Source: an uncultured Rhodopila sp. | GTDB lineage: Bacteria; Pseudomonadota; Alphaproteobacteria; Acetobacterales; Acetobacteraceae | DNA: 64,000 bases | Reading direction: 5' to 3' | Assembly: GCA_903851415.1 (NCBI GenBank) | Contig: CAINOE010000051.1 | Coordinates: forward strand, 40,387-104,386 | Part shown: piece after piece, positions 1 through 64,000 of the stretch | How the letters are laid out: every line of letters starts with the position of its first letter | Numbering within the stretch: the stretch's first letter is position 1 | The notes under the pieces: model-generated | The model's database searches: none | Seen by the model: only the letters and a program-made list of their open reading frames with translations | Told to the model about the DNA's origin: nothing | Made by a program: the position numbers and the translations under genes

Positions 1-1
1 A

Positions 2-484
2 CCCGTGGCTGATCCCGGGGCGCCGGAGATCCGCCGCCTGGTCACCGACATGATCGAGACGATGGAGGACGCCCCCGGCGTCGGCCTCGCCGCCCCGCAG
101 GTCTACCAGCCGCTGCGGCTGTTCGTGTTCCGCGTCCCGGGCGGCCGCGCCGGCCGCGATCCGCTCGATACCGAGGTGGCACCCACCGTCCTGATCAACC
201 CCACCGTGGAACTGATCGGCGAGGAACGCATCCTCGGCTGGGAGGGCTGCCTGTCGATCCCCGACCTGCGCGCCGCCGTGCCGCGCGCCGCCCGCATCCG
301 CTACAGCGGCGTCGATTGCGACGGGAACGTGATCGAACGCGAGGCCAGCGGATTTCACGCACGCGTTGTTCAGCACGAATACGATCATCTCGACGGCATC
401 CTATATACCATGCGGATGACCGATTTCCGCTATTTCGGCTTCACCGAGGAACTCAACCGCGCCGAAGCGGCGCAAGGACACTGA
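2..484 (+). CDS. def: Peptide deformylase, 5' end cut by window
   Basis: Removes the formyl group from the initiator methionine of nascent proteins. All three metal-site motifs are visible: GVGLAAPQ (GxGxAAxQ), EGCLS carrying the Cys ligand, and HEYDHLDG carrying the two His ligands and catalytic Glu. The reading frame is open to the left edge, and the first in-frame GTG (position 5) lies inside what should be the N-terminal helix region, so the true start is upstream and roughly 15-20 residues are missing. A COQ9 gene follows after 3 nt, which suggests co-transcription. Family assignment is firm; only the start is unknown. Confidence 0.95.
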   Translation, partial: PVADPGAPEIRRLVTDMIETMEDAPGVGLAAPQVYQPLRLFVFRVPGGRAGRDPLDTEVAPTVLINPTVELIGEERILGWEGCLSIPDLRAAVPRAARIRYSGVDCDGNVIEREASGFHARVVQHEYDHLDGILYTMRMTDFRYFGFTEELNRAEAAQGH

Positions 485-487
485 ACG

Positions 488-1129
488 ATGATCGCACCCC
501 CCGAACGGCTGCCGGAACGCGACGCGGCGATCGAGGCAATGCTGCCGAACGTTCCCTTCGACGGCTGGACCAAACGCTCGCTGAAAGCCGGCATCCGCGC
601 CGCCGGCATGCCGGCGGATGAAGCCGAGCTGCTGTTCCCCCTCGGCGCCGTCGATATGATCGAGACCTTCTCCGACCTGGCCGATCGGCGGATGGAGGAA
701 GCGGCGGCGAACCTGGTGACGGAGGCGCGGCTGCCGAAGCGGGTGCGCGCGGTGATCGCACTCCGTCTGGAGCAGAACCGGCCGCACAAGGAAGCCATCC
801 GCCGCGCCTTGGCGGTGCTCGCCCTGCCGCGCAACGCCAAGGCCGCCGCTGCGGTGACCGCCCGGACGGTGGACGCCATCCTGCACGCCGCCGGCGACCG
901 CTCCGCCGACTTCAGTTGGTACACCAAGCGGGCGATCCTGGCCGCCATCTACACCACCACCCTGCTGTATTGGCTGCGCGATGCGTCCGAGGACGACGCT
1001 GCCACCCTGGCGTTCCTCGATCGCCGCCTCGCCGGCCTCGGCCGCGTGCGCAAGCTGCGCGGCCGGATCGACAAGGTGCTCGACCGGTTGCCGCGGCCGT
1101 TCAAACTACGAATGGGTGACACGGGCTGA
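488..1129 (+). CDS. COQ9 family ubiquinone biosynthesis protein
   Basis: A 213-residue, mostly helical protein matching the bacterial COQ9 family. In this family a TetR-like fold binds lipid and assists the hydroxylation steps of ubiquinone synthesis. The match rests on the family-typical central stretch (DLADRRMEEAA) and the C-terminal segment around WYTKRAILAAIYTTTLLYW, which corresponds to the amphipathic lipid-binding region. It starts 3 nt after def and is followed 64 nt later by lepA, all on the same strand. The function is inferred from the family; nothing in the sequence shows regulation. Confidence 0.85.
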   Translation: MIAPPERLPERDAAIEAMLPNVPFDGWTKRSLKAGIRAAGMPADEAELLFPLGAVDMIETFSDLADRRMEEAAANLVTEARLPKRVRAVIALRLEQNRPHKEAIRRALAVLALPRNAKAAAAVTARTVDAILHAAGDRSADFSWYTKRAILAAIYTTTLLYWLRDASEDDAATLAFLDRRLAGLGRVRKLRGRIDKVLDRLPRPFKLRMGDTG

Positions 1130-1193
1130 CGGACACTCTATCTGTGCATGACGTCCGGCCGGCGCCCCGGCGGCCGAACCACAGCGCAGGCCC

Positions 1194-2999
1194 ATGACCG
1201 ACACCCCCATCGAACGAATCCGCAACTTCTCCATCATCGCCCATATCGACCACGGGAAATCCACCCTGGCCGATCGGCTGATCCAGCACACGGGCGGGCT
1301 GACCGCGCGGGAGATGACCAGCCAGGTGCTGGACAGCATGGAGCTGGAGAAGGAGCGCGGCATCACCATCAAGGCGCAGACCGTCCGGCTGAGCTACACC
1401 GCCAAGGACGGGATCACCTATGAGCTGAACCTGATGGACACGCCCGGCCATGTCGACTTCGCCTATGAGGTCAGCCGCAGCCTGGCCGCGTGCGAGGGCA
1501 GCCTGCTGGTGGTGGATGCCTCGCAAGGCGTCGAGGCGCAGACATTGGCGAATGTCTACCAGGCGATCGACGCCAATCATGAGATCGTGCCGATCCTGAA
1601 CAAGATCGATCTGCCGGCGGCGGAGCCGGAGCGGGTGAAGCAGCAGATCGAGGATGTCATCGGCCTGGACACGTCCGACGCGGTGGAGATCAGCGCCAAG
1701 ACCGGGCTGAACATCGAGGGCGTGCTGGAGGCCCTGGTGACCCGCCTGCCGGCGCCGAAGGGCGATGGCAATGCGCCGCTGAAGGCGCTGCTGGTGGATA
1801 GCTGGTACGACCAGTACCTCGGCGTGGTGATCCTGGTGCGGATCAAGGACGGGCGGCTCAAGCGCGGCCAGCGCATCCGCATGATGTCCTCCGGCGCCGT
1901 CCACGCGGTCGAACAGGTCGGCGTGTTCACTCCCAAGATGCTGCCGATGGAGGACCTCGGGCCGGGGGAAATCGGCTTCATCACCGCGGCGATCAAGACG
2001 GTGGCGGACTGTAACGTCGGCGACACGATCACCGACGACCGGGTGCCGGCGACGGAGGCCCTGCCCGGGTTCAAGCCCTCGATCCCGGTGGTGTGGTGCG
2101 GGCTGTATCCGATCGACGCGGATGATTTCGAGAAGCTGCGCGACAGCCTGGGCAAGCTGCGGCTGAACGACGCCAGCTTCCATTATGAGCCGGAGACCTC
2201 GGCGGCGCTGGGCTTCGGCTTCCGCTGCGGGTTCCTCGGGCTGCTGCATCTGGAGATCATCCAGGAGCGGCTGACGCGCGAGTTCGATTTGGATCTGATC
2301 GCGACGGCGCCGTCGGTGGTCTACCATATCTTCAAGACCAACGGGGAGATGCAGGAGCTGCACAACCCGGTGGACATGCCGGATGGCTCGGTGGTGGACC
2401 ATGTCGAGGAGCCTTGGATCAAGGCGACGATCATGGTGCCGGACGAGTATCTCGGCAGCGTGCTGGGGCTGTGCACGGAGCGGCGCGGCCAGCAGGTGGA
2501 CCTGACATATGTCGGCAACCGGGCGATGGCGGTGTACCGCATTCCTCTGAATGAGGTGGTGTTCGATTTCTATGATCGGCTGAAGTCGGTGTCTCGGGGG
2601 TACGCGTCGTTCGATTACGCGATGGACGGGTATGCCGAGAGTGATTTGGTGCGGATTTCCATCCTGGTGAACGGCGATCTGGTGGACGCTCTGTCGTTCA
2701 TCGCGCACCGCGCGGCGGCGGAGACTCGCGGGCGGCAGATTTGCGCCCGGCTGAAGGATCTGATCCCGAAGCAGTTGTTCAAGATCGCGATCCAGGCGGC
2801 GATCGGCAGCCGGGTGGTGGCGCGGGAGACGATCAGCGCGCTGTCGAAGGATGTGACGGCGAAGTGTTATGGGGGCGATATCTCGCGGAAGCGGAAGCTG
2901 CTGGAGAAGCAGAAGGAAGGCAAGAAGCGGATGCGGCAGTTCGGGAAGGTGGAGATCCCGCAGTCCGCGTTCCTGGCGGCGTTGAAGATGGATGCGTGA
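1194..2999 (+). CDS. lepA: Elongation factor 4 (LepA), ribosome back-translocase GTPase
   Basis: 601 residues, the normal LepA length. The protein begins [20 protein letters not shown] (G1), followed by RGITIKAQ (G2), DTPGHVDF (G3) and NKIDLP (G4). After the GTPase, domain II, the EF-G III/V-like domains and the LepA-specific C-terminal domain are intact, ending in a basic lysine-rich stretch ([19 protein letters not shown]). LepA remodels stalled elongation complexes on the ribosome. The ATG start places the first residues as in other LepA proteins. The large open frame on the opposite strand here is a codon-bias shadow. Confidence 0.98.
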
Positions 3000-3069
3000 T
3001 GGGGTGGCGGCTGAGGGTCGATTTGCGGTAAAGTTACTGCGATGAACACGGGTAAGAGAAGAGCGATCA

Positions 3070-3279
3070 ATGAGCATCGAGATATCCCGGGAGACCGAAG
3101 CCCGCCTCGCTGCTGAGGCCTATCGGCACGGCATTTCAGTCAATGCGCTGCTGGAGCGGTTGATGAACGAACGTGCCGCGCTTATCAGTTCCGCTAAAGA
3201 CCATCCCGAATTGCCGGTGTGGTCGCTTGGGAGCTTAGGTGCTCTGCACCGGCGCGATATCTATGACGATGTCCGTTGA
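3070..3279 (+). CDS. Putative antitoxin of a PIN-domain toxin-antitoxin pair
   Basis: 69 residues. The N-terminus (MSIEISRETEARLAAEAYRH followed by GISVNALLERLM) has the beta-strand plus two-helix pattern of a ribbon-helix-helix DNA-binding antitoxin, and the C-terminal tail is the part that would wrap the toxin. A purine-rich ribosome site (AAGAGAAGAG) precedes the ATG. Its stop overlaps the start of the PIN gene by 17 nt, the usual antitoxin-first arrangement. Such proteins repress their own operon. The exact antitoxin family is not certain. Confidence 0.7.
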   Translation: MSIEISRETEARLAAEAYRHGISVNALLERLMNERAALISSAKDHPELPVWSLGSLGALHRRDIYDDVR

Positions 3280-3703
3280 GCCGGGAGTTGTCGATACGAA
3301 TGTCCTGGTATATGCGCTGGATAGCGACGCCCCGCACCATTCAGCGTCGCGCAACTTGCTCGAAGCGGCGCGAGACGGTTCGACGACCCTGTTCGTGACG
3401 TCGCAGGTCCTCTGCGAGTTCTATTCAATCGTAACAAATGCACGGCGGGTTTCCAGGCCTCGCACGTCCGCCGATGCAGTCACCGCAATCTCGGGGCTGC
3501 TTGCCTTCCTTCATGTGCTGCCAGTTCCCGCTCATGCCGTTGAAGGGTGGATAAGCCTGCTTAGCCGCCGTCCGGTGACAGGCGGCGACGTGTTCGACCT
3601 GCAGATTGTCGCCACCATGAAGGCGAACGATGTTGCGAGAATCTACACGTTTAACCGAGATGACTTCGAGGCGTTTGCGGAAATTTCGGTTGTAACGCCA
3701 TAA
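3263..3703 (+). CDS. PIN-domain ribonuclease toxin (VapC-like)
   Basis: 146 residues from the ATG at 3263, with an alternative ATG at 3269. PIN acidic residues are visible: VVDTNVLVYALD near the N-terminus, CEFYS in the middle, and GGDVFDLQIVATM near the C-terminus. PIN toxins are Mg-dependent endoribonucleases, often cutting tRNA or rRNA. The gene overlaps the upstream antitoxin, so translation is probably coupled. An internal reading frame extends to 3239, but that start would lie deep in the antitoxin gene and lacks a ribosome site. The cognate RNA target cannot be read from sequence. Confidence 0.85.
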   Translation: MTMSVEPGVVDTNVLVYALDSDAPHHSASRNLLEAARDGSTTLFVTSQVLCEFYSIVTNARRVSRPRTSADAVTAISGLLAFLHVLPVPAHAVEGWISLLSRRPVTGGDVFDLQIVATMKANDVARIYTFNRDDFEAFAEISVVTP

Positions 3704-4059
3704 GTCCTTGCTAACGACCATGTTGGGGGAGAAAAATCCGCTTCCCCTCGAAGCATCTCCACTCGACATCAACACCGGCGCGACAGAGAGCGCGCCAAAT
3801 GCTACCGCTGGAACCAATAAATGACTTCATAAATTAAGATCTATGCATCAAGACCGACGCATTGATGACATTGGGAGCCGCGCGCAGACAAGCGAAAGGC
3901 GCGGCCGTGCCAAGGGCCGCCGGGTGAAGGCGCGCAGGCTGCCGAAGTACCGGTCCAGCAGACAAAGCAGGCGCTACGCCGCGGGGACGACGAAAAATCG
4001 ATGCGCGACATCACGGGATCGAGTAATTTCAGCCACCGCACAATCTCGAGGCTTGCAGT
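3704..4059. other. Intergenic stretch without a supported gene
   Basis: About 355 bp between the PIN toxin and the trypsin-like gene. Base composition is mixed, with an AT-rich part near 3820-3845. Open frames here (for example from 3843 on the plus strand, or 3841-4041 on the minus strand) are rich in Arg and Ser and match no family I recognise. The stretch may hold the promoter of the downstream gene or debris from an earlier insertion. Confidence 0.4.
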
Positions 4060-4911
4060 ATGAACCGCGCCATACCGATGTTCGACCCGGTCCTTCAGTC
4101 AATGCGACCCCAGACCCTATGCTCAGGCTTGACGATCCGGCAGGACTTCAGGCTATCGGTTCGGTTCGTGATGTTCCAGACGGAGATTGAGGAGTGCCTC
4201 TACGCAACCGACGGCGGGACCCTTTTCCTTGTCAGCTACCGAGATAGAGTTTACGCGGTGACCTGTGGGCATGTCGTAAAAAATTTCGAACTCGGTCAGC
4301 TCATCATCACCGGGAAAAGATATCCTCTGAAGGGCGACAAGCCCGCGCCGATACAAGGTCGGTATTTCCCTAGTTCCCCAGAGGGCGCGGCAACAGATTC
4401 GGATATTCTGGACATTTGCATTATCGACTTTAAGTCCGAGGTGAAACCGAGTTTCTTTTCCGACCCTGCCTATATCATCGACGACGCCACCATTTGCACG
4501 AGCCACAACGGCCACAACTTGCTAATCTCCGGCTGCCTCAAGGATCAGAGTGCGATACTTGAACCCGATATTGCCGCTGGGTTTGCAATACTCGAATATC
4601 AGGATGGTGGAGCGGCTTCTTTCGATCCGCTCCTGCGAAGCGCCGTCGCAGAATTCGCTTGGCCTGCTTTCGGCCGGGTCACGGGCCTGAGCGGCGCTCC
4701 TGTATATGACGTTACAGCGAATGCGCTTTGTGGCGTGGTTATGCGTGGGACCATGACCGGGAGAAAATCAACAATTCACTTTCTAGACGCCTTCCATATC
4801 GTGGAAATGTTGAAAATGATAGACCGGAACGATGCTTCCACGTCCTATACACGCGGCGTTTGGCAGGAAATCAAGCTACCGCTACCGCTGGATTTACCAC
4901 AAAAACGGTAG
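4060..4911 (+). CDS. Trypsin-like serine peptidase-fold protein
   Basis: 283 residues with a chymotrypsin-fold catalytic triad in the right order: His in AVTCGHVV (about residue 70), Asp in DSDILDICIID (about residue 120), and Ser in TGLSGAPVYD (about residue 210). There is no signal peptide or membrane segment, so it would be cytoplasmic, unlike DegP-type proteases. No PDZ domain is present. Start choice is uncertain: the ATGs at 4060, 4084 and 4102 are all possible, and the fold itself could begin at 4171. Codon use is much less GC-biased than in the flanking core genes. Stand-alone trypsin-like proteins of this kind occur in accessory islands, sometimes with defence genes. The substrate is unknown. 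Confidence 0.65.
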   Translation: MNRAIPMFDPVLQSMRPQTLCSGLTIRQDFRLSVRFVMFQTEIEECLYATDGGTLFLVSYRDRVYAVTCGHVVKNFELGQLIITGKRYPLKGDKPAPIQGRYFPSSPEGAATDSDILDICIIDFKSEVKPSFFSDPAYIIDDATICTSHNGHNLLISGCLKDQSAILEPDIAAGFAILEYQDGGAASFDPLLRSAVAEFAWPAFGRVTGLSGAPVYDVTANALCGVVMRGTMTGRKSTIHFLDAFHIVEMLKMIDRNDASTSYTRGVWQEIKLPLPLDLPQKR

Positions 4912-4947
4912 GCTCCGGATTGCGCCTGGCCGAAACTGGAGTCAACT

Positions 4948-5060
4948 TATCTGTGTTCATTTGTGTTCATTCGTGTTTCCATTGCTTTATCACAACCGGC
5001 ACCGCCGGTGACGTGGCAGGCAGATTCGGAAACACGAATGAACACGAATGAACACAAATA
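4948..5060. repeat. Long inverted repeat framing the GxxExxY gene start
   Basis: Left arm 4948-4980 and right arm 5028-5060 are reverse complements over 33 bp with two mismatches, separated by a 47-bp spacer. Each arm is itself built from about three 10-bp units of the form TGTGTTCATT/C, so repeats fall once per helical turn. The right arm contains the ATG of the GxxExxY gene. The spacer holds a small CCGGCACCGCCGG hairpin. Confidence 0.85.
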
Positions 5061-5431
5061 GGCTCTTCGAGGATCAGCTTTCGAACAAAATCATCGGCTG
5101 CGCGCTGACTGTATCCAACACGCTCGGCGTTGGTTTTCTCGAAAGGGTCTACGAAAACGCTTTGGCCCACGAACTCCGCGCGGCCGGCCTGACCGTTGAC
5201 CAGCAGTATCCCATCACCATCCACTACGACGGTGTCCCGGTCGGCTCCTACGCGGCCGATCTCCTGGTCGAGAAGACTGTCCTGGTCGAACTCAAGGCGG
5301 TCACAGCACTGGATACCATCCACCGCGCCCAGTGCATCAACTATCTCAAGGGCAGCGGTCTCCGCCTCTGCCTCCTGCTCAACTTCGGCAGTCCGCGCCT
5401 TGAGATCAAACGCGTCCTCAACGACCCGTAA
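5048..5431 (+). CDS. GxxExxY family protein (PD-(D/E)XK-like nuclease fold)
   Basis: 127 residues. The signature GVGFLERVYENAL near residue 27 gives the family its name. Further on, YAADLLVEKTVLVELKAV carries the D...ExK pattern expected of the PD-(D/E)XK nuclease fold, and the HRAQCINYLKGSGLRLCLLLNFG stretch (shown here in part) is typical of the C-terminus. Biochemical function is not established for the family. The start codon lies inside a repeated TGTTCATTCGTG-type element, and no other start is in frame close by. The gene is mobile or repeat-associated in my reading, sitting within the accessory pocket. Confidence 0.85.
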   Translation: MNTNRLFEDQLSNKIIGCALTVSNTLGVGFLERVYENALAHELRAAGLTVDQQYPITIHYDGVPVGSYAADLLVEKTVLVELKAVTALDTIHRAQCINYLKGSGLRLCLLLNFGSPRLEIKRVLNDP

Positions 5432-5542
5432 CGCCCCCGGCGATCCGGCGAACTGAACGCCTCCACCCCAGCTCCCGAACTTTTGTGCTTGCTCTTGAAC
5501 CGAGGTTTATCCTGGAGCGAACGTACAAAGAACACCAGCCGC

Positions 5543-5826
5543 GTGCCGGCGCCCGGGCGATACGCGTTGAACAAACCGCCGGTGAGCCGTCTGCGGATCG
5601 CCGCATCGGACAGCCAGGCGAAGGCCAACATGCGCATCCGCCAGGCGGGAGACCTCATCGCCATCCTGGCGGCGCAGCGTCCATACGAGCTGCGGGACTC
5701 ACCACCCGCGGTCCCAAGTGGCGGCGTCTGGCCGCCGAGGCTGTCAGTTCGCTGGATCAGGCACCCGGATCGCCGAAGGCCGGGGAAGCTTTGGAAAGCG
5801 CCATCGGCAAGCCGGCCACTCGGTAA
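5543..5826 (+). pseudogene. Frameshifted C-terminal remnant of a GSU2403-type nucleotidyltransferase
   Basis: In one frame, 5543 to about 5699 encodes VPAPGRYALNK, then AKANMRIRQAGDLIAIL and RPYELRD. That order resembles the C-terminal half of the GSU2403-type nucleotidyltransferase-fold family, where a PxRYAxHK motif is followed by a KDxxQAxxL helix. At about 5695 the similarity moves to another frame (GPKWRRLAAEA to 5826), where the family usually has a GPxW motif. The N-terminal GSxR nucleotidyltransferase half is absent. I read this as a decayed gene. Assignment is from pattern memory only. Confidence 0.5.
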
Positions 5827-5875
5827 ACATCACCCTCGTGCCGAAACAAGCAGACGATCCGGCACCGCGTCCGGC

Positions 5876-6211
5876 CTACCCGTTCTGCCGGCGCAGCTTC
5901 TTCACCCGGCGTTTCTGATACGCCACGATGTGCCGGGTCAGGGCATGGCGAGGGTCGAACGCCAGGTGCGTGATCGATGTCACGACATGCGATTTGGCCT
6001 CGTCTCCACCATCGAACGAGAGCCTGCACATGATGCCGCCCTCGTCCCCCGCGTTCGAAACCCAAACCACCTGGCACTGCATCGGAACCGGGGTTCCCGG
6101 CGTCTGATTGCGGAGTGCGCCCGCCAGATAAGGCGTGACAAAAGCCGGCAGCGGCAATGCAGCCTCCAACCTCGCGAGGAGATCGGCGGTCAGAACCGGG
6201 TTATCGATCAT
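5876..6211 (-). CDS. Conserved-looking hypothetical protein
   Basis: 111 residues from the ATG at 6211. I do not recognise a named family. The sequence is balanced in composition, unlike a shadow frame: an N-terminal helix (LLARLEAALPLPAFVTPYLA), a beta-rich core (QCQVVWVSN, GIMCRLSFDGG), then HVVTSITHLAFDPRHALTRH and a basic tail (YQKRRVKKLRRQNG). The tail could bind nucleic acid. It is transcribed away from the isocitrate dehydrogenase gene, with about 190 bp between the two starts that probably holds both promoters. Confidence 0.6.
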   Translation of the reverse strand: MIDNPVLTADLLARLEAALPLPAFVTPYLAGALRNQTPGTPVPMQCQVVWVSNAGDEGGIMCRLSFDGGDEAKSHVVTSITHLAFDPRHALTRHIVAYQKRRVKKLRRQNG

Positions 6212-6400
6212 GGGCGGCGACTCGCTTCCGGATTTCGAAGACCGCGATGATACCACATGCCTCCCGGGTTGCTCCCCGTCGCGCATCGCCCCGCCCTGTG
6301 GCACTGCTCTTGCGGGTATCATCCCGCAGCCCATCGGCTGTATAGACATTCCAGCCTCCCCCGGACTCCGTCACGACTGCTCACCGAAAGTTCCCCAGCC

Positions 6401-7459
6401 ATGACCGCAGCATCCGCCCCGCCGCCCGGCGGCAACAAAATCCCCGCCACGCTGATCCCCGGCGACGGCATCGGCCCCGAGATCGTCGACGCCGTCGTGC
6501 TGGTGCTGGCCGCCCTCGGCGCCCCGTTCGAGTGGGACCTCCAGCAGGGCGGCATGGCCGGCATCGCGGCGGGCGGCGATCCGCTGCCGGACGCCACCCT
6601 CGCCAGCATCCGGCGCACCAGGCTGGCGCTGAAGGGGCCGCTGACCACCCCCGTCGGCGGCGGCTTCCGCTCCGTCAACGTCCGCCTGCGCGAGGAATTC
6701 CAGCTCTTCGCCAATCTCCGCCCGGCCAAGACCCTGGTGCCCGGCGGACGCTTCGACAACATCGACCTGATCCTGGTGCGGGAGAACCTGGAGGGCCTGT
6801 ATGTCGCGTTCGAGCACTACATCCCCATCGGCGACGACCCCCAGGCCGTCGGGATTTCCTCCGGCGTCAACACCCGCGCCGGCTCGCGCCGGATCGTGCG
6901 CTATGCGTTCGAGCATGCGGTCAAGCTCGGCCGCAGGAAGGTCACCCTGGTGCACAAGGCCAACGTGCTGAAGGCGCTGACCGGCGTGTTCCTGGAAGCC
7001 GGGCGGCTGATCGCCGAGGAGTACAAGGGGCGGATCGAATGCGATGAGCGGATCGTCGATGCCTGCGCCATGCAGCTTGTGCTGAACCCCTGGCAGTTCG
7101 ACGTGATCGTCACCACCAACCTGTTCGGCGACATATTGTCCGACGAGATCGCCGGCCTCGTCGGCGGCCTGGGCGCGGCCCCCGGCGCCAATATCGGCGA
7201 GAAGGCGGCGATCTTCGAGGCTGTGCACGGCTCCGCCCCGGATATCGCCGGCCGCGGGATCGCCAACCCGACCGCGCTGCTGCTCGCCGCCGGGCTGATG
7301 CTTGATCATGTCGGGCTGACCGGCCAGGCGCACCACCTCCGCAAGGCGATCGACGACGTGCTGAACCGCGACAACGTCCGCACGGGCGACCTCGGCGGCA
7401 AAGCGTCCACGAGCGACTATGCCCGGGCGATCGTGCAGCGGCTCAGCTCGGGGGTGTGA
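6401..7459 (+). CDS. NAD-dependent isocitrate dehydrogenase, single-subunit IDH/IPMDH family
   Basis: 352 residues. Isocitrate rather than isopropylmalate specificity is supported by the S91-V-N93...R97 motif and R107/R127, which hold the substrate. The catalytic Tyr134 and Lys187, and the metal ligands Asp244 and Asp248 (FGDILSDEIAG), are present. Cofactor choice can be read from GSAPDIAGRG: Asp281-Ile282 stand where NADP enzymes have Lys-Tyr, so NAD is expected. Start at 6401 is chosen because the family begins a few residues before TLIPGDGIGPE. A hairpin follows the stop. It feeds the TCA cycle. A homoisocitrate or tartrate dehydrogenase role is less likely. Confidence 0.85.
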   Translation: MTAASAPPPGGNKIPATLIPGDGIGPEIVDAVVLVLAALGAPFEWDLQQGGMAGIAAGGDPLPDATLASIRRTRLALKGPLTTPVGGGFRSVNVRLREEFQLFANLRPAKTLVPGGRFDNIDLILVRENLEGLYVAFEHYIPIGDDPQAVGISSGVNTRAGSRRIVRYAFEHAVKLGRRKVTLVHKANVLKALTGVFLEAGRLIAEEYKGRIECDERIVDACAMQLVLNPWQFDVIVTTNLFGDILSDEIAGLVGGLGAAPGANIGEKAAIFEAVHGSAPDIAGRGIANPTALLLAAGLMLDHVGLTGQAHHLRKAIDDVLNRDNVRTGDLGGKASTSDYARAIVQRLSSGV

Positions 7460-7460
7460 A

Positions 7461-7495
7461 CCGGACTATTTGCCAGCCCCCCCTGGCAAATCCGG
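7461..7495. terminator. Hairpin after the isocitrate dehydrogenase gene
   Basis: ATTTGCCAG (7468-7476) and CTGGCAAAT (7483-7491) pair perfectly around a C-rich loop, and outer CCGGA/TCCGG can extend the stem. It starts 2 nt after the stop codon. There is no U-tract, so termination strength is unclear. Confidence 0.5.
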
Positions 7496-7508
7496 CGGCT
7501 CAAGATTA

Positions 7509-7529
7509 TTCTAGACAATACGTCTAGAA
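7509..7529. promoter_or_regulatory. Palindromic operator of the vapBC operon
   Basis: TTCTAGAC (7509-7516) and GTCTAGAA (7522-7529) are a perfect inverted repeat with a 5-bp spacer. It ends 11 bp before the antitoxin ATG, the position expected for autorepression by the VapBC complex. Confidence 0.6.
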
Positions 7530-7540
7530 GGTCATAAAAC

Positions 7541-7792
7541 ATGGCACTCAGTATCAAAACCACCGAAGCCGACGGCCTGGCACGCAGCCTCGCCCGGCTC
7601 ACCGGAGAAACCATGACGGAAGCCGTCACCATCGCCCTGCGGGAGCGTCTCGGCCGCGAGCAATCCCGGCGTCACGCCGCCCCGGACGTGCGCGCCCGCG
7701 TTGCGGCCCTGGCCGAACGCATGCGCGCCGACTACGACACGCGGCCGATCGGCAAGGCCGAATGGGACGCTGCGTCCGGAGACGAGGGCTAG
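7541..7792 (+). CDS. vapB: VapB-type antitoxin (PSK transcription factor family)
   Basis: 83 residues. The start [20 protein letters not shown] and the segment [16 protein letters not shown] match the family in which an N-terminal swapped-hairpin or RHH-like domain binds DNA and the acidic C-terminal tail neutralises VapC. The gene is 4 nt upstream of vapC. A palindrome directly upstream probably serves as the operator. Family assignment is solid; the partner is clear from the neighbour. Confidence 0.8.
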
Positions 7793-7796
7793 ACCC

Positions 7797-8210
7797 TTGA
7801 TCGTCGTCGATTCCTCGGCGGTCGTGGCGATCCTGTTCGGGGAACCCCCGGCGGAGGCGTTGTTGGATCGACTGCTGGCGGACCCGCAGCGCATCATGTC
7901 GGTGGCGTCGTATGTCGAAACCGGGACGGTCCTCGCCGGACGGCAGCGCCGCGACCGGATGCGGGCGATCGACGATCTCGACAGCTTTCTCGACACGACC
8001 GGCATCGTTCTCGCCCCGGTGGACGAGTACCAGGCGCGGCTGGCCGTGCGCGCTCGGATACGGTTCGGCCGCGGCGTGGGCAACGGCGGCGTCCTGAACT
8101 TCGGCGATACGTTTTCCTACGCCCTTGCCCAAACGCACACCGCGCCGCTGCTGTTTATCGGCGACGATTTCGGCATCACGGACGTGATCCCGGCGATGCC
8201 GCCGGGCTGA
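7797..8210 (+). CDS. vapC: VapC-type PIN-domain ribonuclease toxin
   Basis: 137 residues starting at TTG 7797, chosen because translation from there gives the canonical MIVVDSSAVVAIL start and because GACGAGGG lies at ribosome-site distance. PIN acidic residues: VVDSSA, SYVETG and NFGDTFSYALA. A site-specific RNase is expected. The stop codon directly abuts the stop of the convergent NDUFA9-like gene, forming a shared TGATCA. It is a second PIN module in the window, unlike the one at 3.2 kb in sequence. Confidence 0.85.
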   Translation: MIVVDSSAVVAILFGEPPAEALLDRLLADPQRIMSVASYVETGTVLAGRQRRDRMRAIDDLDSFLDTTGIVLAPVDEYQARLAVRARIRFGRGVGNGGVLNFGDTFSYALAQTHTAPLLFIGDDFGITDVIPAMPPG

Positions 8211-9173
8211 TCACCCCTCCAGCGGCGATGGCGCCATCGGCCGCTTGCCGCCGCCCGGCTGGAAGCGGCTGAGATAGGCCGGCACCACCAGCTCCACCGG
8301 CGTCGGCGTCAGCCCCAGGTCGCCCAGCCCGAGCGCCCCGTCCGCCACCACATTGTCCCGCTGCAGCATAAGCAACTGGTCCGGCGTCAGCGGCTTGCCC
8401 GGCACATATTGCATAATGTTCGCCTGGAATCGCGCAATCCCCATCGGAATATCCACCAGCCTGCGGTTCCGCCTGGTCTGCTTCAGGATATAGGCGAGAA
8501 TCTCGCGGAACGTCCAAACCCGCGGGCCGCCAAGTTCATAGGTCCTGCCCGAGGCCGCCTGCGACGCCAGCGCCGCCATCACCGCGTCGGCGACATCGCA
8601 CACATAAACCGGCTGCATCCTCGTCTCGCCGCAGATCACCGGCATGATCGGCGACAGCCGGGCGATCTCGGCGAAGCGGTTGAAGAACTTGTCCTCCAGC
8701 CCGAACACCAGCGATGGCCGCAGGATCGTCGCGGAGGGGAACGCCCCCAGCACCGCCTGCTCCGCCGCGCCCTTGGATGCGCCATACGCACTCGGGCTGC
8801 CGGTATCGGCGCCGATGGCGGAGATCTGCACGAACCGGCCGGCACCGCCCGAAGCGGCGATGCGGGCGATCCGCGCGGCGCCCTCGGTGTGGATGGCCTG
8901 GAACGTCGCCGAACCGCTCTCCGACAGGATGCCCACGGCGTTGACAACCACATCGGCACCATCGGCCGCGCGGCGAACAGTGCCCTCGTTGGTCACCGAG
9001 GCGAACAGCGGCACGATCTGGCCGACATCGCCCATCGGCTTGAGAAACAATGCCGCCTCCGGATCGCGCACCGCGACCCGTACGATATAGCCCTGCTGGG
9101 CCAGCCGCTTGACCACATAGCGGCCGACGAACCCCGAGCCGCCGAAAATCGTTGCCACGCGCCGAGTCGCCAT
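8211..9173 (-). CDS. NAD(P)-binding complex I NDUFA9 subunit family protein
   Basis: 320 residues of an atypical SDR/NAD-epimerase fold. The N-terminal GGSGFVGRYVVKRL is the nucleotide-binding Rossmann motif; NAVGIL and the YGASK motif (Tyr and Lys of the SDR site) follow. The 'MQPVYVCDVADAV' stretch and the C-terminal TPDQLLMLQRDNVV are typical for alphaproteobacterial relatives of the complex I accessory subunit NDUFA9. In bacteria the role is not settled: quinone/coenzyme Q-related or complex I assembly has been suggested. Monocistronic and convergent with vapC. Confidence 0.85.
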   Translation of the reverse strand: MATRRVATIFGGSGFVGRYVVKRLAQQGYIVRVAVRDPEAALFLKPMGDVGQIVPLFASVTNEGTVRRAADGADVVVNAVGILSESGSATFQAIHTEGAARIARIAASGGAGRFVQISAIGADTGSPSAYGASKGAAEQAVLGAFPSATILRPSLVFGLEDKFFNRFAEIARLSPIMPVICGETRMQPVYVCDVADAVMAALASQAASGRTYELGGPRVWTFREILAYILKQTRRNRRLVDIPMGIARFQANIMQYVPGKPLTPDQLLMLQRDNVVADGALGLGDLGLTPTPVELVVPAYLSRFQPGGGKRPMAPSPLEG

Positions 9174-9316
9174 GGGTTTGCAGCCTTACCTGATACGGTT
9201 GCTCTGATAGCCTGTGAACGGACCTGTCTCAACCCGGCTTCGCCACCCGTGCGGCGGAAGCAGGGCGCAAGCGTCCCCGAATTCCCTATGTCATCGCCGG
9301 GGGTGGCCGGTCCCCT

Positions 9317-9550
9317 GTGTCGTGGCCGGGACTGGTCCCATAGCTATCAGGATAAGGCTCAGCCGGAGAAAAGTTTGGCCGAGGCGTCGCTCTTTCATCG
9401 TCATGGCCCGGCTTGTCCGGGCCACCTGTGCCAGCACCCTGCCGCGATAGGTGGCCCGGACAAGCCGGGCCATGACGGTGGGGGAAAACCCGTGCTCCGC
9501 ACGATCCCTTATCCTGATAGCTATGGGGCCTGTCCCGGACATCCACGACT
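9317..9550. repeat. Nested inverted-repeat composite element
   Basis: Outer arms: 9335-9357 pairs with 9507-9529 (22 of 23 positions; core CATAGCTATCAGGATAAGG), and with one small gap the pairing extends outward to about 9317 and 9550. Between them lies a complete 77-bp palindromic element (9400-9476). The whole block could fold as a cruciform of over 200 bp. Confidence 0.7.
9400..9476. repeat. Palindromic element copy A
   Basis: 28-bp perfect inverted repeat (arms 9400-9427 and 9449-9476) with a 21-nt loop. The core is GGCCCGGCTTGTCCGGGCCA. Three more copies at 30374, 40213 and 44885 have the same arms; copy C shares almost the same loop (CCAGCACCCTGCCGCGAT). Confidence 0.85.
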
Positions 9551-9773
9551 TGCGGTCCCGAACCAACCAAAGGCGTGGATGACCGGACTAAATCCGGCCA
9601 TGACACCGAGCCGCTATCCTCGCCGGCGTGGCCGAGGCGCAACAGGGGGCCGCCGAATTTCGCGCCCGCATGCCGGCCGCGGCGCGAACCGCCGAACCGG
9701 CGGCCGCCCCCGCCGCTGTTGCCGCGAAGCCTGCGGAACCGTCCCACCGCGCGCACTGGGCTGCCGGGATGGA

Positions 9774-10616
9774 TCAGGTTGCCGCGGAGAAACTGGCGGA
9801 GGCTGCACATCTTCCACCCGCGCAGCGCCGTGAGGCGGAGGAGCGGGCTGCCGTCTTGAGCGGCACGGCCAACGCGTTGTCTTCAGGCGCCGGGGTGGGG
9901 TGTCCGGGGACGATGCCGGGCGGCGGCTGAGCAACCCCCCGGTGCCCCCGATGCGCGGCTACCGCCCCGCCCGCCGCCGAGGCCAGTTCCCGCGCTGAGA
10001 CCGGCGTGTACCGCCATACGCTCGCCGGCGGGAAATTCAGCGGCGTCCAGGCTTCACGCTTCCCGGCCAGCCCGTGATGCCGCGCCGGCAGCGGGGACGT
10101 CGCGCAATAGCTGTAGTGCAGGAAGCCGCGGCCCGGAGCGACCGCCTCGATAGCGTCGATGAATCTCCGCTGTTCGGGTTTGGGCAGAAGCACCAGCGGA
10201 ATGCCGCACACCACGGTGCCGACGCGTCCGTGCCAGTGCTCGGGGATCAGCGCCGGCAGGCTGCGCGCATCGCCTTCGATGACATTGACGCCCGGCAGCA
10301 CGCGCCGCAGATGCGCCGCCATGTCAGGCACGATCTCGATAACGAACAACCGCTCGGCCGGAACCCCGCCGGCCAGCAGCGCCTGCGAAATAACCCCGGT
10401 TCCGGCGCCCAGCTCGATGATGACCTCGTCGCTGCTGCGCCGGGTCTGGCGCACGATCCGCTGGCAGAGCGCGTTGGAGGAAGGCACGATCGATCCCATC
10501 TGCAGCGGGTTGGCCAGCCATCGCTTGAAGAACATGCCCGGATTGGCGGTGGACGGCTGGTCTGCTGCCGGCGCCAGTGCAACCTGCATGTCAGACGACT
10601 GTAGTATTTGTGTCAT
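9774..10616 (-). CDS. Class I SAM-dependent methyltransferase (PmtA/KsgA-like)
   Basis: 280 residues from the ATG at 10616. The segment FFKRWLANPLQMGSIVPSS followed by EVIIELGAGTGVISQALL (SAM motif I) and FVIEIVPDMAAHL (motif II) matches phospholipid N-methyltransferase PmtA-type and related rRNA-dimethylase-fold enzymes; VVCGIPLVLLPK is the motif IV region. Family members end soon after a VWRYTP-like motif, here at residues 200-205 (about 10002). The remaining 75 residues are Ala/Arg/Pro rich and look like read-through past a lost stop or frameshift. The substrate (phosphatidylethanolamine or other) is not decided by sequence. Confidence 0.7.
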   Translation of the reverse strand: MTQILQSSDMQVALAPAADQPSTANPGMFFKRWLANPLQMGSIVPSSNALCQRIVRQTRRSSDEVIIELGAGTGVISQALLAGGVPAERLFVIEIVPDMAAHLRRVLPGVNVIEGDARSLPALIPEHWHGRVGTVVCGIPLVLLPKPEQRRFIDAIEAVAPGRGFLHYSYCATSPLPARHHGLAGKREAWTPLNFPPASVWRYTPVSARELASAAGGAVAAHRGHRGVAQPPPGIVPGHPTPAPEDNALAVPLKTAARSSASRRCAGGRCAASASFSAAT

Positions 10617-10813
10617 GGATGTGTCATTTTCCGAGATTATGCCTGCAACGTGACAGCCTCTACCGGAATAATAGACAGCTTGGAACCCCGCAACGCCATG
10701 ATAAGGCCGACCGCCCCGGTTTCCTTTGATCTCTCCCGGGGGTCCGCTATACACTGCCGGCACCGACGCTCGTTCGCCGGGGCGCGACCTTTCAGGGGCA
10801 AGATCGGCATCGC

Positions 10814-12175
10814 ATGACAGCGCGCATTCTGATCGTCGATGACGTGCCGGCCAACACGCGGCTGCTCGAAGCCAAACTCTCGGCCGAGTACTATCAGATC
10901 GCCACCGCGCGTGATGGTTTCGAAGCCATTACAAAATCGCGGGCCTGGCAGCCGGATCTGATCCTGCTGGACGTCATGATGCCGGGCATGGACGGGTACG
11001 AGTGCTGCCGCCTGCTCAAGGACGATCCCGTGACCTTGCATATCCCGGTGGTCATGGTGACGGCGCTTGGCGAACCGGGGGAGCGTCTGCGCGGCCTGGA
11101 AGCCGGCGCGGACGATTTTCTCACCAAGCCGGTCGAATACGACACGCTGATGACCCGCGTCCGCAGCTTGGTGCGGCTGAAGCGCCTGCTCGACGAATGG
11201 CGCGCCCGCGGCGATACGGCCCGCGCGCTCGGACTGACGTCAGACCACGCGACGATCCCCTCGATCGCCGGCGCGCGCGCGCTGATTGTCGACGACTGGG
11301 AGCAAACCGGACAGACGATCCAGGATGCCCTGGCGGAGGATGGCGTCATCCCGGCGCTGGCGCGCAACGGCGCCGACGCGATCACCATGACCAACGCGGT
11401 GACGTTCGACCTCATTGTGGTCAACCTGACCATGGCGGGCGAAGATCCGCTGAAGCTCGTGTCCGCGCTGCGCGCCGCCGACGCGACGCACGAGACGCCA
11501 CTGCTGCTGGTGGCCGAGGCCGTCGAGAAAGACCGCATCCTGCGCGGCTTCGAGCTCGGTGCCAACGATTGGCTGGTGCAACCGATTGACCGCAACGAGC
11601 TGCGCGCCAGGGCGCGCAACCAGATCCGGCGGAAATTCTACCAGGACCGGCTGCGCTCGGACCTCGGAACCGCGCTGGAGATGGTGCTAACCGACCCGCT
11701 GACCGGGCTTTACAATAAGCGCTATCTGGAGCGGCACCTGGGCGGCCTGATCGAATCCGGCAAGGGCCGCCACCTCGCGCTGCTGATGGTCGATGTCGAC
11801 CACTTCAAAGCGGTGAACGATGCCTACGGCCACGCCGCGGGCGACCGCGCGCTGCGGCTGATCGCCGACTCGCTGCGGCTCAACACGCGGGTGTTTGACT
11901 CGGTGGCGAGGTACGGCGGCGAGGAATTCGTCGTCGTGATGCCGGGCACCGGACCCGAGGAGGCTACGGCCGCGGCCGAGCGTCTGCGCTCCGCCGTCGA
12001 GTCGATCGACTTCTTTCCGTCACAGGGCACGCGCGCACCGCTGACGGTCAGCGTCGGGGTGGCGTTCACGCCAGCCGGGACGGGCGTGCCCGATGCGTTG
12101 TTTCATGCGGCGGATGCCGCCCTGTACCGGGCGAAGCGCAACGGGCGGAACCGGATCGAGATCGCTCAGGGGTAG
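10814..12175 (+). CDS. pleD: PleD-type response regulator diguanylate cyclase (REC-REC-GGDEF)
   Basis: 453 residues. The first receiver has the acidic pair IVDD, phospho-acceptor Asp53 (LLDVMMPGMDG) and Lys in FLTKP. The second receiver lacks the acceptor (VVNLTMAGED, Asn in place of Asp), so it is a dimerisation adaptor. The C-terminal cyclase has GGEEF at 368-372 and the inhibitory RxxD site at Arg359/Asp362. These positions equal those of Caulobacter PleD, so orthology is very likely. It makes c-di-GMP when phosphorylated and controls the motile-to-sessile change. Converges with rpmG, 4 nt apart. Confidence 0.95.
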   Translation: MTARILIVDDVPANTRLLEAKLSAEYYQIATARDGFEAITKSRAWQPDLILLDVMMPGMDGYECCRLLKDDPVTLHIPVVMVTALGEPGERLRGLEAGADDFLTKPVEYDTLMTRVRSLVRLKRLLDEWRARGDTARALGLTSDHATIPSIAGARALIVDDWEQTGQTIQDALAEDGVIPALARNGADAITMTNAVTFDLIVVNLTMAGEDPLKLVSALRAADATHETPLLLVAEAVEKDRILRGFELGANDWLVQPIDRNELRARARNQIRRKFYQDRLRSDLGTALEMVLTDPLTGLYNKRYLERHLGGLIESGKGRHLALLMVDVDHFKAVNDAYGHAAGDRALRLIADSLRLNTRVFDSVARYGGEEFVVVMPGTGPEEATAAAERLRSAVESIDFFPSQGTRAPLTVSVGVAFTPAGTGVPDALFHAADAALYRAKRNGRNRIEIAQG

Positions 12176-12179
12176 CCCG

Positions 12180-12347
12180 CTACTTGATCTTGGCTTCCTT
12201 GAACGGGACATGCTTGCGGACGACCGGGTCGTACTTGTTCAGCTCCAGCTTATTGGTCTGGGCGCGCGCGTTCTTTTTGGTCACGTAAAAAAATCCGGTA
12301 TCCGCCGTGGATACCAGCTTGATCTGCACAGTGTTCGACTTGGCCAT
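12180..12347 (-). CDS. rpmG: 50S ribosomal protein L33, cysteine-free form
   Basis: 55 residues on the minus strand: begins [20 protein letters not shown], continues with TKKNAR and ends [10 protein letters not shown]. This is a full-length L33. None of the four zinc-binding cysteines of the alternative form is present, so ribosome binding would not depend on zinc. The gene lies tail to tail with pleD, with the two stops only a few nucleotides apart, so there is no room for a terminator between them. Confidence 0.95.
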
Positions 12348-12457
12348 CAGCCTGATCCTTGTAACAGCACGGGACGCCTGTCCGCCCGATGAGGGCCGGC
12401 AAAATGCTCAAACAGGCCGCGCGGGTCAAGGGTTTGCTTGAATGCGGGGTTGCCCTT

Positions 12458-12490
12458 TCGTCATGGCCCGGACAAGCCCGGCCACGACGA
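12458..12490. repeat. Short member of the palindromic repeat family
   Basis: TCGTCATGGCCCG (12458-12470) pairs imperfectly with 12478-12490 around GACAAG. It shares TCATGGCCCGG with the larger elements but lacks their long loop. It sits upstream of rpmG and downstream of the dehydrogenase gene. Confidence 0.55.
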
Positions 12491-12509
12491 GGAGAGAACG
12501 ACCGTTGAA

Positions 12510-13442
12510 TCACACGACCCGATGCAACAGCGCCGCCCCCTCCGCGGCCCGCCGGCAGTTCTCCGCCGCGAGGGCAAAGCTGCGGTCGAAGGTGCCGGTG
12601 GTCAGCCAGCCGATATGCGGGGTCACCACGACGTTCGGCAAGGCCAGCAAACGGTCCCCCGCCGCGACGGGTTCGGTGTCGAATACATCCAGCCCGGCAC
12701 CGGCGAGGCGCCCCGACTCCAGGGCCTGTATCAGCGCCGGCTGATCCACCAGGCCGCCACGGGCGGTGTTGATCAGGATGGCGCCCGGCTTCATCCGGGA
12801 CAACGCGGCCGCATCGACCATCCGGCGCGTCTCCGGTGTCAGCGGCAGGTGCAGGCTGACAATGTCCGCCTCCGCCAGCAACCGAACCAAAGGCAGATAC
12901 CCGGCGATCGCATCCGCCACCGGGTTCCGGGCGGAATACACCACCGTGCATCCCATCGCTGCCAGCATCGGCGCCAGGATCTTCGGGATCGCGCCGAAGC
13001 CGATCAGGCCGACGGCGCGGCCGCCGAGTTCGCTGATCCCGTCCTGCAAGGCGGCATCCGTCCACGTTCCCGCCCGCAGCCGGCGATCGAACGCCGGAAT
13101 GCGCCGGAGCACCGACAGCATCAGCCCGAGGGTCAGTTCCGCCACCGCCCGGGCGTTGGTTCCGGGCAGATTGCAGACCGGGATGCCGCGCTGTTTCGCC
13201 GCCGCCAGGTCGATTGTGTTCACGCCGGCGCCGATCTTCTGGATCAGCTTCAGGCGGGGGGCGGCAGCGATCATGCCGGCGGTGCAGGGCTGCAGCACAT
13301 GCCAAAGCACGTCGCAGTCCGGCAGCAGGCGGTTCAGCGTTTCGGTGTCGTCTTCCCGGCAGACCGATATTCCAAGTCCCTCCAGCCGCGCCAGCCGTGC
13401 GGCCAGGTCAGGCCCGGCGGAGGCATGGTAGACGACATTCAT
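12510..13442 (-). CDS. D-2-hydroxyacid dehydrogenase, last gene of kinase/enolase-like operon
   Basis: 310 residues. NAD-binding motif GLIGFGAIPK (146-154) follows a typical substrate domain. The catalytic trio is intact: Arg228 in INTARGG, Glu257 in DVFDTEP, His276 in VVTPHIGW. Family enzymes reduce 2-oxoacids to D-2-hydroxyacids, or oxidise phosphoglycerate in SerA-like members; there is no ACT domain here. The ATG at 13442 overlaps the enolase-like stop as ATGA, so translation is coupled. The substrate is presumably the product of the enolase-like enzyme upstream, which is an inference from gene order. Confidence 0.85.
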   Translation of the reverse strand: MNVVYHASAGPDLAARLARLEGLGISVCREDDTETLNRLLPDCDVLWHVLQPCTAGMIAAAPRLKLIQKIGAGVNTIDLAAAKQRGIPVCNLPGTNARAVAELTLGLMLSVLRRIPAFDRRLRAGTWTDAALQDGISELGGRAVGLIGFGAIPKILAPMLAAMGCTVVYSARNPVADAIAGYLPLVRLLAEADIVSLHLPLTPETRRMVDAAALSRMKPGAILINTARGGLVDQPALIQALESGRLAGAGLDVFDTEPVAAGDRLLALPNVVVTPHIGWLTTGTFDRSFALAAENCRRAAEGAALLHRVV

Positions 13443-14728
13443 GCCGGCGACCGTCCCAGCACCGAACCGCCGGCGAAGCGGGCCTTGCCGCCGAGGGCTT
13501 CCTCGATCCGCAGCATCTCGTTCCACTTCGCCATGCGCTCGCCGCGGGCGAAGCTGCCGACCTTGAGCTGCCCCGCACCCCAGCCGACGGCGAGGTGGGC
13601 GATGGTGACGTCCTCGGTTTCCCCCGACCGGGCGGAGACGATGGTGGCATAGCCGCATTCCTTGGCGACCCGCAGCGCATCGAGCGTCTCGGTCAGGGTG
13701 CCGCGCTGGTTGGGCTTCAGCAGCACCGCGTTGGCCGCCCCCTTCTCCGCCGCATCCCGCAGCCGATCGGCGTCGGTGACGAGGAAGTCGTCGCCGACGA
13801 TCTGGATGGTGGAACCGAGGGCGCGGGTGATGCCCACGAAGCCGCCGGTGTCGTCCTCGGCCAGCGGGTCCTCGACCGACAGGATCGGGTAGCGGGACAC
13901 CCAGCCGGACAGCAGGGCGATCATCTCCTCGCTGGACAGATCCTTATGGTCCAGCGCCAGGGTGTAGCGGCCGTTGCCGCCGAACTGCGAGGCGGCGACG
14001 TCGAGCGCAATGCCGATCTGCTCGCCGGGACGGAAGCCGGCTTTTTCGATGGCTGCAACCAGGGTGTCGAGCGCCTGCTCGTTCGAGTCGAACATCGGCC
14101 ACCAGCCGCCTTCGTCGGCGACGCCGCGCCGGGTGCCGGCCTCCTGCATCAGAAGGCCGGCGGCGCGATAGATTTCCGCGGTCCAGTCCAGCGCCTGCGC
14201 GAAGCTCTCCGCGGCCGGGCATATGACCATGAAGTCCTGGATGTCCACCCGGCGGCCGGCATGGGCGCCGCCGCCGAAGATCTGGATCTGCGGCAGCGGC
14301 ACCAGCGCCGCATCGGAGCCGCCGAGGTGGTGATACAGCGGCTCCCCGGCCACGGCGGCGGCGGCGTGGGCGGCGGCCATCGACACCGCCAGGGTGGCGT
14401 TGGCGCCCAGCCTGGTCTTGTTGCGGGTGCCGTCCAGCTCGATCAGCCGCTCGTCCAGCGCTTCCTGGTCCGCGGCGTCAAAGCCGGCCAGGGCGCGGGC
14501 GATGATGGTGTTGACGTTGGCCACGGCCCGGCGGACGTCGTAGCCGCCGAACGCCGTCCCGCCGTCGCGCAGGTCGAGCGCCTCATTCGACCCGGTGGAG
14601 GCGCCGGCCGGCGCGATGGCGCGGCCCACCGCACCGCCTTCCAGCAGCACGTCGGCCTGCACCGTCGGGCGGCCGCGGCTGTCCCAGACGCGGCGGGCGT
14701 GAACATAGGCGATCCGCGTGTCCGTCAT
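13439..14728 (-). CDS. Enolase-family protein with altered active site
   Basis: 429 residues, normal enolase length, and clearly of the enolase family: WDSRGRPTVQ, PAGASTGS, VADEGG (Glu206, general acid), Asp243, Glu286 and Asp313 (Mg ligands), Lys338 and Lys389 (general base side). Departures from the canonical enzyme are notable: SHRSGETED is SARSGETED (Ala366 instead of the conserved His), DIQEF is DIQDF (Asp165), TGSRE is TGSNE, and KFNQIG is KPNQRG. Phosphate-binding Arg367-Ser368 remain. It probably dehydrates a phosphorylated acid other than 2-phosphoglycerate. Starts within TGATG at the kinase stop. Glycolytic enolase cannot be excluded without knowing whether a second copy exists. 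Confidence 0.85.
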   Translation of the reverse strand: MTDTRIAYVHARRVWDSRGRPTVQADVLLEGGAVGRAIAPAGASTGSNEALDLRDGGTAFGGYDVRRAVANVNTIIARALAGFDAADQEALDERLIELDGTRNKTRLGANATLAVSMAAAHAAAAVAGEPLYHHLGGSDAALVPLPQIQIFGGGAHAGRRVDIQDFMVICPAAESFAQALDWTAEIYRAAGLLMQEAGTRRGVADEGGWWPMFDSNEQALDTLVAAIEKAGFRPGEQIGIALDVAASQFGGNGRYTLALDHKDLSSEEMIALLSGWVSRYPILSVEDPLAEDDTGGFVGITRALGSTIQIVGDDFLVTDADRLRDAAEKGAANAVLLKPNQRGTLTETLDALRVAKECGYATIVSARSGETEDVTIAHLAVGWGAGQLKVGSFARGERMAKWNEMLRIEEALGGKARFAGGSVLGRSPA

Positions 14729-15729
14729 CAGGCGATCTCCTCGTGCCAGGCGCGCGCCACATCGGTCAGGCAATCGGGTTGATCCGCGAGCAGCCGCCGG
14801 GCGGCCTTGCGGACCCGCTCGCGATCCGGGTCCGTTGTAATGTACTCGACCGGCGACTTGCCATCCACCCGTGCGAGGAACAGCGCCGGGAGAAGATGCG
14901 CGGCGCGGGCCTCCAGCGCGGCCCGCGGTTCCCAGGTGACGCGGTGGAGATAGGCTGGCGTCATCGCCTGGAAGCACTCCAGCAGCGCGGCCCGCCGGGC
15001 CGGGACCCAGAGGCATTTCAGCAGCAGATGGTTCAGGCAGAAGGCCAGGTCGAAGGCCGGATCGCCCCACCAGGCGCACTCGGCGTCGAGGAACACCGGC
15101 CCGTCCGGCCCGCACAGGATGTTCTTCGGGCTGACGTCGCCATGCACCAGAGCGCGCCTGTTCGCCAAGGTCGTCTCGGTCAGCGCCTGCATCCGTCCCG
15201 CCAGGTCCGGGTGCGCGCGGCCGGTATGCGTCAGGTAGGGCTCCAGCCGGATGTCGTGGAAGATTTGGTCGGTTGGGAAGTCCGCGGCCAGCGAAGGACG
15301 GGCTGCCGTCGCGGCATGGATGCGGACCAGGGCGGCAGCGACCGCGGCGGCGAAGGCCGGCTCAACCAGACCCTCCCGCAGTCTCGATTTCCACAGGGGA
15401 TATCGATCGGCTGGCAGATACTCCATCGCCAGGACACCGGTGGTCCCATCCTGGCCGAGCAAGGCGGGCGCGGCGCCCGGCAGGGCCTTATTCGCGACCC
15501 GCATCCAACGGGCCTCATACAGGTTGCGCTCCACCGGGGCCCGCCAGTCGGCGTTTACCCGCAGCTTCGGCAGCGCCCGCTTGACGCATATCGGCCCTGC
15601 CGGCAGGTCGATCCGCCAGATGTCGGACGACACGCCTCCGGCCAGAGGCTCGCCGGACGGCGCGGCGCCGTGCAGAAGCCTCATGCGGTCCAATGCGGCC
15701 AGGATATCGGCGGGGAGCGGTTGCCTCAT
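14728..15729 (-). CDS. APH/choline-kinase-fold phosphotransferase
   Basis: 333 residues of the PF01636-type kinase fold. Lys50 (CVKRAL) is the ATP-anchoring lysine; the catalytic loop is HGDVSPKN (His197-Asn203, Asp199 catalytic), and Asp215 in FLDAECAWWGDPAFD binds Mg. The family phosphorylates small hydroxyl compounds such as aminoglycosides, choline, methylthioribose and homoserine. Here it is the first of three overlapping genes and probably makes the phosphorylated substrate of the enolase-like protein. No antibiotic-resistance specificity should be inferred. The operon is divergent from the TonB-like gene, with about 110 bp between them. Confidence 0.8.
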   Translation of the reverse strand: MRQPLPADILAALDRMRLLHGAAPSGEPLAGGVSSDIWRIDLPAGPICVKRALPKLRVNADWRAPVERNLYEARWMRVANKALPGAAPALLGQDGTTGVLAMEYLPADRYPLWKSRLREGLVEPAFAAAVAAALVRIHAATAARPSLAADFPTDQIFHDIRLEPYLTHTGRAHPDLAGRMQALTETTLANRRALVHGDVSPKNILCGPDGPVFLDAECAWWGDPAFDLAFCLNHLLLKCLWVPARRAALLECFQAMTPAYLHRVTWEPRAALEARAAHLLPALFLARVDGKSPVEYITTDPDRERVRKAARRLLADQPDCLTDVARAWHEEIA

Positions 15730-15837
15730 CGGCGGGACACTACCGTGTTGGGTGGGAGGGTAAAGCCTGGCGGCGGATCATTTTCGCGCCGCTCCGGTAT
15801 CAAAACCGGCCCGGGGTCGCTACATGACGCCGTATCC

Positions 15838-16719
15838 ATGATGCCGGACCAGATTGCCGAACAGGGTTTTGCGAACGGCCGGTGGCGCGCCCCGCTGCCG
15901 GGGCCGCGCCGCCGGCCGGTGCTGCTGATCGCGGTCACGCTGTCGGTTCTGGTGCATCTGCTGCCTTTCGGTGTGGTCGCATTGATGCCGCCGCCCGCGC
16001 CGGTGAAGCCCGCTCCCGAGGTTCAAGGCGAAGTCGAACTGCTGATGGTTGAGCAGAAGGGCGCCGCGCCGAGCCAGGCGGGCCGGCCCGCCGACGGCGC
16101 GGCCCAACCGGAGGCGGCCCGGCCGGTCGCGAAGGCCGCGGACAAAGCCGACACCTCACCGGCGCCAACGACTGCGCCCGCGTTGCCGGCGCCAACGGCC
16201 GCGCCCGCGTTGCCGGCGCCAACGACCGCGCCCGCGTTGCCGGCGCCAACGACCGCGCCCGCGTTGCCGGCGACGGACGAAACCGGCGAGCCGGTGCCGC
16301 CGCCGCCCGCCGCCGCGACGCACGCCGAAACGCTGCCGGCACCGCCGGCCTCGCCAGGCGCGCCGCCGAAACACGAGGCCCTGACGTTCAACTTCGCCGG
16401 CACCGACAGCGACACCAATGCGCGGGTCGTCTCCGGCCATGTGCTGCCCGCCATGCCGGATGACCGGTTCCGCAACCGGCCGCCGCCCTATCCGCTCGAA
16501 GCCGCGATGCGGCGGGAGACCGGCGCGGTCCTGGTCCTTATCCATGTATCGGCGTATGGGCTTGCCACCGGCGCCGATGTGGTGGAGAGCTCGGGTTCGT
16601 CGCTGCTGGACGGTGCCGCGGTGGCGGCGGTGCGGAAGTGGCATTTCCATCCGGCGATGAAGGACGGTCTGGCGGTTCCGTTCGACATGCCGTTTCGTTT
16701 CGTGTTTTCAGCCGGCTGA
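15838..16719 (+). CDS. TonB-like energy transducer with Pro/Ala-rich periplasmic linker
   Basis: 293 residues. One membrane segment near the N-terminus (VLLIAVTLSVLVHLLPFGVVAL, about residues 28-48; the SVLVH His matches the TonB membrane motif). Then comes a 130-residue Pro/Ala linker including four APTTAPALP repeats, and a C-terminal TonB domain (PPPYPLEAAMRRETGAVLV, then ADVVESSGSSLLDGAAV and WHFHPA). TonB couples the proton gradient, through ExbB/ExbD, to outer-membrane uptake. No exbBD genes are nearby. The cobalamin adenosyltransferase gene follows by 7 nt, so this TonB may serve corrinoid uptake; that is inference. Confidence 0.85.
   Translation: MMPDQIAEQGFANGRWRAPLPGPRRRPVLLIAVTLSVLVHLLPFGVVALMPPPAPVKPAPEVQGEVELLMVEQKGAAPSQAGRPADGAAQPEAARPVAKAADKADTSPAPTTAPALPAPTAAPALPAPTTAPALPAPTTAPALPATDETGEPVPPPPAAATHAETLPAPPASPGAPPKHEALTFNFAGTDSDTNARVVSGHVLPAMPDDRFRNRPPPYPLEAAMRRETGAVLVLIHVSAYGLATGADVVESSGSSLLDGAAVAAVRKWHFHPAMKDGLAVPFDMPFRFVFSAG
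16159..16266. repeat. 27-bp in-frame tandem repeat in the TonB-like linker
   Basis: Four near-identical 27-bp units encode Pro-Ala-Pro-Thr-Thr/Ala-Ala-Pro-Ala-Leu. Differences between units are single bases, which implies recent expansion. Confidence 0.85.
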
Positions 16720-16726
16720 GGGTGTC

Positions 16727-17278
16727 ATGGTGCGTATCGACCGGGTGACGACGACAGGTGGCGACGGCGGCGAAACCTCGCTGGGCGACGGCTCGCGGGT
16801 CTCCAAAAGCGACCTGCGGATCGAGGCCATGGGCGCGGTGGACGAGGCGAACGCCAGCATCGGCGTGCTGCGCACCCACACCCGCGGCCGGCCGGAGGAG
16901 GACGCGATGCTGGCGCGCATCCAGAACGACCTGTTCGACCTCGGCGCCGATCTCTGCGTCCCCGGAGCAACAGCCGATCGGCTGCGGCTGACGGAGGGGG
17001 TGGTGGGACGGCTGGAGGCGGAGGTGAAGCAGATGAACGCGGCGCTGCCGCCGCTGACCAGCTTCATCCTGCCGGGCGGGACGGACGCCGCCGCCCACGC
17101 CCACATGGCGCGGGTCGCGGTCCGGCGGGCGGAGCGGGCGGTGGCGCGGGTCGATGATCTGAACCCCGCCATACGCCGGTTCATCAACCGGCTATCCGAT
17201 CATCTGTTCGTTTTGGCACGCGTATTGAATGGCAACGCAACCGAGGATGTGCTGTGGGTGCCGGGCGCCAACCGGTAG
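16727..17278 (+). CDS. PduO-type cob(I)alamin adenosyltransferase
   Basis: 183 residues. Transfers adenosine from ATP to cob(I)alamin to make coenzyme B12. The ATP-binding N-terminal motif (TTTGGDGGETSLGDGSRV), the EAMGAVDEANASIG helix and the FILPGG...AHMARVAVRRAERAV segment with invariant Arg residues identify the PduO/MMAB type, followed by FINRLSDHLFVLAR. Closely follows the TonB-like gene, which fits a corrinoid or cofactor-uptake theme. Start ATG 16727 has a GAGGGTGT region upstream. Confidence 0.92.
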   Translation: MVRIDRVTTTGGDGGETSLGDGSRVSKSDLRIEAMGAVDEANASIGVLRTHTRGRPEEDAMLARIQNDLFDLGADLCVPGATADRLRLTEGVVGRLEAEVKQMNAALPPLTSFILPGGTDAAAHAHMARVAVRRAERAVARVDDLNPAIRRFINRLSDHLFVLARVLNGNATEDVLWVPGANR

Positions 17279-17351
17279 CGATACCGCGTCCCCTTGACAG
17301 CCCGAGGGCGCGGGGTTTCGCATCGCGCCTGCTTACACTGAAAGACCGCCT

Positions 17352-17807
17352 GTGCCGCAGCTTTCGCTCCATACGCCAATCGGCGATCTGACCGTGGCCG
17401 AGGAAGACGGCGCGATCGTCGCGCTGGATTGGGGATGGGGCGGCGACCAGGTCCGCACGCCTTTGCTGGAGCGGGCGGCGGCTCAGTTGCAGGCCTATTT
17501 CGACGGGGCGCTGACACGCTTCGACCTGCCGCTGGCGCCGGCCGGGACCCCGTACCGCCGCGCGGTCTGGGACGCGCTATGCGACATCCCGTATGGAGAG
17601 ACCCGCTCCTACCTCGAGATCGCCGCCAGGGCCGGCGGCAGCGCCCGGTCGGTTGGCCAGGCCAACGGGCACAACCCGATCCCGCTGATCATCCCTTGCC
17701 ACCGGGTGGTTGCCGCCACGCATCTCGGCGGCTACTCCGGCGGTGACGGATTGCCAACCAAGCGCTGGCTGCTGGCGTTGGAAAATCCGAGCCTGACACT
17801 ACTCTGA
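17352..17807 (+). CDS. ogt: Methylated-DNA-[protein]-cysteine S-methyltransferase
   Basis: 151 residues from GTG 17352; no ATG suits the family start. The acceptor site is IIPCHRVV, where Cys takes the alkyl group from O6-alkylguanine, and the helix-turn-helix segment is around YLEIAARAGG and SVGQANGHNPIPL with the 'arginine finger' Arg in SARSVG. A suicide repair protein that acts once. Not fused to an Ada N-terminal domain, so it is of the constitutive Ogt type. Starts 73 nt after the adenosyltransferase gene, same strand. Confidence 0.92.
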   Translation: MPQLSLHTPIGDLTVAEEDGAIVALDWGWGGDQVRTPLLERAAAQLQAYFDGALTRFDLPLAPAGTPYRRAVWDALCDIPYGETRSYLEIAARAGGSARSVGQANGHNPIPLIIPCHRVVAATHLGGYSGGDGLPTKRWLLALENPSLTLL

Positions 17808-17833
17808 CCCAATTTGCCGCACGGAGACACGAT

Positions 17834-18805
17834 ATGACCAAGGCAATCCGGATCCACACCAATGGCGGCCCCGAGGTGATGGTGTGGGAGGTTGTCCCGA
17901 CCCCCGAGCCCGGACCGGGCGAGGCGCTGATCAAGCATGAAGCCATCGGCCTGAACTTCATCGACGTCTATTTCCGCTCGGGGCTGTACAAGGCGCCGAG
18001 CCTGCCGCTGATCATCGGCCAGGAAGGCGCCGGGACGGTGCTGGCCGTCGGCCCGGACGTGAAGAGCCCGGCGGTTGGCGATCGTGTCGCCTATGCCGGC
18101 CCGCTGGGCGGCTACGCCACCGAGCGTGTCATCGCCGCCGATCGGCTGGTGAAGCTGCCGGATACGATCAGTTTCGAGACGGGCGCGGCGATGATGCTGC
18201 AGGGCCTGACCGCGCAGTACCTGATCCGCCGCACCTTCGCGGTGACGCCTGGCGACACGATCGTGGTGCATGCCGCTGCCGGCGGCGTCGGCCTGATCCT
18301 GTGCCAGTGGGCGAAGCACCTCGGCGCCACGGTCATCGGCGTGGTGTCCAGCGAGGAGAAGGCCGAACTGGCGCGGGCGAACGGCGCCGCCCATACGGTG
18401 GTGGGGCACGCCAAACTGGCTGCCGAGGTCAAGCGCATCACGGGGGGCGCGATGGTTCCCGTGGTGTATGACAGCGTCGGCAAGGACACGTTCGCGGCCA
18501 GCATCGACTGCCTGGCGCCGCTCGGGCTGATGGTGAGCTACGGCAATGCCTCGGGGCCGGTGCCGCCGGTGGATATCAGCATGCTGGGGGCGAAAGGCAG
18601 CCTGTTCCTGACGCGGCCGACATTGGCGACCTATACGTCGAAGCGCAGCGACCTCGAGCGCATTGCCGCGGACCTGTTCGACGTCGTCGGCAGCGGCGTG
18701 GTGAAGATCCAGGTGAACCAGACGTTCAGCCTGAAGGACGCCGGGCTGGCGCATGCGGCGCTGGAAGGCCGCAAGACGACGGGGAGCACGGTATTGATCC
18801 CGTGA
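17834..18805 (+). CDS. NADPH:quinone oxidoreductase, zinc-free MDR family
   Basis: 323 residues of the medium-chain dehydrogenase/reductase family. GLNFIDVYFRSGLY and LPLIIGQEGAGTV match quinone reductase QOR; the nucleotide motif is HAAAGGVGLILCQWAKHLGA (AAxGGVG), with no catalytic zinc cysteines. Reduces quinones with NADPH, in QOR by one-electron steps. Sits 26 nt after ogt and convergent with mntR. C-terminal HAALEGRKTTGSTVLIP is the canonical ending. Confidence 0.92.
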   Translation: MTKAIRIHTNGGPEVMVWEVVPTPEPGPGEALIKHEAIGLNFIDVYFRSGLYKAPSLPLIIGQEGAGTVLAVGPDVKSPAVGDRVAYAGPLGGYATERVIAADRLVKLPDTISFETGAAMMLQGLTAQYLIRRTFAVTPGDTIVVHAAAGGVGLILCQWAKHLGATVIGVVSSEEKAELARANGAAHTVVGHAKLAAEVKRITGGAMVPVVYDSVGKDTFAASIDCLAPLGLMVSYGNASGPVPPVDISMLGAKGSLFLTRPTLATYTSKRSDLERIAADLFDVVGSGVVKIQVNQTFSLKDAGLAHAALEGRKTTGSTVLIP

Positions 18806-18829
18806 CCGCGCGCCCCCCGCTGCGCCGCC

Positions 18830-19273
18830 TCACCGCTGCGCCAGAAACCGCGCGAATGCGGCCAGCGTCGCGTCCGACACATGATGCTCGATCCCCTCGG
18901 CATCCGACTCCGCGGCTTCGAACGGCACGCCGACCGCCAGCAGCAGATCGACCACCACGCGGTGCCGCGTCCGCACCCGCGCGGCGAGGCTCTCACCCGC
19001 CTCGGTCAGAAACACCCCGCGATACGGCTTGGCCACCGCCAGGCCTTCCCGCTTCAGCCGCCCGATGGTCTTGATCGCCGTCGCGTGCGCCACCCCGAGC
19101 CGCCGGGCTATGTCCGTCGGCCGCGCCTCTCCGGCATCCGTCAGCAGGTCGGAGATCAGCTCGACATAATCCTCCAGCAGCGCCCCGGACTGTGCCGTGC
19201 GCGCCTTGCCGAACCGGCTGGCCTGCGTCGGTTCGGCTGGAAGCACTGCCGCGCGAGTCGGGCTTTCCGTCAT
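18830..19273 (-). CDS. mntR: Manganese-responsive DtxR-family regulator
   Basis: 147 residues from ATG 19273. N-terminal winged helix: YVELISDLLTDAGEARPTDIA followed by the recognition helix HATAIKTIGRLKREGL, then the wing (GVFLTEAGE). Metal-binding and dimerisation helices follow (RTRHRVVVDLLLAVGVP and EAAESDAEGIEHHVS with Glu/His ligands). No SH3 domain, as in MntR. It lies directly downstream of mntH on the same strand (41-nt gap) and probably represses that transporter gene when Mn is plentiful. Confidence 0.9.
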   Translation of the reverse strand: MTESPTRAAVLPAEPTQASRFGKARTAQSGALLEDYVELISDLLTDAGEARPTDIARRLGVAHATAIKTIGRLKREGLAVAKPYRGVFLTEAGESLAARVRTRHRVVVDLLLAVGVPFEAAESDAEGIEHHVSDATLAAFARFLAQR

Positions 19274-19313
19274 GGAACCATCACCGCACCAGTTGCCGCC
19301 GCCGATGGTCTGC

Positions 19314-20663
19314 CTAATCCGCAAAAGTTTGCAACAGCAGGATGACGTTCAGCCCCAACACGATCACCGTCCCGGACGCCGCCACCGCCTGAAGGCGCCG
19401 CCCGATGGCGAAGGCTCCCATGACCCCCGGCCGCCGGATCAGTATCAGCAGCGCTATCATCGGCACCGGCAGCACCAGGCTCAGGACCACCTGGCTGAGC
19501 ACCAAAGCCTCCGTCGGCTGCGCGCCCATCGCCACCACGACCACCGCCGGAGCCATCGTCACCACGCGCCGCACCCACATCGGAATGCGGAAGCCGACGA
19601 AGTCCTGCATGATCACCTGCCCGGCCATCGTCCCGACCACCGAGCTGGACAGCCCCGACGCCAGCAGCGACAGCATGAACGCCCCGGCCGCGACGACACC
19701 CATCAGCGGCAGCAGCGTGTGATACGCCGTCTCGATCTCGCCCACATCCGCATGGCCCTGATGGAACATCGTCGCCGCCATCGCCACCATCGCCATGTTC
19801 ACCAGCCCGGCCAGAGTCAGCGCCAGCAGCACCTCGATATTGGAATAGCGGATCAGCCGGGCGGACTGCGCGTCGGTGCGTGCATACACGCGATGGGTCA
19901 TCATGGCGGAGTGCAGGTAGATCGCGTGCGGCATGACCGTGGCGCCGACGATGCCGACGGCGAGGGTGACGCTGTCGGAACCGTCAAGCCGAGGCACGAT
20001 GGTGTGGTAAAGCACCTGACCCCAGTCCGGCGGGGCGATGAAAAGCTCGATCACATAGGCCAGGCTGATCACGCCTACGAACCCGGTGATCACCAGCTCT
20101 ATCGGCCGGAAGCCGCGCGACTGGATCATCAGCAGGCCCCAGGTGATGGCGAAGGTGATGAGCAGCCCGGTCATCAGCGACAGGCCGAACAGCAGACTGA
20201 TGCCGATGGCCGCGCCGATGGACTCGGCCAGATCGGTTGCCATCGCGGCAATTTCGCTCGCCACCCACATCGCCATGACCAGCGGGCGAGGAAAGTGCTG
20301 CCGGCAGAGCGCAGCCAGGCTGAAGCCGCTGACAATGCCGAGCCGTGCCGACAGGGCCTGGAACAGCATGGCGATCAGGTTCGCCATCAGCACCACCCAC
20401 AGCAGCAGGTAGCCGTGCCTCGCGCCGGCCTGGATGTTGGTCGCGAAATTGCCCGGGTCCATGTAGGCGATCGACGCCACCACCGCCGGGCCGATGAACG
20501 GCAGGAAACTCCGCACGCCCCGGCGGCTTCCGGTCAGCGCGGAGGCGCCCGCTGTTGCGGTCCGGTCGGACAGGCTCGGGGGCGAGACGGCCAGCTTCAC
20601 CGGGCTGACTTGCCGTAGATCAAGGCAGATGAAGCTTTTGCCATATATTACGCCTCTCGCCAT
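19314..20663 (-). CDS. mntH: Nramp-family divalent metal transporter (Mn2+/Fe2+)
   Basis: Up to 449 residues, 11 predicted membrane segments. The metal-site motif DPGNFATN in TM1 and MPHAIYLHS in TM6 (with the metal-coordinating Met replaced in context as A-T-V-M-P-H) define Nramp proton-coupled Mn/Fe importers. The first possible ATG is at 20663, but a perfect palindrome ends only 5 bp upstream of it, so the real start may be a downstream GTG near the PVKLAV residues. mntR follows, giving a transporter-regulator operon. Confidence 0.92.
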   Translation of the reverse strand: MARGVIYGKSFICLDLRQVSPVKLAVSPPSLSDRTATAGASALTGSRRGVRSFLPFIGPAVVASIAYMDPGNFATNIQAGARHGYLLLWVVLMANLIAMLFQALSARLGIVSGFSLAALCRQHFPRPLVMAMWVASEIAAMATDLAESIGAAIGISLLFGLSLMTGLLITFAITWGLLMIQSRGFRPIELVITGFVGVISLAYVIELFIAPPDWGQVLYHTIVPRLDGSDSVTLAVGIVGATVMPHAIYLHSAMMTHRVYARTDAQSARLIRYSNIEVLLALTLAGLVNMAMVAMAATMFHQGHADVGEIETAYHTLLPLMGVVAAGAFMLSLLASGLSSSVVGTMAGQVIMQDFVGFRIPMWVRRVVTMAPAVVVVAMGAQPTEALVLSQVVLSLVLPVPMIALLILIRRPGVMGAFAIGRRLQAVAASGTVIVLGLNVILLLQTFAD

Positions 20664-20667
20664 ACTC

Positions 20668-20683
20668 TGTAGCCTGGGCTACA
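20668..20683. promoter_or_regulatory. Candidate MntR operator
   Basis: TGTAGCC-TG-GGCTACA, a perfect 7-bp inverted repeat just upstream of mntH. It has the GTAGC/GCTAC half-site form seen in enterobacterial MntR boxes (ATAGC/GCTAT). TAATAT-like sequence follows toward mntH and could be a -10 element. Confidence 0.5.
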
Positions 20684-20778
20684 CCTTAAGTCGAGCAGAT
20701 GGTTGGTGGCGCCGCCGTGTCAACACCGGCGGCGTTAAGGCTATCGCGTTTCGTGAACTGTGCTAAAGCCCCCGCCCC

Positions 20779-21735
20779 ATGCGCCACTTCCTCGATTTTG
20801 AAAAACCCATCGCCGAACTCGAAGGCAAGATCGAGGAGCTGCGGCGTATGTCGGAGCCGGGCGGCATCAATATCGCGGACGAAATCGGCCGCCTGACCGC
20901 CGTCGCGGACAAGCAGCTCCGCGCCACGTACGCCAAGCTGACGCCTTGGCAGAAAACCCAGGTCGCCCGGCACCCCGACCGGCCCAAGGCGCAGGACTAC
21001 ATCAACACGCTGATCTCCGGCTTCACCCCGCTGGCCGGCGACCGCGCCTATGCCGACGACGCCGCGGTGCTGGGCGGCATGGGCCGGTTCCAGGGCCGCG
21101 CGGTGATGGTGCTGGGCACCGAGAAAGGCATCGATACCGAATCCCGGGTGAAACATAATTTCGGCATGGCGCGGCCGGAGGGCTACCGCAAGGCGCGCCG
21201 GCTGATGGAACTCGCCGGCCGCTTCGGCATGCCGATACTGACGTTCATCGACACTGCCGGCGCCTTTCCCGGGATCGAGGCGGAAGCGCGCGGCCAGGCC
21301 GAAGCCATCGCCCGGTCCATCGAGGCGTGCCTGGAAGCGCCGGTGCCGATCGTCGCGACGATCATCGGTGAGGGCGGATCGGGCGGCGCGATCGCGCTGG
21401 CGACCGGCGATCGGGTCCTGATGCTGGAACACGCAGTCTATTCGGTCATCTCGCCGGAGGGCTGCGCGTCGATCCTGTGGCGCGATCAGGCGCAGGCCCC
21501 GGTTGCGGCCGAGGCGCTGAAACTGACCGCCGAGGACCTGCTGCGCCTCAATCTGGTGGACCGGGTGGTGGCGGAGCCGTTGGGCGGCGCGCAGCGGGAC
21601 AAGCTCACCACCGTCCATGCCGTCGGCCTGGCGGTGCAGGACGCGCTGGCGGAACTGAGCGCGTCGGATGGCGCGACCCTGCGGGCGAAGCGGCGGGAGA
21701 AGTTCCTGGCGATGGGACGGGAGCCCGTCGCATGA
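20779..21735 (+). CDS. accA: Acetyl-CoA carboxylase carboxyltransferase subunit alpha
   Basis: 318 residues, full length. N-terminal FLDFEKPIAELEGKIEELRR coiled segment; the crotonase-like core has FIDTAGAFPGIEAEARGQ and GEGGSGGAIALATGD, and SVISPEGCASILWRD near the acyl-CoA site. With AccD it transfers carboxyl from carboxybiotin to acetyl-CoA, the committed step of fatty acid synthesis. Divergent from mntH. The downstream TetR gene starts about 100 bp later. Confidence 0.97.
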   Translation: MRHFLDFEKPIAELEGKIEELRRMSEPGGINIADEIGRLTAVADKQLRATYAKLTPWQKTQVARHPDRPKAQDYINTLISGFTPLAGDRAYADDAAVLGGMGRFQGRAVMVLGTEKGIDTESRVKHNFGMARPEGYRKARRLMELAGRFGMPILTFIDTAGAFPGIEAEARGQAEAIARSIEACLEAPVPIVATIIGEGGSGGAIALATGDRVLMLEHAVYSVISPEGCASILWRDQAQAPVAAEALKLTAEDLLRLNLVDRVVAEPLGGAQRDKLTTVHAVGLAVQDALAELSASDGATLRAKRREKFLAMGREPVA

Positions 21736-21837
21736 CAGCCGGTGGCACCGCGGTCCCGGCCTGTCCGGCTGGACCAAAGCCGGTCCCGCCCATAAACTAC
21801 TCCGTTAGTGCGATAAGGGCGGTTCGGTAGACATTCC

Positions 21838-22449
21838 ATGCGTGACGAGATTTCGGCTTACAAGCGCGACCGTATCCTCGAAGAAGCCGTCAAGCTGTTC
21901 TATGAACGCGGGTTCAGCGGCACGACGCTGGACGATATCGCCGGCAAGCTGGGCGTCACCAAGCCTTTCATCTACACGCATTTCCGCAGCAAATGCGAAT
22001 TGCTGGAGGCGGTGTGCCGTCCGACGATCGAAATGTCGCTCGACGCCATTTCCCGCGCCGCCCGGAATGAAGGCCGCGCCGCCGATCGGCTGTTCGACGG
22101 GATCGTCAATTTTACCAAAGTGGTGCTGCAGCGGCAGGCCAATATCGCGGTTTATTTCCGCGAGGAAAAGCATCTGTCGGAGGCCGGCCTCGGCGAGATC
22201 AATGCGCTGCGGAAACGCTTCGACCGCGTGCTGAGCGACCTGCTGCAGGAAGGCGCCGACGCCGGGGAGTTCCGCATCGCCGATATCCGCATGGCCGCGC
22301 TGGCCATCGGCGGGATGGTGAGCTGGGCGTACACCTGGTATCAACCCGGCGGCCGGCTGTCGTTCGACGATATCGGCGCACGGCTTGCTCATTTCGCACT
22401 GCAAATGGTGGAGGCGCAGCCGGCGGCGGAACTGACTGCGCAGTGTTGA
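21838..22449 (+). CDS. TetR/AcrR-family transcriptional regulator
   Basis: 203 residues. The N-terminal DNA-binding domain reads RDRILEEAVKLFYERGFSG, TTLDDIAGKLGVTKPFIYTH and FRSKCELLEAV, a textbook TetR helix-turn-helix. The C-terminal ligand domain (VNFTKVVLQRQANIAVYFRE, then WAYTWYQPGGRL) resembles KstR-like and fatty-acyl-responsive regulators. It stands between accA and a GTPase pair, so a link to lipid or membrane stress is possible but unproven. Start ATG gives the conserved spacing to the first helix. Confidence 0.85.
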   Translation: MRDEISAYKRDRILEEAVKLFYERGFSGTTLDDIAGKLGVTKPFIYTHFRSKCELLEAVCRPTIEMSLDAISRAARNEGRAADRLFDGIVNFTKVVLQRQANIAVYFREEKHLSEAGLGEINALRKRFDRVLSDLLQEGADAGEFRIADIRMAALAIGGMVSWAYTWYQPGGRLSFDDIGARLAHFALQMVEAQPAAELTAQC

Positions 22450-22534
22450 ACCTCCGCCGCTTTGCACCGGCGGGCATTCCATAACGATCCGGTAATCGCC
22501 ATCATTCCTTGCTCGACCGGAAAGCGCTCATTCG

Positions 22535-23776
22535 ATGCCCAATCACAGACGTTGGTGGACCGGGCTCTCGCAAACCCTCCGCGGCTGGTTTTCCCGGGCA
22601 GCGGAGGATGTGGCGGCCGGCGCGTCGTCCGCCCGGGCGCAGGAGGAGGTCAGGTTCCGCGCGATCGAGGCCGCGCCGATCATCTGGATGCTCGGCAAGG
22701 TTCAGTCGGGCAAGTCGTCGGTCGTACAGCGCCTGACGGGTGCGACCGAGGCCGAGGTAGGCGAAGGCTTCCGCCCGATGACCAGGACGGCGCGGATCTT
22801 CGATTTTCCGCCGGAAGCGCCCATGGTGCGGTTCCTCGATACCCGCGGGCTGGGCGAGACCGGCTACGATCCCGCAGAAGATATCGCGGCCTGCGAGCGG
22901 CAGGCGCAACTGCTGATGCTGGTCCTGCGCGCCGGCGATCCGGCGCAGGATGCGGTGTTTAGTGCGGCACAGGCGATCCGCGCCCGTCATCCGGCCTGGC
23001 CGGTGGTGGTGGCGCAGACCTGGCTGCACGCCCTGTATCCGTTTCCGCCGTCGCATCCTCAGCCGTATCCGTTCAACGCCGGCACGGACGGGCTGACCAT
23101 CCCGTCCGCGCTGGCAAGGGCTTTGGCGCATCAGCGGCAGCAATTCGCCGGACTTGGCGGGACGGGACCGGTGATGTTCGTTCCGCTCGACTTCACCCAC
23201 CCGGATGACGGGCTGGCGCCGGCCGATTACGGCCTCGATGCGCTGCTCGCCGCCTTGTCCGAGGCGCTGCCCCGCGCGGTCATGGCGCGGATCGAGGCTC
23301 TGCATGCCGACCGGGGGGGCAAGATCGCGACGGGGGCGCGATCCGCCATCCTGGGTTATGCGGTCGCGGCCGGTGCTGCGGACGCACTGCCGATCGTTGC
23401 GATAGCGGCGGTTCCGGCGATCCAGGGGGCGATGCTGCGGACATTGGGATCTCGTTTCTCTGTCGAATGGACAGGGTCCGATGTCGCCTCCCTGCTGGGC
23501 GCGGTCGGCACCGCGGCGCTGGTGCGCCAGGGTGTCGGATTCGCCCTCAAGCAGGGCGCCAAGCTGATCCCGGTCTACGGCCAGATCGGCGGCGCCGCCG
23601 CGGCATCCTTGTCCAGTTTCGCCTTCACCTATGCGCTGGGCTACGCCGCCTGCGTCTACCTGAAAGGCCGCCGGAGCGGCATCGCCGCCAGCACGGGAGA
23701 TATTCAGGAGGCGTACCGGGCGGCGCTGATCAAGGCGTTCGACATATTCCGCGCCAGCCGCGAGCAGCCGAAATGA
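22535..23776 (+). CDS. P-loop GTPase with hydrophobic C-terminal half (DUF697-like)
   Basis: 413 residues. G1 is GKVQSGKSS (54-62), G3 is LDTRG (101-105). The G4 NKxD motif is not clear (AQTWLHAL occupies its place), so guanine specificity may be relaxed. From about residue 270 the chain becomes hydrophobic with long Ala/Gly stretches (ILGYAVAAGAADALPIVAIA, then LGAVGTAALV and GGAAAASLSSFAFTYALGYA), as in DUF697 proteins, which probably insert into the membrane. The last codons overlap the next GTPase gene by ATGA. Function unknown. YcjF/YcjX or GimA-type membrane-remodelling roles are conceivable. Confidence 0.75.
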   Translation: MPNHRRWWTGLSQTLRGWFSRAAEDVAAGASSARAQEEVRFRAIEAAPIIWMLGKVQSGKSSVVQRLTGATEAEVGEGFRPMTRTARIFDFPPEAPMVRFLDTRGLGETGYDPAEDIAACERQAQLLMLVLRAGDPAQDAVFSAAQAIRARHPAWPVVVAQTWLHALYPFPPSHPQPYPFNAGTDGLTIPSALARALAHQRQQFAGLGGTGPVMFVPLDFTHPDDGLAPADYGLDALLAALSEALPRAVMARIEALHADRGGKIATGARSAILGYAVAAGAADALPIVAIAAVPAIQGAMLRTLGSRFSVEWTGSDVASLLGAVGTAALVRQGVGFALKQGAKLIPVYGQIGGAAAASLSSFAFTYALGYAACVYLKGRRSGIAASTGDIQEAYRAALIKAFDIFRASREQPK

Positions 23777-25290
23777 TCGAGCCAGGCCTGTTGAAAGCGT
23801 TCCGGCGCGAACTCGTTGCAGTCGCGCTGCTGATTATTCCGCCGCTGCTGCTGATCCCGCTGGGCGCCCTATGGCTGTTCGAGCGCGGCGGCACCCTGGC
23901 ATTCCTCGCGATCGGCCTGGTGTGCGCAACGATCGCCGGGCTTATCATGCTGCTTGGTAAACGAAAGCCGGCCGCCCCGCGGGAAGCCATCGAAACCCCC
24001 GCCGACTGGCCGGAGCGCGAACGCGAGGCGTTCGAAAAGATAGAACGTTTCTCGCGTGAGACACCCGCGCTGTCGTTCACAAGCCAGGCCGAGGCCATCG
24101 ATGTGGCGCGCCGCACCGTCGATATCGTCGCCCGGCACTACCGGCCCGATGCTGCCAGTCCGCTGACCGCGTTCACGATGCCGGAGGCGCTGCTGTCGCT
24201 GGAATCCGTGGCGGGGCGGCTGCGGCGCGGCTTGCTGCTGGCGGTGCCGCTGTCCGACCGTCTGACCGTCAGCCAGTTGCTCTGGCTGTCCGCCTCGGCG
24301 GAGAAGGCCGGACGGCTGGGGGAGACAGTCCAGAGCCTGTATAACCTGTATCGGATGGCCCGGCCCGTCATCAACCCGGCGGGGTCGATCATGGCCGAGG
24401 TCCGCGGGATCATCCAGGACGAGCTGCTGACCTCCGCCAAGGCCGGCCTGAAGAGCCGCCTGACCCGCCTGCTGGTCATCGAGGTCGGCCGATCGGCGGT
24501 GGAACTGTATTCCGGGAGGATGCGGCTGGACCCGGCCGAATTGTCGCAAGCCGCCGCGGCGGCCGCGCGGGAGGGCGATGCGAAACCGGCGGCTCCGCCC
24601 GCGCCGCTGCGCCTGCTGATCGCCGGACAGAGCAACGCCGGCAAATCCAGCCTGATCAATGCGCTCGCCCGCAGCATCGTTGCACAGGTGACGCCGCTTC
24701 CGGGGCCGCCCGGCTTCGCCTGCTTCGAGGCGGTCGATCCAGCCGAACAGACCTGCATTCTGGTCGATGCGCCCGGACTTTCCGCCGCACCCGGCGCGAT
24801 CGAGGCGCTGACAGCGGAAGCAGCGAAAGCGGATGCCGTGCTGTGGACGGTCAGCGCGGTTCAGGCGGCGCGCGAGACCGATGTCCGGGGATTGCGCGCG
24901 TTTCGCGCGGCGTTCGAGACAAGGTCCGATCTGAACCGGCCACCGCTGCTGTGCGTCGTGACTCATATCGACCAGTTGCGCCCGTTCGCGGAGTGGGATC
25001 CGCCGTACGATGTGGCTGCCCCGCCCGGCCCGAAGGCGCGATCCATCCGCGCCGCCATGGACGCCATCGCGCTCGATCTTGGGATTCCGGTCGCCAGCGT
25101 CGTTCCGGTGTCCCTGGCGCCGGATCGCGAGGCGTACAATGTTGACGCGCTGCGGCTCCGCATCGGCGAATCGCTTCCGGCGGCGCGCTATGCGCAACTT
25201 TCCAGGACGTATGCGCGGGATGCGCGAGGCGGATGGTGGCGCGATGTTGCGCGGCTTTATCACGGCGTCAGGACGATTATCGCAGGTTGA
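23773..25290 (+). CDS. Membrane-anchored P-loop GTPase, partner of upstream GTPase
   Basis: 505 residues. Two N-terminal membrane helices (about residues 14-34 and 41-62) are followed by a helical region and a C-terminal G domain: G1 GQSNAGKSS (285-293), G3 DAPG (332-335), G4 THID (397-400). The Era/Obg-like G domain at the C-terminus, anchored through the N-terminus, is the reverse topology of its neighbour. ATGA overlap with the upstream gene indicates a stoichiometric pair. I do not know a characterised homologue. Its 3' end overlaps the convergent deacetylase gene by 14 nt. Confidence 0.75.
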   Translation: MIEPGLLKAFRRELVAVALLIIPPLLLIPLGALWLFERGGTLAFLAIGLVCATIAGLIMLLGKRKPAAPREAIETPADWPEREREAFEKIERFSRETPALSFTSQAEAIDVARRTVDIVARHYRPDAASPLTAFTMPEALLSLESVAGRLRRGLLLAVPLSDRLTVSQLLWLSASAEKAGRLGETVQSLYNLYRMARPVINPAGSIMAEVRGIIQDELLTSAKAGLKSRLTRLLVIEVGRSAVELYSGRMRLDPAELSQAAAAAAREGDAKPAAPPAPLRLLIAGQSNAGKSSLINALARSIVAQVTPLPGPPGFACFEAVDPAEQTCILVDAPGLSAAPGAIEALTAEAAKADAVLWTVSAVQAARETDVRGLRAFRAAFETRSDLNRPPLLCVVTHIDQLRPFAEWDPPYDVAAPPGPKARSIRAAMDAIALDLGIPVASVVPVSLAPDREAYNVDALRLRIGESLPAARYAQLSRTYARDARGGWWRDVARLYHGVRTIIAG

Positions 25291-26359
25291 CCCCGGGGCG
25301 GGTTGAAAGCGGAGATTGCGTGGGCAGCGTCCCCGCCAACAACCGGTCGTGCAGTTCGCGTGCCGTCATGAACACGCCGCCCAGTTCGCCGCTGAAGAAA
25401 CTGAGATATCCCGCGAGCCGATGGAGGAACTCCGCCAAGTCGCGGCGACTGCGGACATAGGGTGTATGGCCGGGATCGAGCGACGGACTGTGGTAGCTCA
25501 GGGTGAAAATCCGCTCGCCGCGTCCCAGCAATGCACGCGTCAGCCGGCGCATCGCCGCCAGATCGGACCGTTCCGGCGATAGCGTGATGCGCTCCAGCAG
25601 GCCGGTTCGCGCCAGCATGCCGGCGGCGCGAACGGCGCTGAAAGGTGGATCTGCGGACCTCATGTAGATCTCAGGCATCCGGCTTGCGAGCAAGCCGGTC
25701 AGGGCACGGGTGACCGGCAGCTCCAGAATCCGGCGACTGTTGCCAAACCAAAACGGCCCGTAGTCGAAGGTGGAGAAGTCGGGGCCGCCGCAGGCGGTAT
25801 ACCGCGTCCGCGGGATCAGGCTGGTGTCGACGAGAAATCCTGCGTCCTGCAGCAGCGCGCCGGTGGACGGTCCAAAACCGTACCGGCCCGCCTTGTAGAC
25901 GGTCGGCTGCAGATTGAACTTGTCACGTATCGCCTCACACAACCGGAGAAGCTTTTCACGCTCCAGAGCCCTTGGCAGGTTGCCGGGAAAGGACAGGCGT
26001 TCCTCATTGCCGCCTTCGAACGGGGGGGTCACCCACGGATGCAGTTGGGCGCCGATATCGCAAAGTCCGTCCCCGAGCAGGCCGCGCAACACATCCACCG
26101 CGCCCGCATCGGACGCGACCGGATAGGTGACCAGATAGGTCGGCCTGGCATCATGCCGGGAAAATGCCTCATGCGCGCGGATCTGGTGGCGGATCGAAGA
26201 GGTGGTGTGACCCCGCGCCGAAGTCGGTCCGCCCCATTGGAATTCCTCTTCGGCATCGACGATGATGCACAGGACCGGTGCCCCCGCGGGCAAGCGGATT
26301 GGCTCCGCCCCGGGAAACAGCAAGCCAGGATCGGCTTCCTGGTTCGGCAGCGGACGCAT
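25277..26359 (-). CDS. WalW-like polysaccharide deacetylase-family protein
   Basis: 360 residues from the ATG at 26359; a TTG at 26398 could extend it. NodB-type catalytic fold: the VDAEEEFQW segment carries the catalytic acid and metal Asp, DIGAQLHPWVTPPF carries the His ligand, and SYHSPSL near the C-terminus carries the His of the last motif. It resembles WalW-type proteins encoded with cell-wall or exopolysaccharide loci. No signal peptide is visible, so it may act on cytoplasmic or lipid-linked sugars. Lies downstream of the ABC transporter operon; a promoter-like sequence lies just upstream. Confidence 0.75.
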   Translation of the reverse strand: MRPLPNQEADPGLLFPGAEPIRLPAGAPVLCIIVDAEEEFQWGGPTSARGHTTSSIRHQIRAHEAFSRHDARPTYLVTYPVASDAGAVDVLRGLLGDGLCDIGAQLHPWVTPPFEGGNEERLSFPGNLPRALEREKLLRLCEAIRDKFNLQPTVYKAGRYGFGPSTGALLQDAGFLVDTSLIPRTRYTACGGPDFSTFDYGPFWFGNSRRILELPVTRALTGLLASRMPEIYMRSADPPFSAVRAAGMLARTGLLERITLSPERSDLAAMRRLTRALLGRGERIFTLSYHSPSLDPGHTPYVRSRRDLAEFLHRLAGYLSFFSGELGGVFMTARELHDRLLAGTLPTQSPLSTRPGVNLR

Positions 26360-26441
26360 GGTCTTGCAAGGCTCCCGGGTACGCCAAGGTGCCGGCAAAG
26401 ACCGGCCAATCCGGATTTAAGCGGACCTGTTACAGTTTGAA

Positions 26442-26469
26442 AGTATAATCTACACAGTGAGAGGAACAA
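26442..26469 (-). promoter_or_regulatory. Candidate sigma-70 promoter for the deacetylase gene
   Basis: On the minus strand, TTGTTC (26469-26464) and TATACT (26447-26442) are separated by 16 bp, within and just beyond the 3' end of the ABC gene. This would give a leader of about 75 nt. Confidence 0.4.
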
Positions 26470-27460
26470 CCTGCTCCTCCGGTGCCTCATCGAGATGGCA
26501 GGCAGACAGGTGCATATCGGCAATCAGCCGCAAAACCGGCTCCTGCGCGCGGCAACGGTCGAACGCATAGGCGCACCGCGTATGGAAGCGGCAGCCGGAG
26601 GGCGGGTTGATCGGGCTGGGCACATCCCCGGTCAGGATAATCCGCTGGCGTTTCGCCGTAGGATCGGGAACCGGGACGGCCGATAGCAAAGCGCGCGTGT
26701 AGGGATGGTGCGGCCGGGCGAACAGGCTGCGGCGGTCCGCCAGTTCGACGATCTTGCCCAGGTACATTACTGCCACGCGGTGGGTCAGATGCTCCACCGT
26801 CGCCAGGTCGTGGCTGATGAACAGCAGCGCCAGGCCAAGCTCATCCTGCAAATCGGCCAGCAGGTTGATGATCTGCGCCTTGACCGAAACGTCGAGCGCC
26901 GACACCGCCTCATCGCAGATGATCAGGTCCGCCCCCGGCGCCAGCGCCCGGGCGATGCCGATGCGCTGCCGCTGGCCGCCGGAAAATTCGTGCGGAAACC
27001 GGTTGATCGCCTCGCGCGGCAGCCGGACCTTGTCCATCAGCGCCCCGACCCTGGCGGTCAGGTCGCGCCGCCCGCTCGCCATGCCGAAATTGATCAGCGG
27101 TTCGGCGAGGATGTCACGCACCCTCATGCGCGGGTTGAGGCTGCTGAACGGGTCCTGAAAGACCACCTGCACCCGTTTGCGCATCGCCCGCAGCCGACCG
27201 GCGCGCATGGTGTCGATGCGTTCACCGTCGAGGTAGACCTCGCCGTCCGTCAGCCTGAACAGGCGCAGGATCGCGCGGCCGACGGTGGATTTGCCGCAGC
27301 CGGATTCGCCCACCAGCGACAGGGTTTCGCCGCGCTGGATGCTGAAGGTGACTCCGTCCACGGCGTAGACCCGGCCCGTTTCCCGCCCGAACAACCCGCC
27401 ATGGATAGGGAAATGCTTCTTGAGGCCGTTCACCTCCAGCAGCGGGACGTCCGCTTTCAC
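26450..27460 (-). CDS. Peptide/opine ABC transporter ATP-binding protein (DppF/OppF type)
   Basis: 336 residues from GTG 27460, which overlaps the stop of the preceding ATPase gene as GTGA. Walker [10 protein letters not shown], signature [10 protein letters not shown], Walker [14 protein letters not shown] and H-loop ISHDLATV are all intact. The C-terminal oligopeptide-transporter domain ([16 protein letters not shown]) carries four Cys typical of DppD/DppF-type iron-sulfur or metal binding. Pairs with the next ATPase to power uptake through the two permeases upstream. Confidence 0.93.
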
Positions 27461-28446
27461 GCGGCCACCGTCTGTCCGGCGTAATGGCAGGCAACGCGGT
27501 GGGCGGGACCCTTGACCTCGATCGCCGGGGCGATGCGGCGGCAAGCGTCGGTGGCCATGGGGCAGCGCCCGGCGAAGGCGCAGCCGGTAATGGGCTTGCG
27601 CAGGCTTGGGACCTGCCCGGCGATCTCCGGCAACCTGGCGCGGCCGTTCGCAGCGAGCGAGGAACCCAGCTTCGGCATCGCTCCGAGCAGGCCGCGCGTG
27701 TACGGATGCATCGGCCGGGCGAAGATTTCGCCGGCGGGGGCCTCCTCGACCTTGCGTCCGGCGTACATCACCACCACCCGTTGCGCCATCTCGGCGACGA
27801 CGCCCAGATCGTGAGTGATCAGCATGATGGCGGACCCCATGCGGGTTTTCAGGTCGCGCATCAGGTCGAGGATCTGCGCCTGGATGGTGACATCCAGCGC
27901 CGTCGTCGGCTCGTCGGCGATCAGCAGCTTCGGGTTGCAGGCCAGCGCCATGGCGATCATCACCCGCTGCCGCATGCCGCCGGACAGTTGGTGCGGGTAT
28001 TCATGCACCCGCCGCGCCGGCGCCGGGATGCCCACCAGGGTCAGCATCTCGACCGCTTTGGCCTCGGCGGCGCGGGCGTTCATGCCCTGGTGCAGCCGGA
28101 CCGTTTCGCCGATTTGCCGCCCGACCGTCAGCACCGGGTTCAGGCTGGTCATCGGCTCCTGGAAGATCATCGAGATCGCGTTGCCGCGGATCCGACGCAT
28201 CTCCTGCTCCGACAGCTTCATCAGGTCGCGGCCCTGGAAGCGGATGCTGCCGGCGATCCGGCCCGGCGGCTGCTGGATCAGGCGCAGGATCGACATCGAG
28301 GTGACCGACTTGCCGCAGCCGGATTCGCCGACGATGCCGACGGTCTCGCCGGCCTCGATGTGGAATGAAAGGCCCTCCACCGCGCGGACCACGCCGTCCG
28401 GCGTGCCGAAATGGGTCTGCAGGTTCTCGACTTCGAGCAGTGCCAT
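27457..28446 (-). CDS. Peptide/opine ABC transporter ATP-binding protein (DppD/OppD type)
   Basis: 329 residues. Walker [11 protein letters not shown]-loop [15 protein letters not shown], signature [10 protein letters not shown], Walker [14 protein letters not shown], switch His in LITHDLGVV. The C-terminal domain [18 protein letters not shown] has the Cys cluster of this family. Five nucleotides separate its start from the end of the permease gene. Second ATPase of a heterodimeric ABC motor. Confidence 0.93.
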
Positions 28447-28451
28447 CGTGG

Positions 28452-29354
28452 CTACAGCCGCTTCGCCAGGCGCGGATCGAGCGCGTCGCGCAACCCGTCG
28501 CCCAGCAGGTTCACGGCGAGGACGGTAACGGACAGGAAGATCGCCGGGAAGAAGACGATATAGGGCTTCACCTGCCACAGCGCCCGGCCCTCGGCCATGA
28601 TGTTCCCCCAGCTCGGGACGGTGGGCGGCGTGCCGGCGCCGATGAACGACAAGGTCGCCTCGGTGATCATCGCGGAGGCGCAGATGAACGTCGCCTGCAC
28701 CATCAGCGGCGCCAGCGTGTTGGGCAGGATGTGCTTGCGGATGATGGCCGGGACGGTGGTGCCGGAGGCGATGGCGGCCTCGACATACGGTTGTTCGCGC
28801 AGCGACAGCACCACGCCGCGCACGAGGCGGGAGACCCGGGGGAACTCGGCGATGCTGATGGCGATGATGACGTTCTGAACGGAGGCGCGGGTCAGGGCCA
28901 TCAGCGCGATGGCCAGCAAAATCGGCGGGATTGACATCAACCCATCCATCGCCCGCATGATCAGCCCATCCAGGCCGCGGATGAAGCCGGATACGAGGCC
29001 GATGAACGTGCCCAGGACCGATGCGAACACCGCCACCGCAAACCCGACGATCAGGGAAACGCGCGACCCGTACATCACCCGCGAATAGACATCCCGGCCG
29101 AGCATGTCGGTGCCGAACCAGTACAACGCCGACGGTTCGCGCGTGCGCTTCGCCGGGGCCAGCGCCGTCGGGTCCTTCGTGCCGAGATAGGGCGCGAAGA
29201 TCGCGATGAAGATCATGGCCCCGACCAGCACGCCGCCAACGGCGATGGCCGGGTGGCGGTAGATGAATCCCGTGATCCGGCCGCGCTGCTTCGCCTCCGG
29301 CAGGATGGCCGGGAGGTCCGGCGCGGCGGCAAAATCGGGCGTGGTGACGCTCAA
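28452..29354 (-). CDS. Peptide/opine ABC transporter permease (DppC type)
   Basis: 300 residues with an N-terminal OppC extension and six membrane helices; the EAA-loop is [20 protein letters not shown]. The start is TTG 29354, overlapping the dppB-like stop as TTGA, with a strong GAGGA ribosome site 8 nt before it. N-terminal residues [18 protein letters not shown] are cytoplasmic. The [19 protein letters not shown] motif is the DppC hallmark. Confidence 0.93.
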
Positions 29355-30292
29355 TAGCGGATCCTCGGGTCGAACAGCGTGTAGAGCAGGTCAACGCCCA
29401 GGTTGACGAGCACATAGACGAAACTGAACAGCAGCACGACGCCCTGGATCACCGGGTAGTCGCGCCGCAGAATGGCATCGACGGTGAGGCGGCCGAGGCC
29501 GGGGATGGCGAACACGCTCTCGGTCACCACCGCCCCGCCGATCAGCGTCGCGAAGCCGATGCCGACGATGGTGACGATGGGCACCGCGGCGTTCTTCAGC
29601 GCGTGGACGAACAGCATGCCGCTCTGGCCGACGCCCTTGGCTTTCGCCGTGCGGATATAGTCCTGCGACAGCACGTCCAACATCGTCGCGCGGGTTATGC
29701 GGGCAATCAGCGCCATGTAGACGAGGCCAAGCGCCACCGAGGGCAGGATCAGGTTGCGCAGGAACGGGACCAGGCCCTGATCGATCGAGGTGAACCCCTG
29801 CACCGGCAGCCAGTCGAGACGAAGCGCAAATACATACGCCAATACATAGCCGATGACGAAGACCGGCGTGGAGAACCCGAGCACCGCGGTCATCATCACC
29901 GCGCGGTCGATCCAGGAGCCATGCTTCCAGGCCGCGACCACACCCATCGGGATGGCCAGGGTCAGCGACAGGATCAGGGTCAGCGTCATCAGCGACAATG
30001 TCGGCTCGATCCGCTGCGCGATCATGTGGCTGACCGGCAGGTTGGTGAAGATCGAGGTGCCGAGGTCGCCCTGCAGGATATGCCAGAACCAGTCGAAGAA
30101 CCGCACCAGGAAGGGCCGATCGAGCCCGAGCGAGGCGCGGATGCGGTCGACGTCGGCGGGGGTTGCCTGGTCGCCGGCGATGATCGCCGCGGGGTCGCCG
30201 GGGGCGATATACAGCAGGCTGAACACGAACAGCGCGACGAGGAGGACGACGGGGATGGTGGAGGCGATCCGGCGGGCGATGTAGGCCAACAT
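29351..30292 (-). CDS. Peptide/opine ABC transporter permease (DppB type)
   Basis: 313 residues, six membrane helices. Starts [20 protein letters not shown], with [10 protein letters not shown] and [14 protein letters not shown] typical of DppB. EAA-loop region [20 protein letters not shown]. Follows the binding-protein gene after a 170-bp gap that holds palindromic copy B, which could set binding protein above permease in expression. Confidence 0.93.
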
Positions 30293-30373
30293 CTAGGGGC
30301 GGGGTCCGGTGGCCGGGCGGTCAGCGCGATGCTGAAGTGTCGAGAACGGGTATGGCCGGGACGTTGCTCTCTC

Positions 30374-30455
30374 CTCGTCATGGCCCGGCTCGTCCGGGCC
30401 ACCTGTCGCGGCACGTGCTGGTATAGGTGGCCCGGACGAGCCGGGCCATGACGAG
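30374..30455. repeat. Palindromic element copy B
   Basis: 31-bp perfect arms (30374-30404 and 30425-30455) with a 20-nt loop GTCGCGGCACGTGCTGGTAT. It lies 8 bp after the binding-protein stop (on the minus strand) and before the permease genes. In mRNA it would be a very stable hairpin. Confidence 0.85.
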
Positions 30456-30462
30456 TCTGGCC

Positions 30463-32058
30463 TCACGCCTTGGTCACATCCCAGAACACCGGGAACGGCG
30501 CCTTCACCACGCCGGCCAGGTTCTTCCGCCACGCCTGATAGCCTTTGAAGAACCCCGTTGGCACATACACGACATGGTCCATCGCGGCCTTGTTCAGCTC
30601 GGCGATCGCCTGCTTCTCCGCCGCCAGGTTCGGAGCGTCGTACCAGGCCGCGATCTTGTCCTGCACCACATCCGATTTCGGCCAGCCGAACCAGGCGGCC
30701 GGCCCGCTGCAATCCAGCGGCAGATACGGCGCGGGATTTACGCAATCGGCGCCCGCATGCCAGGTATGGAAAATGTTCCAGCCGCCCTCGGACGGCGGGT
30801 CCTTTTTCGCCCGCCGCTGTCCGACCGTGCCCCAATCCAGCGCCTGGTACTGCACGTTGACCCCGATGCGCTTCAGCAGATCGGCCGTCACGTCGCCTTG
30901 CGCCTTGATGATGGGAACGTCCGTGGCGACCAGCAGCACCACCGGCTCGTTCCTGTAGCCCGAGTCTGCCAGCAACTTCTTCGCCAGGTCGTAGTCGCGC
31001 CTGCCCTTCAACGCCTCGCCGCCGAACTCCGTGTACAGAGGCGTATCCGGCGTGAAGAACCCCGGCAGCGTCTTCCACAGCGATTGGTCGTCGCCGACGA
31101 CCGCGCTCATGTAGTCTTCCTGGCTCACCGCGATCTGCACCGCGCGGCGGGCGCGCACGTCGTTGAACGGGGGATACAGATGGTTGATCCGGAACGAGCC
31201 GATATTCCCCAGCCGATCGGCGATATCCACCGCAACGTCCGGGCTCTGCCGCAGCAGCGGCACCAGGTCCGGCAGCGGCGTCTCCCACCAATCCACCTCC
31301 CCGTTTTGCAGCGCGGCGGAGGCGGTGGCGCCGTCGGGAACGATCTGCCACTCGATCCGCTCGAAATGCATCCGCTTACCGCCGGACAGCCAGTCCGCTT
31401 TCTCCGCGCGTGGCACGTAGCCGCCGAAGCGCTCGAAAACGGCCTTCGCTCCGGGCACCCATTCGTCTTTCCTGAAACGCATCGGGCCGGAGCCGACATA
31501 CTCGCTGATCTGCCTGTACGGGTCGGTTGCGGCGATCCGCTCCGGCATGATGAACAAAGTGGGCGTGCTGCTTTTGCCCAGCGCGAACAGCATTTTAGGG
31601 TAGGGCTGGTTGAGGCGGAAGCGGAAGCTCCGGTCGTCCACCGCCTCCAGCGCATCGAGGCGCTTCTTGATCACCCCGCCCATCGTCGCGTCGCGCGCCA
31701 TCCAGCGGCTGACGCTCGCGACCGCATCTTTGGCCAGCACCGGCTCGCCGTCGTGGAATTTCAGCCCTGGCCGCAGCCTGAAGGTCCAGGTCTTCAGGTC
31801 GGCGCTGGCCTCGTGGCTTTCCACCATCTGCGGCTGCGGCTGCAGCCTTTCGTTCACGCCATACAGCATGTCCCAGATCAGCAGCGAGCCGTTGCGCACG
31901 ACGTACTGCGTGGTCCAGATCGGGTCGAGGTTGGCAAGATTGGCTTGCGGGATGAAGCGCAGGGTCTTGCTGTCGGCCGCCAGGGACAGGCGGGGCGCCG
32001 CCAGGGCGCCGGTTGCCGCTGCCGCGGCCGTGGTCAGAAAACCCCGTCGATCGATCAT
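30463..32058 (-). CDS. Tat-exported ABC transporter substrate-binding protein, SBP family 5
   Basis: 531 residues from ATG 32058. Twin-arginine signal (DRRGFLTTAAAAATGALAAP) with a likely cleavage near SLAADS. Mature domain is the peptide/opine/nickel type: TWTFRLRPGLKFHDGEPVLA is the classic family-5 motif, and FRINHLYPPFNDVRARRAVQ follows. It delivers ligand to the permease-ATPase complex encoded downstream. Cargo (peptides, opines or another solute) cannot be decided by sequence. An AGGA site lies 9 nt before the ATG. Confidence 0.92.
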   Translation of the reverse strand: MIDRRGFLTTAAAAATGALAAPRLSLAADSKTLRFIPQANLANLDPIWTTQYVVRNGSLLIWDMLYGVNERLQPQPQMVESHEASADLKTWTFRLRPGLKFHDGEPVLAKDAVASVSRWMARDATMGGVIKKRLDALEAVDDRSFRFRLNQPYPKMLFALGKSSTPTLFIMPERIAATDPYRQISEYVGSGPMRFRKDEWVPGAKAVFERFGGYVPRAEKADWLSGGKRMHFERIEWQIVPDGATASAALQNGEVDWWETPLPDLVPLLRQSPDVAVDIADRLGNIGSFRINHLYPPFNDVRARRAVQIAVSQEDYMSAVVGDDQSLWKTLPGFFTPDTPLYTEFGGEALKGRRDYDLAKKLLADSGYRNEPVVLLVATDVPIIKAQGDVTADLLKRIGVNVQYQALDWGTVGQRRAKKDPPSEGGWNIFHTWHAGADCVNPAPYLPLDCSGPAAWFGWPKSDVVQDKIAAWYDAPNLAAEKQAIAELNKAAMDHVVYVPTGFFKGYQAWRKNLAGVVKAPFPVFWDVTKA

Positions 32059-32357
32059 CAGCACCGTTCCTGTTCATGTGGCTGAAGCGTCATGCCGTCT
32101 CAATACCATGACACAAGACAATCTGCCCCGCCGGGGGCCAATTGCCGGGTGGATGTCCTTCCCTGCTGACTGGATGCTCAAACCCCGGGCAAAGCGGCCT
32201 CAACGTTGGCACGATAAGCGGATGAACCGCCATAGGGCCGGGGCGAAATGAACGCAACGTCATCCAAAGGCGCCCGGCTGCACCGGCCCGGGACCTTGCG
32301 GTGCAAGGACGCCGGACGCGGCGAGCGTGGCCACGCGGGCGGTCTGCACCCGGCCGA
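32059..32357. other. Intergenic stretch upstream of the transporter operon
   Basis: About 300 bp between the binding-protein start and the end of the HmoA-like gene. It must hold the transporter promoter. A small CCTTG/CAAGG hairpin occurs near 32295, possibly ending the HmoA-like transcript. No open frame here looks real. Confidence 0.4.
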
Positions 32358-32669
32358 TCACTCCACGGTCTGTATGACTTCGAATCCCTCGAACTCCGGG
32401 TGCCCGAGATACAGCGGCTTGTTCCCGCCGGCGCCGCGATGCGCCTGGCGGAACGCCTCCGACGTGGTCCAGGCCTCAAACGCGGCCTTGTCGTCCCAGA
32501 TCGTGTGCGACGAATACAGCACATGATCCTCCCGCACCGGGCCGCGCAGCAGGTGGAAAGATCCGAATCCGGGCACGCCGCGCAGATGCGAATCGCGGGA
32601 CGTCCAGACCTCCTCGAAGGCGGCTTCGGAGCCGGGCAGGACCTTGAAGCGGTTCATGGCTATGTACAT
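32358..32669 (-). CDS. HmoA/IsdG-like antibiotic-biosynthesis-monooxygenase domain protein
   Basis: 103 residues of the ferredoxin-like ABM fold. Begins MYIAMNRFKVLPGSEAAFEE, then SRDSHLRGVPGFGSFHLLRG, and ends HPEFEGFEVIQTVE. The arrangement and the HxxAxEAW-like segment (DDKAAFEAWTTSEAFRQAH, cut here) match HmoA-type haem-degrading monooxygenases. The haem-ligand His is a candidate in SHLRG or in FRQAH. Divergent from the MFS gene with an 83-bp gap. Haem degradation is a family-based suggestion. Confidence 0.8.
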   Translation of the reverse strand: MYIAMNRFKVLPGSEAAFEEVWTSRDSHLRGVPGFGSFHLLRGPVREDHVLYSSHTIWDDKAAFEAWTTSEAFRQAHRGAGGNKPLYLGHPEFEGFEVIQTVE

Positions 32670-32752
32670 CGGCGGTTTCCTTGTCTCATCCGATCGGGGA
32701 CTTTGGGTCAATCCATGCTATCACAAGCCGATCGGCCGGAAAGGACCAAGGG

Positions 32753-34054
32753 ATGGCTGCGCCGTTGAGCGAACTGATTTGGTCCAGGCGGCTCTGGCCG
32801 CTGACTGTGGCGCAGTCCTGCGGCGCGCTGAACGACAACCTGGTGAAGAACGCCATGATCGTCCTGGCGATCTTCCAGCTTGGCATCGGCGGCGCGGGGC
32901 TGTCGGCGCTGGCGGGCGCGCTGTTCATCGCCCCCTACATCCTGCTCTCCGCCACCGCCGGCAAACTGGCCGATCGGCTTTCGAAACCGCGGCTGGTGGT
33001 GATTTACAAGGGGATGGAGGTCGTCTTGATGACCGCCGCCGCGGCCGCGTTCCTGTTCGCCAGCGTGCCGGCGCTGCTCGCGGTGCTTGTCGGCCTCGGC
33101 GTCCAGGCGGCGCTGTTCGGGCCGGTGAAATACGGCGTGCTGCCGGAGTATCTGGCCGACGGCGAACTGCTCGCCGGCAACGGCGTGATAGAGGCGACCA
33201 CGTTCGTGTCCATTGTCTGCGGCTCGGTGGCGGGCGGCGGGTTGATCCTGCTGGACTCCGGTGCGGCCGTGGTGGGCGCGACGGGTATCGCGCTGGCGCT
33301 TGTCGGACTGTTCGGGGCGCTGCGCATGCCCGCATTGCCGCCGGCGGACCCCGGGCTGCGGCCGGGCTGGAACATCCCGATGGAGACATGGCTTGTTGTC
33401 GCGGCAGCGCGGGCGGTGCGCCCGATCTGGCTGTCCGTGCTGGGGCTATCCTGGTTCTGGGTGATGGGCGCGACCTTGATGACCGAGTTCCCGGTCGTCG
33501 CCCGCGACACCATGCAGGCGGGCGGCAGCGTGCTGACCTTGCTTCTCGCGGTGTTTGCCGTCGGCGTCGGCATCGGCTCCATCGGCTGCGCGCGGCTCCT
33601 GCACGGTCAGGTCTCCGCCCGGCTGACGCCGATCGCCGCGGTGGGGATATCGCTGTTCTGCTGGGATTTTGCCACCGCGGCGGCGGGCGCGCACGGGCTG
33701 GTCTCCGCCCGGGCGGTGCTGGCGGCGCCGGCAGGGTGGCGAATGCTGCTCGATCTGATGCTGCTGGCGGTGTGCGGCGGGGTGTTCTCGGTGCCGCTTT
33801 ACGCGATCATCCAGGAGACGGCGGCGCCGGCGCAGCGGTCGAGGATGATCGCGGCGAACAACATCATGAACGCCCTGTTCATGGTCGCGGGTTCCGCCTC
33901 CGCGGCGGGGCTGGCCGGCATCGGGTTGGACGCGCCGGGCGTGCTGCGGGTGGCGGCCGTGGCGAACCTTTTTGCGGCGGGTTTGATATTCGCCGCGTTC
34001 CGGGGAATCCGGGTGGTTTCATACCGGGAAGCGGTCGCGCCCGAAGCCGAGTAG
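32753..34054 (+). CDS. MFS transporter related to lysophospholipid transporter LplT
   Basis: 433 residues, about 12 membrane helices. N-terminal WPLTVAQSCGALNDNLVKNA is the motif seen in LplT and the MFS half of acyltransferase fusions, followed by GKLADRLSKPR (MFS motif A) and LFGPVKYGVLPEYL. Members flip lysophospholipids across the inner membrane. Unlike many relatives it is not fused to PlsC or AAS domains. ATG 32753 has AAGGACCAAGGG before it. Its 3' end overlaps the convergent HAD gene by 36 nt. Confidence 0.8.
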   Translation: MAAPLSELIWSRRLWPLTVAQSCGALNDNLVKNAMIVLAIFQLGIGGAGLSALAGALFIAPYILLSATAGKLADRLSKPRLVVIYKGMEVVLMTAAAAAFLFASVPALLAVLVGLGVQAALFGPVKYGVLPEYLADGELLAGNGVIEATTFVSIVCGSVAGGGLILLDSGAAVVGATGIALALVGLFGALRMPALPPADPGLRPGWNIPMETWLVVAAARAVRPIWLSVLGLSWFWVMGATLMTEFPVVARDTMQAGGSVLTLLLAVFAVGVGIGSIGCARLLHGQVSARLTPIAAVGISLFCWDFATAAAGAHGLVSARAVLAAPAGWRMLLDLMLLAVCGGVFSVPLYAIIQETAAPAQRSRMIAANNIMNALFMVAGSASAAGLAGIGLDAPGVLRVAAVANLFAAGLIFAAFRGIRVVSYREAVAPEAE

Positions 34055-34681
34055 GTCGCCGATGGCGCCGATGCCGATATCGGGCGGGCGCCGCTTGCGG
34101 AGTTCCTCGCGATCATGGGCATAGTGGCCCTGGCGCGGGAAGACGGTGGTGACCCGGTCGCCCCAGTCCGCCTTCAGCGCCTCCAGGATGCGCAGCTTGT
34201 CGTCGATCATGACATAATGGCGGGCGGGATACAGGCGCTCGACGTCATCAAGCGCCTGTTCCTTGTGCACGTAGATCAGCACGTTATCCCTGAATGCGCG
34301 CCAGAGTCCGGACCGCTCCACCTTGCGCGGCTGGAACGCGGCATCGCCGTCGGACAGGATAACCGCCGGACCCCACGCCGCGACATGCTGCACCACCTCC
34401 ATCGCCTTCGGATACAGCCGATCGGCGAAGGGGTAGTCGACGAGCCAGTTGGCGATGCGGAGGATCTTGGGGTTGTGCAGCGCCTCCAGCCGGTACTGCT
34501 GCAACGCGCCGAGATAGTCTGCATAGCCGAGGCTGCTGCGCAGATCCTCGAACAGCGCCCAGTAGCGGTCATGCGCCTCCTGGCCGTACTCGGCGGCGAG
34601 ATGCATGCCGAGTTCGTACTGGACGTGGTCGTTGTCCAGCAGGGTATTATCGACGTCGAACAGGAATACGATGTCGTGCAT
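34019..34681 (-). CDS. HAD-superfamily hydrolase
   Basis: 220 residues from ATG 34681. Motif I FLFDVDNTLLD carries the nucleophile Asp and acid Asp. Motif II is VILSDGD, then an Arg/Lys-rich stretch (QPRKVERSGLW) and HYVMIDDKLRILEALK for motif IV. The cap is the long helical insert after motif I. Physiological substrate unknown. The gene runs into the MFS gene from the opposite strand for 36 nt, so the two transcripts are antisense at their ends. Confidence 0.8.
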   Translation of the reverse strand: MHDIVFLFDVDNTLLDNDHVQYELGMHLAAEYGQEAHDRYWALFEDLRSSLGYADYLGALQQYRLEALHNPKILRIANWLVDYPFADRLYPKAMEVVQHVAAWGPAVILSDGDAAFQPRKVERSGLWRAFRDNVLIYVHKEQALDDVERLYPARHYVMIDDKLRILEALKADWGDRVTTVFPRQGHYAHDREELRKRRPPDIGIGAIGDLLGFGRDRFPV

Positions 34682-34837
34682 GGGGGGATTAACATCTGAA
34701 ATGGGCGCGGGCACTTATCACAGATGCGCGCTCGAGACCTGTCGGCACCGCGCCGGATCGTCCGCCGTCCGTCCTTTGACGTTCCCCGTCGCAAGCGCAA
34801 TGCTCGCGCCCGCCGTATCGCCCGAGGGAGACGTTGA

Positions 34838-35536
34838 ATGATCGAAGTCTGGAGCTGGCCGACACCGAACGGCCACAAGGTGCATATCGCCCTGGAGGAG
34901 CTCGGCCTCCCGTACAAGGTCATTCCGGTCAACATCGGCAAGGGCGATCAGTTCAAGCCCGAATTCCTGGCGATCACCCCGAACCACCGCATCCCCGCCA
35001 TCGTCGATCCTGACGGTCCCGGCGGCGTCCCGCTCAGGCTGTTCGAATCGGCGGCCATTTTGATCTATCTGTCGGAAAAGACCGGCGGCAGGCTGATCCC
35101 GGCGGACCCGGTGCAGCGCTACGCCTGCCTGCAATGGATGATGTTCCAGATGGGCGGCACCGGTCCGATGTTCGGCCAGTACAACCATTTCGCCAACTAT
35201 GCCGCGGAAAAGATCCCCTATGCGATCGAGCGCTACACCAACGAGGTCCGGCGCCTGCACCGCGTGCTGGACAAGCGGCTCGGCCAGTCTGAATACCTGG
35301 GCGGTCCGGAGTATTCGATGGCCGACATCATCAACTTCCCCTGGATCCGAAATCCCGAGCGCCGCAGCATCGACCTCGCCGACTATCCGAACGTCAAACG
35401 CTGGCACGACCTGATCGCCGCACGGCCCGCCGTGCAGCGCGGCGTGGAGGTGCTGGCCGACAAGAAACGGCCCGGCCCGATGACCGACGAGGAGCGCGAG
35501 ATCATGTTCGGCAAAACCCAGTTCGCGGTGCGTTAG
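34838..35536 (+). CDS. Nu-class glutathione S-transferase / disulfide-bond oxidoreductase
   Basis: 232 residues. Thioredoxin-like N-domain begins EVWSWPTPNGHKVHIALEEL, where the TPNGHK motif is that of YfcG/YghU-type Nu-class enzymes that bind two glutathiones and reduce disulfides. ITPNHRIPAIVD holds the cis-Pro and FESAAILIYL the Glu-Ser glutathione site. The C-terminal helical domain ends with MTDEEREIMFGKTQF. Seven nucleotides before glpD; likely co-transcribed, although no shared pathway is obvious. Confidence 0.9.
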   Translation: MIEVWSWPTPNGHKVHIALEELGLPYKVIPVNIGKGDQFKPEFLAITPNHRIPAIVDPDGPGGVPLRLFESAAILIYLSEKTGGRLIPADPVQRYACLQWMMFQMGGTGPMFGQYNHFANYAAEKIPYAIERYTNEVRRLHRVLDKRLGQSEYLGGPEYSMADIINFPWIRNPERRSIDLADYPNVKRWHDLIAARPAVQRGVEVLADKKRPGPMTDEEREIMFGKTQFAVR

Positions 35537-35543
35537 GCGTGGC

Positions 35544-37073
35544 GTGACGGACGACGCCTTCGACCTTGCGATCATCGGCGGCGGCATCAATGGCTGCGGC
35601 ATCGCCCGCGACGCCGCCGGCCGCGGCTGGAGCGTCTTCCTGTGCGAGCGGGGCGATCTCGGGTCCGGCACGTCGAGCGCGTCAACCAAACTGATCCACG
35701 GCGGCCTGCGCTACCTGGAGCAGTACGAGTTCCGCCTCGTGCGCGAGGCGCTGAAGGAGCGCGAGGTGCTTTGGGGCATCGCGCCGCATATCGTCTGGCC
35801 GCTGCGCTTCGTCCTGCCGCACCACAGGCGGTTGCGTCCGGCCTGGCTGCTGCGGCTCGGCCTGTTCCTGTACGACCACCTCGGCGGCCGCAGGCGCCTG
35901 CCGCCCGCAAGCACGCTGAATCTGCGCAGCGACCCCGTCGGCCGGGTGCTGAAACCGGCCTTCGCCCGGGGCTTCGCCTACTCCGATTGCTGGGTGGAGG
36001 ATTCGCGCCTGGTGGTGCTGAATGCCCGCGACGCGGCGGACCGCGGGGCGACGATCGTCTCGCGCACCGCCTGCGTCTCCGCCGAACGGGCGGACGGCTT
36101 TTGGAGCCTGGACCTGCGGGACGCCGTCACCGGCACGACGCGGACAGTCCGCGCCCGCGCGCTGGTCAACGCCGCCGGCCCTTGGGTTGCGGAGGTCGCC
36201 GGGTCGGTTGTCCGCGCCAACGTGCCGGCGCCCATCCGGCTGGTCCAGGGCAGCCACGTCGTGGTGAGGAAGCTGTATGAGCACGACGCGGCCTATATCT
36301 TCCAGAACGCCGACGGCCGGATCTTCTTTCTCATCCCGTATGAGCGCGACTTCACCCTGATCGGCACAACCGACCAGGATTACAAAGGCGATCCCTCGGA
36401 GGTTTGCATCAGTCCCGGAGAGACCGACTATTTGTGCCGCTCGACCGCCGAATACCTGCGTGTGCCGATCACGCCGGATCAGGTGGTCTGGTCATACTCC
36501 GGCGTGCGGCCTTTGTTTGACGACGGTTCCGCCGACCCGAAGCAGGCGACTCGAGACTATGTGCTGCAACTGGATGCGCCCGGCGGCGCGCCCGCTCTGC
36601 TGACCGTGTTCGGCGGCAAGATCACCACCTACCGCCGCCTTGCCGAGACGGCCTTGTCAATGCTTCAGCCGCATTTGCCGCCGGCCGCCAGCCGGAAGCC
36701 GGGCTGGACCGGGCGCACCGCTTTGCCCGGGGGCGATTTCCCGATGGATGGGTTCGAGGCGGTGGTCGCGACCGCCGCGGCGCGCTATCCGTTCGTGCCG
36801 CCCGCCACCCTGCGCCGTCTGTTCCGCGCCTACGGCACCCGCGCGGACACGATCATCGGCGGCGCCGCGGCCTTCACGGACCTCGGCCGTGTGCTCGGCG
36901 CGGACCTGACGGACGCCGAGTTGCGCTACCTCATCGGCCACGAATGGGCACGCACCGCCGAGGACGTCGTCTGGCGCCGCAGCAAGCTGGGCCTGCGTCT
37001 CGCGCCCGCCGAGATCGCTGCCATCGACACGGCGATGCGCCGCTTGATAGAGGATGGTCCGACCGCGGCATAA
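35544..37073 (+). CDS. glpD: Aerobic glycerol-3-phosphate dehydrogenase
   Basis: 509 residues from GTG 35544. FAD motif IIGGGINGCGIARDAAGRG at the N-terminus, GTSSASTKLIHGGLRYLEQ as the conserved FAD/substrate segment, and VYSYSGVRPL-like sequence (VWSYSGVRPLFDDG) with the substrate Arg. C-terminal cap domain present. Oxidises glycerol-3-phosphate to dihydroxyacetone phosphate, passing electrons to ubiquinone at the membrane. Glycerol kinase follows after 18 nt. Confidence 0.95.
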   Translation: MTDDAFDLAIIGGGINGCGIARDAAGRGWSVFLCERGDLGSGTSSASTKLIHGGLRYLEQYEFRLVREALKEREVLWGIAPHIVWPLRFVLPHHRRLRPAWLLRLGLFLYDHLGGRRRLPPASTLNLRSDPVGRVLKPAFARGFAYSDCWVEDSRLVVLNARDAADRGATIVSRTACVSAERADGFWSLDLRDAVTGTTRTVRARALVNAAGPWVAEVAGSVVRANVPAPIRLVQGSHVVVRKLYEHDAAYIFQNADGRIFFLIPYERDFTLIGTTDQDYKGDPSEVCISPGETDYLCRSTAEYLRVPITPDQVVWSYSGVRPLFDDGSADPKQATRDYVLQLDAPGGAPALLTVFGGKITTYRRLAETALSMLQPHLPPAASRKPGWTGRTALPGGDFPMDGFEAVVATAAARYPFVPPATLRRLFRAYGTRADTIIGGAAAFTDLGRVLGADLTDAELRYLIGHEWARTAEDVVWRRSKLGLRLAPAEIAAIDTAMRRLIEDGPTAA

Positions 37074-37091
37074 AGAGGGGGATGGCAGACA

Positions 37092-38591
37092 ATGGCACGG
37101 CATATCCTTGTCATCGACCAGGGCACGACATCGACGCGCAGCATCGTCTTCGATGAGGCTGTGTTCCCTCTCGCGACCGCCCAGCAGGAATTCACCCAGA
37201 TCTACCCTCGCCCCGGCTGGGTGGAGCACGACCCGGAGGAGATTTGGACCTCCGTCGTGACAACCACGCGGCAGGCGCTGTCCACAGCCGATTTGGACGT
37301 GACCGGGATTGCCGCGCTCGGCATCACCAACCAGCGGGAAACCGTGCTGCTGTGGGACCGCCGCACCGGACGGGCGATCCACAACGCCATCGTCTGGCAG
37401 GACCGCCGCACCGCCGGCGTCTGCGAAGAGATGGAAAAGGCCGGACACGGCGCGCTGATAGCCGAGCGCACCGGACTGCTGCTCGATCCGTATTTCTCCG
37501 CCACCAAGATCGCCTGGCTGCTGGACAATGTGGAGGGCGCGCGGGACGCGGCCAGGGCGGGGCACCTGGCGTTCGGCACGGTGGACTCGTTTCTGCTGTG
37601 GCGGCTGACGGGCGGCGCCGTGCATGCGACCGACGCGACCAATGCGTCGCGCACGTTGCTGTTCGACATCCATTGCGGCGACTGGGACGACGATCTGCTG
37701 AAGCTGTTCGACATCCCCTGGTCGATTTTGCCGTACGTGCGCGACACCGCCGGGTCCTTCGGGCAGACCACGCCCGATCTGTTCGACGGGCCGGTGGCGA
37801 TCCGCGGCGTGGCCGGCGACCAGCAGGCGGCTCTGATCGGCCAGGCCTGCTTCCGCCCGGGCATGGTGAAATCCACCTACGGCACCGGCTGCTTCGCCCT
37901 GATCAATACCGGACGCACGGCGATCGCCAGCAGGCACCGGCTGATCACCACCATCGCCTATCAGTTGGGCGGGGAGCGGACCTACGCGCTGGAGGGATCG
38001 ATCTTCGTGGCCGGCGCGGCGGTGCAGTGGCTGCGCGACGGGCTGGGCCTGATCGCCTCGGCCTCCGAGACCAGCGCGCTGGCGGCGGCGGCGGACCCCG
38101 ACCAGGCGGTTTACATGGTCCCGGCGTTCGTCGGCCTCGGCGCTCCGCATTGGGACAGCGAGGCGCGGGCGCTGCTGACCGGCATGACGCGCGGCACGAC
38201 CCGCAGGGAACTGGCGCGCGCGGTGCTGGAGTGCGCGGCGTACCAGACCCGCGATCTGCTGGATGCGATGCAGGCGGACATGGGCAGCGCCCGGGCGGAG
38301 GGCGCGACGGTGATCCGGGTCGATGGCGGCATGAGCGCGAGCGATTGGACCATGCAGTTCCTGGCCGACATCCTGGGCGCGCCGGTCGATCGTCCGGCCT
38401 GCCTGGAGACGACGGCGCTGGGCGCCGCCTATCTGGCGGGCATGGCGGCGGGGCTTTACCCCGATCCCGAGACGTTCGCCGCATCGTGGCTGGGCGAACG
38501 GCGGTTCGAGCCGAAGATGCCGGAGGAGGTCAGGGCGCGGAAATACCGGGGCTGGCAGGATGCGGTTGCGCGCACGCTGCTGCGGCCCTGA
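37092..38591 (+). CDS. glpK: Glycerol kinase
   Basis: 499 residues. N-terminal ATP motif [15 protein letters not shown], substrate motif [17 protein letters not shown] and [10 protein letters not shown], and the C-terminal ATPase lobe [20 protein letters not shown]. Strong AGAGGGGG ribosome site upstream. With glpD it forms a two-gene glycerol catabolic unit; no GlpF or GlpR is in the window. Confidence 0.96.
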
Positions 38592-39006
38592 TGACTGCGT
38601 TTTTTCCGCTTCACGGGGACAGCGCCCTCAAGACCGTCATGGCCCCCCGGCTCGTTCATCGATTTGGGCGCCAATCCCCTGATTCGAACCCGATACGGTG
38701 TTCCCGCTCGTTGAGCATTCCGCCGCGGCCTCGGGGGCGGCTACCTGCGCAAGAAAGAGGTTGCACGGATTTTCACGGGGACCGGGCCGGGCATCACGGC
38801 AATCCGTGGCGGCCCGGGGGCGTTGGCCACTTTCGGTTGCCAATGCACAGATTACGGGTTCAAGCGGCGGCGCAATCGCAGCCAAGGTCTCCCTTCGTGT
38901 AATCTATGCCCTTAATCTGTGAAAATCCGTGTAAAAGCTTTATCTTTCCTTATTCGGGTAAGAAATTGTCCATTTATCATACTGTCAGATGAATGGCGTT
39001 GCCGGT
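38592..39006. other. Intergenic region with an inverted-repeat element
   Basis: About 415 bp between glpK and the hydrogenase-like gene. It has a half copy of the palindromic family (CGTCATGGCCCCCCGG near 38637), and the inverted repeat at 38764-38931. A sequence resembling a tRNA T-loop near 38690 does not fold as a tRNA. No coding region is supported. Confidence 0.5.
38764..38931. repeat. MITE-like inverted repeat of the ATCCGTG type
   Basis: CACGGATTTTCAC (38764-38776) is the exact reverse complement of GTGAAAATCCGTG (38919-38931), with the 3' arm part of TTAATCTGTGAAAATCCGTGTA. The interior holds further GGATTGCC and ATCTATG fragments of the same kind. It resembles the repeat flanking the GxxExxY gene at 5 kb. 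Confidence 0.7.
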
Positions 39007-39510
39007 CTACCTCGCGAACAGCGCCAGCAATCCCTTCAGCAACTGCTTCGGCGTCGGTGGGCACCCCCGGATCACCATGTCCACCGGCACCACGGCGGAC
39101 ACGCCGCCGACGACCGCGTAGCTGCCGGAGAACATGCCGCCGTCGGCACCGCACTCACCCACGGCGACCACCCATTTCGGGTCCGGCGTGGCGCGCCAGG
39201 TGCGTTCCAGCGCTTCCCGCATGTTCTTCGTCACCGGTCCGGTCACCAGCAGCACGTCGGCGTGCCGCGGCGAGGCGACGAAGCGCAGCCCGTAGCGTTC
39301 GAGGTCGTTGAAGGCATTGTTCAGCGCGTGGATTTCCAGCTCGCAGCCGTTGCACGATCCTGCATCCACCTGCCGGATCGACAGGCTGCGGCCGAGCCTC
39401 GCCCGCGCCGTCTGATCCAGCGTTGACGCCATCGCCGAGAGATCGGCGTCGAACGGCGGCGGGTCCTCGGTCAGCGGCCGCTTCAGGCCCTGGAGAAGAT
39501 GGTGCAGCAT
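39007..39510 (-). CDS. Hydrogenase-4/NuoB-family small subunit, orphan
   Basis: 167 residues from ATG 39510. SIRQVDAGSCNGCELEIHAL contains the first two [4Fe-4S] cysteines, GECGADGG the third, VIRGCPPTP the fourth; this CxxC form is that of HyfI/HycG hydrogenase-4 small subunits rather than the CC of NuoB. These proteins carry the cluster at the junction of the nickel subunit and membrane arm. No large subunit (HyfG) or membrane partners are encoded in the window, so it is either a remnant or serves another complex. Starts in TGATG with the small upstream frame. Confidence 0.85.
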   Translation of the reverse strand: MLHHLLQGLKRPLTEDPPPFDADLSAMASTLDQTARARLGRSLSIRQVDAGSCNGCELEIHALNNAFNDLERYGLRFVASPRHADVLLVTGPVTKNMREALERTWRATPDPKWVVAVGECGADGGMFSGSYAVVGGVSAVVPVDMVIRGCPPTPKQLLKGLLALFAR

Positions 39511-39650
39511 CAGGGCTTCCGGCTCCGCACGCCGGAGGTGCCCTGCCGGTTCCGGCAGCCCCGGACGTCGGGCGACCACCGCTTTTGCGAGAAGCGGCGG
39601 ACCATGTCGGTCATCAGGGCATCGCCGTGCGGCGGGATGCTGTCGGGCAT
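39510..39650 (-). CDS. Possible small upstream protein, 46 residues
   Basis: Frame from ATG 39650 to a TGA that overlaps the start of the hydrogenase-like gene as TGATG. It is Arg-rich (MPDSIPPHGDAL, then RRFSQKRWSPDVRG). No family recognised. The coupling geometry is the only support; it could be a fragment of a lost gene. Confidence 0.3.
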   Translation of the reverse strand: MPDSIPPHGDALMTDMVRRFSQKRWSPDVRGCRNRQGTSGVRSRKP

Positions 39651-39713
39651 GCGGTTTGCCTTGGAGTGCGGACTTGCTGCTTTACACCCCGGGCAACGCG
39701 GGGTCCATCCGAC

Positions 39714-40193
39714 TCACCGGCGCCGGGGTGGCTCGGGCGGATCGACCGCCAGCGCCTGCGCGACCGTCCATGGCAGCGTGGCGGGGAACCGTGCAGCGGG
39801 CAGGCCGGTTTCGCGGACCGCCCGGCGGAGCGCATCCGGCCAGGCGGAGGCGGCGATGGCGTCAGCCTGCCGTCCGAGGCTGGGGATGCCCTCGATGATG
39901 GAGCGGATTTCGCTTTGCTGCTCGATGATGGTGGCGATCGAACTGCGTGACAGCTTTTCGGGCTGGGTTTCGAGCTTCAGGAGGTGATGCAGCAGGACGG
40001 TCAGCCGGGACTTCAACTCACGCCGGTCGCGGATGGTCATCTCGGTCAGGTACTCGATGAGGTTGGCGCGATCGAGACGGTCCAACCGCCCATGCGCCAG
40101 TGCGGCGACCTGCGCGGCGATCCATTCATGCTCGTCGGCTTCGTACAGGGCGCGGCCGGCGGGCGGGTCAGCGGTATCAAACGCGTCGGGCAT
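39714..40193 (-). CDS. DUF29 family protein
   Basis: 159 residues. EADEHEWIAAQVAALAHGRLDRLD followed by NLIEYLTEM and LKSRLTVLLHHLLKLETQP is the DUF29 pattern of three helices, here cited in parts. Members are common in Cyanobacteria and Alphaproteobacteria and have no established function. Bounded downstream by the orphan hydrogenase gene and upstream by palindromic copy C. C-terminal ALAVDPPEPPRRR is disordered. Confidence 0.85.
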   Translation of the reverse strand: MPDAFDTADPPAGRALYEADEHEWIAAQVAALAHGRLDRLDRANLIEYLTEMTIRDRRELKSRLTVLLHHLLKLETQPEKLSRSSIATIIEQQSEIRSIIEGIPSLGRQADAIAASAWPDALRRAVRETGLPAARFPATLPWTVAQALAVDPPEPPRRR

Positions 40194-40212
40194 CGTCTTC
40201 GGCTCCCCCCTT

Positions 40213-40291
40213 CGTCACGGCCCGGCTTGTCCGGGCCACCTGTTCCAGCACCCTGCCGCGATAGGTGGCCCGGACAAGCCGGGCCATGACG
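40213..40291. repeat. Palindromic element copy C
   Basis: 29-bp arms (40213-40241 and 40263-40291) with one mismatch, 21-nt loop almost identical to copy A. Lies between the DUF29 start and the DoxX stop. Confidence 0.85.
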
Positions 40292-40327
40292 GGGCGGGGG
40301 CCAGGGCCGTGACAAAAAAGCAACCCG

Positions 40328-40714
40328 CTACGCCCGATCGACGCTCAGCCGCCCGGCCCCATACGCCACGATCTGCAAGAAGCCGCCGGCCATGCAGACG
40401 TTCTTCATGAAGTGGATCATCGCCTCGCGGTTTTCCGGATGATAGTGCGCGGCGAACGCCGTCGCGATGCACCAGGCCGCCAGGATCAGCCCCGTCAGCC
40501 GCGCCTTGAAGCCAACCAGGAACACGGCGGCAACGCCGAGCTCGATGACGAGGGCGACCGCGTAGGCGGCTCCGGGAAGCGGCAGGCCCAGATGCGCGAA
40601 CATCGCCATCGTCGCCGTTGGCGCCATCGCCTTGCCATAGCCACCCCACAGGAAGATCGCGCTCATGAGAACGCGACCCGCCAATGAGACCCAGTCCATG
40701 GCGTCCGTTCTCAT
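40328..40714 (-). CDS. DoxX-family membrane protein
   Basis: 128 residues, four membrane helices: [20 protein letters not shown], then [38 protein letters not shown], and [19 protein letters not shown] (in parts). The GG-GKAMAP and ELG-G-F features are those of the DoxX family, associated with quinone or thiosulfate redox in other species; here function is unknown. ATG 40714 overlaps the ndk stop as ATGA; an inner ATG at 40699 is also possible. Confidence 0.85.
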
Positions 40715-41133
40715 CCGACGATCTCGAACCCCGCGAAGAAATACGCGATCTCGATGGCGGCGTTCTCCGGGCTGTCCGAGCCGTGCACCGAGTTCGCCTC
40801 GATGTTCTCGGCGAACTGCGCCCGAATCGTCCCCGGATCGGCCTTCTTCGGATCGGTTGCGCCCATCACCTCGCGGTTGCGGGCGACGGCGTTCTCGCCT
40901 TCGAGCACCTGCACGACCACCGGGCCGGAGGTCATGAACGTCACCAGGTCGCGGAAGAACGGCCGCGCGGCATGCACGCCGTAGAAGCTCTCCGCCTGCG
41001 CCAGGGTCATGTGGATTCGCTTCTGCGCCACGATGCGCAAACCGGCCTGTTCCAGGACCGCATTGATCTGGCCGGTCAGGTTCCGCCTCGTGGCATCAGG
41101 CTTGATGATGGAAAACGTGCGCTCGGTCGCCAT
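40711..41133 (-). CDS. ndk: Nucleoside diphosphate kinase
   Basis: 140 residues, usual length. [21 protein letters not shown] (first part) carries the Lys of the phosphate site, and [12 protein letters not shown] has the catalytic phospho-histidine. Balances NTP and dNTP pools by transfer from ATP. First gene of an ndk-doxX pair; the promoter is presumably in the 200 bp upstream. Confidence 0.97.
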
Positions 41134-41552
41134 GGCGGCCTCCTGAAGGTTCGAATACGGGCGGCTGAGTAGGGGTTTACGCGCCGCAGGGCAAGGCGCC
41201 AGCGCGACGGCACACGGGCGCGTGCGGCAGGTGTGCCAATTCGGTCATACCCGCCATGAAAATACAACAGGTCCGCCGGCAGGCAGCCGCGAGAAGACCG
41301 CGTCAAATGTGCAATGTCTGAGATATACTTCCACAACCCGGTCGAACGGGAGTGCAAACCACCGGCATTACCGACTGCGGGAGTATGGTTTTGCGCAACC
41401 GGTCCGCCGCACGGCGCGACCGTTTCGGTTCCGCAAAACGGGACTCGCTTTCCCCGGCCGCGGGCCGCTATTTGAACCTCGCAAGTTGCCTCGCATATGC
41501 CGTATTCAGCCGGCTAATAACCGACTGCTGTGGACTCGCGGAGCCTTACATC
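41134..41552. other. Leader region between ndk and the cys operon
   Basis: About 420 bp serving both divergent genes. The cys side has a long hairpin at 41388-41439, and the last 15 bp have GGAG before GTG 41553. An open frame runs back to GTG 41352 in the CysH frame, but its residues do not look like CysH. Confidence 0.5.
41388..41439 (+). promoter_or_regulatory. Structured RNA leader upstream of cysH
   Basis: GTTTTGCGCAACCG (41388-41401) pairs with CGGTTCCGCAAAAC (41426-41439), 13 of 14 positions, around an inner stem formed by GTCCGCCG and CGGCGCGAC. The long bipartite hairpin precedes the cys operon start by about 110 nt. No U-tract follows. I do not recognise it as a known riboswitch. 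Confidence 0.5.
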
Positions 41553-42356
41553 GTGGCAGACTTCCTGGATGACCGCCCGCGTGACGACGCCCTCGTCATG
41601 CCGGCGGCGGTGGCTGATTCAGAAACGTCCAAAATCCTGTCGAATAGTTCATTCGCCGGGCTGACAGTCGTCGACCGATTGCGACTGCTGTCCCGCTGCG
41701 TATCCGGGCCGGTGGTCTTCACCACCAGCTTCGGACTGGAAGACCAGGCGCTGACCCACCTGATCGTCGAATCCGGCATCGCCTGCGGCTTCGCCACGCT
41801 CGACACAGGGCGGCTGTTCCCCGAAACCCATGCGGTCTGGGCGGACACCGAGCAGCGCTACGGCATCCGGGTGGAAGCCTACCATCCTGACAGCAGCGCG
41901 CTTCAGGCTCTGGTGCGGCAGAACGGCATCAACGGCTTCTACGGCTCCATCGACGCCCGGCATGCCTGCTGCGGCGTTCGCAAGATTGAGCCGCTCGGCC
42001 GGGCGCTGGCCGGGGCGGCCGCCTGGCTGACCGGGTTGCGGGCGGATCAGTCGGATGGGCGAGGGGAGCTGGAACTCGTGGCGTATGACGAGGCACGCCG
42101 GCTGCTGAAGGTGAACCCGCTGCTCGACTGGTCGCGCGACCGCGTCGCCGCGTTCGTCCGCGATGCCGGCGTCCCGTACAACGCGCTGCACGACCGGGGC
42201 TTCCTGTCCATCGGCTGCGCCCCCTGCACCAGGTCTGTCGAACCGGGAGAACCGGAACGCGCGGGCCGCTGGTGGTGGGAACAGGACCAGGCGCGCGAAT
42301 GCGGCCTGCATGCCGGTCCGGACGGACGATTGGTGCGCACGGTGAAGCTGTCATGA
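41553..42356 (+). CDS. cysH: Adenylyl-sulfate (APS) reductase
   Basis: 267 residues from GTG 41553, chosen for the GGAG site nine nucleotides before it. PAPS/APS reductase fold: [17 protein letters not shown] (P-loop-like) and [13 protein letters not shown]. Cysteine pairs [12 protein letters not shown] and GCAPCTR are the ligands of the [4Fe-4S] cluster of APS reductases, and ECGLH carries the nucleophilic Cys that forms the S-sulfo intermediate. Reduces APS directly to sulfite, so APS kinase is not needed. ATGA overlap with cysD. Confidence 0.93.
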
Positions 42357-43255
42357 GGGGCCTGACCCACCTTCAGCGCCTGGAAGCCGAAAGCATCCAC
42401 ATCTTCCGCGAGGTCGCCGCCACCTGCGACAACCCTGTGCTGATGTATTCCATCGGCAAGGACAGCGCGGTCCTGCTGCACCTCGCGATCAAGGCGTTCT
42501 ATCCGGCGCCGCTGCCGTTCCCGCTGCTGCATGTCGACACGACATGGAAGTTTCGCGAGATGATCACGTTTCGCGATCGCCGGGTCGCCGAACTCGGCTG
42601 TAAGCTGATCGTCCATATCAATGAGGACGGGCTGAGGGCCGGGGTGAATCCGTTTACCTCAGGCTCGCGGCTGCATACGGATGTCATGAAGACGCAAGGT
42701 CTCAAGCAGGCGCTGGACAAATACAAGTTCGACGCAGCCTTCGGCGGCGCCCGCCGCGACGAGGAAAAGTCGCGCGCCAAGGAACGCGTGTTCTCCGTCC
42801 GTTCCGCCGAGCACCGCTGGGACCCGAAGAACCAGCGCCCGGAACCCTGGCATCTTTTCAACACCCGCAAGCGCCCCGGCGAGACGTTCCGCGTCTTCCC
42901 GCTGTCCAACTGGACCGAATCGGATGTGTGGGACTACATCGCCCAGGAGGACATCCCGGTCGTGCCGCTGTATTTCGCCAAGCCGCGCCCGGTGGTCGAA
43001 CGCGATGGAACCCTGATCATGCGCGACGACGACCGCATGACCCTGCGCCCCGGTGAGACGGTGGAGATGAAATCCGTCCGTTTCCGCACCCTCGGCTGCT
43101 ACCCGCTGACCGGTGCGGTCGAAAGCACCGCCGGCACGCTGGCCGAGATCATCGCCGAGATGCGCGGTTCGCGCTCCTCTGAGCGCGAGGGCCGGGTGAT
43201 CGACCACGATGGCAGCGCGTCGATGGAACAGAAGAAGCAGGAAGGATATTTCTGA
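42353..43255 (+). CDS. cysD: Sulfate adenylyltransferase subunit 2
   Basis: 300 residues. PP-loop [15 protein letters not shown] binds [34 protein letters not shown] and [15 protein letters not shown] are the family hallmarks. Ends [11 protein letters not shown] as in other CysD proteins. With CysN it forms APS from ATP and sulfate. Overlaps cysN within TGATG. Confidence 0.97.
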
Positions 43256-44838
43256 TGAGTGCCGCCCTGGCCAATGCGGCACCGGTCGCCGGCGTTGCCG
43301 TCCGTGAAGCCTCCCTGCTGCGCCTGCTGACCTGCGGGTCGGTTGACGACGGCAAGTCCACGCTGCTCGGACGCATGCTGTTCGATTCGCATGCGGTGCT
43401 GGACGACCAGCTTGCGGCACTCGACCGCGACTCGCGGAAGTTCGGCACGCATGGCGAGCACCTCGATTTCGCCCTGCTGGTCGATGGCCTGTCGGCCGAG
43501 CGCGAGCAGGGCATCACCATCGACGTCGCCTATCGCTACTTCTCCACCCCGAAGCGGTCGTTCATCGTCGCCGACACGCCCGGCCACGAACAATACACCC
43601 GCAACATGGCGACCGGCGCCTCGACGGCGGAACTGGCGATCATCCTGGTGGATGCGCGCAAGGGCATCCTGCCGCAGACCCGCCGCCACTCCTTCATCGT
43701 CTCAATGGTGGGCGTGCGCCACGTGGTGCTGGCGGTCAACAAGATGGACCTGGTCGACTTTGACCAAAAAACCTACGACGACATCGTTGCCGCCTATACC
43801 GAGGCGGTCGCCTCACTCGGGTTCGAGACGATCGAGCCGATGCCGCTCTGCGCCCGCGAAGGCGACAACATCGCGGAACGCTCGGCGCGGACACCGTGGT
43901 TCCAGGGCACGCCGCTGCTGGAGTATCTCGAAAACGTCTCGATCGGGGAAGCGCCCGATCAGGCCAAGCGGCTGCATTTTCCGGTGCAGTGGGTGAACCG
44001 CCCGAACCTCGATTTCCGGGGCTACGCCGGCACCATCGCGACCGGCAAGGTGCAGGTCGGCGAGGGCGTGATGGTGCTGCCGAACCAGCGGCACAGCCGG
44101 ATCGCGCGCATCGTGACCGCCGACGGGGATTTGCAGACCGCCACCGCCGGGCAGGCGGTGACGCTGACCCTGACCGACGAGATCGACGTTTCGCGCGGCG
44201 ATGTGATTGTGCACGAGGCGTCGATCATGCAGGCGCGCAAGGGGATGACCGCGCGGGTGCTGTGGATGGCGGATGAGCCGCTGCGCGTCGGCCAGAGCTT
44301 CATCATCAAGCTCGGCACCGTCGAGGCGAACGCCGATGTCGTGCGGCTGCGCAACGCCGTGGACATCCACAGCTTCGAGGACCGTCCCGCCGAGGTGCTG
44401 GCGATGAACGGCATCGGAGTGATCGACCTGAACTTCGACAAGGCGATCGCCGCGACGGTGTATGGGCGCGACCGGGAGCTGGGATCGTTCATCCTGATCG
44501 ACCGCATGACCAACCAGACCGTCGCCCTCGGCACTGTCGAAGCCGATCGGCCGAAGCAGGCGAACGATAATGTGCGGCGGCATGCGGTGCTGCGGCTTGT
44601 CGGCGAGCCGGGGTCGCAGCAGCGGTGGAACGTCTACACGTCGGCCGGGCGCAAGCTTACCGAAGCGCTGATGCTGTTTCTGGTGGTCGCCGCGCTGTCG
44701 CAAAACGGCTGGCTGGCGCTGGCGGTATCCGTGGCCGATATGGTTCTGCGGCCGGTAGCCGATCGGCTGGCGGCATGGTGGTGGCAGCTTGTGGCCGCCG
44801 ATCGGCGGTTGCCGGCTATGGGCGGGCATGCGGACTAA
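43255..44838 (+). CDS. cysN: Sulfate adenylyltransferase subunit 1 with extra C-terminal membrane region
   Basis: 527 residues. EF-Tu-like GTPase: CGSVDDGKST (G1), EQGITIDVAYRY (G2), DTPGHEQYTRNM (G3), NKMDLVD (G4), followed by the beta-barrel domains ending near residue 430. The GTPase drives APS synthesis by CysD. Bacterial CysN is usually about 475 residues, or fused to an APS kinase. Here there is no kinase P-loop; instead about 95 residues contain two hydrophobic helices (TEALMLFLVVAALSQNG and WLALAVSVADMVLRPVADRL) that could anchor the complex in the membrane. The layout recalls DUF2061, but I am not sure of it. Confidence 0.93.
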   Translation: MSAALANAAPVAGVAVREASLLRLLTCGSVDDGKSTLLGRMLFDSHAVLDDQLAALDRDSRKFGTHGEHLDFALLVDGLSAEREQGITIDVAYRYFSTPKRSFIVADTPGHEQYTRNMATGASTAELAIILVDARKGILPQTRRHSFIVSMVGVRHVVLAVNKMDLVDFDQKTYDDIVAAYTEAVASLGFETIEPMPLCAREGDNIAERSARTPWFQGTPLLEYLENVSIGEAPDQAKRLHFPVQWVNRPNLDFRGYAGTIATGKVQVGEGVMVLPNQRHSRIARIVTADGDLQTATAGQAVTLTLTDEIDVSRGDVIVHEASIMQARKGMTARVLWMADEPLRVGQSFIIKLGTVEANADVVRLRNAVDIHSFEDRPAEVLAMNGIGVIDLNFDKAIAATVYGRDRELGSFILIDRMTNQTVALGTVEADRPKQANDNVRRHAVLRLVGEPGSQQRWNVYTSAGRKLTEALMLFLVVAALSQNGWLALAVSVADMVLRPVADRLAAWWWQLVAADRRLPAMGGHAD

Positions 44839-45166
44839 GGTGACACCCAAGGGCTGCCGCCTCGCGGGGCAGTGTCCTCAAAGCCGCCATGCCCCGGCTT
44901 GTCCGGGCCACTTGGCGCGGCGCGTGCCGGAATAGGTGGCCCGGACAAGACGGGGCATGGCGATTAACCGGCGGCCCGGGACGACCACCCCCCGGCCGCG
45001 CCGCCCGGCGGTGCCGGCAAGCATCCGTGTCCTTTGCTTGTGTTAACAATATCCACCGGGAAGGCCCCGGCTTTTTCTGGTTTCGGCCGCCCTGACGGGG
45101 CATAGCTTGCGCCGAGCAACCACCGGACGCGCCACCGGCTCGCCGGCACGTTTCGCAGGAGACTGG
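44839..45166. other. Intergenic region between cysN and the parvulin gene
   Basis: About 330 bp containing palindromic copy D, an AT-rich stretch TGTTAACAATATCC near 45040 that could be promoter, and a GC-rich segment ending in CTTTTT. No gene is supported. Confidence 0.5.
44885..44962. repeat. Palindromic element copy D
   Basis: 29-bp arms (44885-44913 and 44934-44962) with two mismatches; loop GGCGCGGCGCGTGCCGGAAT. Lies 46 bp after the cysN stop, where the hairpin could protect or end the cys transcript. Confidence 0.8.
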
Positions 45167-46156
45167 ATGCGTCCAATTGCCATGGTGTGCGGTTTTTGCC
45201 GCGTGCTCGCCTACGCCGCCCTGCTGACCGGCAGCGCTGCACCGCTGCTGGCCCAGCCGCCGCAATCCCACGCTCCTGCCGTGCCAAGCCCCGGCCTCGG
45301 CACAGGGCAGCGGCGTAGCGATCCGACTATCGACCAGGGCAGGCCGGCGCAAACGTCCCCGGACCCGATCATCGCCCTCGTCGAAGGGCATCCGATCTAC
45401 CTCAGCCAACTCGGCCGGGCGACCCGGGACCTGCCGGAGAACCTGCGCGGGCTGCCATTCGATACGCTGTATCCGGTACTGCTCGACCGGATCGTCGACC
45501 ATGAGGCGTTGGTGACGATGGCAAGGCGCGGGGGGCTGGAGGACCGGCCGGATGTCCAGGAGGAAATCCAGGCGGCAACCGGCCGGATCCTGGAGGGAGC
45601 GTATCTGAGCCAGGAGGCCAGTCCGAAGGTCACCGAGGCAGCAATCCAGGCCCGCTACAACCGGCAGTTTGCCGATCGGCCGGCCGCCGAGGAGGTGCGC
45701 GCCCGCCACATCCTGGTCGCGTCCGAGGGCGAAGCGCGCAAGGTGCTGGACGATTTGCGCAAAGGCGCCGATTTCGCGACGACCGCGCGGGTTCTCAGCA
45801 AGGACCCGGACGGCGCCAGGGGCGGCGATCTCGGGTTCTTCCGCCGCGAGCAGGTGTGGCCAGGCTTCGGCGACGTGGCGTTTTCGCTCCAGCCGGGCCA
45901 GCTCGCCCCGGACCCGGTCAAGAACGAATTCGGCTGGCATATCATCAAGGTGGAGGAAAAGCGGCTGGTCGCGCCGCCGGGCTATTCGGAGGCTCATGAC
46001 CAGTTGCAGCAGGAATTGCTCTCCGCCGCGGTGGCGCAAACGGTGGAGCAGGCGCGGGCACAATTGTCTATTCGCCGGTTCAACCTCGACGGCACCACCC
46101 TCGACACCGGCCCGAAGCTGAAGATCGGCAGTTCCGCAGGGCCGCCCGCTGAATGA
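45167..46156 (+). CDS. Periplasmic parvulin-type peptidyl-prolyl isomerase
   Basis: 329 residues from ATG 45167, preceded by CAGGAG. A signal peptide ends around LLAQPPQ. A SurA/PrsA-like N-terminal chaperone domain (GHPIYLSQLGRATRDLPENL, then VLLDRIVDHEALVTMARRGG) is followed by a parvulin domain at about 190-290: VRARHILVASEGEARKVLDD, FATTARVLSKDPDG, GGDLGFF and FGWHIIKVEE. Folds or escorts exported proteins. The family is sure; substrate is unknown. Confidence 0.92.
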   Translation: MRPIAMVCGFCRVLAYAALLTGSAAPLLAQPPQSHAPAVPSPGLGTGQRRSDPTIDQGRPAQTSPDPIIALVEGHPIYLSQLGRATRDLPENLRGLPFDTLYPVLLDRIVDHEALVTMARRGGLEDRPDVQEEIQAATGRILEGAYLSQEASPKVTEAAIQARYNRQFADRPAAEEVRARHILVASEGEARKVLDDLRKGADFATTARVLSKDPDGARGGDLGFFRREQVWPGFGDVAFSLQPGQLAPDPVKNEFGWHIIKVEEKRLVAPPGYSEAHDQLQQELLSAAVAQTVEQARAQLSIRRFNLDGTTLDTGPKLKIGSSAGPPAE

Positions 46157-46249
46157 CCGGCCCGCGTCTTCTTATTGCGGCGGAAAGATGACGTTCCGGT
46201 CTTGCGGAGCGATGGGGGCGCGGCTAAACACTGCCTCCCGTCCCGGAGC

Positions 46250-46324
46250 GGGCGCGTAGCTCAGCGGGAGAGCACCTCCCTGACACGGAGGGGGTCACAG
46301 GTTCAATCCCTGTCGCGCCCACCA
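46250..46324 (+). tRNA. tRNA-Val (anticodon GAC)
   Basis: 75 nt including encoded CCA (46322-46324). Acceptor arms GGGCGCG and CGCGCCC pair fully; D arm AGCTCAGCGGGAGAGC; anticodon stem CCTCC/GGAGG with loop CTGACAC giving GAC at 46282-46284; T arm ACAGGTTCAATCCCTGT. All invariant bases look right. Confidence 0.97.
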
Positions 46325-46479
46325 TCCAGGCTCCGGCGGCCGAACGCCCCTGAGCCTGCCGCAGGGATTGCCGGCCAGCTTCACTCCTGGCATTGATGCC
46401 CAATCGGAAGGCATTACCAGCGGACTGCTCCGGTTGCGGCGCGGTCGCGCCATCGTTGTTTCATCTGCCAGGAGTAGCC

Positions 46480-46896
46480 ATGCCCAGATTGGTCGCCGTT
46501 GCCGTCATCAGCGTGGCCGTGGGCAACCTGCTGGCGGCTTGCAGCACTCCGCCTCCGCCGGCCGCCGCTGCGCCGCCGCCGAAGCCGGTGCCAATCGACG
46601 GAACTTACGGCGGCGTTATGCAACTGAGCCGCGGCGATGCCATGAGCTGCGGCGACGAAAATCCGATCACTCTGCAGGTGAAGGATCACAGCTTCACCTA
46701 TCGACTGAGCCAGCCCCGGGCGGAGTGGAAGCCGAACATTGTCTTCACCGCGACGATCGGGCCGGACGGGTCGTTCAACGCCCGGTCGGGTCCGGATTCC
46801 ATGAGCGGGCAGGTTTCACAGGGAACCATGCAGGGCGTGATCGTCGGCGACATCTGCGGATTCAATTTCAACGCGGCCCGCGGCGGGACGTGGTGA
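46480..46896 (+). CDS. Small predicted lipoprotein
   Basis: 138 residues from ATG 46480 with a GGAG site. Signal MPRLVAVAVISVAVGNLLAA ends in lipobox LLAAC, then a Pro/Ala linker and a beta-rich domain (DGTYGGVMQLSRGDAMSCGD, RAEWKPNIVFTATIGPDGSF, MQGVIVGDICGFNFNAARGG). Two cysteines in that domain could form a disulfide. I do not recognise the family. It is probably anchored in the outer or inner membrane. Convergent with the HAD gene, 18 nt apart. Confidence 0.75.
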   Translation: MPRLVAVAVISVAVGNLLAACSTPPPPAAAAPPPKPVPIDGTYGGVMQLSRGDAMSCGDENPITLQVKDHSFTYRLSQPRAEWKPNIVFTATIGPDGSFNARSGPDSMSGQVSQGTMQGVIVGDICGFNFNAARGGTW

Positions 46897-46914
46897 GGCG
46901 GCGCGGCTGAGTGG

Positions 46915-47577
46915 TCAGTCCATCCAGCGTTCCACCGGGATGCCAAGGCGTGCGGCTTCTCGCGCCAACTGCGGCGTCGGGTCGATTGCGTAGCCTTCGT
47001 CGGCATATTGCAGCAGCGGCAGATCGCTGTGGTGGTCGGAATAGGCCACCAGTGGCAGCCGCTCGACTCCGGCGGCAGCCAGTATCTTTTTCACCGCGGC
47101 CAGTTTCGCCGTTCCGCGCAGGTTCGGCCCGTCCAGACCCGCCAGCAGCCGATGGGCGTCCAGGGCTGTGCGGGTGGCCACGACATGATGAAAACCCAGG
47201 CGCGCGCCGAGCGCCGCAGCATACAGGTCAAGGCCGGCGGTGGCCAGAATCAGCATGTCGCCCTGCCGCGCATGGATCGCGATCCTATCGATGGCAGCGC
47301 GCTTGGCCATCCGGCGCAGGCACGGATCGACGAAGGACTCGGTCAGCCGTTCGAGCTGACAGAGGCTGGCGCCACCGGCGACCGCTTGCAGAAACCGCTG
47401 TTTGACCTCGTCGTTGCTGGCCAGCCCTACCCCGAACCGGAGCGCGACGAGCGGAAGTCCGCCGCATCGAAGGAGCCGGTGCGGCCTGTGGCGCAGCACA
47501 TGGAGCAGGTAGGCGACGTAGGTATCGCCCCTGGTGATCGTGCCGTCCAGATCGAAGACCGCGGCAGCGGCGGTCAT
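46915..47577 (-). CDS. HAD-IB family phosphatase in the prenyl-sugar operon
   Basis: 220 residues from ATG 47577. Motif I VFDLDGTITRGDTY, motif II in MLILATAGLD, then RGTAKLAAVKKILAA and LVAYSDHHSDLPLLQYADEGYA (motif IV). HAD-IB enzymes include phosphoserine phosphatase-like proteins. Last gene of a four-gene operon with UbiA and GtrA. A likely job is removing the 5-phosphate of a polyprenyl-phosphoryl-phosphoribose. ATGA-type overlap with gtrA. Confidence 0.8.
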   Translation of the reverse strand: MTAAAAVFDLDGTITRGDTYVAYLLHVLRHRPHRLLRCGGLPLVALRFGVGLASNDEVKQRFLQAVAGGASLCQLERLTESFVDPCLRRMAKRAAIDRIAIHARQGDMLILATAGLDLYAAALGARLGFHHVVATRTALDAHRLLAGLDGPNLRGTAKLAAVKKILAAAGVERLPLVAYSDHHSDLPLLQYADEGYAIDPTPQLAREAARLGIPVERWMD

Positions 47578-47957
47578 GAAATCTGCTCGGAACGGTAGGC
47601 GCCGAACGTGAAGCGCCGGTTGCCGAGGAAGTTCAGGACGAACACGCATCCGGTCGTTGCGGTTTGCGCGGCCAGCGGCGCAAGCCCGAGACCGTGGAGA
47701 AGGCCGAACAGCAGCGTGTTCACGCCCAGCATGACGGTCGTGATGCCCACATACCGCGGGAGCGCCACGGCGTGCGCCCGGCTGGATCGGAAGACCCAGA
47801 GTTTCTGCAGAGTATAATTGAGTGCGCAGGCGAGAACGAAACCGATGGCCGATGCAGGCAGCGCCGGGCAGGCGATGCTCAGCAGCGATTGCAGGACGAT
47901 CAGATGCAAAGCCAGCGCCAGCCCGCCGGCGATCGCGTATCGGAGAAAGGCCGCCAT
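47574..47957 (-). CDS. GtrA-family membrane protein
   Basis: 127 residues with four membrane helices: FLRYAIAGGLALALHLIVLQ, ASAIGFVLACALNYTLQKLWVF (cited in part), YVGITTVMLGVNTLLFGLLH and TTGCVFVLNFLGNRRFTFG. This is the standard GtrA layout (NYxxxRxxxF and NFxxxRxxxF motifs appear as NYTLQKLWVF and NFLGNRRFTF). GtrA proteins are linked to translocation of polyprenyl-linked sugars. Start overlaps the ubiA stop as TGATG. Confidence 0.88.
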   Translation of the reverse strand: MAAFLRYAIAGGLALALHLIVLQSLLSIACPALPASAIGFVLACALNYTLQKLWVFRSSRAHAVALPRYVGITTVMLGVNTLLFGLLHGLGLAPLAAQTATTGCVFVLNFLGNRRFTFGAYRSEQIS

Positions 47958-48997
47958 CAGTGCCCGAGCGGGATGTAGTATGGCCGCATCAGCCCATCCA
48001 GGATCGGTATGTCGACAACGAAGAGGATCATGACGACGGCGAATGTCAGCGCCGCGAAGCCCATGAATGCCGCTTCCCGGTAAAGCTTCTCCGGCGCCTG
48101 GGCGGCGGAATCGCTCTTCAGGCCGATGGCGAGGTACCAGGTGAACAGCACGGCAAAGAAGGGGAAGCTCAGCAGCAGCTCGATTTTGTATTTGATCAGG
48201 AACACACCGATCAGAAAAGCGGAGCAAACCGCATAGAAGAACGACGATAAAAGTAAGGAATTTTCCGTATAGTGCTCGAACGAACGCCGGTAATACCCGG
48301 CCTGCACCGGATCGGCAATGCGCCTGTACTCCGAGTAGCGCTTGGTTCCCATCAGGAACGCTCCGCCCATCCAGTAGGCCAGCAGGACGCTGCCCGGTGG
48401 GATGACAGACGCGGTGACCGCGAACCAGCCGAGCAGGAACCGGATCGGATTGTTGACCGATTCCGACAGCACGTCGAGATATTGCCGATCCTTCGTGCGG
48501 AGCGGCTCCACGTTGTAAGCGACGCCCATCGCGAGCAGCCACAGGCTGGTGGCCAGGAACGCTCCGTTGATGCACCAGGCCAGGATGCCTCCCGCGGCGG
48601 CCAGCACCGCGTATTGCGCCGCCACCAGGCGGACATCGAGGCGTCCCTCCGCCCCCGGGCGGCTTCGCTTCAGGGGATGGAAGCGGTCGAACGGTGCATC
48701 CAGATATTCGTTTATCGTGTAGTTGGCGGATGCCATCAGGCAGCAACTGATCGCCGCGATAATCAGGTTGGGCACCGGCAGGCCGTTGGTTTTGTGCACC
48801 AGAACGAAAGCCAGCGCTGCGCCAGGGACCATGAAAATATTCTTCACCCAGTGATCCGGGCGCGCGATCCGGATGTAGTCTCTGACGGCAGCCCGGACTT
48901 GGCCGCTATTTGCCCGGTGGGATAAATCGATCACGGCTAACTCCGGAAAAGGCACGCGCAGCCGGGAAAATGCCGGCGGGCGCGGACGATTGGTCAT
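47957..48997 (-). CDS. UbiA-family prenyltransferase, decaprenyl-phosphate phosphoribosyltransferase type
   Basis: 346 residues from ATG 48997, which overlaps the stop of the upstream gene (ATGA). About 8-9 membrane helices. The first Asp-rich motif is NEYLDAPFDRFHPLKRSRP, the HPxKRxRP form seen in Rv3806c-type enzymes that attach 5-phosphoribose from PRPP to decaprenyl phosphate, rather than the quinone-forming UbiA. The second motif is in YNVEPLRTKDRQYLDVLSE. N-terminal RIARPDHWVKNIFMV agrees. Assignment to PRPP transfer is inference from motifs and neighbours. Confidence 0.82.
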   Translation of the reverse strand: MTNRPRPPAFSRLRVPFPELAVIDLSHRANSGQVRAAVRDYIRIARPDHWVKNIFMVPGAALAFVLVHKTNGLPVPNLIIAAISCCLMASANYTINEYLDAPFDRFHPLKRSRPGAEGRLDVRLVAAQYAVLAAAGGILAWCINGAFLATSLWLLAMGVAYNVEPLRTKDRQYLDVLSESVNNPIRFLLGWFAVTASVIPPGSVLLAYWMGGAFLMGTKRYSEYRRIADPVQAGYYRRSFEHYTENSLLLSSFFYAVCSAFLIGVFLIKYKIELLLSFPFFAVLFTWYLAIGLKSDSAAQAPEKLYREAAFMGFAALTFAVVMILFVVDIPILDGLMRPYYIPLGH

Positions 48998-50475
48998 TGA
49001 AACGCTGATCGGGCGAGCGGAACGTATGGCGATAGCTTCAGGCGCACCTCCATCGGCACATCGTTGGCCCAAACCTTATGCACCACCAGAAAGTAATGGC
49101 TTCCAATAATACCGATGATACATAAGGCAAGTGCACAGCGAACAACCATGCGGCGCCAGCTTCTATCGGCGATTGCCTTGCCAAGCTCCCGGTATCCCGC
49201 GAAAGCCGCCAAAGACACGAAAGGCGCAAAGTCCATGCGGTAGCGCATGGCCGCGTTCATTGAAGCGCAGACCAGCAGAATGATCACCGCATGCGCGGCG
49301 AGAACCAGCCTCAATGGCACTATGCTTGTGCCCGGCAGATTGGCCGGGCGCCAAAAAACGCCATGCAAGCCAATGCCGGCCAGAACGATAAGCAAAGGGT
49401 TAACGATCAGGCCGCTTAGCGGCGGCGCTTCCAGCCCCCAAAAATGGTCGCTTAGATAGGCGGAGAACGGGGGCGTGGATTTTAGCAGGTAGGGAATACC
49501 TGTCGCATAATAAAGTGCGGATATCCAAATGCGCCCTGGATCGATGTCACCATGCGCCAGGAAGGCAGCCATCTGTATCGGACGTCTCGATCCGTAATCG
49601 TAGAAATGGAAATCCGCAAAACGAAACGGATTGTCCCATCTGCCATAATTGACGATTCCAGCGATCACTGCGAAAAAAGTCAAAATCAACAATGGCGTCA
49701 GAACGCGAGTGCCGAGTAACGAACGGGACCGCGCCGCGGCCGGTAATCGAGCGGAACCAAAGGGTTGCCTCGGCGCAGATGCCGCGGCGCGCGCGGTCCA
49801 CGCAACCAGGACCACGATCAGGGTCGTAGCGAGACACAGGCCCACTCCGACCGAGGCGCGGGTATTGAGAGCGAGCCCTGAAAGAGTGGCAAGAAAACCG
49901 AGGTCGCGCAGCGTGAATATACCTTGGCTCAGTACAACGCGCAGAACGATCAGGTTGAAAGCCGCTCCCATCGCAGCCGACCAAAAAATGGGTTCGTGAA
50001 ATATCCTGGCCGAGGCGAGCAGATATATCTGCGGGCCGCTAAGGCAGAGCGCCGCGAGCGTGACGGCCAGAAGAGCAACCGACCTGGCGGCCGGCGCCAG
50101 TGAACAATGCGTAAGCCACAACGTCCGGACCTGCAGTCCAACAAAAGAGACCATCGCCACGATACAGGAAAGGCGCGCAAGCCCGCCGTTCGCGTCATCC
50201 AAGACGGGCGATACCAGCAGTCGGAGAAAGGCGGGGAATATGCCGAAATACGTGTACGTCTCGCCGTTCCGGGTGAATGATTCGGGAGCTATTACGTCGC
50301 GATCCACGGTGAATTCGCCGCGCACGAGGTGCCGCATCATGTTGCCGAACGCGCGGTCCAGCCATTCGGGTGCCAGAAGCTCGAGAGTGCCGTTGCCAAT
50401 GAGCAGGGTCTGGTAGACCGCCAGACCGGAACACAAAATGACGAACGCGGCGATCGCAAGCGGCCGTTCGCGCAT
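48994..50475 (-). CDS. Polytopic membrane protein, possible GT-C glycosyltransferase
   Basis: 493 residues, about 11 membrane helices, with large loops at residues 27-75 and 280-340. The first loop (RHLVRGEFTVDRDVIAPESF then YTYFGIFPAFLRLL) has acidic residues at a position where GT-C enzymes keep the catalytic Asp. No named family recognised. First gene of the operon with UbiA, GtrA and HAD, so it may be the transferase that uses the lipid-linked pentose. Composition is less GC-rich than most neighbours. Confidence 0.65.
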   Translation of the reverse strand: MRERPLAIAAFVILCSGLAVYQTLLIGNGTLELLAPEWLDRAFGNMMRHLVRGEFTVDRDVIAPESFTRNGETYTYFGIFPAFLRLLVSPVLDDANGGLARLSCIVAMVSFVGLQVRTLWLTHCSLAPAARSVALLAVTLAALCLSGPQIYLLASARIFHEPIFWSAAMGAAFNLIVLRVVLSQGIFTLRDLGFLATLSGLALNTRASVGVGLCLATTLIVVLVAWTARAAASAPRQPFGSARLPAAARSRSLLGTRVLTPLLILTFFAVIAGIVNYGRWDNPFRFADFHFYDYGSRRPIQMAAFLAHGDIDPGRIWISALYYATGIPYLLKSTPPFSAYLSDHFWGLEAPPLSGLIVNPLLIVLAGIGLHGVFWRPANLPGTSIVPLRLVLAAHAVIILLVCASMNAAMRYRMDFAPFVSLAAFAGYRELGKAIADRSWRRMVVRCALALCIIGIIGSHYFLVVHKVWANDVPMEVRLKLSPYVPLARSAFQ

Positions 50476-51071
50476 CAGAGCCGGCCCGGCGCGTTCGACG
50501 CGAAGATTTTCGTATCCATGTGTATCAAAAAAACTATCCGGCTATTGAAACCATCGCTCGGCCCTATCTAGGGAATTGTGCGATCTCTGTCACGAGACAA
50601 TATGGCGGCGACGGGGCATGGCTCCGCCCCGAATCCTGCCGCCGAACCGGGATGGTCGCGAGACAAACGGACGGGTTGCCGCCGGCCAGGACGTCAACGG
50701 GCGCGGCGGCTCGTGCCTGCTGCCCGCCCCCCAAGCCTCCGATCTCGCAGGCTTGCCCCAAGGCTGCAGCGGCGGGCCTGAAGCGCGCGACGACGCCGCG
50801 ATGCCGCGGACAATCATTCTGCCTGGCGAGCCGGAACAACCGCCGGCCCGCAGCAAGGCCGAACCCCTCGCAAAAAAATCGCCGCGGTTAACCTTTTGGC
50901 AAGACTCTGCTGTCACTGTCCTCTCCGCCAATCCAGAGGCTGGCTTCGCCGCCGCAGCTCATTCCGAAACGCCCCGGAATGTCTGCGCGGCGAACGCCGG
51001 TTCGATGGACCGCAAAGGAGAACCTTCGCTCAACCACCCCGAAACGCCCTGTTCACGTTAGGCACTTAACC
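50476..51071. other. Large intergenic region between divergent operons
   Basis: About 600 bp. The left part (50520-50580) is AT-rich with TTGATA-like sequence on the minus strand, a plausible promoter of the prenyl-sugar operon. The rest is GC-rich and holds only Arg/Pro-rich frames that look non-coding. The chemoreceptor promoter must lie here too. Confidence 0.5.
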
Positions 51072-52427
51072 ATGCGAATTCACCCTGACCCCCTGGACAC
51101 CGTCGCGACTACACGCTCGCGTCTTGCCTTCCTGCAGATCACCCCGGAAACCGGGCGGACCCTCTCCGGCTTCTGGCCGCACGTGCAGGCGGGGCTGCCG
51201 GAAATCCTCGACGGCTTCTACCGCCATGCCGGGACGGAGCCGCATCTCGCCAAAATGATGGGCAACCAGACGGCGCGGTTGAAGGGCGTGCAGGGCACCC
51301 ACTGGGAACGGTTGTTCTCCGGACGCTTCGACGATGCCTATTTCGAAAGCGTGCGCACCGTCGGCCTGGTGCATGCCCGCATCGGCCTCGAGCCGGCGTG
51401 GTATATCGGCAGCTACAACTTCGTGCTGGCCCACCTCAACCGCATCGCCGGGCGTGTGCACCGCTTCGCCCCGGCGCGCGCGCGGCAGGTGATGGAGGCG
51501 GTGCTGGCGGCGGTCATGCTGGATATGAGCATCGCGATATCGGTCTACCAGGAACGGCTGATCGAGGCGTCGGAGCAGCGGTCGAAGTCAATTGACGCGC
51601 TCGCCAAGGCATTCGAGTCGAAAGCCGGCGAGCTGGTCGGGAAGGTCTCGATCGCGGCGAACGATCTACAGACCACGGCCCGGTCGATGACCGGCACGGC
51701 CGGCGAGGCGCTGCACCAGGCGACCAACGTCGCCGCGGCGGCCGAGGAAGCCAGCGTCAATGTGCAGACCGTCGCCGCGGCGGCGGAGGAACTGGCATCC
51801 TCGATCAACGAAATCTCCCGCCAGGTCGCGCAGTCGGCGAAAGTCGCGGGCAAGGCGAGGGATGACGCGCGGCGCACCGACGGGGTCGTTCAGGCGCTAT
51901 CGGACGGCGCGCAGAAAATCGGCGAGGTCGTCGGGCTGATCAGCAACATCGCCGGCCAGACCAACCTGCTGGCGCTCAACGCGACGATCGAGGCGGCACG
52001 CGCGGGCGATGCCGGCAAGGGCTTCGCGGTTGTCGCTTCCGAGGTGAAAAGCCTGGCCACCCAGACGGCCAAGGCGACCGAGGACATCGCGCATCAGATC
52101 GCGCAGATCCAGACCGCGACCAAGGACGCCGTCGATTCGATCCGGGGCATCGGCACGACCATCGGCGAGATCAGCGAAATCGCCGCCGCCATCGCCGCCG
52201 CGGTGGAGGAGCAGGGTTCCGCCACGCAGGAGATCGCCCGCAACGTGCAGCAGGCTGCGGCCGGGACGCAGGAGGTTTCGTCCAATATCGTCGGGGTCAG
52301 CAGAGGCGCCAACGATACCGGCGCGGCGGCGAACCAGGTGCTGGAAGCGGCTGGCGCCTTGTCGCGCCAGGCCGAACAGCTCCGCGGAGAGGTCGGCGCG
52401 TTCATCGGGGGGGTCAAGGCGGCGTAA
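51072..52427 (+). CDS. Globin-coupled chemoreceptor (HemAT-like, soluble)
   Basis: 451 residues from ATG 51072. N-terminal sensor globin (1-180) with proximal haem His101 in [12 protein letters not shown] and Tyr50 at the distal position. There is no membrane segment. The C-terminal signalling domain includes coiled coil and the hairpin tip [21 protein letters not shown], cited here only partly as [15 protein letters not shown]. It should sense oxygen or another gas and signal through CheA/CheW. No other che genes nearby. A start further upstream at 50979 would add an unrelated basic tail. Confidence 0.92.
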
Positions 52428-52580
52428 CGGACGTTAACGCCACGTCAGCGGCGGCCCGGGACGGAAATGCGCCGGGAATTGAGCGCCGCGCCGTTGTTTT
52501 ACAAGCGAAGCCGTTGCTCCGCCATAGGGTCGCCCGGGCCGGGCCGGGTGCCGCACCATAGTCGCGACCTTTGACCGCGC

Positions 52581-52606
52581 GTCGGGCCCGGGCGCCCGGG
52601 CCCGAC
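52581..52606. terminator. Perfect GC palindrome between convergent genes
   Basis: GTCGGGCCCGGG-CG-CCCGGGCCCGAC, 12-bp perfect arms, with TTGACC/GGTCAA outside that can lengthen the stem. It lies between the chemoreceptor and amidase stops, a good position for a two-way terminator, though without U-tracts. Confidence 0.6.
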
Positions 52607-52613
52607 ACACGGG

Positions 52614-54155
52614 TCAAGGCATGGACGGCGCGATCCTGGCTTGGGTGGCTTGCTCAAAATCGAACGCAAAGCCAAGCAACTCAGCCTCTGTCATCCGGGC
52701 CCGACCAATGAAGTCGATCGCAAGCGGACGGCCATCTTGCATATGACCGGCCGGCACCGTGATGACCGGCAACCCCATTTCATTAACCTGCGTGCCCGCC
52801 ACCTGATCGGCAAGATACTGCAGCGTATCGCCGTCCAGGTTCGGCAACGGGGCGACTGACCGCGGGACAAACAAGGCGTCAATCGACTTCTCGGCCAGGA
52901 TCGCCTCGTATCGTTCCCGCAACTCATTCGCCGCGGCGATCACGGCGAGAAGTCGCGGATCGTCAGCGGCCACGTTGCGTTCCGGACTGGCAAGTAGACT
53001 GAACAACGGCGCGGTTGTCCCCAGGCCGATATCGAATCCCGAGCGCCGCCTGAACTCGGCCCGTGACGTCGGACTGTCGCCCCCAAGACCCGCAAAGAAC
53101 GAATCGACGCCAGCCCAGTAACCGTTGCACGTCGTGAAGAACGTCCGCTCGTCCCAGCGGGCCAGCCAATCGGTGTCGCCGAACACGACGTCGACGGTTC
53201 GTGCGCCAAGGCCTTTGACGACCTCTGTCATGCGCCGATAGTGCTCCGCGATCGCGGGGTGCAGCGCAGGCGCCCACTGGCCGGGCTCGAACAGGCCGAG
53301 TACTTTGCCCCGCAGTGCGCCGGGGCGCAGCGCCTGCAAATAGCCTGGCCGGGTCCCTGCGAGAACCTCGAGTACAGCCGCGGCGTCATGCACGGTCTTC
53401 GCGATCGGGCCGGCGACGTCGTGATGGCTCGAAAGACCGGGATAAATGCCGTCCCCCGGAACCAGGCCGAAACTCGGCTTGATACCGACCGGGCTCTGCG
53501 CGGAAGCCGGAAACAGGATCGAGCCGGCCGTGTCGGTGCCGAGGGAAGCGGGCGCGAAGCCTGCCGACACGCCGGCGGCACTCCCGGTGCTCGATGCCCC
53601 CGGTGCGAAAGCCGCGTTCAGCGGGTTGAGCGTGTCGCCGTTGTGACTGGAATCGGCGCGGAGTCCGTCAAGGCCGAAGTCCGGCATATTGCTCTTGCCG
53701 AGGATGATCGCACCCGCCGCTTTCAAACGCGCAACCACGTGCGCGTCCCGAACCGGCATCAGGTCGATTCCGTTGAACGTGCCGCCCGAGGAGTCCACGA
53801 CGCGATCGTCCGCGGCGAACCCTGCGTAACCGGCCGTCGTTCTGAAGCCGATCTGGTTCATATTGTCCTTGATGATGATCGGCACGCCGTGGAGCGGTCC
53901 GCGGTGCTCACCGGCGGTGATCGCGGCATCGGCCAATGCCGCATCCTCCAACATCCGATCGTTGATCGCGATGAACACGTTCAACAGCGGTTCTAAACGT
54001 GCGATCCGCTCGATACAGGCGCGGACCACGTCCGTCGGCAGGAAGTCGCCGCGGTCATAGCCGGCCCTGATCGTCTCGATCGTCAGGTTCTCCACCATCG
54101 GAACGCTGTGTTCAGTCCTCGAGCGATCGGCGGAGGGCAGACGGAGATGTCGCAT
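52614..54155 (-). CDS. Amidase signature family hydrolase
   Basis: 513 residues. The Ser-cisSer-Lys triad is present: Lys in PIIIKDNM, the signature ASSTGSAAGVSAG with cis-Ser, and nucleophile Ser in GTDTAGSILFPAS. The usual GGSSGGS has become GASSTGS. Family enzymes hydrolyse amides of small molecules or act as GatA in amidotransferase. There is no gatB or gatC, so a stand-alone amidase is likely. ATG 54155 has GAGG upstream; ATG 54098 (MVENLTIE) is the alternative. Substrate unknown. Confidence 0.85.
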   Translation of the reverse strand: MRHLRLPSADRSRTEHSVPMVENLTIETIRAGYDRGDFLPTDVVRACIERIARLEPLLNVFIAINDRMLEDAALADAAITAGEHRGPLHGVPIIIKDNMNQIGFRTTAGYAGFAADDRVVDSSGGTFNGIDLMPVRDAHVVARLKAAGAIILGKSNMPDFGLDGLRADSSHNGDTLNPLNAAFAPGASSTGSAAGVSAGFAPASLGTDTAGSILFPASAQSPVGIKPSFGLVPGDGIYPGLSSHHDVAGPIAKTVHDAAAVLEVLAGTRPGYLQALRPGALRGKVLGLFEPGQWAPALHPAIAEHYRRMTEVVKGLGARTVDVVFGDTDWLARWDERTFFTTCNGYWAGVDSFFAGLGGDSPTSRAEFRRRSGFDIGLGTTAPLFSLLASPERNVAADDPRLLAVIAAANELRERYEAILAEKSIDALFVPRSVAPLPNLDGDTLQYLADQVAGTQVNEMGLPVITVPAGHMQDGRPLAIDFIGRARMTEAELLGFAFDFEQATQARIAPSMP

Positions 54156-54323
54156 GGAGGCCTCGCTAAAGAGATTGAAAAGATGGCATCGCTGAAGCCG
54201 ATCGGCGGTAATCGTGTCTGATCAAGCGAGCAGCATACTATCGGCCGCCGCCGAATCGCCAGGGGCAGGCTGACGCCTTTTCGGCGGCGGAAACGTCGCT
54301 GAAGGGCGGCAGCGGCAAACGGC

Positions 54324-54941
54324 TCACGGTATTTCTGTCAGGCGCGTCTTGAGGGCGGCGAGCTCTGCTTCGAGCTCTGCAATGCGCGAATCGCGATGCG
54401 CGAGCGCAGCGGCGACGTCGGCGGCATCGATCTTCTGCGGAATATGTTGCGGGCAGTTTATATCCCACGCGTCGACCTCGAACAGCAGCGCCTGTTCGGC
54501 CTGCGCGCGGTAGCCGGCGGGCATCAGTTCGGCGATCAGCGCGGGATCGCCGCTCATGCGCGCGCGGCCCCACAGCTTGATGCGGCGGCGCTGCGCATAG
54601 TCCATCAGGAACAGGAAAGCCTTGTCGTTCTCGGCAAGGTTGCCAGCCGAGACATACTGACGGTTGCCGGCATAATCGGCCCAGCCGATGAGCTTGGGCC
54701 CCAGGACCCGGATAAACCCCTTCGGGCCGCCGCGATGCTGAGCATAGGGCTGGCCGGCCGCGTTGGCGGTCGCGATGTAGGCGGTATCGACACCTTCAAG
54801 GAAGGCGGCGAGGTCCTCGCTGATAGAAGTGCGAAAGCCGCCGCGCGCCTCCAACTTTGCGTAGGCCTCGCGCGACCCGCGCGCCGCCTGTATCGCCTTG
54901 ATCGTCGGTGTGAAGGCGATGTCGCTGCTGGGAATGATCAT
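54324..54941 (-). CDS. Pyridoxamine 5'-phosphate oxidase-like FMN protein
   Basis: 205 residues from ATG 54941. Split-barrel flavin fold: FLEGVDTAYIATANAAGQPY, HRGGPKGFIRVL, KLIGWADYAGNRQYVSAGNL and KAFLFLMDYAQRRRIKLWGRA (in parts) match PNPOx-family proteins. The C-terminal segment is a predicted coiled coil (AALAHRDSRIAELEAELAAL). WDINCPQHIPQKI is common in this subgroup. It reduces or oxidises an unknown flavin-dependent substrate. Member of the cassette with a divergent LysR gene. Confidence 0.85.
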   Translation of the reverse strand: MIIPSSDIAFTPTIKAIQAARGSREAYAKLEARGGFRTSISEDLAAFLEGVDTAYIATANAAGQPYAQHRGGPKGFIRVLGPKLIGWADYAGNRQYVSAGNLAENDKAFLFLMDYAQRRRIKLWGRARMSGDPALIAELMPAGYRAQAEQALLFEVDAWDINCPQHIPQKIDAADVAAALAHRDSRIAELEAELAALKTRLTEIP

Positions 54942-54996
54942 CACTCAGCCTTTCGCCGGCTTCGGCCGGCACTGGTGACAATGGCGACGCGGACGC

Positions 54997-55392
54997 TCAT
55001 GGCTGCATCGCCCGCGCGATCAGCAGCGTGTCGGCATACATGTCGAAGCGCTTGAGCTTGCCGTCGGTCACCCGCCAGACATGCGCGAACGGCGCCCGCA
55101 TTGCCTTGCCCGTCGCCTTGTTGACGCCGCGATAGACGCCCAGGCTGACCACGCGGTCGCCTTCGGCAATGAAATCGTCCGCGACCGCCGAGAAGTTGTC
55201 CCAATCGCGCATCAGCGGCGCGATCAGCTTGTTCAGCACATCCTCAGGCTCGCGCCAGGTGCCGCTGTAGTAGGGGAAGCCCTCGGCTTCGGTCCATTCG
55301 AGCTCCGGATGGAGCAGACCGAGCAGCCCCGGCACATCGCCGCGGCCAAGCGCCGCGTAGAAAGCGCGAACGAGATCAATCGTTGCTGTCAT
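54997..55392 (-). CDS. SnoaL/NTF2-like protein
   Basis: 131 residues from ATG 55392. The cone-shaped alpha+beta barrel fold is recognisable from DLVRAFYAALGRGDVPGLLG, LHPELEWTEAEGFPY and HVWRVTDGKLKRFDMYAD. This group is often annotated as ketosteroid-isomerase-related. The conserved Trp-Asp/Glu positions could form an active site, but no specific reaction can be assigned. Lies between the PNPOx-like and SDR genes, all on the same strand. Confidence 0.85.
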   Translation of the reverse strand: MTATIDLVRAFYAALGRGDVPGLLGLLHPELEWTEAEGFPYYSGTWREPEDVLNKLIAPLMRDWDNFSAVADDFIAEGDRVVSLGVYRGVNKATGKAMRAPFAHVWRVTDGKLKRFDMYADTLLIARAMQP

Positions 55393-55448
55393 TGTACACC
55401 TCTGCAAGAAAAGGGGCCGGGGAGAGGCTCTCTCCCCGGCGTCCGGGT

Positions 55449-56312
55449 TTATCGCGCGATCGTGGCGAGCGCGCCCAGGCCAAGCGCCGTGACAGCGCCG
55501 TGCTGCACCGGGGCGGTGGCGTCATTGACCACGTCGGCACCGAACGACTGGCCGACGACGGTGCGTGCCGGACGGCTGCCCTTGGGCGCATCGATCAACG
55601 AAACAATGGCGGCGGCGACGTCGTGCGGATCGGGGGCGTTCTCGCTCTGGAACATGCTCATGAAACTCTCGAACATCTTGCCGGGGATCGCGCCGATTTC
55701 GCCATAGGCTTCGCCCCGTGCCGTATCGGCCGGTTGCTGGATCGCCGAATAGATGTTGGTCGGATAGGCGCCTGGCTGGACCAACACCACGTCGACGCCA
55801 AGCTGGGACAGTTCATAGCGATAGCTGTCGGTCAGCGCTTCCAGCGCGAATTTGGTTGCGCCATAGATGCCAAAGAACGGGAAGGTCACCCGGCCGAGGA
55901 TCGAGCCGATATTGATGATCAGCCCGTCCTTCGCAGCCCGCATCGCGGGCAATACCGCGCGGGTAGTGCGGATCACGCCGACGACGTTGGTGTTGAACAG
56001 GACCTTCGCCTGATCGGCGGTAAAGGCCTCCGATACGCCCGCCGACGCGAGGCCGGCGTTGTTGATCAGCACGTCAATCTTGCCAGCATCCGCCAATGCG
56101 GTGGCCACCGCGCGTTCGACCGACGCATCATCGGCAACGTCGAGCTCGACGACCTTGATACCCCGGCCGCGCAGCGCGGCCGCGGCCTCGGCGTTGCGGC
56201 CGGCGACGTCGCGCATCGAGGCATAGACGGTGTGGCCCGCGGCGGCGAGCGTTTCGGCGGTATCGCGGCCAAAGCCCGAAGCGGCACCGGTGATGAGGAT
56301 GACTTTCGACAT
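55449..56312 (-). CDS. Short-chain dehydrogenase/reductase
   Basis: 287 residues. NAD(P) motif LITGAASGFGRDTA, NNAGLAS, catalytic Ser in NIGSILG and YGATK (Tyr-xxx-Lys). The substrate loop ends in VQPGAYPTN. Classic SDR. Residue Asp in ELDVADD suggests the second strand and adenine pocket. Substrate unknown; it belongs to the small redox cassette and is 28 nt from the alpha/beta hydrolase. Confidence 0.88.
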   Translation of the reverse strand: MSKVILITGAASGFGRDTAETLAAAGHTVYASMRDVAGRNAEAAAALRGRGIKVVELDVADDASVERAVATALADAGKIDVLINNAGLASAGVSEAFTADQAKVLFNTNVVGVIRTTRAVLPAMRAAKDGLIINIGSILGRVTFPFFGIYGATKFALEALTDSYRYELSQLGVDVVLVQPGAYPTNIYSAIQQPADTARGEAYGEIGAIPGKMFESFMSMFQSENAPDPHDVAAAIVSLIDAPKGSRPARTVVGQSFGADVVNDATAPVQHGAVTALGLGALATIAR

Positions 56313-56339
56313 GGGAAACCTCGTTATTACAGGGTGACG

Positions 56340-57197
56340 TCAGTGCGCGAACGCGCCCTTTATTTCAGCGGCGACAGTCGAGGCATTTTCATCGAGAACG
56401 AAATGGCCGGCATCGAGCCAGACCAATTTGGCCTGCGGCAGATCGCGCCTGAACGCCTCGGCGCCGGCGGGGATGAAGAACGGGTCGTGCTTGCCCCATA
56501 CGATCAGCGTTTTTGGCTGATACTGGCGGAACGCGTCGTGCCAGCTATCGTAGAGTGCAACGTTGGACTTATAGTCTTCGAGCAGGTCGAGCTGATACGC
56601 GTCGGTGCCGGGACGATCGAGCAGTGCCTGGTCGATCGTCCAGTTGTCCGGGCTGATCGCCTCCGGAACTTTCGCACCGACCTGATACTGGAACCTGGTC
56701 GTCTCAGCGGTCAGGAAGCCGCGCGCCGCCGCCTCGGTGGTCGCGTCGCGTCGGTTCCACAGCGGCAGGAAGACCTGCTTCGGCATGTCGCCGACGCCGT
56801 CGAGGTAGGCATTCGCGTTCTGGATGACGAATCCCTTCACCCGGTCAGGATGCTGCGTGAACAGGCGAAAGCCGACCGGGCCGCCATAGTCCTGCATGTA
56901 CAGGATATAGGATGTAAGGCCGAGCTGATCGATCAGCCCCGCGACGTGCGCGGTGAGGTTGTCGAAGCTGTACTGGAAATCCCGGGCCGACGGAGCCTCC
57001 GACTGGCCGAAGCCGATGTAATCGGGCGCGATTACATGGAACGTGTCGGCAAGCTGCGGAATCAGGTCGCGATACATGTGGCTGCTGGTCGGGAAACCGT
57101 GCAGCAGGATGATCGCCGGCAACGCGGGATCGCCGGCCTCGCGGTAAAACATCGTGCGGCCGTTTACAGTGGCGAAATGGTGGGTCGTCGGATGCAT
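56340..57197 (-). CDS. Alpha/beta-hydrolase, haloalkane dehalogenase/epoxide hydrolase type
   Basis: 285 residues. Oxyanion motif HGFPTSSHMYRDLIP, nucleophile Asp103 in YMQDYGGPVGF (the xQDxGG form means Asp rather than Ser), acid near WGKHDPFF, and His in LDAGHFVLDE. Asp nucleophiles are used by haloalkane dehalogenases and epoxide hydrolases. The cap domain lies between about 130 and 215. No signal peptide. Actual substrate cannot be read from sequence. It groups with the SDR and AhpD-like genes. Confidence 0.85.
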   Translation of the reverse strand: MHPTTHHFATVNGRTMFYREAGDPALPAIILLHGFPTSSHMYRDLIPQLADTFHVIAPDYIGFGQSEAPSARDFQYSFDNLTAHVAGLIDQLGLTSYILYMQDYGGPVGFRLFTQHPDRVKGFVIQNANAYLDGVGDMPKQVFLPLWNRRDATTEAAARGFLTAETTRFQYQVGAKVPEAISPDNWTIDQALLDRPGTDAYQLDLLEDYKSNVALYDSWHDAFRQYQPKTLIVWGKHDPFFIPAGAEAFRRDLPQAKLVWLDAGHFVLDENASTVAAEIKGAFAH

Positions 57198-57236
57198 GGT
57201 GGTGACCTTCCGTGAGTTGGCGGGTGCCTGGACGGA

Positions 57237-57788
57237 TCAGGCGGCCTTGCGGGCCTCGACGACCGGGAAGTCGATCGCCGTCTGGAAGACCTCGTTGAAG
57301 AAGTTGGTCCAACTGTTGAGAGCCACGTGCTGGACGATCTCGATCACCTGGGCGTCGGTATAGCCGGCGGACTTTACGTCAGCGAAATCGCTGTCGGTGA
57401 CGTGGCCGCGATCCCTCACCACCTTGGCGGCGAAGCGGACGGCGGCATCGGCCCCGGGATCGTTCGACGCCCCGTTGCGGTTGGCGGTGATCTCGGCGTC
57501 GTCCAGCCTGGCGACCTTGCGGCCGAGATACGTGTGCGCCGACAGGCAATAGCTGCAGCCATTCACCTCGGCGACGGCAAGCGCGATCCGCTCACGCGTG
57601 GCGGCGGGCAGCGTGCCCTTGGACAGCGCCCCGAACAGGCCGAGATGACCCTCCAGCGCCTGCGGGCTGAGCGCGATGGCGCGGAACATGTTTGGGACGC
57701 TGCCAAGCTGCCTGGCAACTGCCTCGAGCAGCGGACGGGAGGCTTCGGGTGCGTCGGCGATAGTGGCGGGAGTTGCGATACGGGTCAT
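57237..57788 (-). CDS. AhpD/carboxymuconolactone decarboxylase-family protein
   Basis: 183 residues. The AhpD-type active site is EVNGCSYCLSAH, with Glu74, Cys78-x-x-Cys81 and His85. Such proteins are disulfide-linked peroxidase partners or act on reactive electrophiles. Divergent from the LysR gene, with operator-like palindromes between the two starts, so this is the likely first gene of the cassette and the main LysR target. Confidence 0.88.
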   Translation of the reverse strand: MTRIATPATIADAPEASRPLLEAVARQLGSVPNMFRAIALSPQALEGHLGLFGALSKGTLPAATRERIALAVAEVNGCSYCLSAHTYLGRKVARLDDAEITANRNGASNDPGADAAVRFAAKVVRDRGHVTDSDFADVKSAGYTDAQVIEIVQHVALNSWTNFFNEVFQTAIDFPVVEARKAA

Positions 57789-57838
57789 TGTCGGGGTCCT
57801 TGTCCTTGCGGCCTTGCTGGCCGGTGATCCGCAACTAA

Positions 57839-57899
57839 GCGCTTCCGTTTTCCGGCAGCAGCCGCTAGCTTTGGGAAGCGCCCTTCCACATTATGGAAG
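57839..57899. promoter_or_regulatory. LysR operator cluster between AhpD-like and LysR genes
   Basis: CTTCCA-CATTA-TGGAAG (57883-57899) is a perfect 6-bp palindrome; GCGCTTCC (57839-57846) and GGAAGCGC (57874-57881) form another 8-bp pair. Repeated TTCC/GGAA half sites in the divergent gap are the expected layout for LysR binding. Confidence 0.55.
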
Positions 57900-57903
57900 T
57901 CAG

Positions 57904-58824
57904 ATGGACCGGTTCGAAGCGATGCGCACCCTGGTTGCGGCGGTCGACGGCGGCAGCCTGTCGGCGGCATCACGCGCACTCAATACGCCGCTACCCACGG
58001 TCAGCCGGCGTGTTTCGGACCTGGAGGCGCATCTCGGCGCGCAGTTGCTGGTGCGTACGAGCCGCAAGCTGATCCTGACCGAAGCCGGCGAGGCGTTCGT
58101 CGCGGTTGCGCGCCGGCTGCTCGACGATCTCGGGGATGCCGAGCGTGCGGCGAGCGGCGAATATCGCGCCCCGCGGGGCGAACTGCTGGTCACCGCGCCG
58201 ATCATATTTGGCAAGCTCCATGTCGCGCCGATCATCCACGCCTTCCTCGGCGCCTATCCCGATGTGACGGTCCGGTTGGTGCTGTCCGACGAAGTGATCG
58301 ATCTGGTTGAGGCGCATGTCGATGTCGCGGTGCGCATCGGCCGGCTGCCCGACAGCGATCTGATCGCGCGGCAAATGGGTCACGTCCGCTGGTTGATCTG
58401 CGCAAGCCCCGATTACCTCGCCCGGCGCGGCGAACCGGCGATGCCCGAGGCGCTCGCCGACCATGATTGTATCGCGTTCGAGGGGCTGCAGACCTATCGC
58501 AACTGGTCGATTGGCGGCGGCGCGGCGGCGCGGTCAGTCGCGATCCGTCCGCGGTTCTCGACCAATACCGCCGATGCTGTCGTCGAGGCGGCGGCAGCCG
58601 GGCTCGGGATCGCCCGTGTGATCTCATACCAGGCGGCGGCCGCGATCGCCGCGGGTCGCGTCACGACGATCCTGCGCGACTTCGCGACCGATCCCATCCC
58701 GGTCAACCTTGTCCACCGGTCCCAACGCGTCCAGCCGCTCAAGCGGCGCGCCTTTCTCGACTTTGTCGTGCCCCGGTTAACCGTGGCGCTTGCAGCGGTG
58801 AACGACATGGTGCGCCGTGCGTGA
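57904..58824 (+). CDS. LysR-family transcriptional regulator
   Basis: 306 residues from ATG 57904, chosen because the winged helix begins directly: MDRFEAMRTLVAAVDGGSLS, then AASRALNTPLPTVSRRVSDLE. The periplasmic-binding-like effector domain follows (GELLVTAPIIFGKLHVAPII, and VAVRIGRLPDSDLIARQMG). LysR proteins in this position act on the divergent gene; here that is the AhpD-like and downstream cassette. Effector unknown, probably an electrophile or aromatic compound. Confidence 0.92.
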   Translation: MDRFEAMRTLVAAVDGGSLSAASRALNTPLPTVSRRVSDLEAHLGAQLLVRTSRKLILTEAGEAFVAVARRLLDDLGDAERAASGEYRAPRGELLVTAPIIFGKLHVAPIIHAFLGAYPDVTVRLVLSDEVIDLVEAHVDVAVRIGRLPDSDLIARQMGHVRWLICASPDYLARRGEPAMPEALADHDCIAFEGLQTYRNWSIGGGAAARSVAIRPRFSTNTADAVVEAAAAGLGIARVISYQAAAAIAAGRVTTILRDFATDPIPVNLVHRSQRVQPLKRRAFLDFVVPRLTVALAAVNDMVRRA

Positions 58825-58971
58825 GGCAGGCCGGGCCAGACACGTCAGGGTTTTCCGTGTTTGCCCTGCGCCGCGTGATCCCGCTTCCGGTCAACGGCAA
58901 CGTGACGAAAGTTTCACGCTGACATTCGGCAATCGATAGTAATATCTTCCGAAACGCCAGGGAGTAACGCG

Positions 58972-59694
58972 ATGCCTTTGCTCCGCCGTGGACTTCTGGC
59001 GACTGCCCCTGCAGCAGCGTTATCCCTGTTGACCACCCCGGCCTCGGCCGCGACGACCGATCTTGCCGTGAGTTGCGACACCGCCGCAGCGTCCGCCGTG
59101 ATCCGGGCGGGTGATGCCTACCGGTCCCGCACCGGCGTCCGGATCCGGGTCTTCCCCACCTCGCCCGGCCTGCTGCTGCCGCAGCTTGAGCGGGAAATCC
59201 AAAACGACATCGTGCTCACACAGATCGGCGTGCTTGATCAGGCGGAAAAAGAGGGCCTGATCCAGCCGGGCGGCCGCGTCGGCCCGTGGCGCAACCGTCT
59301 GGTGATCGCCACCGCGCGCGACACCGACGGACCCGAGGGCAGCTTTGCGGTAACCGACCCGACACCGGCCTCCGGCATTGACGGCCACGCCATCCTGCAG
59401 CGCCTCGACGCCATGCCGAAGACAGTGTTCGGGGTCATCAACACCGGTGCGGTTGCATGGCTGCTGACCAACGGCGACGCACAGCAGGGGCTGCTGCACC
59501 AGACGGAGGTCGCCAACGACGGCCGCCTGAAGTCCGTTTCCCCTGTGCCGGATGATGCCTGGCCGCCCATCCTGTATGCCGCGACCGTGACCAAGCTGGC
59601 GCGGCGCGGTGATCCGGCCGCCTTTGTCGCCTTCCTTGGCAGTCCCGACGGCCAGGCGGTGCTGGCCGGGGCTGGACTGGAGAGCGCGTCGTGA
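58972..59694 (+). CDS. ModA-like periplasmic binding protein
   Basis: 240 residues with a twin-Arg-type signal (MPLLRRGLLATAPAAALSLL, cleaved near TPASAA). The mature part has TDLAVSCDTAAASAVIRAGD, NDIVLTQIGVLDQAEKEG and AAFVAFLGSPDGQAVLAGAG, the layout of molybdate/tungstate-binding ModA-type proteins. No permease or ATPase genes follow, so it is either a cargo chaperone for the molybdoenzyme or a part of a system elsewhere. Stop overlaps the cytochrome start as GTGA. Confidence 0.8.
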   Translation: MPLLRRGLLATAPAAALSLLTTPASAATTDLAVSCDTAAASAVIRAGDAYRSRTGVRIRVFPTSPGLLLPQLEREIQNDIVLTQIGVLDQAEKEGLIQPGGRVGPWRNRLVIATARDTDGPEGSFAVTDPTPASGIDGHAILQRLDAMPKTVFGVINTGAVAWLLTNGDAQQGLLHQTEVANDGRLKSVSPVPDDAWPPILYAATVTKLARRGDPAAFVAFLGSPDGQAVLAGAGLESAS

Positions 59695-60362
59695 GCGCCG
59701 GAGACCTCGAAGTCCAGACTCACCCGATCGCCGCGCGCATCACCCACTGGCTGATGGCGCTGGCGATCCTGCTGCTCATCGGCTCCGGCTGGCGCATCTA
59801 CAACGCCAGCCCGATCTTCGATTTCCGCTTCCCGGAAGCCGTGACCCTCGGCGGCGACGTGGAGGACGCGCTGGCACTGCATAACGATCCCGGGGTCGCC
59901 AGTGCCCTGGCCTGGCATTTCGCCGCGATGTGGCTGCTGGCGCTCAGCTATCTCGGCTTCGTGCTCTGGAACACCATCACCGGCCATTTCCGGCGGGACT
60001 TCCTGCCGATCGGCCCGAGGCTGTTCTGGCGGGATTTCGTGGCGGCGGCGACGTTCCGGCTGCAGCACCGGCTGGGCGAGTATAACGTCGTGCAGCGGGT
60101 GGCCTATTGGGGCGCGCTGGGATCGGTTGCGATGATGCTGCTGTCCGGCATCGCGATCTGGAAGCCCGTGCAGACCTACCCGCTTGAAGTGCTGTTCGGC
60201 GGCTTCCAGGGCGCGCGCATCGCCCACTTCGTGTTCATGACGGCGATCGTCCTGTTCATCGTCATACACGTTGCGCTGGTCATCCTGGTGCCGAAGACCT
60301 TCGTCGCGATGACGCTCGGCCGTGCCACCGCCGTGCCGCATGCCCGCAAAGGAGACGCTTGA
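59691..60362 (+). CDS. Membrane cytochrome b (b561/HydC-like)
   Basis: 223 residues from GTG 59691. Four membrane helices: ITHWLMALAILLLIGSGWRI, ALAWHFAAMWLLALSYLGFV, VAYWGALGSVAMMLLSGIAI, and HFVFMTAIVLFIVIHVALVI. His in ITHWL, AWHFA, and IAHFV with VIHVAL are candidate haem ligands. Acts as the membrane electron donor or acceptor of the downstream molybdoenzyme. TGATG overlap with that gene. Confidence 0.88.
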   Translation: MSAGDLEVQTHPIAARITHWLMALAILLLIGSGWRIYNASPIFDFRFPEAVTLGGDVEDALALHNDPGVASALAWHFAAMWLLALSYLGFVLWNTITGHFRRDFLPIGPRLFWRDFVAAATFRLQHRLGEYNVVQRVAYWGALGSVAMMLLSGIAIWKPVQTYPLEVLFGGFQGARIAHFVFMTAIVLFIVIHVALVILVPKTFVAMTLGRATAVPHARKGDA

Positions 60363-61066
60363 TGGACTTCAAACGCAGGCGCCTGTTCGGCGGCAGCATG
60401 TCGCTCGGCGCGCTAACCCTGCTGACCGGGTGCGACATCAGCGACCATGAGAGCGTGCAGAAGGCGCTCGCGCTGGTGTCCCGCTGGAACGACCGGGTGC
60501 AGGCGGCAATTTTCGGCGCCGACCGCCTGGCGCCGACTTTCGCCGAGGACCAGGCGGTGAAGGCTTTCCGCTACAACGCCTGGTACGGACCGGACCGGTC
60601 GCCCCGGCTGGATGACGCGACCTACCGGCTGACCCTCGCCGGTCAGATCGCCGACAAGCGCCCCTGGACGATCGAACGCCTGCACGCGCTGCCCCGCGTC
60701 TCGCAGATCACCCGCCACGTCTGCGTCGAAGGCTGGAGCATGATCGGCAAATGGAGCGGCGCCCCGCTGCGCGATTTCCTGGGTCAGATCGGCGCCGATA
60801 CGACCGCCCGGTATGTCGGGTTCGAGTGTGCCGACGGGTACTACGAAGGTATCGACATGCCGACGGCGCTGCATCCGCAGACCTTGATGGTGTTCCAACT
60901 GTCGGATGACATTTTGCCTACACGTTACGGCTACCCCTTCAAGATCCGGATCCCGACCAAACTTGGGTTCAAGAACCCGAAGTTCGTGACCACCATCTAC
61001 GTCACCAACCAGCAGCCACGCGGCTTCTGGACGGATCGAGGGTACAACTGGTTCAGCGGGATATAG
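60362..61066 (+). CDS. Tat-exported molybdopterin oxidoreductase (SUOX/MsrP fold)
   Basis: 234 residues from ATG 60362. Twin-Arg signal KRRRLFGGSMSLGALTLLTG ends in lipobox LTGC24, so it is probably a lipid-anchored periplasmic protein. The SUOX fold shows YRLTLAGQIADKRPW, and Cys121 in RHVCVEGWSMIGKWSG is the molybdenum ligand. It lacks the haem domain of sulfite dehydrogenases and matches the MsrP-type fold, but does not keep the complete MsrP length. Its cytochrome partner is upstream. Substrate (sulfite, methionine sulfoxide or another) is open. Confidence 0.88.
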   Translation: MDFKRRRLFGGSMSLGALTLLTGCDISDHESVQKALALVSRWNDRVQAAIFGADRLAPTFAEDQAVKAFRYNAWYGPDRSPRLDDATYRLTLAGQIADKRPWTIERLHALPRVSQITRHVCVEGWSMIGKWSGAPLRDFLGQIGADTTARYVGFECADGYYEGIDMPTALHPQTLMVFQLSDDILPTRYGYPFKIRIPTKLGFKNPKFVTTIYVTNQQPRGFWTDRGYNWFSGI

Positions 61067-61069
61067 CGT

Positions 61070-61831
61070 ATGGGATTGACCGCCGCGTGCGCGATCGGTG
61101 TCATGGCCAAGGCGCCGCGGCCCGGCTTCTCCAAGACCCGCCTCTGCCCGCCGCTGCGGCCGGATCAGGCGGCGAGGCTCAGCGCCGCCTTCCTGCGCGA
61201 TATCACCGACAACATAGCGTTGGCCGCTCGGGACGCGCCCATCGGCGGGTATATCGCCTACGCGCCGGCCGGCGCCGAGGCGTCGTTCGAAGGACATCTG
61301 GCGCCCGGCACCCGCCTTTTGCTGGCTGACGGTTCGCCGCCGATGCCGCCTGCCGTGCAGGGGTTCGGGCGGTCGCTGCTGCACGCCATCATGGCGATGC
61401 TGGAGCGTGGGCATGGTTCGGCCGTGGTGCTGAACTCGGACAGTCCCACCCTGCCGACGGCTTTGCTGGTCCGCACCGCGGCGGCGTTGGCGCGCGACGG
61501 CGACCGCGTCGTGCTGGGTCCGGCGGATGACGGGGGGTACTATCTGCTGGGGATGAAAGCGGCGCACGCCCACCTGTTCGCGGATATTGCCTGGAGCACG
61601 GGCAGTGTCGCCCAAACGACCCGTTTGCGGGCCGCGCAACTGGGGTTGGAGGTCGTGGAACTGCCGTCCTGGTATGACGTGGACGACAAGGCGGCGTTGG
61701 ACCGCCTGTTGCGGGAGACCGAGACGCCCGCGATCACCAACGGCCTGCTGCCTTACGCCGCGCCGGTGACGGCGGTGGCGCTGTCGCGCATGGGGTTGCG
61801 CGCGGCGAACATGGATCTCGCCGCCGAATGA
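61070..61831 (+). CDS. TIGR04282-type (DUF2064) transferase
   Basis: 253 residues. MAKAPRPGFSKTRLCPPLRP near residue 12 is the nucleotide-sugar binding motif of the DUF2064/TIGR04282 group, followed by LNSDSPTLPTALL (DxD-like) and GPADDGGYYLLGM. These transferases are often found with radical SAM genes (rSAM-associated transferase 1). It starts 3 nt after the molybdoenzyme stop and overlaps the GT87-like gene. Product not known. Confidence 0.82.
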   Translation: MGLTAACAIGVMAKAPRPGFSKTRLCPPLRPDQAARLSAAFLRDITDNIALAARDAPIGGYIAYAPAGAEASFEGHLAPGTRLLLADGSPPMPPAVQGFGRSLLHAIMAMLERGHGSAVVLNSDSPTLPTALLVRTAAALARDGDRVVLGPADDGGYYLLGMKAAHAHLFADIAWSTGSVAQTTRLRAAQLGLEVVELPSWYDVDDKAALDRLLRETETPAITNGLLPYAAPVTAVALSRMGLRAANMDLAAE

Positions 61832-63144
61832 TCCGGCTGGGGCTGCTCGGAGGTCTCCTGCTGGCGCTGACGCTGGGGGCGTTGTCGCTGCACGTGCCGG
61901 GTGCGCGGACAATTCCCGTGCTGGAAACGAAGAACGCGTTCGTTGCTATCCTGGGGGTCAGCGCCGCCGTCTATCTCGTCGCGGTCGCGTTGGTCCAGCG
62001 GCGGCCCGCCGGGCGTCGGGCCATCTGGCTCGTTTTGCTTATCGCGGCGGCGCTGCGGCTCCCGCTGCTCGTGTCTACTCCGTTCCTGTCGACCGACATC
62101 TTTCGCTACGTCTGGGATGGGCGCGTGCAGGTGGCCGGCATCAATCCGTATCGTTACATTCCCGACGAGCCGGAACTGGCGCCGCTGCGCGACACGGCGA
62201 TCTTTCCGCACATCAACCGTGCCGAGTGGGCGCCGACGATCTATCCGCCAGCGGCCCAGGCGATCTTCGCTGCCGTCGGCTTCGTCTGGTCCAGCGTGAC
62301 CGGCGTCAAGGCCGCGATGGTGGGGTTCGAGATCCTGGCGGTGGGCTGCCTGCTCCGCCTGCTGGCGGCGGCCGGATTGCCGCGCGAGCGGGTGCTGATC
62401 TACGCCTGGAACCCGCTGCCGGTCTGGGCTTTCGCCGGCAACGGCCATATCGACGCCGCGGCTGCCGCTTTGGTTGCCGCCGCTTTGTTGTTGCGGGTTC
62501 GCCGGCGGGATGGTTGGGCCGGGGTCGCCTTGGGCCTCGCGATTGCGACGAAATTCCTGCCCGCGGTCGTGGCGCCGGTGCTGTGGCGGGCACGTGCCGG
62601 CTGGTGGGCCGCCGCCGCCTGCATCGGCACGGTCGTCGCGCTGTATGCGGCGTATAGCAGCGCCGGGTGGCTGGTCTTCGGCGACCTCGGCAGCTACGGC
62701 CCGGAGGAAGGCTACGACAGCGGAGCCGGATTTTGGCTGCTGGCGGGGATTGCCCGTCTGGCCGCTTTACCGGATGTTGCGGGGACAGTTTACAAGGCCG
62801 TGGCTGTCGTTGCGCTGGCGTCGCTCGGGGCCTGGTATGCCTTTGTTCGCCGTCCTGATGATCCGGTCTCGCTATGCGCGGCGGCGGGGGTCATGATGGC
62901 TGCGGCGACCTGCGCCATCAGCCCGCATTATCCCTGGTATTTCGCCTGGCTGGCAGTGCCCTGCGTTCTCGCGCCGGCCCCGGCCGTGGTGTGGCTGTCC
63001 GCGTCGCCCATCCTGATGTACCTGGATACGTTCGGTGACCGGTTTATTCTGCCGTCGGTGATTTATGTCCCGGCCATCCTGCTGGCACTGTCCGGCTTGC
63101 GCCGTCGCGTCCCGGCGCTGAGGCCGATCGAAGGAAATACCTGA
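61828..63144 (+). CDS. GT87/DUF2029-like polyprenyl-sugar glycosyltransferase
   Basis: 438 residues, 10-11 membrane helices. STDIFRYVWDGRVQVAGINP contains the catalytic-loop Asp of GT-C enzymes, followed by YRYIPDEPELAPL and PTIYPPAAQAIFA, both typical of mannosyltransferases of this group. Its ATG overlaps the TIGR04282-type stop (ATGA), and its own stop overlaps the radical SAM start. Sugar and acceptor unknown; the operon order suggests both transferases build the same glycoconjugate. Confidence 0.82.
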   Translation: MIRLGLLGGLLLALTLGALSLHVPGARTIPVLETKNAFVAILGVSAAVYLVAVALVQRRPAGRRAIWLVLLIAAALRLPLLVSTPFLSTDIFRYVWDGRVQVAGINPYRYIPDEPELAPLRDTAIFPHINRAEWAPTIYPPAAQAIFAAVGFVWSSVTGVKAAMVGFEILAVGCLLRLLAAAGLPRERVLIYAWNPLPVWAFAGNGHIDAAAAALVAAALLLRVRRRDGWAGVALGLAIATKFLPAVVAPVLWRARAGWWAAAACIGTVVALYAAYSSAGWLVFGDLGSYGPEEGYDSGAGFWLLAGIARLAALPDVAGTVYKAVAVVALASLGAWYAFVRRPDDPVSLCAAAGVMMAAATCAISPHYPWYFAWLAVPCVLAPAPAVVWLSASPILMYLDTFGDRFILPSVIYVPAILLALSGLRRRVPALRPIEGNT

Positions 63145-64000
63145 TGTCGTCCATGCCCGATCCCCGCCGTTATTTTGAGGCCGTCACGGCGGAGCGCAAC
63201 GACGTCGCGGACCAGCCGCCGGTGTGCCTATACCTGGAGGTAACCAATCGCTGCAACCTGGTGTGCGAGACCTGCCCGCGCACCTTCGAGGATCTGGAAC
63301 CGCCCGCCGACATGAGCTGGTCGTTGTTCACCCGCATCGTCGACCAGGTTCCCGGCGTCGCACGCGTCGTGCTGCACGGCGTGGGTGAGCCGATGCTGGT
63401 CAAGGCGCTGCCGAGGATGATCCGCTACCTGAAAGATCGCGGCACCTACGTGCTGTTCAACACCAACGGCACGTTGCTGAACCCGAAGAAGTTCCAGGAG
63501 CTGATCGATACCGGCCTGGACGAATTGCGCGTCTCATTGGACGCGGCGGACCGCAAAAGCTATGCGGCGATCCGCGGCAAAGATTTCTTCAATCGCATCG
63601 TCCGCGATGTCGGCAAGTTCACCGCCTATCAGCAGCAGATGGGCGTGACGGCGCCGCGGGTCTCGCTGTGGCTGACCGGATTGAAGGAGACCGTTGCGCA
63701 GCTTCCGGATTTCGTCCGCCTCGCGGCCTCGATGGGTGTGCGGGAGGTCTATCTGCAACGACTCGTCTTCGATTCGGCGGGCTACGGCAAAGCCCGGCCG
63801 GAACAGTCCTTGTTCGAGCAGGCTCATGGGGAGGAACAGGCAGCGATCGACGCGGCAACCGCTATTGGCACCGGCCTTGGCGTGATGCTCGATGCCTCCG
63901 GCGCCACCGAACCCGGCTTAAGCCTGAAACGATCTGCTGACGGCAAACCCTGGGCGACCTGCCGGCGGCCCTGGTCGCTGATGTATTTCACCGCGCACGG
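63144..64000 (+). CDS. Radical SAM protein, 3' end cut by window
   Basis: At least 285 residues with no stop before the window ends. The radical-SAM cluster motif is CNLVCETC (Cys37, Cys41, Cys44), after YLEVTNR. HGVGEPML is the SAM-binding GGE-type motif, and FNTNGTLLN and LDELRVSLDAADRKSY continue the TIM-barrel pattern. A late CRRPW near the end may begin a SPASM-type second cluster domain. Starts within the TGATG at the stop of the GT87-like gene, so it belongs to the operon. Substrate unknown. Confidence 0.88.
   Translation, partial: MSSMPDPRRYFEAVTAERNDVADQPPVCLYLEVTNRCNLVCETCPRTFEDLEPPADMSWSLFTRIVDQVPGVARVVLHGVGEPMLVKALPRMIRYLKDRGTYVLFNTNGTLLNPKKFQELIDTGLDELRVSLDAADRKSYAAIRGKDFFNRIVRDVGKFTAYQQQMGVTAPRVSLWLTGLKETVAQLPDFVRLAASMGVREVYLQRLVFDSAGYGKARPEQSLFEQAHGEEQAAIDAATAIGTGLGVMLDASGATEPGLSLKRSADGKPWATCRRPWSLMYFTAH

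Follow-up and report, generated by a model that had tools for sequence, protein, structure and literature searches.

What joint task is performed by three genes that overlap end to end and encode a small-molecule kinase (KIN), an enolase-family protein (ENO) and a D-2-hydroxyacid dehydrogenase (DH)? A preliminary description of this DNA proposed a dedicated, non-glycolytic route in which an acid is phosphorylated, dehydrated and finally reduced. The trio with ends overlapping by 1-4 nt that it described is borne out in the window (the whole 64,000-nucleotide stretch of DNA that was analysed), where the overlaps measure 1 and 4 nt.

15729-14728, minus strand: KIN, APH-fold small-molecule kinase, 333 aa (open reading frame, Pfam and NCBIfam profiles)
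14728-13439, minus strand: ENO, enolase-family protein, 429 aa (open reading frame, profiles, residue alignment, AlphaFold model)
13442-12510, minus strand: DH, D-isomer-specific 2-hydroxyacid dehydrogenase, 310 aa (open reading frame, profiles)
14726..14730, minus strand: TGATG overlap of the KIN stop and ENO start, 1 base in common
13439..13442, minus strand: ATGA overlap of the ENO stop and DH start, 4 bases in common
14234..14236, minus strand: codon of ENO D165, the canonical Glu168 position in yeast numbering (alignment)
13631..13633, minus strand: codon of ENO A366, the canonical His373 position in yeast numbering (alignment)

Family assignments of the three proteins

KIN matches the APH family (PF01636) with 63.3 bits against a gathering cut-off of 23.2. 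Kinases of the APH type carry the catalytic motif HxDxxxxN and a subsequent metal-binding D. This motif is present here, with HGD, SPKN and LDAEC forming columns that are more than 90% conserved among 47 aligned kinases, and with the four motif residues (H, D, N, D) unchanged across 13 aligned kinases. The nearest curated model to KIN is that of S-methyl-5-thioribose (methylthioribose) kinase (TIGR01767), an enzyme also among its nearest solved relatives, but the score of 50.5 bits is far under the cut-off of 275, and a role in methionine salvage was rejected for this reason. On reading the neighbour lists of the kinase loci by eye, we noticed no methionine-salvage gene. A Pfam search of KIN gave no match to PF13660 (DUF4147), the family of the glycerate 2-kinase GckA.

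ENO comprises both enolase domains (Enolase_N, 166.5 bits; Enolase_C, 301.8 bits) and scores 511.4 bits against the phosphopyruvate hydratase model TIGR01060, for which the cut-off is 300. Its AlphaFold model (aligned run) has a pLDDT of 89.1 and TM-scores of about 0.93-0.96 with the best-ranked solved enolases. Likewise, DH carries both domains of its family (2-Hacid_dh, PF00389, 94.6 bits; 2-Hacid_dh_C, PF02826, 196.4 bits). None of the 21 substrate-specific NCBIfam models listed for DH reaches its cut-off, the best giving 206 bits against 448.

The kinase and enolase genes form a conserved pair

Among 131 non-redundant kinase loci, of which 39 have less than 6 kb of sequence on one side or both, a gene of the ENO type was found in 124; in 122 the distance to the kinase gene is at most 6 kb, and in 104 the two genes share a strand and are less than 100 nt apart. 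The pair is spread over the Alpha-, Beta- and Gammaproteobacteria and the Actinomycetota. In a class sample of 289 genomes, an enolase of this variant type (above 450 bits) is present in 23 of the 25 genomes with the kinase versus none of the 264 others (Fisher p = 5e-32). Because of this proximity and co-occurrence, the association of KIN and ENO is more than chance. The context search thus upholds the kinase and enolase part of the trio in other genomes; the window DH subfamily accompanies them in only 23 of the 131 loci. Separation of the members in relatives, which the preliminary description would have taken as favouring a plain glycolytic role, does occur at times (4-8 kb between KIN and ENO in Rhizobium, and different contigs in genome G228), yet both genes are present in these cases. 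One genome, G153, carries the kinase without the variant enolase.

The genome from which the window derives encodes two further, canonical enolases, and at least two enolases are encoded in 45 of 47 kinase genomes, so ENO is not the housekeeping enzyme. A plain glycolytic role had been held more likely should ENO prove to be the only enolase, an objection that fails since separate canonical enolases exist. A separate DUF4147 (PF13660) glycerate kinase is also encoded in the window genome (at C185), and this glycerate 2-kinase occurs in 40 of the 47 kinase genomes and is missing from 7. In four annotated plasmid records, the kinase-linked enolase of the ENO type is named eno, phosphopyruvate hydratase. 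We found no paper describing the pair in the open-access subset of PMC, a scope that makes the absence weak.

Active-site residues of the kinase-linked enolases

Enolase is commonly regarded as an enzyme of one reaction. ENO, however, carries D165, A366, G152 and V390 at the positions of yeast E168, H373, N155 and T397. To place these substitutions, residue counts were grouped by kinase linkage, with 118 non-redundant linked enolases set against 27 that are not linked (yeast numbering is used hereafter). Position 168 is Asp in all 118 linked proteins and Glu in all 27 others, and position 373 is Ala (114) or Gly (4) in the former versus His (26) or Glu (1) in the latter. In the linked proteins, E168, H373, N155 and T397 are exchanged for smaller or less polar residues. 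All 118 retain S39, H159, K345, R374, S375 and K396 as well as the metal ligands D246, E295 and D320, and 117 retain the acid E211, which is Lys in the outlier L097. If E168 and H373 define an enolase, ENO lies outside the family; by the base K345, E211, R374, S375, K396, H159, S39 and the metal ligands, it lies within.

In the tree, the kinase-linked enolases form a single clade separate from the 27 others (support 1.0). The cultured Rhodopila globiformis encodes an ENO with 86% identity to that of the window. The clade resembles phosphopyruvate hydratase (TIGR01060) in fold, domain layout and base, metal, phosphate and lid residues, but differs from it by E168D, H373A/G, N155G/S, T397V/I, G209A and A215W/S, and by its tie to a kinase gene. 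Many genomes therefore carry a probably mis-named enzyme, as this second clade is widespread. Because the base, acid, phosphate and metal residues are kept, ENO could still perform proton abstraction, phosphate binding and elimination. It is very improbable that ENO is a paralogue that has degenerated or become regulatory, with DH adjacent incidentally. The scarcity of DH in most loci agrees with such a reading, but the catalytic lysines and the metal and phosphate ligands are conserved across a deep clade, and co-occurrence with the kinase is near-perfect.

We take E168 and H373 to line the C3 side of the enolase pocket. Replacement of the E168 counterpart by Ala is reported to render another enolase non-functional (PMC10619443), and a second report assigns to E211 the role of the acid that assists hydroxide departure (PMC4450660). 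The pocket change of ENO thus sits at a functional place. In the first of these reports, 2-phosphoglycerate is contacted at its carboxylate by the E168 counterpart and at its hydroxyl by the H159 counterpart, and the E168 and E211 counterparts are assigned the terminal-carbon step as well (PMC10619443). Since the E168 counterpart is thus said to touch the carboxylate, the change in ENO may concern more than C3.

Reaction order and possible substrates

The dehydrogenase is the looser member of the trio. Any of three reductase types was seen in 40 of the 131 loci (23 of the DH subfamily, termed P0003-type, 11 CtBP-type and 6 ketopantoate-reductase-type); none of the three is seen in the other 91, and in 32 of these a side comprises under 6 kb of sequence. 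A reductase gene precedes the kinase gene in Rhizobium, Streptomyces and most ketopantoate-reductase-type loci, and in five loci a ketopantoate-reductase gene lies at most 66 nt upstream on the same strand. The Rhizobium operon reads PEP carboxylase, reductase, kinase; its PEP carboxylase is a true family member (1133 bits), and such a gene occurs within 6 kb in five non-redundant loci that represent essentially one genus. Of the 92 loci covered for 6 kb in both directions, none has both a reductase and a fumarylacetoacetate-hydrolase-like (FAH) gene of the rhamnonate type, 33 have the reductase only, 23 the FAH only and 36 neither, a mutual exclusion that is confounded by phylogeny. Over all 131 loci, 67 have neither. 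Two actinobacterial loci combine a reductase with a different, HpaG-like FAH, a type that does not enter these counts.

Given three reductase lineages, none sharing a locus with the rhamnonate-type FAH, and the Rhizobium gene order, these data fit reduction as the first step, without proving it. They do not support the order of the preliminary description; read in that order, KIN would phosphorylate a 2,3-dihydroxy acid, ENO would dehydrate it to an enol phosphate and, once phosphate is lost, DH would reduce the 2-oxo acid. The window gene order KIN-ENO-DH matches this scheme, and a pocket lined by smaller side chains could admit a longer sugar acid. We nevertheless consider it improbable, as the three-gene run holds no phosphatase gene, the reductase gene lies ahead of the kinase gene in the loci named above, and 91 loci (32 of them short on a side) show none of the three reductases. 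The original idea of a dedicated route distinct from glycolysis is supported in part, by the conserved pair, the separate canonical enolases and the altered pocket (118 of 118).

Our preferred reading, which we hold tentatively, is a module that reduces, phosphorylates and eliminates. Because the ENO pocket is remodelled, the acid is more likely a glycerate relative that differs at its C3 end than plain D-glycerate. Every reaction of the module, the order and the substrate are predictions. Starting from a 2-oxo acid, DH would form the D-2-hydroxy acid, whose 2-hydroxyl KIN would phosphorylate; elimination of the C3 substituent by ENO would turn the resulting 2-phospho acid into a phosphoenolpyruvate-type product. 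The module would resemble the serine-cycle stretch from hydroxypyruvate to PEP, except that the kinase is of the APH fold rather than DUF4147 (GckA) and the enolase is an altered paralogue. Marine alphaproteobacteria would obtain the D-2-hydroxy acid without a reductase: a sugar-acid dehydratase, a short-chain dehydrogenase (SDR) and an FAH hydrolase would together free it directly from an oxidised hexose. A bolder extension, to which we give somewhat less credence, holds that ENO founds a new branch of true enolases with changed C3 chemistry: together with the APH-fold kinase, it would perform phosphorylation-primed beta-elimination, converting 3-substituted lactates or longer glycerate relatives to PEP-type products without net expenditure of ATP, and would serve many unrelated catabolic pathways as a central funnel. 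The pair is perhaps an undescribed entry route to PEP alongside ordinary glycolysis.

The neighbours of the kinase genes bear on the acid source. Their FAH is closest to 2,4-diketo-3-deoxyrhamnonate hydrolase (351.9 bits against an NCBIfam cut-off of 500), their IlvD/Edd protein to galactonate dehydratase, their SDR to BDH2, which is related to 2-keto-3-deoxyfuconate 4-dehydrogenase, and their sugar-binding protein to sugar ABC binding proteins, one glucose-binding among them. Rhodobacterales-type loci, such as those of the marine Cognatishimia maritima (L103) and Pelagimonas varians (L112), thus share 4-dehydrogenase, hydrolase and sugar-acid dehydratase homologues with the non-phosphorylating L-fucose/L-rhamnose pathway (FucF/FucG, LRA5/LRA6), but they add KIN and ENO, which would be superfluous if the pathway ended in lactate.

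Plain D-glycerate suits these neighbours. The C4-C6 half of a hexose, D-type reductases and PEP carboxylase all fit it, and a glucose-type sugar importer with a 2,4-diketo-acid hydrolase would yield it. The trio could then be a second, ordinary route from D-glycerate to PEP, with DH as a hydroxypyruvate reductase, KIN as a non-homologous glycerate 2-kinase and ENO as a true enolase acting on D-2-phosphoglycerate, its altered residues only tuning kinetics. The order and neighbours agree with the serine-cycle stretch HPR-GckA-Eno-PEPC (PMC6417678), which runs from hydroxypyruvate through D-glycerate and 2-phosphoglycerate to PEP, with predicted reaction types in common and PEP carboxylase as a neighbour in Rhizobium. 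The retained base, metal and phosphate residues and the 7 kinase genomes lacking a DUF4147 kinase point the same way. However, D-glycerate needs no special enolase, and most host genomes additionally hold the DUF4147 kinase (40 of 47) and another enolase (45 of 47). The route also leaves unexplained a pocket in which E168D is fixed (118 of 118) and His373 never occurs; for the E168 counterpart, the reported change that leaves a canonical enolase non-functional is to Ala (PMC10619443). We therefore regard this route as unlikely, although it is the foremost competitor of a modified C3 end.

Less probable still, and slightly below the reduce-last order, is that ENO acts as an epimerase or racemase at C2 of a 2-phospho acid (e.g. 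L- to D-2-phosphoglycerate) to feed the canonical enolase, with KIN acting on the L-acid. The reductase families that partner the pair usually make D-2-hydroxy acids, and 117 of the 118 linked enolases retain the acid E211, both of which disfavour it. The loss of E168 and H373 with the lysine base kept would suit it, as would the use of L-2-keto-3-deoxygalactonate reported for a dehydrogenase homologous to the SDR (PMC11199699), since cleavage would give L-glycerate.

An SDR, a dehydratase and a D-2-hydroxyacid dehydrogenase would also suit a sulfolactate route with sulfite elimination. This was not kept as a leading idea because the pocket is less polar, not more basic, and the neighbour lists, read by eye, gave a sulfite-exporter-like gene only in locus L156, about 2 kb past ENO on the other strand. 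Pyruvate kinase beside the pair, seen only in L170 and L178 and on the opposite strand, was judged no more than chance. Separately, no particular substrate emerged from the aromatic-type neighbours (an HpaD-like dioxygenase, an HpaG-like FAH, a cupin and CMD) that occur in Rhizobium and Actinomycetota loci.

The window trio and its host genome

The APH-fold kinase (KIN), enolase-family protein (ENO) and D-2-hydroxyacid dehydrogenase (DH) of the window are encoded as follows:

15729-14728, minus strand: KIN, ORF, APH kinase (Pfam)
14728-13439, minus strand: ENO, ORF, enolase N and C domains (Pfam)
13442-12510, minus strand: DH, ORF, both D-isomer-specific 2-hydroxyacid dehydrogenase domains (Pfam)

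KIN and ENO share one base (TGATG), and ENO and DH share four (ATGA). The preliminary description of the trio, its coordinates included, is right. Named homologues, ranking near the top of protein searches, come from 'uncultured Rhodopila sp.' and Rhodopila globiformis. Located 3′ of the trio is a short minus-strand ORF (12180-12347) that by eye resembles ribosomal protein L33 (rpmG).

The host genome, assembled in 215 contigs totalling 7.09 Mb (completeness 99.5, contamination 6.2), encodes three enolases. A check for a separate canonical eno had been proposed, and two are present besides ENO, both carrying the canonical active-site letters that are absent from ENO. ENO is not the housekeeping enolase. 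Genomes with a kinase match were sampled from the order (18 of 150, E 1e-20), the class (25 of 289) and the phylum (7 of 299, both E 1e-25), giving 47 kinase genomes when the host genome and G171 are each entered once. At least two enolases are encoded by 45 of the 47; the exceptions are G153, which is without the variant, and G402, which is 63% complete. G113, a genome of the same genus in which no kinase was matched, encodes one enolase.

Conservation of the kinase-enolase pair

We assembled 135 kinase loci from genomes (46 and 80), eight plasmid records and the window, the 80 being the best 80 of at least 559 relatives and skewing the set towards relatives of a Paracoccus kinase. Removal of four near-duplicates left 131 loci. 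ENO is present in 124 of these and lies within 6 kb of KIN in 122; in 104 the two genes are co-oriented and separated by less than 100 nt. Among the seven loci without ENO, four (L148, L149, L165 and L175) have at least one flank that stops at a contig end no more than 3.2 kb away. Another (L061, genome G228) has its ENO on a different contig (L189) with the signature residues, Asp at 168 and Ala or Gly at 373 (yeast numbering), and no ENO was seen in the stretch available around the kinase in L064 and L171. The L064 kinase, from G153, is 50% identical, and the sole enolase of that genome is canonical (L188).

In the class sample, matches above 450 bits to P0001, the query of the enolase score search, occur in 23 of the 289 genomes, all within the 25 that carry the kinase, and in none of the 264 without a kinase match (Fisher p = 5e-32). 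The next match, at 441.6 bits, is canonical on reading (L186). The two remaining kinase genomes are G153 and G229; the adjacent ENO of G229 is only 47% identical yet bears the signature (L067), and the 450-bit cut would overlook divergent ENOs of this type.

Several outlying cases were also observed. A record titled Oceanobacillus (L139) includes a kinase that shares 59% identity with the Paracoccus kinase and is followed by ENO; contamination or transfer may explain it. Enterobacter chuandaensis plasmid NZ_CP097174.1 (L097:7193-9918) carries, beside an enzyme-gene run resembling a biosynthetic cluster, two divergently transcribed genes: one for a distantly related kinase (38%), the other for an enolase-like protein that is itself divergent (35%), is annotated hypothetical and has Gly at 373 and Lys at 211. 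The third enolase of G201 (L194, G201:C16:24000-30000), with Glu at 373 and canonical Glu168, directly adjoins a DUF4147 glycerate-kinase match and is possibly an independent kinase-enolase pairing.

The altered pocket of ENO

Among 129 enolase matches read from kinase loci and seven control stretches (own or other genomes), residues 168/373 are D/A in 118, D/G in four, canonical E/H in six and E/E in one (L194). Gly373 occurs in L159, L160 and L177 (Devosia) and in L097, the sole such kinase-linked enolases among those read. The substitutions were recounted by linkage in sequences of at least 380 residues, comprising 118 non-redundant enolases from kinase loci (including L189 and the outlier L097) and 27 unlinked enolases (20 picked from matches below 450 bits, plus the seven control stretches).

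Pocket residues in kinase-linked (n = 118) and unlinked (n = 27) enolases
Position 155: linked G 112, S 6; unlinked N 27
Position 168: linked D 118; unlinked E 27
Position 209: linked A 117, C 1; unlinked G 27
Position 215: linked W 112, S 6; unlinked A 27
Position 373: linked A 114, G 4; unlinked H 26, E 1
Position 397: linked V 113, I 5; unlinked T 27

Residues S39, H159, K345, R374, S375 and K396 and the metal ligands D246, E295 and D320 are retained in all 118 linked enolases, and E211 in 117. H373 lies on the leaving-group side of the pocket. Kinase-linked enolases group in a single clade (121 vs 27; FastTree local support 1.0) in a set divided by residue 168, a division that coincides with kinase linkage. 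Because an AlphaFold model of ENO (18 aligned sequences; pLDDT 89.1, pTM 0.91) overlays solved enolases, some of them 2-phosphoglycerate complexes, with TM-scores of about 0.93-0.96, the enolase fold is predicted to be intact.

E211 is described in a passage of PMC4450660 as the acid assisting hydroxide departure. For Mycobacterium tuberculosis enolase, passages of PMC10619443 report that Ala at Glu163 or at three other residues yields a non-functional enzyme, that S42A retains about 5% activity, that Glu163 contacts the substrate carboxylate and His154 the hydroxyl, and that the terminal-carbon step is ascribed to Glu163 and Glu204; these passages contain no report of Asp at Glu163. Glu163 is the counterpart of E168, via the QEFM motif, and His154 that of H159. 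The altered pocket suggests, but does not prove, that the ENO substrate differs from the canonical one, most likely at C3. Among open-access PMC papers, none was found that describes the KIN-ENO pair. As a system it would join a new partner kinase and an altered pocket to chemistry of the enolase subgroup.

Gene neighbourhoods and the candidate acid

A reductase accompanies the kinase in 40 of the 131 loci, belonging to the window DH subfamily (23), to CtBP-like D-2-hydroxyacid dehydrogenases (11) or to the ketopantoate-reductase family (6; the L168 protein scores 253.8 bits, cut-off 141). An FAH protein close to 2,4-diketo-3-deoxyrhamnonate hydrolase is found in 24 of 131, 18 of which also have a BDH2-like SDR. 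Reductase and rhamnonate-type FAH co-occur in 0 of 131 loci. Where 6 kb is available on both sides (92 loci), none has both, 33 have a reductase only, 23 the FAH only and 36 neither (Fisher p = 7e-6), although this exclusion statistic is confounded by phylogeny. Two actinobacterial loci combine a reductase with a different, HpaG-like FAH.

Sugar-type loci are ordered KIN, ENO, FAH, SDR (e.g. L132, L125, L112 and L096). Frequent extras, with the best solved relatives in parentheses, are an IlvD/Edd dehydratase (galactonate dehydratase), a second SDR (BDH2), a sugar ABC transporter (sugar ABC binding proteins, one glucose-binding) and a LacI regulator. Bacterial 2-keto-3-deoxyfuconate 4-dehydrogenase, according to a passage of PMC11199699, is a BDH2 homologue that also takes L-KDGal and D-KDGlu. 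These loci would split an oxidised hexose to give pyruvate plus a C3 acid of the glycerate type. Rhizobium has genes for a PEP carboxylase (1133 bits, cut-off 815), a reductase and the kinase in one run, in that order.

As the common denominator of these loci we infer a D-2-hydroxy acid that would be supplied by reduction or by hydrolysis, then phosphorylated and converted to a product of the PEP type. This route closely resembles the serine-cycle stretch HPR, GckA, enolase, PEPC as outlined in a passage of PMC6417678. Smaller weight is given to the order of the preliminary description (phosphorylate, dehydrate, reduce) and to ENO acting as an epimerase.

The first rival for the substrate is plain D-glycerate. 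The neighbouring genes indicate this acid, whereas ENO itself indicates otherwise. Moreover, because a DUF4147 glycerate 2-kinase is present in 40 of the 47 kinase genomes and PF02595 in 3 of 48 genomes searched, most of the kinase genomes can probably handle D-glycerate already, and we consider this acid rather unlikely as the KIN/ENO substrate. These existing kinases, together with the ENO pocket, therefore lead us to favour, tentatively, an acid related to glycerate but differing from it at the C3 end, a preference slightly weakened by the carboxylate contact reported in passages of PMC10619443.

Other neighbours include a glutamate/leucine-type amino acid dehydrogenase in a Xanthobacteraceae MAG (L156:7565-8839), which ends 2 nt before the called kinase ORF start. 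Sulfatase-like genes, named by eye, occur near the pair in L065, L085, L114 and L140, and in L085 one of them lies between ENO and KIN.
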